IMG/VR virus record: IMGVR_UViG_3300010373_000099
Coordinates: 1-34,512 of that record
Direction: 5' to 3' (one strand)
DNA: 34,512 nucleotides
Source: a virus
Shown: in pieces, positions 1 through 34,512 of the stretch
How the letters are laid out: the number at the start of each line of letters is the position of its first letter
Position numbering within the stretch: the first letter of the stretch is position 1
Position numbers and translations under genes: made by a program
The notes under the pieces: model-generated
What the model was told of the DNA's origin: nothing
The model's input: only the letters and a program-made list of their open reading frames with translations
Databases searched by the model: none

Positions 1-269
1 AAATTGTTCCGTTGTCGGAATACCGATGGCGCTTTTTGGCTTGTTTTGACGTCATGTCGTCGACCTTGAGCAAGTTTAGCTGTCTGGCCGGTAACTTCGC
101 CATAAATCGGCCTCCCGTTGCCAAAGCAGGGACGCATCACATCGCAGCCGACCATTTTGGTGGCGTCAACAATATGGTGACGGTGATGATGCCCGGTTCT
201 GGGGCGGGCATCGGCATTCGACGTGAACAGGACGCACAGCAGCGCGCCCGCGAGAAGTCGCAGGGTCAT
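1..269 (-). CDS. Secreted protein of unknown function, 3' end cut by the window edge
   Basis: An open frame starts at an ATG at 269 and runs off the left edge; 89 codons are visible without a stop. A GGAGA ribosome site lies five bases upstream. The N-terminus is a clear signal peptide: a basic start (MTLRLL), a hydrophobic core (AGALLCVLF) and an Ala-X-Ala-like cleavage site near ADA (residues 19-21). A His-rich cluster (HHHRHH) follows at about residues 27-32, and then two cysteines (GCDVMRPC). It is the last minus-strand gene seen, 115 bp downstream of the tailspike, so it probably belongs to the end of the late operon. An exported lysis accessory, a moron or the first host gene are all possible. 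I do not recognise the family. Confidence 0.6.
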   Translation of the reverse strand, partial: MTLRLLAGALLCVLFTSNADARPRTGHHHRHHIVDATKMVGCDVMRPCFGNGRPIYGEVTGQTAKLAQGRRHDVKTSQKAPSVFRQRNN

Positions 270-340
270 ATCGTCTCCGGGAGATGGTCAGTAAATTGAC
301 GCGGGTTAGAACATCACGCGGCCGCTACCGCCCCTTGATC

Positions 341-357
341 GCGTCGTACCACGACGC
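341..357 (-). other. Small hairpin after the tailspike gene
   Basis: A perfect 6-bp inverted repeat (GCGTCG / CGACGC) with a 5-base loop sits about 28 bases past the tailspike TAG stop. No T-run follows, so it is not a normal intrinsic terminator. It lies inside a short in-frame extension that follows the stop codon. The rest of 270-384 shows no gene. Confidence 0.35.
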
Positions 358-384
358 CCCGAGGATACGCTGGGCGGATGCCGT

Positions 385-2940
385 CTAAGCATGAATCGCC
401 AGCGCGACCGATGGGCGATGCGGCTCATAGAACGCATAGCCACATTGGTTCGTCGCGGCGTAGAGACGACCGTAGACATTCATGTCGCCACGGATGGACT
501 GGAAGCCGGCCATCTGAGATACCGGCGGGAGATCGGCTTGCGTCCCGGTCGGCCCGAATACTGACCATTCCATCGTCGATCCATCCCATTGACCTTCGAA
601 CAGGCGTGGGGTTGTGCCATAAGCCGACCAGCACAGCAGGTAGAAGGTGGGGTATCCGCCGATATCCCTAGGAGCGCCTATAGTGAGGGCGAGAGGAATT
701 CCGAAGCCGCTTGGCGGCGCTACCAATGAAAAGGATGCGCCGGAGTCCGTCGAGTGCCAGAGACCAATGACGCTTCCGACCGAGATGGATGTCCACCGCC
801 CCGTCAACCACAATTCGCCGGGCCGCCCTGGGACGGAGAGAAGATAAATCCCGGTCATCGTGGTGCTGACCTCAGTAATCGGGATCAATTCAGAGAATGC
901 CCCAAATACCGTTGATTTGAAAATGCGGATCGTTCCCGTCACGTCACCAAGTGCAGCCCATGTCGTACCGAGATCGGAACCATATCCAACAGCGAAAGGC
1001 TTCGACGTGGCCCCAAAAACCCACGACCGCATCATCCAGTTTGCATCCGGAAGTCCCGAGCAGAAATTCCACGCACAATCCAGTGACGTTGCGTTGTTGG
1101 TGAAAGCCGGAACGTAGCCTTGCTGATAGCCAGAAGGACAAGTCAGCCAGCGATCTTTATCGATAGCAACGGTCTGGCCACCTTGGATGGCTTTCGACAA
1201 GCTAAAGGTGCCAGACATGCCGTCCTTACTCGCATTGTCGAGCGTGTAGATACCTTCCTTACCCGACGTCCCACTGGTCTGTCCTGTGACCTTAGCTCCC
1301 GCGTTCTGATCCAGCCAATGATTATTCTGTATCAATTGCCCATCAGGAACCGACGTGACGGTGAAAGTGCTCCCAGATACAGAGCCGACAACGGTTGCCT
1401 GCCACAAGGATGTCGGCGTTGCCGCAGGTGCGACCCACGACCCATCTTCTCCGAGCTTTTCCGAATAGGCTGACGTATCAGCGGCGGAGCCACCTTGCCC
1501 CGTTGCCCGCACGATGCAGATCGAACCGTCAGCAGATTCGCTAACATCTTCGCAGCTATATTCGACGTAACGATCGTATACGTCTTTTGGGTACTGATCG
1601 AACGTTCCCCTGAGAGCGCCGCCGAGGTCTTGCACGCCGATAATCGGATAAGTGCCGCCGACAGGGCAGTAGACATCTTGCGCGACGGTGCATTCCATGC
1701 CGCGCCCAAATGACACCGCTGTCGAATTGCATGGGTTTTGTGAGTAGTCCGGCGGCGCGCTGAAATACCAGATGCTCTGATTGCCGCTCCACCACCACAC
1801 GCCATTCGGGTCGATCAAGGCGTTGGTGGCATACGTGAACGCGCCCGCTCCCTGACCAAATATGTAATTCAGATAGCCGATGTCGTAATCTGGGGCTGTC
1901 AGCGTGCAATTCTGGCCGCTCGTCCGTCCAACCCATGTCGGCGGGGTGCCGGTGTCAGCATTCGTAGTTTTAAAGCCGATTCCGATCCCGTTGCGTCCGA
2001 ACACATAAAGCGTGCCGATGTTGTTAGGATCGAGCGTCAGATGATTGTCGAAGCCGCTATCGAGCGCGGCCGATCCCGAAATGTTAGTCCACGCACCTGA
2101 CTTGTAGCGCCAAATCTGCGCCACGTTTCCAAGGCTGACGTAATAGGTGCCGTTCGCATCGATGACGGCATATCTGACGTAGAAGTTTGACGAACCGTAA
2201 GCGGTGGCGAAGCCTGTGCTGGCGAAGGTCACGCCGCCGTCTGTGGTCTCAAAGATATCGTTCCCGCCAATAGCGGCGAGTACCCGGCTCGTTACTGTTG
2301 CGCCGCTAACAGTCGTTGTGCCAGAGCTTGCGTCGAAGCAAATACCGGCGCAACCGTTGCCGACCGTGCCGTCTCCGAGTGCTGTTATCGCGGCCGGGCT
2401 ATCACCTCCGGTATAGCTCTGCCAAAGAGCGTAACCCTTGCCGCTACTAACTGGCAAACCAACTAGAATATGTAGCGGGTTAACCGGATCAACGGCGATC
2501 TTCGGCGAATCGACTTTTCGATCAGTGTTTGATCCGGCGTTAAGAAACTTTTGCAGCGTCGTCGATTTGGACCACTTCAAGTCGGTCTTGAGAGACGTTG
2601 AGTAGTATAGGCTGTAGTTCGTGCCGCCTTCGTCGTCGCCGGCGATCATGTAGGCAACATTGGAGTTTGACGGAGAAATTATGATTTCCCACGCCCCGAA
2701 ATTTCCGCTGATTTTTGCGGCCGCACCTGCTGGAAGCGACGCATACGTGATGACCGGAATCCATGACTGCGCAGGGTCAGAGACGCTCGCGATCGTCGCA
2801 ACGCCAGACCACAGATAGGCATTTCCAACGTCGGTTCGGCACACCATTGTTCCGTCGTTCGACCTTGAAAAGCCAATGACGAGACCGCCGCAGCCGAGCG
2901 GCAAGACATTCCACGCACCCTTTTGAACTGTGAGGCTCAT
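385..2940 (-). CDS. GH74-like beta-propeller tailspike / receptor-binding glycosidase
   Basis: This 851-aa protein resembles the GH74 (xyloglucanase / oligoxyloglucan hydrolase) double beta-propeller. Near the N-terminus it has CRTDVGNAYLW (D37), matching the GH74 RTD(I/V)GGAYRW motif that carries one catalytic Asp. In the middle it has GMECTVAQD followed by IIGVQDLGGAL (D438), matching the GH74 ALGD(V/I)GGF region that carries the second. Sialidase/BNR-like turns such as TTDGGVTF (233-240) and STDSGASF recur. The C-terminal VYGRLYAATNQCGY resembles the GH74 ending GRVYIGTNGRG. Residues about 510-600 look like an inserted beta-rich domain. The ATG overlaps the upstream stop (ATGA). By position it should be the distal tail adhesin/depolymerase acting on a host surface glycan. 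The fold call is fairly firm; the substrate is unknown. Confidence 0.75.
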   Translation of the reverse strand: MSLTVQKGAWNVLPLGCGGLVIGFSRSNDGTMVCRTDVGNAYLWSGVATIASVSDPAQSWIPVITYASLPAGAAAKISGNFGAWEIIISPSNSNVAYMIAGDDEGGTNYSLYYSTSLKTDLKWSKSTTLQKFLNAGSNTDRKVDSPKIAVDPVNPLHILVGLPVSSGKGYALWQSYTGGDSPAAITALGDGTVGNGCAGICFDASSGTTTVSGATVTSRVLAAIGGNDIFETTDGGVTFASTGFATAYGSSNFYVRYAVIDANGTYYVSLGNVAQIWRYKSGAWTNISGSAALDSGFDNHLTLDPNNIGTLYVFGRNGIGIGFKTTNADTGTPPTWVGRTSGQNCTLTAPDYDIGYLNYIFGQGAGAFTYATNALIDPNGVWWWSGNQSIWYFSAPPDYSQNPCNSTAVSFGRGMECTVAQDVYCPVGGTYPIIGVQDLGGALRGTFDQYPKDVYDRYVEYSCEDVSESADGSICIVRATGQGGSAADTSAYSEKLGEDGSWVAPAATPTSLWQATVVGSVSGSTFTVTSVPDGQLIQNNHWLDQNAGAKVTGQTSGTSGKEGIYTLDNASKDGMSGTFSLSKAIQGGQTVAIDKDRWLTCPSGYQQGYVPAFTNNATSLDCAWNFCSGLPDANWMMRSWVFGATSKPFAVGYGSDLGTTWAALGDVTGTIRIFKSTVFGAFSELIPITEVSTTMTGIYLLSVPGRPGELWLTGRWTSISVGSVIGLWHSTDSGASFSLVAPPSGFGIPLALTIGAPRDIGGYPTFYLLCWSAYGTTPRLFEGQWDGSTMEWSVFGPTGTQADLPPVSQMAGFQSIRGDMNVYGRLYAATNQCGYAFYEPHRPSVALAIHA

Positions 2941-3761
2941 AACGCTTTGCCCATCAGCGACCCGAGATAGGTGTTGATGTGTCCTCGCGTGGTGGCGTCG
3001 GGAATGTATGGCAAAGCGAGAACGCCGTAGACGCGGGCGGCGAAGTATGAGGATGGACTAGTTCGGTAAAAGCACCCCAAACCAAAACGATCAAGCGTCA
3101 ACGCTTGGCGCGTGTAAGTTTTATTAGAGCTTGCCGCGCCATCTGTGTATCCGATGACAGATGCTCCGGTATTGTCGTCTGAGACGCCGACCACTCGGTC
3201 CGTGCCGTCAAACGCATTGGCGCTCAACTGGGTCTGCTGGAGAACAGTTAAACTCGCGCTATTACGGTAAAAAAGACCGAGGTAATTTGCAGTTTGTGTA
3301 TAGATCGGGGCAAAGATAGTGCCCGCATCTGACCCGTTGGCTTGTTGGATTAGATATTTCGATGACTGCCCGGCCACGCCGCGAACAGCCACAAAAACCG
3401 AGTAGCCATTCACCGATGAGTACAACCCTAAATCGGACAGCCTTCGCAGAAACTGCGACGTGCCATCGAAGTTCACATATGGCTGACCGCCGTTCGAATA
3501 CCACTGGCCTCGCGTGGTGTCGTCCGCCAGAGATGACAAGTTGAATGCGTTCGCACTCTTGTCTTGCCAGAACCCGACGTAGTCGCCATCAGCGGCGGGA
3601 CGTGCGCCTGACCCCGCGTTTGACTGATAAAGGTTGGCCGCACCAGCCTCCAGCCACAGCACCGGCGGCGTAGCAAGACTGGCGGGCGTCCATGGCGGCG
3701 CTGCGGCAGCGTCCAACGCCGCCCGACCGCCCGCAATAAGCCCAGGGATGATCTGAAACAT
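2937..3761 (-). CDS. LamG / concanavalin-like tail-associated protein
   Basis: A 274-aa protein. The start at 3761 is chosen because it forms a TGATG overlap with the preceding stop; the reading frame is open further upstream but without support. After an Ala-rich N-terminus, the PPVLWLEAG...GDYVGFWQDKSANAFNL pattern and PYVNFDGTSQFL are typical of LamG/concanavalin A-like lectin folds in phage tail proteins (strand W-L-D/E-A, then W-x-D-x-S-x-N, then F-D-G). It is coupled to the tailspike by an ATGA overlap. A role in carbohydrate binding, or as a spike connector, is inferred from the fold and neighbours. No catalytic motif was recognised. Confidence 0.65.
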   Translation of the reverse strand: MFQIIPGLIAGGRAALDAAAAPPWTPASLATPPVLWLEAGAANLYQSNAGSGARPAADGDYVGFWQDKSANAFNLSSLADDTTRGQWYSNGGQPYVNFDGTSQFLRRLSDLGLYSSVNGYSVFVAVRGVAGQSSKYLIQQANGSDAGTIFAPIYTQTANYLGLFYRNSASLTVLQQTQLSANAFDGTDRVVGVSDDNTGASVIGYTDGAASSNKTYTRQALTLDRFGLGCFYRTSPSSYFAARVYGVLALPYIPDATTRGHINTYLGSLMGKAL

Positions 3762-4348
3762 CAGGAGAACTTCCCGACTGCGATGCACGACACATTCGCG
3801 CCCGTGGTCAGCTTCCATGCACCAGACCGGCTGAAGGCGGCGATCGGAATGAAAAACGGCACGAGGTTCGAGACCGACGATGAGCCGCCCGCGAACACCG
3901 TGATCGATGTCGTGTTGTCGAGTAGGATGATGTTGCCCGGCGATGTGGTTGCCGGAATAACCAGAATGCCGGAGACGTAATCTCCAGCCGCCCCGGCCGA
4001 ACTTTGAAGCACTTGCGCGGTCTGACTTGCGGCAACCGGCAGATAGTAGCCCGTGAGTGCTTTCGTCAGCACATAGTCAGAAGCCAACGCAACCGGCATA
4101 CTCGCCGACATTGTCTTTTGGCCGAGCGAGACCGCATTCGAGACCAGCGCCTGCACGCTGAAACTGATTTGCTTCCAGATCGAGATCGCAGAAGCTGGCG
4201 TTGCATCGGTCGCCGCGCTTTTCGCGTCGGCCTTTGCGCCGAGAGTGGCCTGCCCGCCATCAGCCATCAGGGCGTCGATGGTCGAGACAGTGCCGGTTCC
4301 GCTGTTTGGAACGCCGTTCGAAACCCCAACTGATGTAAGATTTGCCAT
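3761..4348 (-). CDS. Conserved phage tail-region protein, unknown role
   Basis: 195 aa, rich in Ala, Ser and Thr with almost no charged segments, as is usual for beta-structured virion proteins. The N-terminus resembles small phage proteins that begin MANLTS..GVP..GTGTVSTID. The C-terminal half (IILLDNTTSITVFAGG..., FFIPIAAFSRSGAWKLTTGANVSCIAVG) looks like a compact beta-sandwich. It lies between an Ig-like protein and the LamG-like protein, so a structural or adhesin-accessory role is likely. I cannot assign a family. Confidence 0.6.
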   Translation of the reverse strand: MANLTSVGVSNGVPNSGTGTVSTIDALMADGGQATLGAKADAKSAATDATPASAISIWKQISFSVQALVSNAVSLGQKTMSASMPVALASDYVLTKALTGYYLPVAASQTAQVLQSSAGAAGDYVSGILVIPATTSPGNIILLDNTTSITVFAGGSSSVSNLVPFFIPIAAFSRSGAWKLTTGANVSCIAVGKFS

Positions 4349-4351
4349 GAT

Positions 4352-4723
4352 TTAGAACCCCAAGATGTAGAAGGTTGGAACCGAAGTGCCCGCGCTATGC
4401 GTCACCGTAATCAAAAACGCTCGTGTCACGACGCTGCCAGCGCCATTGTCGGCTTGAACCGTGATTGCGTCGGAGCCTGCGGTGAGCGCGGCGGCGACCT
4501 TCAACGCTGATCCGGCAATTGAAAACAGCAAGCCGGGATTGCTCGTGAGCGTGAACGTATAACTCCCCGTCCCGCCCAAGACTGATAGCACGCCAACCGT
4601 GTCACCGACCGCAGCGGTGTCGGCGATGGTGGAGGCAGAAAGGTGGATCGTGGGACCGCTTGACCCGCCCCCGCGCGCACCGAGCCTGCCGAAGCTAGCG
4701 CCAAGCCTGCCAAACGACATCAT
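4352..4723 (-). CDS. Small Ig/cadherin-like tail protein
   Basis: 123 aa. The N-terminus has a tandem FGRLGASFGRLGA repeat followed by a Gly/Ser linker. A single domain follows: STIADTAAVGDTVGVLSVLGG, then SYTFTLTSNPGLLFSIAGSALKVAAALTAGSDAITVQADNG. This is the pattern of cadherin-like / putative-Ig domains (loss of symmetry, then F-x-I-x-G-x-x-L, then Y/I-x-I-x-V-x-A). It begins two bases after the upstream stop without a visible ribosome site, so it may depend on translation of the gene before it. It is probably a small tail or capsid accessory. Confidence 0.6.
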   Translation of the reverse strand: MMSFGRLGASFGRLGARGGGSSGPTIHLSASTIADTAAVGDTVGVLSVLGGTGSYTFTLTSNPGLLFSIAGSALKVAAALTAGSDAITVQADNGAGSVVTRAFLITVTHSAGTSVPTFYILGF

Positions 4724-4724
4724 A

Positions 4725-5027
4725 TTACGTGTTCGCTATGACGGAGAGCTTCGAACCACCTTGCACCCCGAAATATTCGGTCTGGTCAGCGGCCATGCGC
4801 GGGTAAGAGATTGTCGCGGCTGACCCATCAAAGCGGAGCGAGCAGATCGCATCTGTGTGCAGGCGAACAAACCTAGTCTGTGCGTTAAACGCTTCCGATG
4901 ATACAGCACCGCCGCTGAAATCAAGCACCTGAACTGCTATTGCAGGCTCACCAGCCGCCTGCACGCTGTTGGCGGTCCCCAGATAAGATGCGAGGTTAGT
5001 GTATTCTGAAATGTAGAGCTTTGCCAT
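4725..5027 (-). CDS. Small conserved phage protein of the lysis/tail boundary
   Basis: 100 aa with a good AGGAGA ribosome site. The sequence (MAKLYISEYTNLA at the start, FNAQTRFVRLHTDAICSLRFDGSAAT in the middle, EYFGVQGGSKLSVI at the end) suits a small beta-barrel virion protein. It resembles small proteins often found beside tail genes of podoviruses and siphoviruses. It starts the small-protein group that leads to the tailspike. Molecular role unknown. Confidence 0.6.
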   Translation of the reverse strand: MAKLYISEYTNLASYLGTANSVQAAGEPAIAVQVLDFSGGAVSSEAFNAQTRFVRLHTDAICSLRFDGSAATISYPRMAADQTEYFGVQGGSKLSVIANT

Positions 5028-5041
5028 TTAGTATCTCCTGG

Positions 5042-5347
5042 TTAGCCGACGTACTCGCCGTCAATGCCGCGATGGCCCTTAATGAAGCCGGTGCCGCGCC
5101 TCAGGTCGGATATGTCCTGTTGTGCCGACGCTATCATCTTGCCGTGGTTCGTGACGCGCTCCTCCAAAATGGAGATGCGCGTGTTGTTGTTGCTTTGCTC
5201 CTTGATCGCCTCTTCGACGGCCTTGAGGCGCTGCGCGAGCAGGTCAATCCGGCCACCGATGCGAGCGAAGGCAACCGCGAACCCGACAAGCAAAACGCCG
5301 GCATTCAGGACGGCCCCAAAGGTTATCGTTGGGTCGAAGGTCATCAT
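5042..5347 (-). CDS. One-TM plus coiled-coil protein, spanin-like candidate
   Basis: 101 aa. Residues about 9-29 (FGAVLNAGVLLVGFAVAFA) form one transmembrane segment. A heptad-rich region follows (IDLLAQRLKAVEEAIKEQ...ISILEERVTNHGKMI). This layout resembles inner-membrane spanin subunits (Rz) or XhlA-type lysis accessories, and it lies directly after the two holin-like genes. No embedded lipoprotein gene (Rz1-like) was recognised. The role is inferred from topology and context. Confidence 0.6.
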   Translation of the reverse strand: MMTFDPTITFGAVLNAGVLLVGFAVAFARIGGRIDLLAQRLKAVEEAIKEQSNNNTRISILEERVTNHGKMIASAQQDISDLRRGTGFIKGHRGIDGEYVG

Positions 5348-5355
5348 GTCCCCGA

Positions 5356-5748
5356 TTAGCGTTTGATGATCCGGGCGACATTTTCAAAGCCGCGCTTTGC
5401 GAAATAGAATCCAACGATCAGATTGGCCGTGGTCTCGATCCATCCGACCAATGGATCGGTCGCACCAAGCCCCAGCACCTTGTCGTAGATCAGAAGCTTG
5501 CCGACATAGAGCGCCACGGCGTAGCCCATGAGCTTGTCAGGCTCGTACCAGCGGCCGATTTCAGCGATGCGATATTGCGCCTGCACCTCGATCTCGCGCT
5601 GCTGTACGGCTAGTTCCCGCGTCGCCAGGTCGGCGGCGATCTTGTCGGCGTCATTGTCAGCCGCGAGCTTGGCCTTCCAGCCATCCAGCGCCTTGTTGAG
5701 CAGCGGGCCGGTGAGAAGCGATGCCAGCCAAGAGAGGATGGCGGTCAT
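5356..5748 (-). CDS. 3TM-type (gene-transfer-agent release) holin-like protein
   Basis: 130 aa, starting at the ATG at 5748 because it overlaps the upstream stop (ATGA); an in-frame start further up would extend well into the preceding gene. The order is a hydrophobic N-terminus (ILSWLASLLTGPLL), a charged amphipathic helix (residues about 23-60), WYEPDKLMGYAVALYVGKLLIYDKVLG, and TTANLIVGFYFAKRGFENVARI. This matches the GTA_holin_3TM architecture. In this family the protein permeabilises the inner membrane so endolysin can act. The assignment comes from pattern and position. Confidence 0.7.
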   Translation of the reverse strand: MTAILSWLASLLTGPLLNKALDGWKAKLAADNDADKIAADLATRELAVQQREIEVQAQYRIAEIGRWYEPDKLMGYAVALYVGKLLIYDKVLGLGATDPLVGWIETTANLIVGFYFAKRGFENVARIIKR

Positions 5749-5942
5749 TTCTGCCAACCAAATTTCTTGGCTGCCCAATACCACCCCTCTCCCGCGAGAG
5801 CGCACAGCGCAGACCCGCCGTAGCTGATGGCTGCGACCAGATCGGGATCGTTGAACAAGCCAACGTCGCTTTGAGCGAGAAAGCCACGCGCGGCGAGATA
5901 GCCGCCGAGATACCGGAGGCCGATGCGGACGAAAGGTGCCAT
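5745..5942 (-). CDS. Small membrane protein, Pam3-gp28-type putative holin
   Basis: 65 aa with two hydrophobic stretches: YLGGYLAARGFLA near the start and LVAAISYGGSALCALAGEGWYWAAKKFGW at the end. The R-x-x-G-G-x-x-x-A-R-G segment and the ending EGWYxxAKKFGW fit the putative holin family annotated as Pam3-gp28. It starts two bases before the end of the endolysin gene, with GAGGG upstream, and overlaps the 3TM holin by ATGA. The two holin-like genes therefore look co-translated. One may be the holin and the other a regulator or antiholin; which is which cannot be told here. Confidence 0.65.
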   Translation of the reverse strand: MAPFVRIGLRYLGGYLAARGFLAQSDVGLFNDPDLVAAISYGGSALCALAGEGWYWAAKKFGWQK

Positions 5943-5943
5943 G

Positions 5944-6735
5944 TCATGCCCTCTTGAACAGGTTTGCGATCGCCATAAAAAATGCCGCCAAGATGGACGG
6001 CTGCGGGAGTGGTTTCGGCACCGGGTCTGGCGCTATGGGGTCGGGAACAGGTTCGGGAGGCGGTTTGACCGCGACCGGCGCTTTCAGCCCGAGTTCGAAC
6101 AGATCGGCTTCCTTGTCGCGACGGACCAACAGCCCCCGCAGGCTGGCGTCACCAGCCCAGATCCTCTTCATCGAGCGCAGTTCGGTCGGGATGGCCGAGA
6201 ACCGCCCCGCCGCCATGTGCGCTTTGATGTTGCGCATCTCCTGGTAGCGCGCGCCGGCGTTGCTGAACGACGCCCCGCGATTGTAGACGAGCGACACCAG
6301 CGCGCCCTTGCAGTCAGGCGACAGCTTGTCCCAGTTCGGCAGATTCGCAGCCAACGCCACATATTTCGGCAAAGACGTGTAGCTGAATACGGCAAGGGCA
6401 GATGCCCATGGCACGTCCACCTTGAGGCGGATAGACGCCAGCGCGGCTCCGGCCCGAGCACCCGTCACGCCGGCGACCTTGACCAGTTCGGCCACCATGT
6501 CCGCCGGAAGAAGCCCTCCCCAATCGGCTCGGATTTGAGCCGCAGTCGAGTAGCCGCAGTCATAGCCAATGCCGATCGTGATCCCGGACGCCCCACCCGG
6601 CCGCGTCGGTCGACGATAGCGCTTGTTATAAGCCGCCTCCCCTGACACTTCGAACTCGACGATCAGATCAAAAGCGGCCTGCGAGATGCCGTGCAGGCGC
6701 ACGCCAGCGCTCGCGGCCAAGGCTGCGTTGGGCAT
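5944..6735 (-). CDS. Endolysin, lysozyme-like, with a C-terminal hydrophobic tail
   Basis: 263 aa with an AAAGGA ribosome site. The N-terminal domain has LIVEFEVSGEAAYNKRY (27-40 region) then PGGASGITIGIGYDCGY (47-62). This is the Glu...Gly-x-T-I-G-x-G-Y-D pattern of muramidase-type lysozymes (GH24/pesticin-like); the catalytic Glu is probably E29, with D59 in the GYD motif. VPWASALAVFSY and ALVSLVYNRGASF fit the helical lobe. The catalytic domain ends near residue 220. A Pro-rich linker follows (about 222-245), then a hydrophobic C-terminal segment (ILAAFFMAIANLFKRA). There is no N-terminal signal, so release through holins is expected. The tail is unusual and may target the membrane. Confidence 0.8.
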   Translation of the reverse strand: MPNAALAASAGVRLHGISQAAFDLIVEFEVSGEAAYNKRYRRPTRPGGASGITIGIGYDCGYSTAAQIRADWGGLLPADMVAELVKVAGVTGARAGAALASIRLKVDVPWASALAVFSYTSLPKYVALAANLPNWDKLSPDCKGALVSLVYNRGASFSNAGARYQEMRNIKAHMAAGRFSAIPTELRSMKRIWAGDASLRGLLVRRDKEADLFELGLKAPVAVKPPPEPVPDPIAPDPVPKPLPQPSILAAFFMAIANLFKRA

Positions 6736-6819
6736 TGGATTGGTCCTTTGACGGGTTGCGCGGATTGAAATTGCCCGTCTAGCGTGGTACGGGACGATTC
6801 ACTTCAAGGGCTGGGTAAA

Positions 6820-7092
6820 ATGAAAAAATTGATTTTGGCGGCGCTGGCGCTTGCCAGCGTCTCGATTGCGCGCGCTGACGAATTCACGATTTCCAAGGTC
6901 GAAAACATCGAAACCTTGCCATGCTCGATCTTCAGCGGTGAAGGCATTGTCTCTTTGAGAGAGGGCGTCACCCTATCAATCCCGCTTTCAGGGACGAACA
7001 ATAGAGAACTATTTGACCGACTGGGCGAACGTTCAGCCCATTGCAGGCAAGGTGGATCATTGTCGGTCTTGTCAGACGCAGCGGCTCAATAA
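6820..7092 (+). CDS. Exported small protein, moron candidate
   Basis: 90 aa on the strand opposite to nearly all other genes. Translation most likely begins at 6820: AAGGG lies nine bases upstream, and the product then starts with an ideal signal peptide, MKKLILAALALASVSIARA, cleaved before DEF. The mature part is about 70 aa, polar, with two cysteines (LPCSIF and AHCRQGG) that could form a periplasmic disulfide. It lies between the fibre and the endolysin genes, antisense to late transcription. That is typical of a moron, a gene carried by the phage and expressed independently in the lysogen. Only weak promoter-like bases precede it (TTGAAA at 6765-6770). Function unknown. Confidence 0.65.
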   Translation: MKKLILAALALASVSIARADEFTISKVENIETLPCSIFSGEGIVSLREGVTLSIPLSGTNNRELFDRLGERSAHCRQGGSLSVLSDAAAQ

Positions 7093-7125
7093 CGCCATCC
7101 CTACCGGGTGGGCCACAAAGGGTCC

Positions 7126-8646
7126 TCACCTATAGTATTCTTCCACGATAACCACGCCGGCAGCGCCTACACCGCCCGTCTGAGCGGTCGTGTTCAGAGA
7201 AGCCGAGCCGCCGCCGCCTCCGCCGTATTGCTGTCCTGCGGGGCCGTTGCCGCCTAAAGTCTGGCCCGACGCGGCACCCATGAAGCTTTGGCCCCCGCGC
7301 GCCGCAATCGCTTCACTCCCGGAATAACGAAAGGCGGCTTCACCAGCTCCGCCAGGGACGTTGGCGATATTCCCGCCACTGGCGTTGCCGCCAGATCCTG
7401 CTCCAGACGCGCGGCTTGTTGAGGTTCCCGAACCCGTATTATAATTCGTGCCAACACCGCCTGACGCGACAAGCGCGCTGGAGTTGAATGTCGTGTCGCC
7501 TCCTGTCGTCTGCGGTGCGCCACCAGACCCAACAGAATAACTGTAAGAACCCGCAGCCATGATATGCTCGACATACCCGGCACCACCACCACCTGATCCG
7601 ACGTTTGTTTGGCCGCTTGCTGCCGTTGCGTTCGCGCCACCCCCGCCGCCGCCGACAAGGCGAACCCTGATCCAGCGGACCCCAGCGGGGGGAGTGTACG
7701 TTCCAGACCCGGACGTAAACACTTGGACTGTCGGCAGAGTGTCGCTGATCCCGAGATTCGCCCGTGACGTTGCCGCGCTAGTGACATCAGAGAGGTTGTT
7801 CGTGGACAGCATATCGCCGCCGCCGGGAATCGAATCCCATGCCGGATTTGCTGCCGCGCCCTGCGTTTTCAGGAACTGCCCCGACGTGCCTGGGCTGAGA
7901 GCAGCCCAGCCCAACGCCCCCCGGTACAGAACGCTGCCCTGCGTCGAGCTAAATTCAGTATCGAGAGCAGAACCAACCGTCGTCGCCCCAAGCCCGCCGT
8001 TCGCCTTTGGCAGGGTTCCCGTAACACCCGTCGAGAGCGGCAGCCCCGTCGCATTGATGAGTGTGACGGAAGCTGGCGTGCCCAACACAGGCGCTACGAA
8101 CGTCTGTTGGCCCGACCATGAATGCGCGGTCGAGAACACATCCGAATTAAGCATCGCTGACGTGACTTTGGTCGCGCCAATGGTAGCCGCGAACGATCCT
8201 GTCCCAGTGCCAGTAACATCGCCGGTCAATGTGATGGTCTGATCGCCGGTATTGGTGCCGCTGACGGTCGCGTTGTCAGACGCGGTGAGCGTCTTCCCGT
8301 CCACAATCGTGAGCGTGGCCCCGGTCGCGGGAGCCGTGACGGCGACCTTATTAAGCGAAGTAGCGGCAGCAACGCCCAGTGTCGGAGTGACAAGCGTCGG
8401 AGAAGTCGCAAAAACGAGCGCTCCCGACCCGGTTTCGTCAGAGATCACGCCAGCTAGTTGCGCGGATGTCGTCGCGGCAAACTGCGCCAGCGTGGATGCT
8501 GTCGCGCCAGCCCCGATATCGGCGGGCTTAACAACATTCGTCGTCTTTACCTTCTTGACGCCATCGGTCGCGCTATCGGTCAGGAGGTAATAGTCGGCGC
8601 CGGGAACAGTGGCCTCGTTTAAGTCCTTAACTCGAATATCGGTCAT
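7126..8646 (-). CDS. Tail fibre with a glycine-rich C-terminal adhesin domain
   Basis: 506 aa. The N-terminus (MTDIRVKDLNEATVPGADYYLLTDS, then VKKVKTTN) is a common phage tail-fibre start that anchors the fibre. The middle (residues about 50-290) holds low-complexity Thr/Ala/Gly beta-repeat sequence. From about residue 310, FTSGSGTYTPPAGVRWIRVRLVGGGGGG starts a Gly-rich domain with many GG and GGGG runs, ending VVIVEEYYR. Such Gly-rich C-termini in fibres act as receptor-binding tips whose variable loops join polyglycine helices. It is probably a host-range determinant alongside the collar fibre and the GH74-like spike. Confidence 0.75.
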   Translation of the reverse strand: MTDIRVKDLNEATVPGADYYLLTDSATDGVKKVKTTNVVKPADIGAGATASTLAQFAATTSAQLAGVISDETGSGALVFATSPTLVTPTLGVAAATSLNKVAVTAPATGATLTIVDGKTLTASDNATVSGTNTGDQTITLTGDVTGTGTGSFAATIGATKVTSAMLNSDVFSTAHSWSGQQTFVAPVLGTPASVTLINATGLPLSTGVTGTLPKANGGLGATTVGSALDTEFSSTQGSVLYRGALGWAALSPGTSGQFLKTQGAAANPAWDSIPGGGDMLSTNNLSDVTSAATSRANLGISDTLPTVQVFTSGSGTYTPPAGVRWIRVRLVGGGGGGANATAASGQTNVGSGGGGAGYVEHIMAAGSYSYSVGSGGAPQTTGGDTTFNSSALVASGGVGTNYNTGSGTSTSRASGAGSGGNASGGNIANVPGGAGEAAFRYSGSEAIAARGGQSFMGAASGQTLGGNGPAGQQYGGGGGGSASLNTTAQTGGVGAAGVVIVEEYYR

Positions 8647-8649
8647 GAG

Positions 8650-9543
8650 TTAAGCCCCCGCGTAGAGAAGATAGTTGCAGATGATCGTTGGCTGCACGTT
8701 GTTGTGCGTCCCGCTGGCGCCAGCGTTGTTGACTGTGGTGGATAGAGAGAGCGCTCCGGCTGGGATTGTCACCGACGGTGTTTGAGACGTGAAGTTCGGT
8801 CTTTGGAAAAGAGTAGTCCCGCCTCCGACCGTAACGCCTTGGAAATCTGTTCGATCAACCGTCGCCTGGGCGCCGCCGATGCTCAGCGTAAAAGGTGATG
8901 TCTCGTTAGTCGTCGTGGCGGTATGCCCATGTTGGGGCATCTGATCGACAGTGAGGGTGTGTAACTGAGAGCCGCCGGCATATCCCATCGCCGTTCCTGT
9001 TACAGCGCCAGCGCTGGTCAGCCGGCCAGCGGCCGTTCCGCCCATGTCGTCTTTGGCTGCGATGACGCGCCCGCGAAGATCGCCAATGCCAAACGTCGTC
9101 GTTCCATTGCCGTTATTGTAGAAAGTGTTGCCTGCCGCGATGTCGGTTTGAGCCAGCGCCCAGAGATCGGGATACGACGCGCGCAGGAGCGTTTGACCGT
9201 AAGGAAAGACCGTCAATGCTGGAGCGGTCAGAAGCGTGTACGGGATCAACTCGCCAATGAAGCGGATGCCAGCAACCGATCCTGCAAAGGCGATGCCGGT
9301 TGCCGTCCAATAGATGCCGATCGACGGGTTGCTATTCGGATAGATGGCTGGAGTGCTGGCCGAACCAGTGACGGTCTTAAGCGGTCCCGTCATCGGAGCA
9401 ACGCCGGAACGCGGCAACCGAGCCGTTATAGCCGACGCGATATCCTCCAACGGAGGGTTATGTTGTGACGGCTGGATAGTCGAGCCTGTCGCGGCAAGAT
9501 AGCCGGGAACAAGACTGAAATTGCCGCTCGCGTCATCGGGCAC
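8650..9543 (-). CDS. Tail fibre with phage tail-collar domain
   Basis: 297 aa from a GTG at 9543, which has GGAG nine bases upstream. A possible TTG at 9558 is rejected because it sits in the terminator trail and has no ribosome site. ELIPYTLLTAPALTVFPYGQTLLRASYPDLWA, then GIGDLRGRVIAAKDDMGG and MPQHGHT, form a classic tail-collar domain. The C-terminus NNVQPTIICNYLLYAG is the standard ending of collar-type fibres. Its expected role is in the fibre network that contacts the cell surface. It begins immediately after an intrinsic terminator. Confidence 0.85.
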   Translation of the reverse strand: MPDDASGNFSLVPGYLAATGSTIQPSQHNPPLEDIASAITARLPRSGVAPMTGPLKTVTGSASTPAIYPNSNPSIGIYWTATGIAFAGSVAGIRFIGELIPYTLLTAPALTVFPYGQTLLRASYPDLWALAQTDIAAGNTFYNNGNGTTTFGIGDLRGRVIAAKDDMGGTAAGRLTSAGAVTGTAMGYAGGSQLHTLTVDQMPQHGHTATTTNETSPFTLSIGGAQATVDRTDFQGVTVGGGTTLFQRPNFTSQTPSVTIPAGALSLSTTVNNAGASGTHNNVQPTIICNYLLYAGA

Positions 9544-9560
9544 TTTGGCGTTCTCCAAAG

Positions 9561-9585
9561 AAAAAGCCGCCCGAAAAGGCGGCTT
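9561..9585 (-). terminator. Intrinsic terminator between ejection and fibre genes
   Basis: Read on the minus strand, an 8-bp perfect stem (AAGCCGCC / GGCGGCTT) with a 6-base loop is followed by TTTCTTT. It lies between the stop at 9610 and the GTG at 9543, with the downstream GGAG ribosome site starting directly after the T-rich tract. Confidence 0.85.
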
Positions 9586-9609
9586 GGAAGGCGTGATGGG
9601 TGGTGGTGT

Positions 9610-11004
9610 TTACTGTTGAAGTTGTGAGATGCCTGTGCCCAACAAGAGGCGCGCAATGGTCTCGCGCCTGGCTAGATTTTTCGCCTCTAGCGGAGAGAGC
9701 GCCAATCGTTCTTGATAAAGAGGCGAGCGCATTCGGATCAATTCATCAACACTTCCCAAGCTTTTCTTGGCGAGTGCGTTAGCTATTGTCTTTGCGGCGG
9801 CTCCAGTCGCAACCGGGATAGATGCACCGACTGCGGCACCTACAGGTCCACCGATGGCAAAACCGCCGCCGCCGCCGACAGCCCCGCCGACAATTTGACC
9901 AAGACCGCCGCCGCCTCCCGCCAAGTTCCCAATGTATCGGGCTGTATTGCGCGTGCGCGTGCCTGTCACCGCGTCGTTGAGCGCGGTGATTTCAGGCTCG
10001 GAAAATCCTGAAACTTCCTTTGGCTTCTCTAGGAGAGATGCGATTTTTTGGCGGATCGTGTTGTCAAGATTTCGACCGGAATTTGAGGCTTGTGCTCTAA
10101 CTTGCGCACGCTCGAGGATACCGGTGTTAGCTCGATCAAGTTTCCCGGTGAGGTCGTTTGATCGCATGGCGGCGGCGTAGTTGCTTCGCCCGGTTTCGAA
10201 TAGCTTCTGCGTGGCGGAAGGGGTTCCAGCCACAACGCTCGCCGCATCAAGAGACGGAATGAACTGATCCAATCCTCCAATAGATCGAGAAGCAGCCAAC
10301 TGATCTTTGGACGCGCTCGGGTTGAAGTTTTGTGCCGTGTGCCCGAGGGATTCCCGGAGTGACTGGAGGTTTGATGCTGTGACGAACGCGCCGGGAGGTG
10401 CGCTTTCGAGTTCCTTGAGCTTTGCGTAGGTAGCTGGCGCATCGACAGGATGAATACCTTTTTCAAATAAATCTTGCTGCGCTTGTCGGCTCCAATTCGC
10501 CAGTGAATCCGACGTAACTTCGAGGCCGGAATTGCGCGCCGCAGTAATATCAGCTTTGCCGGCCGCCGCCAATTCCTCCGTCGTGGGTATTTTTGGCTCT
10601 TCACGAACAAGCGATTTAGCAGCCCCGGAGATCATCCGGTCGCCAGCGCGGACGGCGGGGTTAACGGGCGTGGCGATGGACGCCAATTCCGCAGCGCGGT
10701 TGATAACTTCCGGGTTTGTATGCCCGTCTGGACCGATAATTGATGTTTTTCCGGTATAGACATCGCCCGGCAAGGTGACCGCGCTTCCAGCGCCGGCAAT
10801 CGCCCTCTTGAGCATACCGATAACGCCGGCATTGCTATCAAATGAGACATTCCCATGCGCGTCACGGCTGAGCGGGAGAACTGTTCCACTGTAAGACGGT
10901 CGTGCCTGTTGATCTGCCAACACGAAGTCGGGCGGCAAGCCGTTATCTGCGACTTTTGGCTGTTGCGCGGCTTCAAGGACAAACCCGGGAGGAAGATCGC
11001 TCAT
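9610..11004 (-). CDS. Internal virion / DNA-ejection protein
   Basis: 464 aa; the start at 11004 is set by an ATGA overlap with the preceding gene. The N-terminus has two copies of a short motif, DLPPGFVLE and GLPPDFVLA, often seen at the start of large phage internal proteins. The middle is helix-rich. Residues about 365-415 form a Gly/Ala-rich hydrophobic stretch (AGGGGGLGQIVGGAVGGGGG, then GGPVGAAVGASIPVATGAAA) that could insert into membrane. Next to a transglycosylase-bearing protein this fits an ejection protein that enters the host envelope with the DNA. The exact orthologue is not known. Confidence 0.65.
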   Translation of the reverse strand: MSDLPPGFVLEAAQQPKVADNGLPPDFVLADQQARPSYSGTVLPLSRDAHGNVSFDSNAGVIGMLKRAIAGAGSAVTLPGDVYTGKTSIIGPDGHTNPEVINRAAELASIATPVNPAVRAGDRMISGAAKSLVREEPKIPTTEELAAAGKADITAARNSGLEVTSDSLANWSRQAQQDLFEKGIHPVDAPATYAKLKELESAPPGAFVTASNLQSLRESLGHTAQNFNPSASKDQLAASRSIGGLDQFIPSLDAASVVAGTPSATQKLFETGRSNYAAAMRSNDLTGKLDRANTGILERAQVRAQASNSGRNLDNTIRQKIASLLEKPKEVSGFSEPEITALNDAVTGTRTRNTARYIGNLAGGGGGLGQIVGGAVGGGGGFAIGGPVGAAVGASIPVATGAAAKTIANALAKKSLGSVDELIRMRSPLYQERLALSPLEAKNLARRETIARLLLGTGISQLQQ

Positions 11005-12986
11005 GTGAACGGCACCCACTTCCCGTTCTGACGGATCAACCGCTCGCCGGTTTGCGGGTTGATAGCGGTCAGTCCATCGACAACGCCCTGTGTCGCTGTT
11101 GGTGCGGATGTTTTGCGACTAGCCTCGAAAATCTTGTCACCTGCGGCCTTACCGTGGACAGTCTCTAATAATGTCCGCTCATAATCATTGATAGCCGCGA
11201 TGACCTTATCCTTGGGCGCGGATGGATCGATAGCGCCAGACTTCGCGGCTAGTAACCTCTCCTCACCTTCTGTCACGCTGCCAAGAGCGCCGCCTGTCTT
11301 GGACATCTGGCGCATCTGGTTGAGAGTTTCAATGCTCGCGTTCGCTTTCAGAACGTCGATCTGCCTGCGAAGCTCGGCAGCGTTGGTTTCGCCCATATTG
11401 GATAGAACAGAAGTGCCCGAGCCTGCTGCGGGCAGCCCCGCAGCATTGATAGCATCGCGCGCTTGCCGGGCTGCGTTGATGACGACATTCCCGGAAATAG
11501 CTTGGGCGTCGGCTTTTGCCTGGTCCTGCTTGCTTGTGTCGGCAGGCCCACCCGGTATCGGGCGCATACTGACTGCGCCCGTAACCGGGTCTTGAATCTG
11601 CTCATAGCCCTTGGGAATGGTGCCAGTGTTGACGTTAGTAGCCCCGGAGCGTCGTCGTGCCACATCCCATTGCCCATACGGGAGTGGAGTGCGGCCTGCC
11701 TTGATCTCCTGATCTGCGTAGAAACCATACTCACCAACGGAGGTTGGTCTCTTGTCCGCAGCCGAAAGCATGGTCACTTTGCCGCTCGCGTCTTTCTGTA
11801 CAAGATTCCCGTCAGTGTCGTGGTACGGCTCGCCAACCAGCTGCAAATCACGCTGCGCTTTTATGATTTGAGCATTTCGCAGCGGATCATTGGCCTTCTG
11901 TGCCGCATCAGCCCTCAGCTTATATTCCTGCGTCAATGCGGTTCGGATGTTCTCTGGCGTGAACGGGTTGACGAGGGCTTTTTGCAAGTCCTCGTCGCTG
12001 GCGTTCTTGAACAGGAAGCGGTTTTGCGTAGCCGCAGCGGGCTGTACAGCGGCCGGGGCCGCAGCGGGGCTACCAACGGCCATATCGGCAGAAGCCGCAC
12101 CAGCGGGCGGCTGTGGGGCAACAGGCTGCATCGGCGCGGGCTGGCCTGCAAACGCCATCGGCCCATCGGCCTGCGCATCGATGATGTTCTTCTGGTTCGG
12201 ATCGACCGTTTGAACGATGTCTCCGAACTTGCCGGCCCACTTGTTCGTAAACTGCCCCGCCGTCATGCCGGGAGTAGCGGCATTGTTGCGCGCGGCTTGC
12301 GCGCCGATCACGCTTTCAACCGGCGCATTCGGGTTTTGCAGGAGCTTGATCGCGCCGCCCGCGCCTTGCTGATGGGCAAGGTACAGTTCGCCCGGTGTTG
12401 GCTCGCGGCCCAGTGCCTGCGTCAATGCGGCTTTGTTATCGAGCGTCAACCGCGCGGCGGCGTCTGCGCTCGCGGCCGGGTCGTTCGGATTGGTCAAGCC
12501 ATACTGTTTCGCAGTGCCGCTCAAAAACTGGAACGGGCCTTGCGCGCTCGATAGGGTGCTACCGCCTTCGACCTTGCCGCCGTTCTCGACCAATGCCAGC
12601 CGGGTCATATAGGCCGGATCAACGCCGCTGGATGACGCGGCTGTGCCGATCGCAGAGCTCAGGCGCGGGTCAATCTCGCCGGACGGGATCGAGGTCGAAC
12701 CCATTGGCGTTGAGACAGATGGCGCGGCTGGCGCTGCTGGCTGGCCCATGATCTGCGATTTGAGGAAGTCGGGCAGAGAGGCCTCTCCTGCCTTCTGCGC
12801 GGCGTCTGCATCTCCCATCATGGAGCGGGCGATAAGCGCCTGCCCGATCGCGTTAATCCCCTCACCGACGTTCTTTGGAGCCGTGCCGAGCATCCGAGCC
12901 GCGATCAAGTTGGACATCTGACGGCGCTGCGCGATGGTTTGCGGCGTTTCGCCCTTATCTGGTGAGAAAGCATAAGAAAGGGCCAT
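11001..12986 (-). CDS. Internal virion protein with lytic transglycosylase domain
   Basis: 661 aa from the ATG at 12986. Residues about 105-200 match an SLT (lysozyme-like) domain: IDPRLSSAIGTAASSSGVDPAYMTRLALVENGG, with E134 as the likely catalytic Glu, then SSAQGPFQFLSGTAKQYG and GELYLAHQQGAGGAIKLL. The rest is long, helical and Ala/Gln-rich with a Pro/Ala linker. Such proteins are carried in the capsid or tail and cut peptidoglycan during DNA entry. It begins the ejection pair, and its 5' side faces the divergently oriented HNH gene. Confidence 0.8.
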   Translation of the reverse strand: MALSYAFSPDKGETPQTIAQRRQMSNLIAARMLGTAPKNVGEGINAIGQALIARSMMGDADAAQKAGEASLPDFLKSQIMGQPAAPAAPSVSTPMGSTSIPSGEIDPRLSSAIGTAASSSGVDPAYMTRLALVENGGKVEGGSTLSSAQGPFQFLSGTAKQYGLTNPNDPAASADAAARLTLDNKAALTQALGREPTPGELYLAHQQGAGGAIKLLQNPNAPVESVIGAQAARNNAATPGMTAGQFTNKWAGKFGDIVQTVDPNQKNIIDAQADGPMAFAGQPAPMQPVAPQPPAGAASADMAVGSPAAAPAAVQPAAATQNRFLFKNASDEDLQKALVNPFTPENIRTALTQEYKLRADAAQKANDPLRNAQIIKAQRDLQLVGEPYHDTDGNLVQKDASGKVTMLSAADKRPTSVGEYGFYADQEIKAGRTPLPYGQWDVARRRSGATNVNTGTIPKGYEQIQDPVTGAVSMRPIPGGPADTSKQDQAKADAQAISGNVVINAARQARDAINAAGLPAAGSGTSVLSNMGETNAAELRRQIDVLKANASIETLNQMRQMSKTGGALGSVTEGEERLLAAKSGAIDPSAPKDKVIAAINDYERTLLETVHGKAAGDKIFEASRKTSAPTATQGVVDGLTAINPQTGERLIRQNGKWVPFT

Positions 12987-13025
12987 TAGATTTTGCCCCG
13001 CGCGACTGAGAATGATACAAACAGC

Positions 13026-13060
13026 GAACCCGCCGAGCGTTCGAGCGCTGCGACGGGTTC
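13026..13060. repeat. Long inverted repeat in the divergent HNH / ejection-gene gap
   Basis: GAACCCG (13026-13032) pairs with CGGGTTC (13054-13060), and an inner AGCG/CGCT stem sits inside. It lies in the 104-bp gap between two diverging starts, about 30 bp before the HNH ATG. It could fold in either transcript. It lacks a T-run, so it is not a simple terminator. Confidence 0.6.
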
Positions 13061-13090
13061 TAACCAAGCCAACCTTTGAAGGAGGTCGAA

Positions 13091-13747
13091 ATGGCTAATC
13101 CCCCTGTATGCTCGATTCCAGATTGCGGCAAGCCGGCCTTTAAGCGCGGGTTCTGCCGCCCGCATTACTATCCCATGCGCGGAGGGCCTGTCTGCTCTAT
13201 CGATGGCTGCAATCAACCCGCCCGTGCGCGAGGTTGGTGTAATGCCCATTGGCGCCGATGGAGCCGGCATGGAGACCCTACGAAGGGGAATAAATCGCAC
13301 GGCGAACTCCCTACATTTCTTAGCGAGACGGTGCTGCCGTTTAGCGGCGATGAATGCTTGATCTGGCCGTATGGCAAGGACGGCCACGGCTACGGCATGC
13401 TGAGTGGGAAGCCCGTTAATAGACTTGTGTGTAAGGCTATTCATGGCCCCGCCCCGACGAGCAAGCATCAAGCTGCCCATTCATGTGGCAATGGTCACCT
13501 TGGCTGCTGCAATCCGCAACATCTTCGCTGGGCGACCCGTTCAGAAAATGAGTCTGACAAAATTGACCACGATACGCATCATCGCGGAACACGCCACCCG
13601 CAAGCCAAGTTGGATGAGAGCGACGTTCGCCAGATACGTTCATTGGCTGGCGTTGAACTACTTGGGACAACCGCTGCACGATTTGGAATCGCACCATCGA
13701 CTGTTTGCGGTATCCAAAAGAGAAACAGATGGGCATGGCTAGAGTAG
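13091..13747 (+). CDS. HNH homing-type endonuclease, opposite strand
   Basis: 218 aa; the ATG at 13091 has a near-perfect AAGGAGGT. Two N-terminal zinc-finger-like modules repeat: C7-x4-C-x9-C-x2-H25 and C35-x4-C-x9-C-x2-H53. The HNH core is at about 128-155: HQAAHSCGNGHLGCCNPQHLRWAT. A C-terminal HTH-like region (AKLDESDVRQIRSLAG, TTAARFGIAPSTVCGIQKRNRW) is typical of DNA-recognition modules of homing endonucleases. It is inserted head-on between late virion genes and ends four bases before the end of the next minus-strand gene. This fits a selfish freestanding endonuclease. Confidence 0.85.
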   Translation: MANPPVCSIPDCGKPAFKRGFCRPHYYPMRGGPVCSIDGCNQPARARGWCNAHWRRWSRHGDPTKGNKSHGELPTFLSETVLPFSGDECLIWPYGKDGHGYGMLSGKPVNRLVCKAIHGPAPTSKHQAAHSCGNGHLGCCNPQHLRWATRSENESDKIDHDTHHRGTRHPQAKLDESDVRQIRSLAGVELLGTTAARFGIAPSTVCGIQKRNRWAWLE

Positions 13748-13751
13748 CCAT

Positions 13752-14771
13752 TTAGGCGGCTCCCATCAGGCCGAGGGCCTTGTCGTAGTTCACCGCCTTG
13801 AACCCGCTTGGCGTGGTGATAACGGCGTTGGGGTGCTTTTTCTCGACCTCACCTGCCATCAATCCGATCTGCGGTTCGTTGCTGCCTTTGTACTTGTAGG
13901 AATACAGATTCTGACCGTCGTTCGTCTTACCGATCTTCTTGATGTCCTTTTTCAAGCGCCGATCCGAGAACTTGTAAACGCCCGCCGCGCCGAGCCCGAA
14001 CAGCCCGCCCAGCAGCGCATTCTGCTGCTGTTGCGCCGTCTGATATTGCTGCTGCTGCTGCTGGAAATTCGAGTTGATGATGCCAGCCGTATCGGTGGTC
14101 GGGATCGTGGTCTGTGGCGTCGCGCCAAACGTCGGGTTACTGACCTGCGAACCGGACATGAGCGCCGTGATTTCGTTGATCGGCTGGTTGCGCGTTGTGA
14201 CCGCCTGCTGGAACGCCTGCTGATTGCCGTTCAAGTAAAGCTGGTTGTAGGCGTCGTTCTTGCCCTGCTGGAATTGATCCATTTGGGCCTTCCAAGCCGC
14301 AGAGCCAGGCTGGATACCCTGGTTGGCAAGCTGTGTCGCCAAAGCATCGCCCTGCCGTGCGAACATCGGATCAAGTCGCGCTGCGCCGAGCGCGTCAATC
14401 TTGTCCTCAACCGCCTTGTTCGCCGTCGAAGCATCAAACGGCGTATTGAGCAATGAACCGATCTTGCCGGACTGCTGAACGCCGATGTTGCCGAGGTTCT
14501 GCTGCGTCTGATTGTTGAGGTCGTAAAGCTTCTGCTGATCTGGCGATAGCGTCGTGGTCTGCGTATAGTTCGGGATATCATAGGTCTGCCCCGTATAGGG
14601 ATCAGTGAATTTGCTGGTCCCGCTCTGGCTATACATCAGGCTGCCGTTGGGGCCGACCTGATTGACGTTGTTCAGGCTCGCATTGGCGAGCGCGGTCGCG
14701 ACGTTCGTCCCGGTCGAGGCCGCTGCGGTATCGCGCGGGTTAGGGGGAGCGGGAGCGGATGGTGCGCACAT
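13752..14771 (-). CDS. Virion protein with C-terminal S74-like (endosialidase chaperone) domain
   Basis: 339 aa. The N-terminus is Pro/Ala-rich (MCAPSAPAPPNPRDTAAAS). The middle is helical and Gln-rich, with Gln runs at about residues 235-250. GGLFGLGAAGVYKF precedes the C-terminal SDRRLKKDIKKIG, then NLYSYKYKG, QIGLMAGEVEKKHPNAV and FKAVNYDKAL, which match the peptidase S74 intramolecular-chaperone start (S-D-x-R-x-K, cleavage before Ser269). Only 71 residues follow the Ser, shorter than a full S74 domain. Similar proteins lie between nozzle and ejection genes in related podoviruses and are probably internal or tail components. Confidence 0.7.
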   Translation of the reverse strand: MCAPSAPAPPNPRDTAAASTGTNVATALANASLNNVNQVGPNGSLMYSQSGTSKFTDPYTGQTYDIPNYTQTTTLSPDQQKLYDLNNQTQQNLGNIGVQQSGKIGSLLNTPFDASTANKAVEDKIDALGAARLDPMFARQGDALATQLANQGIQPGSAAWKAQMDQFQQGKNDAYNQLYLNGNQQAFQQAVTTRNQPINEITALMSGSQVSNPTFGATPQTTIPTTDTAGIINSNFQQQQQQYQTAQQQQNALLGGLFGLGAAGVYKFSDRRLKKDIKKIGKTNDGQNLYSYKYKGSNEPQIGLMAGEVEKKHPNAVITTPSGFKAVNYDKALGLMGAA

Positions 14772-14772
14772 T

Positions 14773-15246
14773 TTAGCAGCCCTCGAAAGTGTAAATCATG
14801 GCATGAGCCGCATGTTTAAAACCCATGCGCTCCCAGATTTTTGCAACTCGCAAATCGGTAACCGCAGACACCAGAACGCGCCTCACACTGCGGGATCGAA
14901 GGTCTGCCAGAATGAATTTAGCGAACCGCCGCCCCACTCCATTGCGATGCTCTTTAAGCAGGAAGATCGTATCTTCCTGCGCGATCAATTCGCCGTTGTG
15001 CATGTCGTTGGTCAGATAGATGTTGCTGTAACCCACCGCGCCGCCGCTCTCGTCGCGGACAACGTAGTTGATGATATGGCCCGCGTTCCAGCCTGCGATG
15101 TACTGATCGAGACGTGGATTAAAGTTCGCAATAGAAATCCCGTCGCGCGCTAGACGATCCTGCATTTCCCGATAATGGGCCGCGTAGAGTGGGAATAATT
15201 CCTTCAGCGTTACAGAGCCGTGCTCGATGCTGAACTTGTATTCCAT
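14773..15246 (-). CDS. GNAT-family N-acetyltransferase in the tail operon
   Basis: 157 aa; the start at 15246 forms TGATG with the nozzle gene stop. Features of the GNAT fold: VVRDESGGAVGYSNIYLT (beta-3/4), TIFLLKEHRNGVGRRFAKFILADL (acetyl-CoA P-loop, R/H-x-x-G-x-G/A, at about 110-120), and VSAVTDLRVAKIWERMGFKHAAHAMIY at the end. It sits between nozzle and S74 genes. Acetyltransferases occur at comparable places in several podoviruses, but their substrate is unknown. Possible targets are virion proteins, host proteins or surface sugars. Confidence 0.8.
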   Translation of the reverse strand: MEYKFSIEHGSVTLKELFPLYAAHYREMQDRLARDGISIANFNPRLDQYIAGWNAGHIINYVVRDESGGAVGYSNIYLTNDMHNGELIAQEDTIFLLKEHRNGVGRRFAKFILADLRSRSVRRVLVSAVTDLRVAKIWERMGFKHAAHAMIYTFEGC

Positions 15247-17156
15247 CACGTAACCAGATCGCCCGTCGTGTAGGTCACATCCATCCGCAGGATCGTTGCA
15301 TCCAGCGGAACGATGCTGCCCGATGTAAGCTGCAAGGCCGGGGCCATCGCGCTTCCGGTGTTCGGCGTTGAATGCCAGTTGCCGGAAGTCGCCTTGATCA
15401 GGTTCTGGCCCCAGACGGCCGAACCCCAGAGACCGCCGCCCCACACGTTCGATGTCGGGGCGATAGAGCCTGACGGCACAGCCGGGAGATTAACGTCAAA
15501 CTCGGTGTGCATCGAAAGTTGCTCGTTGAGCGGCGCGAGCGATTGCAACACGGCGCGGGTCATGCCCGCTGTTTTCGTGGTCGGCGCTCCGAAGTCGCTA
15601 AACAGTGGAACGTAAGTCCCGGTATAGGGCTGCCCCATATCGGAGCCGGTGACGTTGGCTTCGATTACTTGGGACGCGGTTGATCCGAAGAACAGCCGGT
15701 TTTGAAACACGGCCATGCAGCGGCTATCCCAGCCGGTGAACTTGCCCCACGCTCCAGTTCGCAAATTGGCGACGTACAGAACGGGAGGCAAATTGTTGAC
15801 GGCAGGCGGATTAACGATCGCGATCTGGTTCGCCGACCAAATCTGGCAGCGCCAGTAAGTCCCGGATCTTGCCGAAACCTCGCTATTCCAGATCGTTTCA
15901 ATGGGAGCCGACACGGCCGACGGCGACAGAACCGAAAAATCCTTTTGCAGCGCAGTCGAGAGCGGGATCAGGCCGATGTCGGTCGAAACCACGATGTCAC
16001 CACCAGCGCGGAAGTGCGCCTCCGGTCCAAGCGGCTTGCCAACGCGATAGACACCGACCTTTGACCACGTTGCAGCCGTGCTGGGATCAGTACCTTGATA
16101 AACCGCAACCTCGCCTTCGGTCGTGAAGAAGGCGCAGTACTCCTGCAAGCCTCCCGCGCCGGTCTCAAGTGACCATGACGATCCGAACAGAAGCGAACCG
16201 CCCAGGTTGAACACGCCGCCGAGCGGTAATTCCGTGGCCGCACCGCTGATAGATGCGGCCGGCAGATACCATGCACTCAACGTGTCTTTTTGGATGTAGA
16301 AAAGCCGCTGCTGATGCGTCCAGTTATAGGACAGCTTGGTCAGGTCAACGCCGGTCATCGCCCCGAATAGCAGCGTTGGCGTTCCGCTCGATGTCGCAGA
16401 GCCGGGAGACGTGTTGTTGTCCGTGATGGTCTCGGCGGTCTGGAACGTGCCAGTGACGCCATCAAGCCAAAGCGTCCCGGTCGTGCCATTGTCGATGACA
16501 TGGACAATGGTTCCGGTCGCTGACGATGTGCCGCCCGTCAGTGTCTTGCCTGTCGTGAATGGCGCGGTCTCGGCGGTATAGTTGAAGGCGTAGAGGCTGG
16601 TGTCGGTGATCGGATAGAACGTGGTCCCATCATAAATTTGCTTGGTATCGCTGCCGTTCACCATATCCAGGAATACGCCGCCCGGAGTCGCGAATTGCAC
16701 CACGGACCAATCGCCGCTCGTCAGGCCACTTATGATGACAGAAGCCCGCGTTATCGACGGGATGAACTTAACCGCATCGTCACCGCTGCCAGACGCCACG
16801 AACCGATTACCCAACCCGTCCGTAAAATAAACCTGCGTAATTGCGGTCGAGACATCATAGATTCCGGTCGCAGTCGCGGCGAACATCTTCTCGTTGCTGC
16901 CGTTCTTGTAGGTGAACAGCGAAACGACATCCTCAACGCCGTCTGAAATCACCTGATAGAGCTGCGATCCGCGACGTAGTAACGCGTCCGTCGCGCGTGG
17001 GATGAAGTTCTCTAGGATCAACGCCCCGCCCGACGGCGGTTGCGCCGGATTAGCGTTCGCGATGATGCCGAGCGTCGGCGCCGGGATCGTATACGGCTTA
17101 TAGGTAGCCGGGACTTGCGCCGTTTGTCGTGCGGTGGCGCGACCTGAGCGGATCAT
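15246..17156 (-). CDS. Tail nozzle / packaged-DNA stabilisation protein (P22 gp10-like in position)
   Basis: 636 aa, ATGA-coupled to the adaptor gene. It has beta-propeller-like repeats: ALILENFIPRATDALLRRGSQLY, VSLFTYKNGSNEKMFAATATGIYDV, RLFYIQKDTLSAWYLP, and PVLYVANLRTGAWGKFTGWDSRCMAVFQNRLFFGS. The opening (NPAQPPSGGALILENFIPR) is common to nozzle-type proteins of podoviruses. Residues about 205-260 form a Gly/Thr-rich inserted beta domain. Position after two small adaptors and before ejection genes supports a tail-hub or nozzle role. The family name is inferred. Confidence 0.7.
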   Translation of the reverse strand: MIRSGRATARQTAQVPATYKPYTIPAPTLGIIANANPAQPPSGGALILENFIPRATDALLRRGSQLYQVISDGVEDVVSLFTYKNGSNEKMFAATATGIYDVSTAITQVYFTDGLGNRFVASGSGDDAVKFIPSITRASVIISGLTSGDWSVVQFATPGGVFLDMVNGSDTKQIYDGTTFYPITDTSLYAFNYTAETAPFTTGKTLTGGTSSATGTIVHVIDNGTTGTLWLDGVTGTFQTAETITDNNTSPGSATSSGTPTLLFGAMTGVDLTKLSYNWTHQQRLFYIQKDTLSAWYLPAASISGAATELPLGGVFNLGGSLLFGSSWSLETGAGGLQEYCAFFTTEGEVAVYQGTDPSTAATWSKVGVYRVGKPLGPEAHFRAGGDIVVSTDIGLIPLSTALQKDFSVLSPSAVSAPIETIWNSEVSARSGTYWRCQIWSANQIAIVNPPAVNNLPPVLYVANLRTGAWGKFTGWDSRCMAVFQNRLFFGSTASQVIEANVTGSDMGQPYTGTYVPLFSDFGAPTTKTAGMTRAVLQSLAPLNEQLSMHTEFDVNLPAVPSGSIAPTSNVWGGGLWGSAVWGQNLIKATSGNWHSTPNTGSAMAPALQLTSGSIVPLDATILRMDVTYTTGDLVT

Positions 17157-17764
17157 GGTGAGCGCAGACCTTCATCAAACTTGGCGTAATCGGCAATCGC
17201 GGCCTCGTATTCCGCAAGGTAGTCCTGAAAGTCCTGTCCAAGTTGCCGACGCCAGCGCCAGATCGTGCCCTGTGTCATGAGCCGTTCCGGGACGAGTGGC
17301 ACATCGCCATCAGAACCCCATTTCGCTCCAGTCGGCCCCCATGCATTGCTTTGATAGGTCACTGTCGCCGTCGCTGCGTAAGCCAAATACGGATAGAAAG
17401 AGATCGATCCGGCTGTGAGCAGCGCAAAGCGCGGCGTCCCTTCAATCGGCGTGATGCTGTTCCATTCATCCGGCGAAAGCCCGGTGCGGATCGGTGCGCC
17501 GCTCGATGTCATGACCGACATCCCGGAAATGAGCCGCAGGAAGTCGCTTGGAAGTGACAATGCATCGGCGGCACCAGTCCCCACTAGCGTCGCAGTCTTG
17601 CGCAGCCCCGACCAATCCGCCCGCCGCGCCAGTTCGTCGCCGGCCTCAGTTGAGAATACAGCAATCTTTGTCGCGTTCTGATCGCTGGCGTTCGTCAGCA
17701 CCGACAATAGCGGCTTGACGCCGACGTTCGCTGCGACGTTGTTTGCAATCGTCAAGAGGCTCAT
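17153..17764 (-). CDS. Head-tail adaptor, second of two
   Basis: 203 aa, linked by ATGA overlaps on both sides. The pattern MSLLTIANNVAANVG, then RRADWSGLRKTATL, LPSDFLRLISG, FYPYLAYAATATVTYQSNAW and a C-terminal helix (WRWRRQLGQDFQDYLAEYEAAIADY) is typical of podovirus/siphovirus connector proteins similar to T7 gp11 or P22 gp4-like adaptors. It is expected to dock below the portal and receive the nozzle. Confidence 0.7.
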   Translation of the reverse strand: MSLLTIANNVAANVGVKPLLSVLTNASDQNATKIAVFSTEAGDELARRADWSGLRKTATLVGTGAADALSLPSDFLRLISGMSVMTSSGAPIRTGLSPDEWNSITPIEGTPRFALLTAGSISFYPYLAYAATATVTYQSNAWGPTGAKWGSDGDVPLVPERLMTQGTIWRWRRQLGQDFQDYLAEYEAAIADYAKFDEGLRSP

Positions 17765-18351
17765 GGCGTGCAGCCTACGACACGGACAACGGAATTAGCC
17801 CAGCGCGCCCGCTCGTCACCGACGCGAAATTCCGACATCGCGCCATCGAGTAGTAGCTTCGTAGCTTGGGATAATTCCACATCCTTGAGGAATTTCGCGG
17901 CTTCCAGGCTCACGGCGTACAAATAGACGTTCGGACAGTCAGCCAGCAGCCAGTTGCTTGTGGTCGGTCCCGCCGTCAGCGTTGGCAGCTTGGCGTAATA
18001 TTCAATGTCCCGGTCACCGGAATAGCCGTTGATGTAGATATTCGTCCCGTCAATCGAATACTTCGACCACATCGAACCTGGGCGCTGCGCATCAGCCAAT
18101 GAACCTGCGCGCATCTGATAGCCGTTGAGGCCAAAGACGTGCAGCATTTCGAGAAAGTCAGCCGGTAGCGCAGCAGCGCCATCCGTGAATGTCAACGTGA
18201 CCGCCGTAATCATCTGCCGACAGCGGAGCTCCTTGTTCAGGTATGCCTCAGCCGCCTGAACGAGGCGAGGCATGACATCGGACAGATTGCGGTTCGATAC
18301 GTGGTCGCCAACAGCGAGCCGCAGATCGAGGTAGTCTTGAAGCGCAGCCAC
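17761..18351 (-). CDS. Head-tail adaptor (SU10-type), first of two
   Basis: 196 aa from a GTG at 18351, which overlaps the upstream TAG (TAGTG) and has GAGGGG eight bases before it. A TTG at 18378 lacks such support. The sequence LSDVMPRLVQAAEAYLNKELR, LTFTDGAAALPADFLEMLHV, DIEYYAKLPTL and the helix YAVSLEAAKFLKDVE matches phage adaptor proteins that bind the portal. It is coupled to the second adaptor by ATGA. Confidence 0.7.
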   Translation of the reverse strand: MAALQDYLDLRLAVGDHVSNRNLSDVMPRLVQAAEAYLNKELRCRQMITAVTLTFTDGAAALPADFLEMLHVFGLNGYQMRAGSLADAQRPGSMWSKYSIDGTNIYINGYSGDRDIEYYAKLPTLTAGPTTSNWLLADCPNVYLYAVSLEAAKFLKDVELSQATKLLLDGAMSEFRVGDERARWANSVVRVVGCTP

Positions 18352-18680
18352 TAGACGATCCCCTCTTTGGTCCGCCAAGCCCTGTTGCTGCTATCATTCA
18401 GCCAGCGTGACAGATAAGCGTCATCGCCCTGCTCGTGAGCCTTCAGCAGACCAAGGTTCTCGTCGTGCAGGAGATTGAGCGGCACCGATGCAACGCGATG
18501 ATAGTCGCCCTTCCATGCCTTGCCGGCAGCGTTACGGACTGCCTCATTCTCGGCTATGGTTGCGGTGACGGGATAATCCACTCGCCAATGCGTCTGTGCA
18601 CCGTCGAACATGACCCACACCGAGCGGCCGGTCTGGTAATCGTATTCAAACAATTCCCAGTCGCCGTCCTTGATCGTCAT
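18351..18680 (-). CDS. Conserved small virion-operon protein
   Basis: 109 aa beginning MTIKDGDWELFEYDYQTGRSVW and containing VRNAAGKAWKGDYHRVASVPLNLL and a Trp-rich end. Proteins of this type are common between capsid and adaptor genes in short-tailed phages of alpha- and gammaproteobacteria. No motif reveals a function. It starts a few bases after the previous stop, with GGAA upstream. A head-completion accessory is plausible. Confidence 0.65.
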   Translation of the reverse strand: MTIKDGDWELFEYDYQTGRSVWVMFDGAQTHWRVDYPVTATIAENEAVRNAAGKAWKGDYHRVASVPLNLLHDENLGLLKAHEQGDDAYLSRWLNDSSNRAWRTKEGIV

Positions 18681-18682
18681 GG

Positions 18683-18874
18683 TTATTCCGGCCGTGTTTT
18701 GCCGGCCTGAACGCGGCGGACCGCGCCCGATGCGATGCCGTCAACCACCTTTTCGTCGAGCGGGACTTTTACCCATGTTCCCTGACGGATGCGCTCGGCC
18801 TTGCCCGGTTCGCCGACCCAGATATCACGCAAAATCTCGATCTCGATTTCCGGCACTTGCTGTTTGTCTGCCAT
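18683..18874 (-). CDS. Small acidic late protein
   Basis: 63 aa starting at the ATG at 18874, because GGAG lies five bases upstream; the longer frame would start inside the terminator. The sequence (EIEIEILRDIWVGEPGKAERIRQGTWVKVP) suggests a small beta-barrel. Its start directly follows a terminator, so it needs read-through from capsid transcription. Role unknown. Confidence 0.65.
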   Translation of the reverse strand: MADKQQVPEIEIEILRDIWVGEPGKAERIRQGTWVKVPLDEKVVDGIASGAVRRVQAGKTRPE

Positions 18875-18887
18875 GCTGGCTCCATAG

Positions 18888-18915
18888 AAAAAGGGGCCGC
18901 ACAAGGCAGCCCCTT
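18888..18915 (-). terminator. Intrinsic terminator after the capsid/decoration genes
   Basis: On the minus strand, a 10-bp stem (AAGGGGCTGC / GCGGCCCCTT, one G-T wobble) with a 5-base loop runs into TTTTT. On the plus strand the wobble becomes a C-A mismatch, so the signal favours minus-strand transcripts. It lies 20 bp after the decoration-protein stop and just before the next ribosome site. Confidence 0.85.
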
Positions 18916-18934
18916 CTTGTTGATGTTAGGCCGA

Positions 18935-19381
18935 TTACGAAACGGCGGCGCTCACAGACGAGGTAACGGTGCCAGAGCCGATCAGTGCCGCATTCACGCG
19001 CCACAGATTCGCCGCCACGTCCTCACATTCGACATACGAGCCGGCAATGCCGCCGGTCGTGCTGCCGTTCATGGTGATCGTGTCGTCGGTGCCGGTGATT
19101 GCTTCTCCGAAGTCGGCACCTGCCGCGCCGGTCGCAAGGCTGGTCGTGATATGACCGGCCATGGTGTCGGAGGCATTGGCGACCTGTAGGATAAAGCTGT
19201 TCGACGTGATCGTGGTCCCGACCATGACGCGAAAACGAGCGCCGGAGCCGGAAGCGGCCGGAAGCGTAACGGTGCACCCGGCAGCGCGATTGACCACAAC
19301 GATTCCGTCATTGTGGTGGGAGTAGTCGAGCGTCAGCGCCGAAGCAGTGACGACAGTGGGTTTAAGGGCAGTCATGCTCAT
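18935..19381 (-). CDS. Putative capsid decoration / head fibre-like protein
   Basis: 148 aa with strong AAGGAG spacing. It is Thr/Ala/Gly-rich with beta repeats (TVVTASALTLDYSHHNDGIVVV, CTVTLPAASGSGARFRVMVG, SFILQVANASDTMAGHI, LWRVNAALIGSG). This fold pattern is seen in small capsid-associated proteins and head fibres. It follows the major capsid gene by 11 bp and precedes a strong terminator, as expected for a highly expressed capsid partner. A decoration role is inferred. Confidence 0.65.
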   Translation of the reverse strand: MSMTALKPTVVTASALTLDYSHHNDGIVVVNRAAGCTVTLPAASGSGARFRVMVGTTITSNSFILQVANASDTMAGHITTSLATGAAGADFGEAITGTDDTITMNGSTTGGIAGSYVECEDVAANLWRVNAALIGSGTVTSSVSAAVS

Positions 19382-19392
19382 GTGCGTTCTCC

Positions 19393-20385
19393 TTAGCTCG
19401 CCGCCGTCAGCCCAAAGAGGTCTGCGGCAACCCCGAGCCCCTTTTCGTTGCTCACCTTGAGCGTGCCCTCGCCAATGATAACGCCGGCATCCGCGTCCGC
19501 ATTGACCCGAACCTTCTTGTCCTCCTGGATTTTACGCAGCCAGAGGAACGACACCATGTCAGTGTCGAGGAAGAAGGCATTACGCGCCACGCCGGCAGAA
19601 GTCGCCATGACGCGGTTGGGCTTCACCATGATCCGGCCGAACGGGCCTTCGTAAATGTCCGCGTTGGCGATGATGGTGTTGTTGCTGCCGTTATCGACCG
19701 AATACCGGAACGGCGCGACATTGCTGTCCGACATGAAGGTGACAAACACCGACTTGACGTAAGGCGACACAACAACGGAGCGGAAGTTTGCGCCGGAGTT
19801 ATAGCCCTGCTGCATCACGTCATCCATGATGGTCTTGGTGAAGGCGCGCTGCGACCCATTCGTGGCCGCAACCGTCAGGCCGGTGCCAGCATTGAAGCCG
19901 CCATTCGACCCGCCCGCGTCACGGCTGACGTTGGTCGCGATCCAGGTCGGCAAGCCGCCAAACTCGCGGGTTGAGCCTCCGACGGAAGCGTTGTTGGTCA
20001 CAATCGCCAACTCGACATCCTTGCGGATTTCAACGCCCTTCTTCAGCTTCTGGTGCTTGCGCTTCTGCACCTTGCCGGCCTCGTCCACAACCTCCTGAGT
20101 GTTGGAGATGATCCAGTCCTTGCGTAGAATCTGGGTGTAGTCGCCCATACGAACTGGCGGCGTGACCTGACCGAAGTTGTATTCCTCGCCTTCCGGGCGG
20201 ATGTTCTCAGCGGGGGCGGCGAGCTCTTCGGTTTCCCACTCGGGATGCACCGAAACGCATTTGCCCTTGGGAATCATGGTGTAGATCGGCGTATCTTCCG
20301 GGGTAATGCGGGACACGATGTCCGAAAGTTCTTCCCGGTTGCCGACCGCAGAAGTCGTCAGGAATGTATTGGTAACAGCGGCCAT
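19393..20385 (-). CDS. Major capsid protein, SU10/DUF5309 type
   Basis: 330 aa with the strongest ribosome site in the late region (AGGAGG). It matches the SU10-type HK97-fold capsid family. N-terminal NREELSDIVSRITPEDTPIYTMIPKG is followed by WETEELAAP, TQILRKDWIISNTQEVVDEAGK, a helix with KKGVEIRKDVELAIVTNN (spine-like), FGGLPTWIATNV, and the C-terminal VAADLFGLTAAS. The neighbouring scaffold and decoration genes support the call. Confidence 0.88.
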   Translation of the reverse strand: MAAVTNTFLTTSAVGNREELSDIVSRITPEDTPIYTMIPKGKCVSVHPEWETEELAAPAENIRPEGEEYNFGQVTPPVRMGDYTQILRKDWIISNTQEVVDEAGKVQKRKHQKLKKGVEIRKDVELAIVTNNASVGGSTREFGGLPTWIATNVSRDAGGSNGGFNAGTGLTVAATNGSQRAFTKTIMDDVMQQGYNSGANFRSVVVSPYVKSVFVTFMSDSNVAPFRYSVDNGSNNTIIANADIYEGPFGRIMVKPNRVMATSAGVARNAFFLDTDMVSFLWLRKIQEDKKVRVNADADAGVIIGEGTLKVSNEKGLGVAADLFGLTAAS

Positions 20386-20410
20386 TATGGCCTCCTATTG
20401 AAGATGGGTT

Positions 20411-21364
20411 TCACTCAAAGTCGATTGCCATGGCGTCATGGATCGACCCGGTTTTCGCCAACCTCTTCATTGCATCCTGATTTGCCCGAACTTTCGCAGG
20501 CGCTTGTCGCTTCTGCTGGGCCATCGGCGGGACATTGGCGACCTTTTGCGTCGCCTTTGCCTTCGCCTTCTCGGCATCCATGCCCAGCTTGGCGTAGTAG
20601 GCCAGCTTGAACATGCGATGATCCGTCACCCCTTCCAAATCCGCTTGCGAATAGCCGAGTTCGCCGGCGACGCGGGTTACGTCGTCAAAGAACTTCTTTC
20701 GCGTTTCGGGTTTGGCGGTCTGCGGGAATGCCTCCGCGAGCTTGGCGTTCTCCGACTGCAACAGTTCGGCGCGCTGCTCTTGGGTGAGCGTGTTCACCGC
20801 ATCTTTCGGGGCTTGGGCCTGTTCTATCACAGATGCCACCTGGGCCATCATCGCGTCATGCATGGCCTTGTCCGCGACGTACTTGCCGGGGTCAGTCATG
20901 GCTAGAGTGGGGTCAGGGGCGGGCGGTATCTGTTTAACCAGGAGGTCTGCAATGGCGTTCACCGATTGGGTGACGCGGGTTGACAATGCCTCAAGATCGC
21001 GGCGCTTGTTGCCAAGCTCTTGCGTCTTGCGGGTATAGTCCGCCTGTCGCTGATAACCGGCCTTTAGCTCACTCAGCGGGAGCTTTTCGCCAGCAACATC
21101 GACAATGACATCATCCTTGACCTCGGCAGGCTGTGCGCCCTCCTCGGTCTCGGCGTTGTCTGCGGGTTCTTCGGCCTCTTGCCCATCTTCAACGGGCGCA
21201 TCCGTCTCGCTGTCGGTTTCGGTCCCGCTCTGCTCAACTTCCTGGTTGGCCTGTTCTTCAGGCTCCTCGAAATTCAGGTTTTCGGGATTGTCGAGAGCGT
21301 CGGAGGGTTGAACGCTATCGCTTCCGGCATCTTCCGATGCCAGATTGGCGGCTGCTTCGCTCAT
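20411..21364 (-). CDS. Scaffolding protein
   Basis: 317 aa. The first 90 residues are extremely acidic and disordered (Glu/Asp-rich, no aromatic residues). A VDVAGEKLPLSELKAGYQRQADYTRKTQELG segment follows, then long helices, and a basic, Gln/Lys-rich C-terminus (QQKRQAPAKVRANQDAMKRLAK). This is the usual layout of phage scaffolds, whose basic C-terminal helix binds the capsid protein. It lies directly before the major capsid gene. AAGGA is the ribosome site. Confidence 0.8.
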   Translation of the reverse strand: MSEAAANLASEDAGSDSVQPSDALDNPENLNFEEPEEQANQEVEQSGTETDSETDAPVEDGQEAEEPADNAETEEGAQPAEVKDDVIVDVAGEKLPLSELKAGYQRQADYTRKTQELGNKRRDLEALSTRVTQSVNAIADLLVKQIPPAPDPTLAMTDPGKYVADKAMHDAMMAQVASVIEQAQAPKDAVNTLTQEQRAELLQSENAKLAEAFPQTAKPETRKKFFDDVTRVAGELGYSQADLEGVTDHRMFKLAYYAKLGMDAEKAKAKATQKVANVPPMAQQKRQAPAKVRANQDAMKRLAKTGSIHDAMAIDFE

Positions 21365-21386
21365 GTGTGGTCCTTAGTGCTATGCC

Positions 21387-21617
21387 CTATGCGGGCGCTT
21401 GCTTGCGGCTGGTCGATTGGTCTTCCCGAGAGATGACTTCGACGCGCGACCGCAAGTCGCGAATAGCCTTGACCTGCGCTAGGTGCGCCTGCCGGGCCTC
21501 GTGATCGTCGTATTCGGCATAGACCGCAGCATTCACCGCGGCCTTTTCAAGCTCGTCCATAAGCTCGGAATAGAGCGGGATGGATAGAATATCGCGGGCA
21601 GCTTCGGCGCGGGTCAC
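21387..21617 (-). CDS. Small protein between portal and scaffold
   Basis: 76 aa from a GTG that overlaps the portal stop (GTGA). It is a helical protein with hydrophobic heptads and charged residues (LYSELMDELEKAAVNAAVYAEYDDHEARQAHLAQVKAIRDLR). It is tightly coupled to the portal. It might be a small head-assembly factor, but no family is recognised. Confidence 0.6.
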   Translation of the reverse strand: MTRAEAARDILSIPLYSELMDELEKAAVNAAVYAEYDDHEARQAHLAQVKAIRDLRSRVEVISREDQSTSRKQAPA

Positions 21618-23839
21618 TGCGCCGCCCTCTGCTCACCACGTTCAAACGCCTTGCCGATCGATGCCGCTTGTGCTTGCGCTATGGCCGACTCTCGGTCCTT
21701 TTCGGCGCGCTGGTCGGCACGGTCCATCTCTTCGCGCTTCAACGCAGCATCGCTTTCCATCTTCGCCAGCGCAATGCGCTCGTTTGATGCGATCTTCTCG
21801 CGCTCAAGCTGCATCTTGTCGGCGTCAGCCTGCGCTTTAAGCTGCGCGTCGTGGACCTTGGCCTGCGTCTCTTTTTCGAGTTCCGCCTGTTTGATGACCA
21901 GATCGGCGTCGCGCTGTTCGCGTTCCTTCGATGCTTCGACCTGCATTTTCTTGTCGAACATTTGCATTTGAACCTGCCCCTTGGCCTGCTCAATCTGCAA
22001 CGCGCCTTGCGTCTTTTCCTGCTCCGGCGACGGCTTATTCTGCTGCGCCTGCAACAGTGCCTGAATTTCCTGCTCGTCAGGCTTGGTGAAGAACATATCC
22101 GGAGATTTCAGCCCCGCAGCCTCAACCACCTTCGAAACCGCGTTGTAAAGCTGGTCGGGCTTGACGAACGGGTTGTTCGGGCCGAATGCCGCCAGAAGCT
22201 TTTCCTGCATCGTCAAGACGAACTGCATCATCATCAGGTCGCGCTCGCGCGTACCAGCGCCAAGCCCGGTATTGACCGTGCAGTCCATATCCGCGTTCCA
22301 GGTGCGCGGATCAAACTCAACCCACTGGTTGCGCAGACGGACCGTGCGCGGCTGATCCTGGTGCTGAATGATCAGTTTGAGCAACCCGCGAAACACCGGC
22401 TTGAGGCAGTTCGCAATGGTGCGGACCATCAATTCGGTCTGTCCGATGCCAGCCTGCTCGATCATGGCCGACGCCTTGGCTGTCATGTTCTGCAAGGCGT
22501 CCGGGGCCATGCCGCTGGAAGCGTCAGAAATGCCCGTGCGGTCGTGTTTCTCCTCATCGAGGTACGCGAGCATCTGGAACGATTTATCGGCCACAAAGGG
22601 CACGACGTTGAAACCAAGGGCCGTCCTGACATCTAGACCGGCCGTGACGCGAATGGGCAGGCCGAAAGCCGGGTTTGTCACCGCCTCCGGGTTAACGATC
22701 TTCCCTTCTTGAACGATCGGCTGCTGGTTGTTCTGCCAGTACAGGTTATCGAGGGTCTGGCGCAGCAACACCGTCTTGATACGCTGGATTTCGGCAACGT
22801 CATCCGTGACTGAATTGCCTTCCCATTGATGCGGGCGGCGCTCGCAGACAATATCGGCGTAGTTGATTTCATCCCACGGCTCGTTTTCGAGCAGATATTT
22901 TTCGTTCAAACCACCCGCGAACACCAGCCGGCGCAACTCCGCGATGCCGTCGCCATCAACGTCAATCCGCGCCAACAGTTCATAATACTCGATCTCCTCC
23001 ATCGCCTTTGAGGCTGGATCGTCACGGACCCATTCCTCACGGCGGCGCGTGGTCGCCTCTGCATCCTGCTCGTTGCTGTTCGCCCCAGCCATCGGGATCA
23101 GGTCAACCTTGTCCCGATCATAACCCATCGCCACCAGATCAGAGCGGCGAATGCGGTAGTTCTCGCCAATAATGGGCGAATCCAGCATCGTCAGCGCGTC
23201 GGGATGCATCAGGAAGTTTTCAGGCGTTACCGCCGCCAGCTTCGGACAAGACTTGGTGATCTTGCGGCGAATCCGGCAGTCGTGCACCGGGACCGGCATC
23301 ACGCCATGCGGCGTCTCGATCGTTTCCTGCCGCGCGGTGTGTTCCAGCACCTCTACGGCGTCATCAGACACGAGCTGCGTAAACGCCATGTCGTCAAGCC
23401 CGGAATGCTCCGAATACTTGACCTCGATCTTCTTGTCCTGCCACCACTTGATGATGCCGTTGCGAAGCCGCAGCGCGTCGTCGATCGCGTCGTGAACCGC
23501 GTTAGGGCCGTCGCTCTCTGGGAATACCAGCGAGTTGATGTAGTCCGTGGCCTGATCTGCTGCCGCCTCATCCCCCTGCTGGTTTGGCTGGTACTCGACA
23601 ACCTTGTCATTGCCAAGGATGATGCGAATGACAGACGGCAGAACCTTCTTGACCTCGCCACGAACGTCACGCGAGACAACCTTCGACCGGCCGTCATCAG
23701 ACGGCGTGTCCTTCATCTCGCCGTCGAAATACTCCATTGCCCGCAAACGGTCAGGCTGTTGGATCACGCGATAGGCTTCGCAGTCCCGGACAAGGCTTTG
23801 AACTACCTTGCACAGGTCCGCGTCTTGCATTTCTGGCAT
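21614..23839 (-). CDS. Portal protein (P22-like large podovirus type)
   Basis: 741 aa, ATG with AAGGAA five bases upstream. N-terminal DLCKVVQSLVRDCEAYRVI, then RDVRGEVKKVLPSVIRIILGNDKVVEYQPNQQGDE and RNGIIKWWQDKK fit the wing and clip of P22-type portals. ITPENFLMHPDALTMLDSP-like and DRTGISDASSGMAPDALQNMTAKASAMIEQAG (stem/crown region) are characteristic. Residues about 609-741 form a long charged coiled coil with Gln/Glu/Lys repeats, like the P22 barrel. It forms the DNA entry channel and binds terminase and adaptors. Confidence 0.88.
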   Translation of the reverse strand: MPEMQDADLCKVVQSLVRDCEAYRVIQQPDRLRAMEYFDGEMKDTPSDDGRSKVVSRDVRGEVKKVLPSVIRIILGNDKVVEYQPNQQGDEAAADQATDYINSLVFPESDGPNAVHDAIDDALRLRNGIIKWWQDKKIEVKYSEHSGLDDMAFTQLVSDDAVEVLEHTARQETIETPHGVMPVPVHDCRIRRKITKSCPKLAAVTPENFLMHPDALTMLDSPIIGENYRIRRSDLVAMGYDRDKVDLIPMAGANSNEQDAEATTRRREEWVRDDPASKAMEEIEYYELLARIDVDGDGIAELRRLVFAGGLNEKYLLENEPWDEINYADIVCERRPHQWEGNSVTDDVAEIQRIKTVLLRQTLDNLYWQNNQQPIVQEGKIVNPEAVTNPAFGLPIRVTAGLDVRTALGFNVVPFVADKSFQMLAYLDEEKHDRTGISDASSGMAPDALQNMTAKASAMIEQAGIGQTELMVRTIANCLKPVFRGLLKLIIQHQDQPRTVRLRNQWVEFDPRTWNADMDCTVNTGLGAGTRERDLMMMQFVLTMQEKLLAAFGPNNPFVKPDQLYNAVSKVVEAAGLKSPDMFFTKPDEQEIQALLQAQQNKPSPEQEKTQGALQIEQAKGQVQMQMFDKKMQVEASKEREQRDADLVIKQAELEKETQAKVHDAQLKAQADADKMQLEREKIASNERIALAKMESDAALKREEMDRADQRAEKDRESAIAQAQAASIGKAFERGEQRAAQ

Positions 23840-23848
23840 TGATGTTCC

Positions 23849-25267
23849 TTAAGCCACCTTGCGGGGCTGGAATTTCCACGACGTGTTGTCCGGCTTGACC
23901 ATCGCAAAGCGCAGCATCATCAGCGCGTAGCGAGATGCTGAAATCACGTCGTCGCGCTCTTTCACGATCTTGCCATCCTTGCGGTGATAGAGTCGGCGCT
24001 CTTCAAGCCATTCGCCACAAGTCGAGAACACCTTCCAGCGTCCCGTCTGCATTCGCTGCAACATGTCCGAAATGCCAGCCTCGACACCGTTGGTGCCGTC
24101 CTCGAACGTGGCGCGCTCGGGTAGCATGGCTAAATTCTGGTCACGGTATTGCTTGGCGAGTTGGTCGCCGCTGCCTTTGTCGTGCTGTAGGCCGTCGTGC
24201 GGCCATGCCCACGGTATCCAATCGCCCCACGGCCTCAACGCAGCCGCGTGAATGATCGGCGTTGTCTGCCGCTCTCGATAATTCGAGATGACATACACCG
24301 TGTCGTTATCTCGATCCCAAGCCAGACGAACAGCGCCGAACGGATGATCGTATCCGAAGTCCACACCGCCAATCTGCGGCCAAATCTTCGGGATATCGAA
24401 CGGCTGGACAATGATGCTTTCCTCAAGCACCGGGAAGATCAGGCCAGAACCAAGCGTCGGGATGCCCTTGGTCCGCGCCTCGCGTTCATGAGCCGGGTAG
24501 CCGTCAATGATCGTCTTTCGTTCTGCTTCCGTGAAGTGCGCCGCATCGTCAATGGTCATCGTGACCTTGGCGCGATCCGGGCTTTCTTCCAGGAAGAACC
24601 GGGCCACAACGCTCGACATGCCCTTGAGCGGCGTAAACGTCACCATGACGCTGCCCTTCGTGGCGTTCGTGCGCGTTATGCCCTCGAAATAGACATCCTC
24701 CGGCGGTTCTTCGTCGAACCAGACAAAATCGACCGTATTGGCCTGCCACTTCGACCGGCCCTGATCGTAGCTCTTGAGATACAGCGTCGAATAACCACCC
24801 GACACATGCTTGACCGTCACTGTGTCCAAAGCATTTGAGACGCCCATACGCCGTGTACGGTCCTTGATACACCGCTGCGGGATAAATCCTGTGCCCCATT
24901 CCTCCTCGCGATCCGGCGGCCCGACTAACAGCCGCTGCACACCGTCTCGCGTTAGCTCGGCAGATTCCGAGCCAGCAATCACGATGCCGGGCTTGTCGAA
25001 GTGCCGCCCATCCCACCAATCGGGATACTCGCCCGTCAGGTGCATCGAGGTTTCAGCCGCGCCGGCCAGCGTCTTGCCCAACTGATTGCCAGCAACGAAT
25101 AGCCGCTCCCGAACCTTGAGAGCGTGGAATTCCTTTTGCTTTGGGTATGGCGCGTAGTGCTTGAGCCGATTAGTTGACAGTCGGCGCCGCTTCTCCGCTT
25201 CCAGCTTCACTATCAGCGCCGATTGCTGATCTGAGGACAGAGATTGCAGCATCGAGAGATTCGTCAT
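23849..25267 (-). CDS. Terminase large subunit
   Basis: 472 aa from the ATG at 25267 (GAGGAT upstream); an in-frame ATG at 25294 lacks a ribosome site. The ATPase has Walker A GNQLGKT (60-66), Walker B VDFVWFDEE (about 180-188) and a coupling-motif-like VTFTPLKG. The nuclease domain has GGVDFGYDHPFG (D303), WPHDGLQHDKGSG with a second acid near 357, and ERDDVISASRYALMM near the C-terminus. This is the packaging motor and headful/cos nuclease. Its first ~98 bp overlap the small terminase gene. Confidence 0.92.
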   Translation of the reverse strand: MTNLSMLQSLSSDQQSALIVKLEAEKRRRLSTNRLKHYAPYPKQKEFHALKVRERLFVAGNQLGKTLAGAAETSMHLTGEYPDWWDGRHFDKPGIVIAGSESAELTRDGVQRLLVGPPDREEEWGTGFIPQRCIKDRTRRMGVSNALDTVTVKHVSGGYSTLYLKSYDQGRSKWQANTVDFVWFDEEPPEDVYFEGITRTNATKGSVMVTFTPLKGMSSVVARFFLEESPDRAKVTMTIDDAAHFTEAERKTIIDGYPAHEREARTKGIPTLGSGLIFPVLEESIIVQPFDIPKIWPQIGGVDFGYDHPFGAVRLAWDRDNDTVYVISNYRERQTTPIIHAAALRPWGDWIPWAWPHDGLQHDKGSGDQLAKQYRDQNLAMLPERATFEDGTNGVEAGISDMLQRMQTGRWKVFSTCGEWLEERRLYHRKDGKIVKERDDVISASRYALMMLRFAMVKPDNTSWKFQPRKVA

Positions 25268-25535
25268 CGAAATCCTCGATCTTGTTGGTGACATCAGCGG
25301 TCATGGTCAGCGGCTTGCCGTAGCCCCGGTCCAGAATTTCCTTTGCAGCAGCGATCCGAATGCGCCCATCAGGATCATCCATGCCCGCGACAAGAACCTC
25401 CACGGCCTTGTCAGCGTGTTCACGAGCCTTTGCCGCGATACCCTTCGGCCGCCCGCCAGGATTGCCAGAAACGCCCTTCTGGAACGGCCGGCCGATCTGC
25501 TGCTGATTCGCTGTTTTCAGCGCGTCGTCAGCCAT
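25170..25535 (-). CDS. Probable terminase small subunit, DUF5681-type
   Basis: 121 aa. The N-terminus contains GRPFQKGVSGNPGGRPKG (16-33), the DUF5681 signature found in proteins encoded just before large terminases. A helical segment follows (AAKAREHADKAVEVLVAGMDDPDGRIRIAAAKEILDRGYGKP), which fits a DNA-binding/oligomerising small terminase. It overlaps the large subunit in another frame and starts inside the end of the previous gene. Small-terminase role is inferred from family and context. Confidence 0.7.
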   Translation of the reverse strand: MADDALKTANQQQIGRPFQKGVSGNPGGRPKGIAAKAREHADKAVEVLVAGMDDPDGRIRIAAAKEILDRGYGKPLTMTADVTNKIEDFDDESLDAAISVLRSAIGADSEAGSGEAAPTVN

Positions 25536-25821
25536 TTAAGGTTTCTCTCAAAACGCTGATCGCCTGCTCTTGCGCTGGCGTCTTCGGCGTGTCGTCCACC
25601 ACCTCATACGGCAACGCGACAAACCGATCCGGGCCACGTGTCGCAACAGGCCCGTCCTGCGGCTGACGAGCAATCACAGATTCAACCAGATCGGATGCGC
25701 GAGGCGCGGGCTTGCCGGGAGGGCCGAGCATGTGCGCCGTGAGCACTTCAATGTGGTTCTGCACCTCGGCCGCGAATTTGTCGGCCGGCCCGGTCTGGCT
25801 GAGTGAAAGCTGGATTGTCAT
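25528..25821 (-). CDS. First gene of the late operon, unknown
   Basis: 97 aa (MTIQLSLSQTGPADKFAAEVQNHIEVLTAHMLG). The N-terminal half is helical and the rest Pro-rich; no motif is recognised. It begins only 12 bases after the T-run of a strong terminator and lacks a clear ribosome site. It overlaps the small terminase by 8 bp, so it is probably co-translated with it. Confidence 0.55.
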   Translation of the reverse strand: MTIQLSLSQTGPADKFAAEVQNHIEVLTAHMLGPPGKPAPRASDLVESVIARQPQDGPVATRGPDRFVALPYEVVDDTPKTPAQEQAISVLRETLNG

Positions 25822-25833
25822 GCTGTGCCCATG

Positions 25834-25864
25834 AAAAACCCCAACGCCATTTCTGGGTCGGGGT
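25834..25864 (-). terminator. Intrinsic terminator in front of the packaging operon
   Basis: The minus-strand transcript folds ACCCCGAC-CCA / TGG-C-GTTGGGGT (one G-T pair, one bulged C) with a GAAA tetraloop, then TTTTT. It ends 12 bases before the ATG at 25821. Positions 25865-25904 hold no gene. Confidence 0.85.
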
Positions 25865-25904
25865 GTGAACTAAGCCGCCGCGATTTCTCGGGCGGGCGTT
25901 GAAC

Positions 25905-26153
25905 CTATTTCCGCCCGTACAATTTCCGGCACGCCTGCACGATGATTTCCCGATCAGGCCAAGCGATGCGGTTATCGTTCAGATCGATAATCGCTATGTT
26001 CTGATCGTGAAAAGCCCGGGCCTTCACCGCCTCGTAATCGACAGGACGGCCAGAGAGGCGGGGGAAGTTCGTTTGCAACATCGTTCCAGAAACGCGAAAT
26101 CCCGCCGAGGTGTGACCACCAGAGCGGGATTGTGCAGCTTGCCTATCGGACAT
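25905..26153 (-). CDS. Unknown small phage protein
   Basis: 82 aa, AGGAAAT ribosome site, overlapping the previous gene by 11 bp. It contains FPRLSGRPVDYEAVKARAFHDQNIAIIDLNDNRIAWPDREIIVQACRKLYG. A small alpha/beta domain is likely. It is the last gene before the packaging-side terminator. Function unknown. Confidence 0.6.
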   Translation of the reverse strand: MSDRQAAQSRSGGHTSAGFRVSGTMLQTNFPRLSGRPVDYEAVKARAFHDQNIAIIDLNDNRIAWPDREIIVQACRKLYGRK

Positions 26154-26688
26154 GCCGTGATTTCCTAGCGTCTGTCAATCCCCAGAAATCAGCCCGCGCT
26201 TGCAATCCACTGCACAGCCGGATCAGATCTCCATGGCCCACGATGGTTTCGTTTCTCTCACAGACCGAGCGAACGATTCCCATCGCCGCGATTTCTTCGG
26301 ATCGCAACGCGACAGATGCGTCCGTAAACGATTGGACCGCGCGAACGTGCCGCCTGACTTCCTTGCGCCCCTCGTAGCTGTCCGGGTCGATATCGTCACG
26401 GCCGCCTCCCGATCCGATATTGATCGCCCTCGGGTCCGGCGCGGGGCTGCACAGCGCTTGGCTGTACCGCGAAGCGTATTCCGCCCACTGCTTGCCGGCC
26501 GATAGCATCGCGAATGTGATCTTGCCAGCCAGATGCAGCCGCCCAAGCTCAGTACCCCACAGAGGGTCACGCATGCCCGCCAACGCCGCGTCACGCAGTC
26601 GCTTGGCCTCTCCCGGATTTGGCAGGCTCGGCGGACGCTGGACCTTACCACTCGCCTCACGCGCCGCCATGACTTTTCGTCGGCTCAT
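26143..26688 (-). CDS. Unknown phage protein upstream of the packaging genes
   Basis: 181 aa with a GAGGGG ribosome site. Basic N-terminus (MSRRKVMAAREASGKVQRPP), central helical region (AGKITFAMLSAGKQWAEYASRYSQAL), a linker with DPDSYEGRKEVRRHVRAVQSF and helices to the end. One cysteine lies at CSPAP and one at VCERN. No known motif is seen. Basic and helical, located between replication and packaging genes, it is a candidate DNA-binding or late-gene regulator, but this is only inference. Confidence 0.6.
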   Translation of the reverse strand: MSRRKVMAAREASGKVQRPPSLPNPGEAKRLRDAALAGMRDPLWGTELGRLHLAGKITFAMLSAGKQWAEYASRYSQALCSPAPDPRAINIGSGGGRDDIDPDSYEGRKEVRRHVRAVQSFTDASVALRSEEIAAMGIVRSVCERNETIVGHGDLIRLCSGLQARADFWGLTDARKSRHVR

Positions 26689-26746
26689 TGGACCGCCCCT
26701 CGTTTTCGAATTGGAATGATCTCCCGCGACCAGCGGATGCCGAGGG

Positions 26747-27397
26747 TCATGCGAGCTCCGGCACCGGATCGTCCAGCCCAGCCTTGCTGTCGTGGAACGC
26801 GCTCAGCGGATCATCAACCGACCGCCGCACCGCCGTGACCGTCGCGCCCGGTATGACCAGCTTGGCGCGCGCCACATCCGGGTACAGCGCCAGGAAGCGG
26901 CCGATCTCCTCGAGCGTGTAGACCACGACCTTGCGACCTTCCGAGAGGACGCGATGCGCCGTGGCGTCATCCGGCACGATCGCGACCACGTAGGCGGCGC
27001 GCGTCGGATCGTCGGCCAGCACGGGATCGCTGACGGGGATTTCCCAGACCTGAGGCGACAGCGGCGTCTTGCCAGCGGCGGTGGCCGCACGGTCGAGCGC
27101 CAGCCATGCCGTGGTCATGCGGCCGGCCTCGCGGCGGACCTGCTCGAGGTCTCCTTCCCAGATTGCCTGATTGAACAGGTAGCGCTGCCGGTCGAACTTC
27201 TCGCGCAACTCCGGCGGCACCAGGAGCCGCAGCCGATCGACGCCCCACTTCGCTTCCATCTCGGAAGCGGTCTGATCGGCACCATCGACGTAGGCCCGGC
27301 CTGCGATGTACGTCCCGTTCGAGCGCGCCCAGGACCGCTCGTCCGCCATGGGGCGGATCGTGGTGTCGCCGGCGATGAGGGTTTTTGTTTTTGCCAT
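26747..27397 (-). CDS. Unknown 216-aa phage protein
   Basis: The ATG at 27397 is used because GAGGT precedes it by seven bases; upstream codons of the same frame fall in the repeat region. N-terminal MAKTKTLIAGDTTIRPMADERSWARSNGTYIAGRAYVDGADQTASEMEAKWGVDRLRLL looks like a small beta domain. A helical middle and YVVAIVPDDATAHRVLSEGRKVVVYTLEEIGRFL (alpha/beta) follow. I do not recognise the family. It is the first gene after the ATCGWCAT array. Confidence 0.6.
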   Translation of the reverse strand: MAKTKTLIAGDTTIRPMADERSWARSNGTYIAGRAYVDGADQTASEMEAKWGVDRLRLLVPPELREKFDRQRYLFNQAIWEGDLEQVRREAGRMTTAWLALDRAATAAGKTPLSPQVWEIPVSDPVLADDPTRAAYVVAIVPDDATAHRVLSEGRKVVVYTLEEIGRFLALYPDVARAKLVIPGATVTAVRRSVDDPLSAFHDSKAGLDDPVPELA

Positions 27398-27458
27398 GTC
27401 GTTACCTCGTTCCCAGGGTGCGGCGGGCGATCCTGCCGCCGCCCCGTAGGGGGACAAC

Positions 27459-27616
27459 ATCGACATTTCGACATCGCCTTGTCGGAACACAGGAATTTCG
27501 ATACATCGACATGATTTGTATGACGATGTACGATCCATCGTTATTGACTAGTCCGTTCAATGGGTTGCTCCTGCTTTCGATCGTCATCAGAAAAAGATCG
27601 TCATACACATCGTCAT
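27459..27616. repeat. Array of ATCGWCAT repeats (iteron-like)
   Basis: Six exact copies of ATCGWCAT occur in the 233-bp gap between the primase-helicase and the next gene: 27459-27466, 27505-27512, 27520-27527 (inverted), 27580-27587, 27597-27604 and 27609-27616. A tandem near-copy TTCGACAT is at 27467-27474. The segment is more AT-rich than its surroundings. It may be a replication origin or a regulator-binding array. No gene was found in 27398-27630. Confidence 0.6.
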
Positions 27617-27630
27617 AGATTTATCGGTAT

Positions 27631-29721
27631 TCAGGTAACGTTGAAGCCCCGCTTTTTTGTCGTCCTTTCGACCGCGATCGCGCCGGATTTTTTGAGATTT
27701 GAGATTGCGGAAATGATGACTTCGACAGGCACTCGATCACGGAAAGCGCGTACCATTTCCCCGTCGAGAAACCGCAATCCTTCGCCCTTCTTAGCGTGGT
27801 ACGGGCGGTCATCATCCCAAGCTTCAGCGACAAGATTCATGATCTGATTTTCAATCGATTTGACCGCTACAGCGTTGCTGCTTGACGCAGTTGTCAGCAC
27901 TCCATCTTTCCAGATCAGATCGAGCCTTACATCGTCACCAGAGGCCGCGTAGTTCGCTTTCTTACGCGTTAGAACTCGCTGCTCCGGCAGCCCGTCTTCG
28001 GCCTTGGTGAGGTACAGCCGCGACCGTACGGCGTTATTCCAAGCCGTCGAACCGCTTTCACCTGTGCCTGTATTTCGGCCGGCTTGTGAGGGGTGAGACA
28101 ATAGAACCACGGTCAGGGTGAAGCCGGCCTCCTTGGCCCGCTTGATGAGGCCGCCGCAAACCGCCTTGACGAAGTAATTGACCTGGGCTCGGATGATTTC
28201 GTTGCCACCGAATAGGTCGGCGGCGTTGTCGAGGATGAGCAACCCGACCCGCTTCTCCATGACGAAGGATTCAATCTTCTGGAAGAACGGCGATGTCGCC
28301 GGCTTCCCTTCGCGATCGAATGTGACGAGGATGTTTTCAGAGCCGACGCGCGGCCATATCCATGTGTCGGTGAACGGGTTGCCCACGGCGTGCCCGAGGT
28401 CGGCCTTGATATCGATATGGCGCCGATGCAGTTCGTCCTGATCGTCTTCACAAAACACACCAAGCCCGCGAGTGGCCGGCACTTCGATGCCAAGCCATTC
28501 GAGGCCAAGGCCTGCCGAATAGAGCAATTGCTGAGTCACGAGTGTTTTACCGACGCCGCCATCACCAGACAGGTTTGTGACCTGTCCTAGCGGTATCCAT
28601 TCCTTGACCAGCCATTCGCGCGGCTTTGGCTCGCCCGATAGGTCACCAACATCGATCGGCTCGGATGGGTCGATCTCGGCCACTTGCGGCGCGGTATTTA
28701 TCTGCGCCGTCGCCTCCCGCCATTCATCTCGAGCTAAAGGGCGCTTTGCGGCCTCCGCAATGTCGGTCGACCACTTGCCGATTGCGCGCCGCCACTTCTC
28801 AGCGAACATGGTCGGGCCACGCCCTTCCCGCTCGAGCTTGGCGGAATTGGCCTCAGCGCCATCCAGCCGGCTTTTGACCTTGCGCTCATAGACGGCATAC
28901 GACTCTCGCATCCGCGCCTGGCTTTCGGTCTCGCTCGGCGGGATCGGGCACTCGCGGTACCAGTTGACGACCGCCGCCCAGACGAGATCGCGCATGTAAT
29001 GGTCGCGGCCGTCGACGCGGCCTCCGAAAGCGTCAAATTCGGCCTCAGGACTCGCTGTGTGCGTTGTGGGCTGTGCTGCGGTCTCTCGGTGCTGGTCGCC
29101 GCCGAAGCGCTCCACGAGCTCGCTGACAGCCTGCAAGAGCCAGTCTGGAGCGACGGCAATCTCGCACTCCCACGGAGCGCAGCCCGCTTTCCATTGATAA
29201 GTCTGGCCGGATATGTGCAGGGACGGCGGCAGCACGGCAAACCCGCCCTGCCCGCGTATGTCGACGCCAATAGGAGTCTTGTTAGTTGGTGCGCGCCAGT
29301 CGGCCGGCGCGGTGAAAAATAGCTGTCGCCCGCCACCACCCGTGACCTGCTGGCAGGTGTCCGGCTCGATGCCGTTGTTATGTTCTTCAAGAACGCCATG
29401 CCACCAACGCAGCGCGTCCGGCGTCTTGTATTCATCAAGATCGATGACAAAGGTGTTGCGAGATGCGCGCCCTGAGAGGATGCCCATGTTGGGCCGGCGC
29501 ATATGTTCGCCTTGCGGGCCATACCAGCGCTCGAATGTGGCGTCAGGAACCGGCTCCTCCTGGAGCGACTTCCAGTCGGCGAGTGCCGGACGCTTCCAGT
29601 TCTGGCCGGATGACGGGAGGTGTGAAGGCACGACCTGCCACCCGGCGGCGCGATACATCGCTGCCCAGTCGCCGGGTGCTGCCCAATCAGGTTCGAACGT
29701 ATCGATGTGCCCCAACTTCAT
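27631..29721 (-). CDS. Primase-polymerase / RepA-like helicase fusion
   Basis: 696 aa. The N-terminal domain (about 15-200) is an AEP-type bifunctional primase-polymerase: GILSGRAS, FVIDLDEY (D94, D96), TGGGGRQLFF (127-136), GVDIRGQGGFAVLPPS (D154). A linker follows. The C-terminal domain is a RecA/RepA-like hexameric helicase: Walker A GDGGVGKT (386-393), GVFCEDDQDELHRR, Walker B VGLLILDNA (D498), and VVLLSHPSQAG with H543. It initiates and unwinds phage DNA. The usual His in the sGGG-x-H motif appears as Gln (Q133). Confidence 0.85.
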   Translation of the reverse strand: MKLGHIDTFEPDWAAPGDWAAMYRAAGWQVVPSHLPSSGQNWKRPALADWKSLQEEPVPDATFERWYGPQGEHMRRPNMGILSGRASRNTFVIDLDEYKTPDALRWWHGVLEEHNNGIEPDTCQQVTGGGGRQLFFTAPADWRAPTNKTPIGVDIRGQGGFAVLPPSLHISGQTYQWKAGCAPWECEIAVAPDWLLQAVSELVERFGGDQHRETAAQPTTHTASPEAEFDAFGGRVDGRDHYMRDLVWAAVVNWYRECPIPPSETESQARMRESYAVYERKVKSRLDGAEANSAKLEREGRGPTMFAEKWRRAIGKWSTDIAEAAKRPLARDEWREATAQINTAPQVAEIDPSEPIDVGDLSGEPKPREWLVKEWIPLGQVTNLSGDGGVGKTLVTQQLLYSAGLGLEWLGIEVPATRGLGVFCEDDQDELHRRHIDIKADLGHAVGNPFTDTWIWPRVGSENILVTFDREGKPATSPFFQKIESFVMEKRVGLLILDNAADLFGGNEIIRAQVNYFVKAVCGGLIKRAKEAGFTLTVVLLSHPSQAGRNTGTGESGSTAWNNAVRSRLYLTKAEDGLPEQRVLTRKKANYAASGDDVRLDLIWKDGVLTTASSSNAVAVKSIENQIMNLVAEAWDDDRPYHAKKGEGLRFLDGEMVRAFRDRVPVEVIISAISNLKKSGAIAVERTTKKRGFNVT

Positions 29722-29777
29722 TCTCTATCCGGTTCGCCATCTCCATCGGGATTACGCACGCAACACATACAAAGGCG

Positions 29778-29797
29778 GCCGGGGCCGTAGCCCCGGC
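29778..29797 (-). other. UACG-tetraloop hairpin between SSB-like and primase-helicase genes
   Basis: The minus-strand RNA has GCCGGGGC / GCCCCGGC closed by a C(UACG)G loop, one of the most stable tetraloops. Only a short TTT follows four bases later. It may attenuate, protect an mRNA end or set gene ratios. The plus-strand form would have a different loop. Confidence 0.65.
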
Positions 29798-29807
29798 GCT
29801 GTAAGCC

Positions 29808-30506
29808 TCAACCAAAGTCGTCGGCGTCGGCCATTTCAGGCTGTTTTGCGGTCGCCGTTGGCGCGCTAACCTGGGTCGATCCTGTCGACGGTGCGGCAGT
29901 AACCGGCGCGGTCGACGGCGACGCCGTCTGCGTGGCGGCACCGCCCTTTGCAACGTGCACCAGGTCCACCGGGCGCGGAGCCCAGCCGGAGATTTCAAAC
30001 ACCGGCTGATAATTGGTCGACTTCTTCTGTCCGCTGCCGGACGTGATCGGAATTGTCGACTTGAGGACGACGACGGGCAGCTTGCCCGGGTTTGAGGTCT
30101 TGCCCGCTTCGTATGCGGTGTGAAGGTCGTCGATGCCTTTGAGGAAGGATGCTGCGTTGCTTGAGATTTCCCGGACGTCTCCACCACACGACGAATGCAG
30201 CTTCATCATCAGGCGGGCACCCTGCTTGAAACCGGCATCAGCCGGCTTGTGCGGCATCGGGTCGCCAAGCTTTACCAGCATGAACTCAGGAGCCGATCCG
30301 GCGCCGAATTTCATGTAACCGACTTCGATATTCTCGAGATCAATAACCGCCTTGAAGGTCGACGTGATGTCGACGGCATCGTTAGCGTACTGGCCGTTGC
30401 TCTCCATGCGGTCGTTGCGGAAGATGCGACCAGCTCGGGAGTCATATTTGACGAACGGGATTATATCGCCGCCAGAACCAGAACTGTAATTCAAACCAAG
30501 TGCCAT
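29808..30506 (-). CDS. Single-stranded DNA-binding-like protein
   Basis: 232 aa with an AAGGAAGAAGGA ribosome region. Residues 1-175 are a likely OB-type domain (IIPFVKYDSRAGRIFRND, ITSTFKAVIDLENIEVGYM, NYQPVFEISGWAPRP). A disordered Ala/Ser/Thr linker and an acidic tip (MADADDFG) follow. The acidic-aromatic tail is the SSB signature for partner recruitment. It lies beside an exonuclease and primase-helicase, which supports a role in phage replication and recombination. Confidence 0.7.
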   Translation of the reverse strand: MALGLNYSSGSGGDIIPFVKYDSRAGRIFRNDRMESNGQYANDAVDITSTFKAVIDLENIEVGYMKFGAGSAPEFMLVKLGDPMPHKPADAGFKQGARLMMKLHSSCGGDVREISSNAASFLKGIDDLHTAYEAGKTSNPGKLPVVVLKSTIPITSGSGQKKSTNYQPVFEISGWAPRPVDLVHVAKGGAATQTASPSTAPVTAAPSTGSTQVSAPTATAKQPEMADADDFG

Positions 30507-30534
30507 ATCCGTTATTCCTTCTTCCTTGCGCCTA

Positions 30535-31077
30535 TCAGGCTAGGCGCGTTGCCACTTGCTTCCCTCTTGGGCGAAGTCGCCCTTTAGAAAGACAATCTTG
30601 GACGTTCTCTTTTTGCGTCCCCGCGAATAGATGTTCCGGGTTGACGCAAGAGCGCATATCGCACTTATGAAGGACGCTAAGTTCGCCGGGGTCACAGACA
30701 AAGACTGTGTAAGATAGCCGTGACGCGGCAAGAGTTCGTCCGCCGATAGCAGTCTTGCCGTAACCATTCTTGTCGATCATCCCGAGCCAAAACCAGCAGC
30801 CGCTATTCGGTTCGGGGATCGATAATTTCTCAATGCGCCGACGCGCATTTTCTAAGCGCCAACTTGGGTCTAGCTTTCTGCGGGAGGTTGTCGCTGCACT
30901 TTCGATGCGCAGACAACCGCACGATCGAATGTGTCCGCTGTTCAGGTCGCTTAGGCGAATTGATTTTATGTTTCCGCAATCGCATTGACATACCCATTTA
31001 GTGGGGCGCTGTGACGCCATCCGCAGTGCAGATAGTCTGCCAAACCTATGCCCCGAAACGTCCTGGAATTTTGTCAT
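30535..31077 (-). CDS. HNH endonuclease inside the recombination operon
   Basis: 180 aa; ATG at 31077 forms TGATG with the exonuclease stop. N-terminal zinc-ribbon (WVCQCDCGNIKSIRLSDL, then RSCGCL) precedes an HNH region: GYGKTAIGGRTLAASRLSYTVF, then LHKCDMRSCVNPEHLFAGTQKENVQDC. The order resembles freestanding phage HNH homing endonucleases. It separates exonuclease and SSB-like genes, suggesting insertion by homing. It keeps the operon polarity. Confidence 0.85.
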   Translation of the reverse strand: MTKFQDVSGHRFGRLSALRMASQRPTKWVCQCDCGNIKSIRLSDLNSGHIRSCGCLRIESAATTSRRKLDPSWRLENARRRIEKLSIPEPNSGCWFWLGMIDKNGYGKTAIGGRTLAASRLSYTVFVCDPGELSVLHKCDMRSCVNPEHLFAGTQKENVQDCLSKGRLRPRGKQVATRLA

Positions 31078-31808
31078 CAAATATTCCAGTGCTCATAGGC
31101 AAGCTGTCTTGCCGGGCCACCCCAGTAGAAACTCTCGAGGTCAGGAGCGATGATCCTGGTGAAAAACTGCGGATCGTCCGACAGCGCCAGGAACGCTTCG
31201 CACCGGAGCGCGATCTGATGAAGCGCTGTCAGATGATCGCGGACATTCTCAAGCTGATATGTCGCGCGCTTCTTTGGCGTGGTGTAGGTCAGGCGCGCAT
31301 CGACGTTATCGCCGGTCTCTGTGGCGTAGAGGGACACCTGCCGGGCGTGCGGAATTTTGATCGATGACGGCAGCTTTTCCGTTGTCTTGAGGTCAACGAG
31401 GACGCCGTGCTGTTCCCATCGATAATCGAGATAGCCGACGATCGGATAGGCCAGTCCTTCCGGCTTCCAACTTACGAATTGCTGGCAATGGCTCGGAATG
31501 CCATAGGGGCGCAGCTCCTCGAGCGCGGACTTCACCATATCGGGGATCGTAGCGCGGTAGTCCTCCCGGCGCTTGTCGCCGGACAGAGCGGAGATGGTGT
31601 CGTACTTCTTGAACGCGACCTCATAGCAAGCCGACAGATCGGCTTTCGGGTCCATCAAGCCGTGCGTCACGCCATCCTCAACCGCCGTGCCGCGATGCGC
31701 CGGGGAGCCGACAGGCTGACGAATGCCAATGATGCGCTCGAGGATGAACATCGAAGGACAGGCGGAGAACAGGTTCAGCGACGACGGGGAATGGCGTTCG
31801 ATTTTCAT
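31077..31808 (-). CDS. PD-(D/E)XK exonuclease, RecB/Cas4-like
   Basis: 243 aa, ATG at 31808 overlapping the VRR-NUC stop (ATGA). Starts SPSSLNLFSACPSMFILERI, typical of PD-(D/E)XK Cas4/RecB-like nucleases, with RGTAVEDGV. The catalytic core is YPIVGYLDYRWEQHGVLVDLKTTEK (D...D-x-K), and HARQVSLYA gives the Q-x-x-x-Y motif. It probably processes DNA ends for phage recombination or replication. Four iron-sulfur cysteines of full Cas4 are not evident. Confidence 0.8.
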   Translation of the reverse strand: MKIERHSPSSLNLFSACPSMFILERIIGIRQPVGSPAHRGTAVEDGVTHGLMDPKADLSACYEVAFKKYDTISALSGDKRREDYRATIPDMVKSALEELRPYGIPSHCQQFVSWKPEGLAYPIVGYLDYRWEQHGVLVDLKTTEKLPSSIKIPHARQVSLYATETGDNVDARLTYTTPKKRATYQLENVRDHLTALHQIALRCEAFLALSDDPQFFTRIIAPDLESFYWGGPARQLAYEHWNI

Positions 31809-32224
31809 GTGGCACCCATCATTGAAATGTGATTCTTCGCAGCTTCGCGAAACGCTTCGCCACGCTGGTAGGCCGGCTTGAGCGCGTCGATTGAGGTGAG
31901 AAATTCCAGAGCCTCGTCGATTGATCTGGCAACGCCATAGGCGTGGCCTAGCGCCGTCACCTTTTCGCGGAACGCTTTCTGGTCGTCGGAGAGCGACCCC
32001 TTTGCGGCTTTCATCTCGAGCCATGCGACCTTCCCGGCCGGCAGACAGATGAAAATGTCAGGTGTGCCGCGACGGACGCCTTCGGCTTTGAGCCGAGACG
32101 CGACCCTGATATGGCGCTTCTCACCGTTTGGCACGGCGCGCGCTTCCAGTTCTGGGCGCAGCGCAAGCGCCAGGTAATCCATCAGCGCGACCTGCAACTT
32201 GTGTTCTGAAATCTTCAGTTTCAC
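31805..32224 (-). CDS. VRR-NUC domain nuclease
   Basis: 139 aa from a GTG overlapping the previous stop (GTGA). EHKLQVALMDYL, then GVRRGTPDIFICLPAGKVAWLEMKAAKGSLSDDQKAF is the VRR-NUC core (PD, then E-x-K). The family includes phage and FAN1-like branch-specific nucleases. Likely acts on branched phage DNA, together with the exonuclease downstream. Confidence 0.85.
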   Translation of the reverse strand: MKLKISEHKLQVALMDYLALALRPELEARAVPNGEKRHIRVASRLKAEGVRRGTPDIFICLPAGKVAWLEMKAAKGSLSDDQKAFREKVTALGHAYGVARSIDEALEFLTSIDALKPAYQRGEAFREAAKNHISMMGAT

Positions 32225-32418
32225 CCCAACACCCCCGCCCCGTCCTTGATGATGTTTGCCAACTGCTCCCGGCTGATCCGCACCCGCTCGAACCGTTCGC
32301 CGCTCACCGTCACGTCAGTGACGCGCGGCTGATCCGGGTCGAATTGCAGGTTGAGCAGATACGTGTCCGGTTCGGGCTGCGTGACGTAGCAAAGGCGGGC
32401 GAGCGGATAGGAAGTCAT
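32221..32418 (-). CDS. Small early protein, unknown
   Basis: 65 aa, ATGA overlap with the HTH-like gene upstream and GTGA with VRR-NUC downstream. Contains YLLNLQFDPDQPRVTDVTVSG and a C-terminal helix (RISREQLANIIKDGAGVLG). A beta-sheet plus helix fold is probable. Function unknown; strict coupling suggests it belongs with the nuclease. Confidence 0.65.
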   Translation of the reverse strand: MTSYPLARLCYVTQPEPDTYLLNLQFDPDQPRVTDVTVSGERFERVRISREQLANIIKDGAGVLG

Positions 32419-32786
32419 GCACCGCTCCTCCGATCCAAAGCAGAGTACCCCGGCAACGGGTCGTTGAAGAACGCGGCTGTCAGGTCGCGATGCTGCAAGC
32501 TGATGCGAGCATTGCGTTCCGAAAGAACGCCGTCAGGCACTCTCGATTTATGGGCCTCGAACTTGATCCCAGCAATTTTCGTGGTGTTTTCCTGAGCGCG
32601 CCGGTCGCGCTCATACTTATTTCGTCTATCGCGTTCTTCCGGCGTCATCGAAAGACGACAGATTCTCACTTTCACCGCTTTCGGAGTGCGCCCCAAGGCT
32701 TCAGCGATGCAGGCTATCGTCATCTTATCGTCGCGCATTTTCAACGCGCGGGCGGTTTCATCGGCGGTCCAGAGTTTTGTTCTCAT
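32415..32786 (-). CDS. Helix-turn-helix DNA-binding protein
   Basis: 123 aa with GAGGGGGA upstream, starting directly after the previous stop. WTADETARALKMRDDKMTIACIAEALGRTPKAVKVRICRL (residues about 6-45) is an HTH of the SANT/Myb-like or sigma region-4-like type. The following segment is strongly basic and Arg-rich (PEERDRRNKYERDRRAQ). It is a candidate regulator or a replication-initiation accessory. Confidence 0.65.
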   Translation of the reverse strand: MRTKLWTADETARALKMRDDKMTIACIAEALGRTPKAVKVRICRLSMTPEERDRRNKYERDRRAQENTTKIAGIKFEAHKSRVPDGVLSERNARISLQHRDLTAAFFNDPLPGYSALDRRSGA

Positions 32787-33140
32787 TTACTTTCCCCCTC
32801 CCACCAAAGCTTCATCTTCAGTGTCGCTTTCCGCACCAGCGCTTTCAGAAATCGCATTCAAACTTCCCCTAAGAGCTTTCAGTCTCATTTCATCGGCCCT
32901 GTTATCTGTTTCGATGCGAGCGCAGAGCGCGTCGTAGCTCGCCTTGATATTTTCGTACAAAGTGGCGCGCGGCTCTTTGGCCTCGTAGCCTCTGACGAAT
33001 TTTCTGATCCAGCCCGACGATGTCCCAACCGTCCGGGCAACTTGTTCGTAAGCCGCCATACGCGACCCGGTTGACCGTTCTGCTCGTGCGACAAGCTCAT
33101 TCGCTTGAGCGCGCGTGTTTGAAATTGCCGAACTAATCAT
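32787..33140 (-). CDS. Putative HTH regulator of the early operon
   Basis: 117 aa. The start at 33140 is chosen over 33203 and farther ones because upstream residues are low-complexity and a GGAA lies before it. Residues about 22-60 (RMAAYEQVARTVGTSSGWIRKFVRGYEAKEP) look like a helix-turn-helix with a wing or helix to follow. The end is acidic and Gly-rich. It follows a 139-bp gap containing an inverted repeat, so it may open a separate transcription unit. Confidence 0.6.
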   Translation of the reverse strand: MISSAISNTRAQANELVARAERSTGSRMAAYEQVARTVGTSSGWIRKFVRGYEAKEPRATLYENIKASYDALCARIETDNRADEMRLKALRGSLNAISESAGAESDTEDEALVGGGK

Positions 33141-33160
33141 TGGCGATTTTCCGACATTCT

Positions 33161-33178
33161 TTGTACTCACTTGGACAA
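33161..33178. promoter_or_regulatory. TTGT-N10-ACAA inverted repeat, possible operator
   Basis: An 18-bp imperfect palindrome lies 21 bp before the ATG at 33140. Promoter-like bases overlap it (TTGTCC, and TACAAA or AAGAAT on the minus strand). The rest of the 33141-33279 gap shows no convincing gene or terminator. Confidence 0.35.
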
Positions 33179-33279
33179 TTCCTTCATGCAGATTGCTCGA
33201 CATGGAAGGAGACAATAACGACGAAAACGAACTCAGTTTCATACGGCTCGCGGCGGCAACCGCGAATATTGTGAGATGG

Positions 33280-33558
33280 TTAGAGGCTAACAAACAGCAG
33301 GCAGAACACAGCAAAGACCAACCCGATGCCGGTGACAGAGACGAACAGAATCGCAAAGACCACCGCTGCCGCGTCGATCAACGATTGCGTGATTGATGCA
33401 TGGTCGTTTCTTGCCGCGAGACCATGCGACCGCGTGACAGGGCGCAGGGAGGACCGCCCAGCAAGCTGAATGGAATCGCGCCGGTTATGTTTCGCGTCCG
33501 GCGCGTAGTGAGAGCCGGGCTGCATGTTGCTTGCCCCAAGTGCAGTCCGGCTGCTCAT
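33280..33558 (-). CDS. Small C-terminally anchored membrane protein
   Basis: 92 aa, coupled to the gene upstream by an ATGA overlap. The N-terminal 55 residues are basic and Ser-rich. The C-terminal segment is one strong hydrophobic stretch (DAAAVVFAILFVSVTGIGLVFAVFCLLFVSL) without a charged tail, as in tail-anchored proteins. Function unknown. The coupling is the main support, as the N-terminal composition is not clearly coding. Confidence 0.5.
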   Translation of the reverse strand: MSSRTALGASNMQPGSHYAPDAKHNRRDSIQLAGRSSLRPVTRSHGLAARNDHASITQSLIDAAAVVFAILFVSVTGIGLVFAVFCLLFVSL

Positions 33559-33869
33559 CTCGACACCACGGGCGGCACGGTGTCTGCCTGTTCGAAATAC
33601 TTACAGGCGCGCGTGGCATGCGGAATGTTGTCGCCGCTTTGCGAAGTCATTGCGCGATACTTCTTGCACTTTGCTGGCTTCAATCCGCCGCCGCGCATAC
33701 CGGTCTTTGAGTAGTAGGAATTACCATGATCGAAGAAAGTGCATTCCCGGCACGTCTTGAATTCAGGGCCGGAACCAGACCAGTGCGCCATACCGCTATG
33801 AGTTGCAGCGATCATCGCGCCAAGCTCTTTGTAGGGTTGCGTGAGGTGAGATGAAATTGCGTCACTCAT
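33555..33869 (-). CDS. Cys-rich early phage protein, possible metal-binding
   Basis: 104 aa. EFKTCRECTFFDHG, then GLKPAKCKKYRAM and IPHATRACKYFEQ give four cysteines in a C-x2-C...C...C pattern that could hold zinc. Proteins with this arrangement are common in alphaproteobacterial phages, but I know no function. It is linked by ATGA overlaps both to the 32-aa membrane peptide upstream and to the anchored protein downstream. Confidence 0.7.
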   Translation of the reverse strand: MSDAISSHLTQPYKELGAMIAATHSGMAHWSGSGPEFKTCRECTFFDHGNSYYSKTGMRGGGLKPAKCKKYRAMTSQSGDNIPHATRACKYFEQADTVPPVVSR

Positions 33870-33964
33870 GACTGAACCCCACTATGAATGATGACGATGC
33901 GAAACAGCGCGCCGAGCGCGAGGATGGCGTAGGTGATGAGGACGATTGTCTCGATGTCGCTCAT
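33866..33964 (-). CDS. 32-aa single-pass membrane peptide
   Basis: A short ORF linked at both ends by ATGA overlaps (its ATG overlaps the stop at 33961-33963; its stop overlaps the ATG at 33869). The product MSDIETIVLITYAILALGAL plus about 12 more residues is one hydrophobic helix with a basic residue after it. The two exact overlaps and the clean membrane segment support a real gene. It may influence the host membrane or act in exclusion, but its role is unknown. Confidence 0.6.
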   Translation of the reverse strand: MSDIETIVLITYAILALGALFRIVIIHSGVQS

Positions 33965-34158
33965 GAGTTGCCCCTGTGATCAAACGGCGTGGTGGGAAGC
34001 GTGATTGGGGCTTTGCGCCGTCGGCTGTTCCGTAAATATTTTTTGAGAGGATGTTCACTGGACCGCGCGCGGCGATAGTCACCGGGGGCCGGCCGGCCAT
34101 AGCGAATCCCGTCCAGCAATCCATGAGATATGAGCGGAACGCCTGTGCGAGGTTTCAT
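33961..34158 (-). CDS. Small basic early protein
   Basis: 65 aa; the ATG at 34158 has GGAGAT seven bases upstream, better than the farther in-frame ATG. It is Arg/Lys-rich (RPAPGDYRRARSSEHPLKKYLRNSRRRKAP), perhaps nucleic-acid binding. Its stop overlaps the start of the membrane peptide. No family is recognised. Confidence 0.55.
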   Translation of the reverse strand: MKPRTGVPLISHGLLDGIRYGRPAPGDYRRARSSEHPLKKYLRNSRRRKAPITLPTTPFDHRGNS

Positions 34159-34171
34159 CGCGCGATCTCCA

Positions 34172-34240
34172 TTAGCTCTTGCCTTGCTCGGCAAGCACAG
34201 TGAGCTTCTCGACCATGAGGCGGGTGGCGGGGCTGGTCAT
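34172..34240 (-). CDS. 22-aa small ORF coupled to the HTH gene
   Basis: Starts with ATGA overlap at the end of the HTH gene and ends with TAA just before the GGAGAT site of the next gene. The product MTSPATRLMVEKLTVLAEQG plus two residues is an amphipathic helix. It may be a true microprotein or a coupling ORF that keeps ribosomes on the message. Confidence 0.4.
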   Translation of the reverse strand: MTSPATRLMVEKLTVLAEQGKS

Positions 34241-34437
34241 GCTGCGCTCGCCGCATTGTGCGAGCGCATGAACTCCTGCACTCGATCAACCAACGCGAGG
34301 CTTGGAGAACGCACCGATCGAAGGTCGCTAACAAGGTTAGGGTCTCTGAGAGATGCTTTTCCAAAAGCTGTCGCGGTCATCCCGGTCCGCTCAAGGAAGG
34401 CATCGATCTCGGCTAGGAATAATTCTGACTGTGTCAT
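34237..34437 (-). CDS. Small XRE/Cro-like HTH regulator
   Basis: 66 aa. SELFLAEIDAFLERTGMTATAFGKASLRDPNLVSDLRSVRSPSLALVDRVQEFM carries a five-helix HTH: helix 2-turn-helix 3 around TATAFGKAS / DPNLVSDLR. Proteins of this type are common in Rhizobiales and Caulobacterales genomes and phages. Upstream lie two operator-like palindromes and a promoter, so it is probably an autoregulated early regulator. No Shine-Dalgarno is visible. Confidence 0.75.
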   Translation of the reverse strand: MTQSELFLAEIDAFLERTGMTATAFGKASLRDPNLVSDLRSVRSPSLALVDRVQEFMRSHNAASAA

Positions 34438-34446
34438 GATTTGAGG

Positions 34447-34490
34447 ATTTAATAGGACTATTCCTATCGTGTCAATAGGATCATTCCTCC
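34447..34490 (-). promoter_or_regulatory. Early promoter with two ATAGGA-N4-TCCTAT-like operators
   Basis: Minus-strand -35 TTGACA (34475-34470) and a -10 such as TATTAA (34454-34449, spacer 15) or TTAAAT (34452-34447, spacer 17). Operator 1 is a 16-bp inverted repeat at 34452-34467 (ATAGGA-N4-TCCTAT), lying between the -35 and -10. Operator 2 is at 34475-34490 (ATAGGA-N4-TCCTCC), overlapping the -35. Centres are 23 bp apart. Confidence 0.6.
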
Positions 34491-34512
34491 TTCCCTAAAA
34501 TATAGGTAAAGT

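Follow-up and report, generated by a model that had tools for sequence, protein, structure and literature searches.

What does the large gene that closes the late operon of this phage encode, and how does its product reach and act on the host? The window, that is, the whole stretch of DNA analysed, is a 34,512-base virus record, and the protein of the ORF in question was labelled P0001. The first-pass annotation described an 851-aa terminal tail protein, a tailspike or adhesin built on a GH74-like propeller. The ORF proved to be real and to be encoded on the minus strand, from an ATG at 2940 to a stop codon whose last base is 385; across 385-2940 the plus strand is interrupted by 17 stops. "Terminal" was also correct at the operon level, as this is the last minus-strand gene of at least 80 aa and the contig ends 384 bases away. 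The features of the late region were the following (L008 is a viral locus carrying a relative of P0001, described below):

385..2940, minus strand: GH74-like glycoside hydrolase P0001, 851 aa, by homology and model; double seven-bladed propeller predicted
2937..3761, minus strand: tail-cluster protein upstream of the GH74 gene; weak match to PHROG_10356, virion structural (E 1.1e-6)
3761..4348, minus strand: late protein of 195 aa; N-terminal motif in common with L008 7408-8055 (60% over 30 aa)
4352..4723, minus strand: Ig-like small protein; weak match to a Hoc-like PHROG (E 0.0047)
5944..6735, minus strand: endolysin, from Pfam/PHROG-type library searches
7126..8646, minus strand: glycine-rich tail fibre protein (PF21722, phrog_863)
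8650..9558, minus strand: tail collar-domain protein (PF07484, phrog_8763)
19393..20385, minus strand: major head protein, 78% identical to that of Rhizobium phage RHEph18, which places the phage

The gene at 2937..3761 is listed from 3818 and its likely start is the ATG at 3761. Its stop overlaps the start of the GH74 gene in an ATGA sequence, so the two genes are probably translationally coupled. This overlap, together with the weak virion-structural match of the neighbour, speaks for a late product that is tail-associated or released at lysis, rather than for an early metabolic gene. The predicted fold of the coupled neighbour (293 aa) was uninformative (pLDDT 33), and no recognisable kinship was detected between it and the Laminin-G protein encoded beside the related enzyme of locus L024. 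The motif NGVPNSGTGTVST of the 3761-4348 protein is homologous to NGVPTAGSGTVST of L008 7408-8055; a putative signal peptide is present in the L008 copy and absent from the window copy.

For the terminase, portal, head and ejection genes, the order matches that in RHEph18 (head protein 78%, terminase 68%, portal 60%), and the host is therefore probably an alphaproteobacterium. Beyond the collinear block, no further gene pair shared by the window and RHEph18 was detected downstream in that region; the equivalent end of the RHEph18 late region carries a SASA carbohydrate esterase and a double GDSL protein. Two other genes of the window deserve mention. An HNH-type protein, 47% identical to the RHEph18 HNH endonuclease, is encoded on the plus strand at 13076-13747 amid the minus-strand late operon, and a GNAT acetyltransferase lies among the structural genes (14773-15444, minus strand), at a place where the RHEph18 annotation has an N-acyltransferase.

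Used alone as a query, the P0001 sequence had no significant match in PDB, Pfam, PHROGs or NCBIfam. With tblastn against plasmids it weakly matched cellular proteins from Streptomyces, Burkholderia and Bradyrhizobium. Of the cellular proteins tested, those of Burkholderia and Croceibacterium match GH74 xyloglucanases of the PDB at 1.5e-162 and 5e-139, respectively. An HMM of cellular GH74 was built from four proteins, these two among them, with the query excluded, and scored on P0001 and on 2000 shuffles of it: P0001 gave an E-value of 8.8e-25, versus 0.051 for the best shuffle. When four phage proteins were aligned with the four cellular ones by hhalign, the probability was 99.9 over 659 columns. 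In addition, a profile of 15 viral proteins reached PDB GH74 structures at values down to 1.2e-122, and one made from the closest three phage proteins alone matched GH74 exclusively (the broad alignment A4 was too divergent to serve as a scanning query). At the sequence level P0001 is thus homologous to GH74 across its full length, including the catalytic module of characterised members, and the kinship put forward by the first-pass annotation is confirmed.

The predicted structure agreed with this assignment. The AlphaFold2 model of P0001, made with 15 viral sequences, was all beta, with a mean pLDDT of 77 and a pTM of 0.81. In a Foldseek search of the PDB with this model the top 25 matches were all GH74 chains (E 1.5e-33 to 1.2e-16), and the first match outside the family, another double propeller, appeared at 7e-14. 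VIA-align superimposed the model on 5fkq with a Z of 35.2 and an rmsd of 3.8 over 658 residues; nearly all other GH74 entries gave Z of 30-35 and an ancestral GH74 entry 25.4, whereas chains outside GH74 scored about 25 or lower, most of them covering one propeller only. The match between the model and the GH74 chain spans residues 7-841, and P0001 is predicted to be a tandem seven-bladed double propeller, the number of blades being taken from the GH74 match. The comparison of an AlphaFold model with GH74 structures, proposed as a check of the double propeller, was consequently favourable. No good match of the model was found in the BFVD library (TM at most about 0.30). The right-handed beta-helix trimer is the commonest class of phage tailspike depolymerase; the P0001 model is instead that of a propeller protein.

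The motifs named from the sequence, TDVGNAY with D37, VQDLGGAL with D438 and the C-terminal YGRLYAATNQCG, were all located at the residues given for them, and D37 and D438 match the catalytic-type Asp of cellular GH74. The positions concerned, all from alignment, are:

2830..2832, minus strand: encodes D37, which corresponds to the catalytic Asp replaced by Ala in 2cn3
1627..1629, minus strand: encodes D438, which corresponds to the second catalytic Asp of GH74 and is unchanged in 28 of 28 sequences
439..471, minus strand: C-terminal GH74 signature GRLYAATNQCG, residues 824-834, aligned with the cellular YGRVYIGTNGRG
1156..1407, minus strand: Ser/Thr/Gly-rich insert, at roughly residues 512-595, in the second propeller

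Against four cellular GH74 proteins the invariant residues were R35, T36, D37, G39 and Y42 around the first site, and D438 and G441 around the second. The D37 column holds D in 2cn2 and A in 2cn3, both of them entries of the Clostridium thermocellum xyloglucanase, and titles of further GH74 PDB entries name the mutants D60A and D465N, used for trapping complexes. Just 12 columns were invariant in 21 viral, cellular and PDB sequences, D37 and D438 being among them. Neither residue varied among the 28 viral and cellular sequences that cover the two sites (the 29th sequence of this larger alignment is partial and does not include the first Asp site), even though identity drops to about 22%. As read from these alignments, both catalytic-type Asp are retained, one per predicted propeller.

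Other GH74 features have been modified in P0001. Asp-box repeats in the blades are typical of GH74, although they do not strictly define it. With a strict pattern, two were counted in P0001, versus 8-9 in cellular GH74, and 2-3 in its sub-clade, versus 6-9 in full-length cellular GH74 and 4-8 in most other phage GH74 proteins; Pfam is blank for P0001 because its sub-clade has lost most of them. The Trp-Trp residues that form the +3/+5 platform of processive GH74 (PMC10317168) were absent from all phage sequences. As no single consistent offset was obtained when subsites were mapped by the published ClGH74A numbers, only this motif and the catalytic Asp were used. The missing platform hints at another substrate or a dissociative mode, but it is no proof of a substrate other than xyloglucan, because a Xanthomonas GH74 xyloglucanase without +3/+5 aromatics still cleaves xyloglucan (PMC8245568). 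At the insert site of the second propeller, an insert is also present in L008, and none in L009 or cellular GH74. The position of the Ser/Thr/Gly-rich insert differs among these close enzymes: it follows residue 512 in P0001 and L008, and lies in the first propeller in L009.

Alignment-based scans of IMG/VR identified 17 loci with relatives, L008, L009 and L024 showing 36-42% identity and the rest 24-30%. As these loci include three near-duplicate pairs, they represent 14 distinct viral proteins besides P0001. The records carrying phage hallmark genes were those of L008 and L023 (major head protein), L009 (portal), L010 and L013/L014 (terminase and portal), L011 (head maturation protease), L012 and L021 (terminase), L015 (major head protein and head-tail adaptor), L019 (weak head protein) and L024 (baseplate); the records of L017, L018 and L022 are without such confirmation. 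A maximum-likelihood tree grouped 14 phage proteins, P0001 among them, in a single clade with a bootstrap of 100 and placed the xyloglucanases outside it, the nearest branches being L022, Persicobacter and a Bradyrhizobium plasmid protein; the cellular sampling of this tree consists of plasmids and PDB entries, so that the phage clade may include cellular members. Pattern scans of viral and genome contigs revealed no close relatives of P0001, and the alignment-based scan of genomes gave neither a confirmed relative nor a prophage host. Among 50,697 phage records there was one clear GH74 relative, the unannotated fragment MT838787, which grouped with cellular enzymes. Finally, L026 and L027 are two GH74 copies, about 90% identical, at opposite ends of the 45-kb contig IMGVR_UViG_3300037458_000563, reflecting either gene duplication or assembly of variants.

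Taken as a whole, the analysis favours, with a probability of roughly 0.62, P0001 being a phage-branch GH74 depolymerase acting on a decorated, beta-glucan-like bacterial polysaccharide. By analogy with GH74 structures, the two seven-bladed propellers predicted from model and homology would face each other and hold the sugar chain in the cleft between them. D37 of the first propeller and D438 of the second, whose conservation is observed, would be the general acid/base pair, and a beta-1,4-glucan-type backbone would be cut with inversion. The substrate would most likely come from the bacterial host or its biofilm, as cellulose or a decorated glucan-like exopolysaccharide, and not be plant xyloglucan. 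P0001 would be made late, coupled with the tail-cluster protein, and reach the outside via the virion or through release at lysis. The esterase-type genes (SASA, GDSL) at the end of the RHEph18 late operon were counted for the depolymerase reading; against it were counted the eroded Asp-boxes, two in P0001, and the fact that conserved acids can persist in a binding-only protein.

Within this reading, how the enzyme is delivered has two answers, tail attachment and release, which we consider about equally likely. That P0001 is a true tailspike, a virion component attached via the coupled upstream protein and acting as the primary receptor-binding depolymerase, is a sub-case to which we give slightly less than even odds. 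It is consistent with the place of the gene in the late operon, where genes for the tail fibre, lysis and small structural proteins precede it, with the ATGA overlap with a virion-structural-like gene, with the variation of this region between related phages, and with L017, in which a long protein that is otherwise unassigned ends in a fused GH74 domain. However, the propeller begins directly at the N-terminus (about residue 7-8), and Pfam and PHROG searches found no N-terminal virion-anchor domain, which a separate adaptor could supply, nor any PHROG tail family for P0001. The N-termini of several relatives resemble export signals, and such proteins would exit the cytoplasm before assembly: those of L008 (MKLDRRQLIAGAAALG) and L024 (MKLSRRHLLATASAAAL) are twin-arginine-like, that of L015 is similar, and those of L012 and L017 were Sec-like in a crude test. 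The L008 and L024 signals would suit a released enzyme. The same crude test also flagged P0001, yet the hydrophobic stretch is its first propeller strand and there is no convincing signal peptide. Thus GH74 homology, the double propeller and both Asp stand from the first-pass description of a GH74-like tailspike or adhesin, and the tailspike or adhesin role, given the negative anchor and tail searches and the L008 and L024 signals, stays hypothetical.

Sec- or Tat-like signal peptides were also seen, by the crude test, at the start of runs of adjacent tail or late-region genes, which is odd for a virion region:

L015: 4991-5455, 5460-6110, 6724-9093, 9093-9848, 9860-12064, 13196-14869
L017: 934-2580, 2583-8030, 8824-10119
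L024: 7017-8927, 8909-9871, 9872-12451
L008: 7408-8055, 9884-12664, 19599-20534

The product of L017 2583-8030 (1,815 aa) starts with a signal-like sequence, continues for about 1,100 residues that matched no PHROG and ends in the GH74 domain.

A GH74-derived adhesin or receptor-binding propeller, in which the cleft binds the host polysaccharide without cutting it, would fit the strong divergence of P0001 from cellular GH74 (22-26% identity), the loss of most Asp-boxes and the missing Trp-Trp platform of processive xyloglucanases. We consider it unlikely, since relatives that only bind should have lost at least one Asp in some lineages, and both are found within the about 12 columns invariant in 21 sequences. 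Quite improbable is an auxiliary metabolic gene, that is, a released xyloglucanase or beta-glucanase degrading plant polymer for the host during infection and not for phage entry: it agrees with the report of auxiliary GH74 genes in viral contigs from cold seeps (PMC8319345) and with the Tat- or Sec-like N-termini of L008, L024, L015, L012 and L017, but the gene closes the late operon, coupled to tail-cluster genes, which is too late to feed the host, P0001 itself carries no convincing signal peptide, and the phage clade has long been apart from the xyloglucanases.

With the GH74 endo-xyloglucanases of C. thermocellum (2cn2), C. lactoaceticus (6p2m) and C. japonicus (5fkq), P0001 has in common the predicted double seven-bladed propeller, full-length homology, both catalytic Asp and the C-terminal GRxYxxTNxxG motif. 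It differs from them in its low identity (about 20%), few Asp-boxes, lack of the +3/+5 Trp-Trp platform, extra insert, absence of a secretion signal or CBM and location in a phage late operon. The GH74-like protein of a Bradyrhizobium barranii plasmid (L004), which adjoins the phage clade in the tree and is also without the Trp-Trp platform, is instead cellular, and its neighbours are a glycosyltransferase gene and one for a type I secretion permease/ATPase. This protein (in L004 3175-12741) is, with that of Persicobacter, the nearest cellular branch, and asnB is also adjacent to it. As for other phage depolymerases, a GH74-fold adhesin had been called unusual, which holds for the family and not for propellers as such: n-bladed propellers made up 119 of 984 candidate depolymerases (12.1%) in DepoScope (PMC11326577), and the GH58 endosialidase K1F is likewise a propeller, of the Asp-box type (PMC2716378). 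GH58 has a single six-bladed propeller, whereas the GH74 type has two with a shared active site between them. The S74 chaperone domain, a C-terminal feature of GH58 endosialidases, was not found in P0001 by Pfam and is present in another protein of the window (13755-14771). In the literature searched, no work was found joining GH74, phage and depolymerase. Viral GH74 was noted once before, as an auxiliary gene (PMC8319345); in the part of that source available, the cold-seep genes, likewise encoded in viral contigs, are treated as carbon-cycling auxiliary genes with hosts unidentified, and no clade, active-site or tail-context analysis appears.

GH74 has hitherto been treated as a plant-xyloglucan family. 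An intact catalytic pair combined with an altered substrate platform leads us to expect depolymerases of a new specificity, probably for a beta-glucan-like bacterial matrix, among proteins which standard annotation misses, P0001 being blank in Pfam, PHROGs, NCBIfam and single-sequence PDB searches. A wider scenario is possible, though we hold it to be doubtful: phages may own a separate GH74 branch that shifted from plant xyloglucan to bacterial exopolysaccharide and is spreading among unrelated tailed phages, some members being exported via Tat or Sec before lysis and others, such as P0001, delivered by the virion or by lysis. If this were true, infected cells with Tat- or Sec-bearing members would export an enzyme dissolving their own matrix before lysis. 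A phage branch of GH74 with the catalytic pair intact and the platform altered would also recast viral "GH74 auxiliary genes" as phage host-interaction enzymes.
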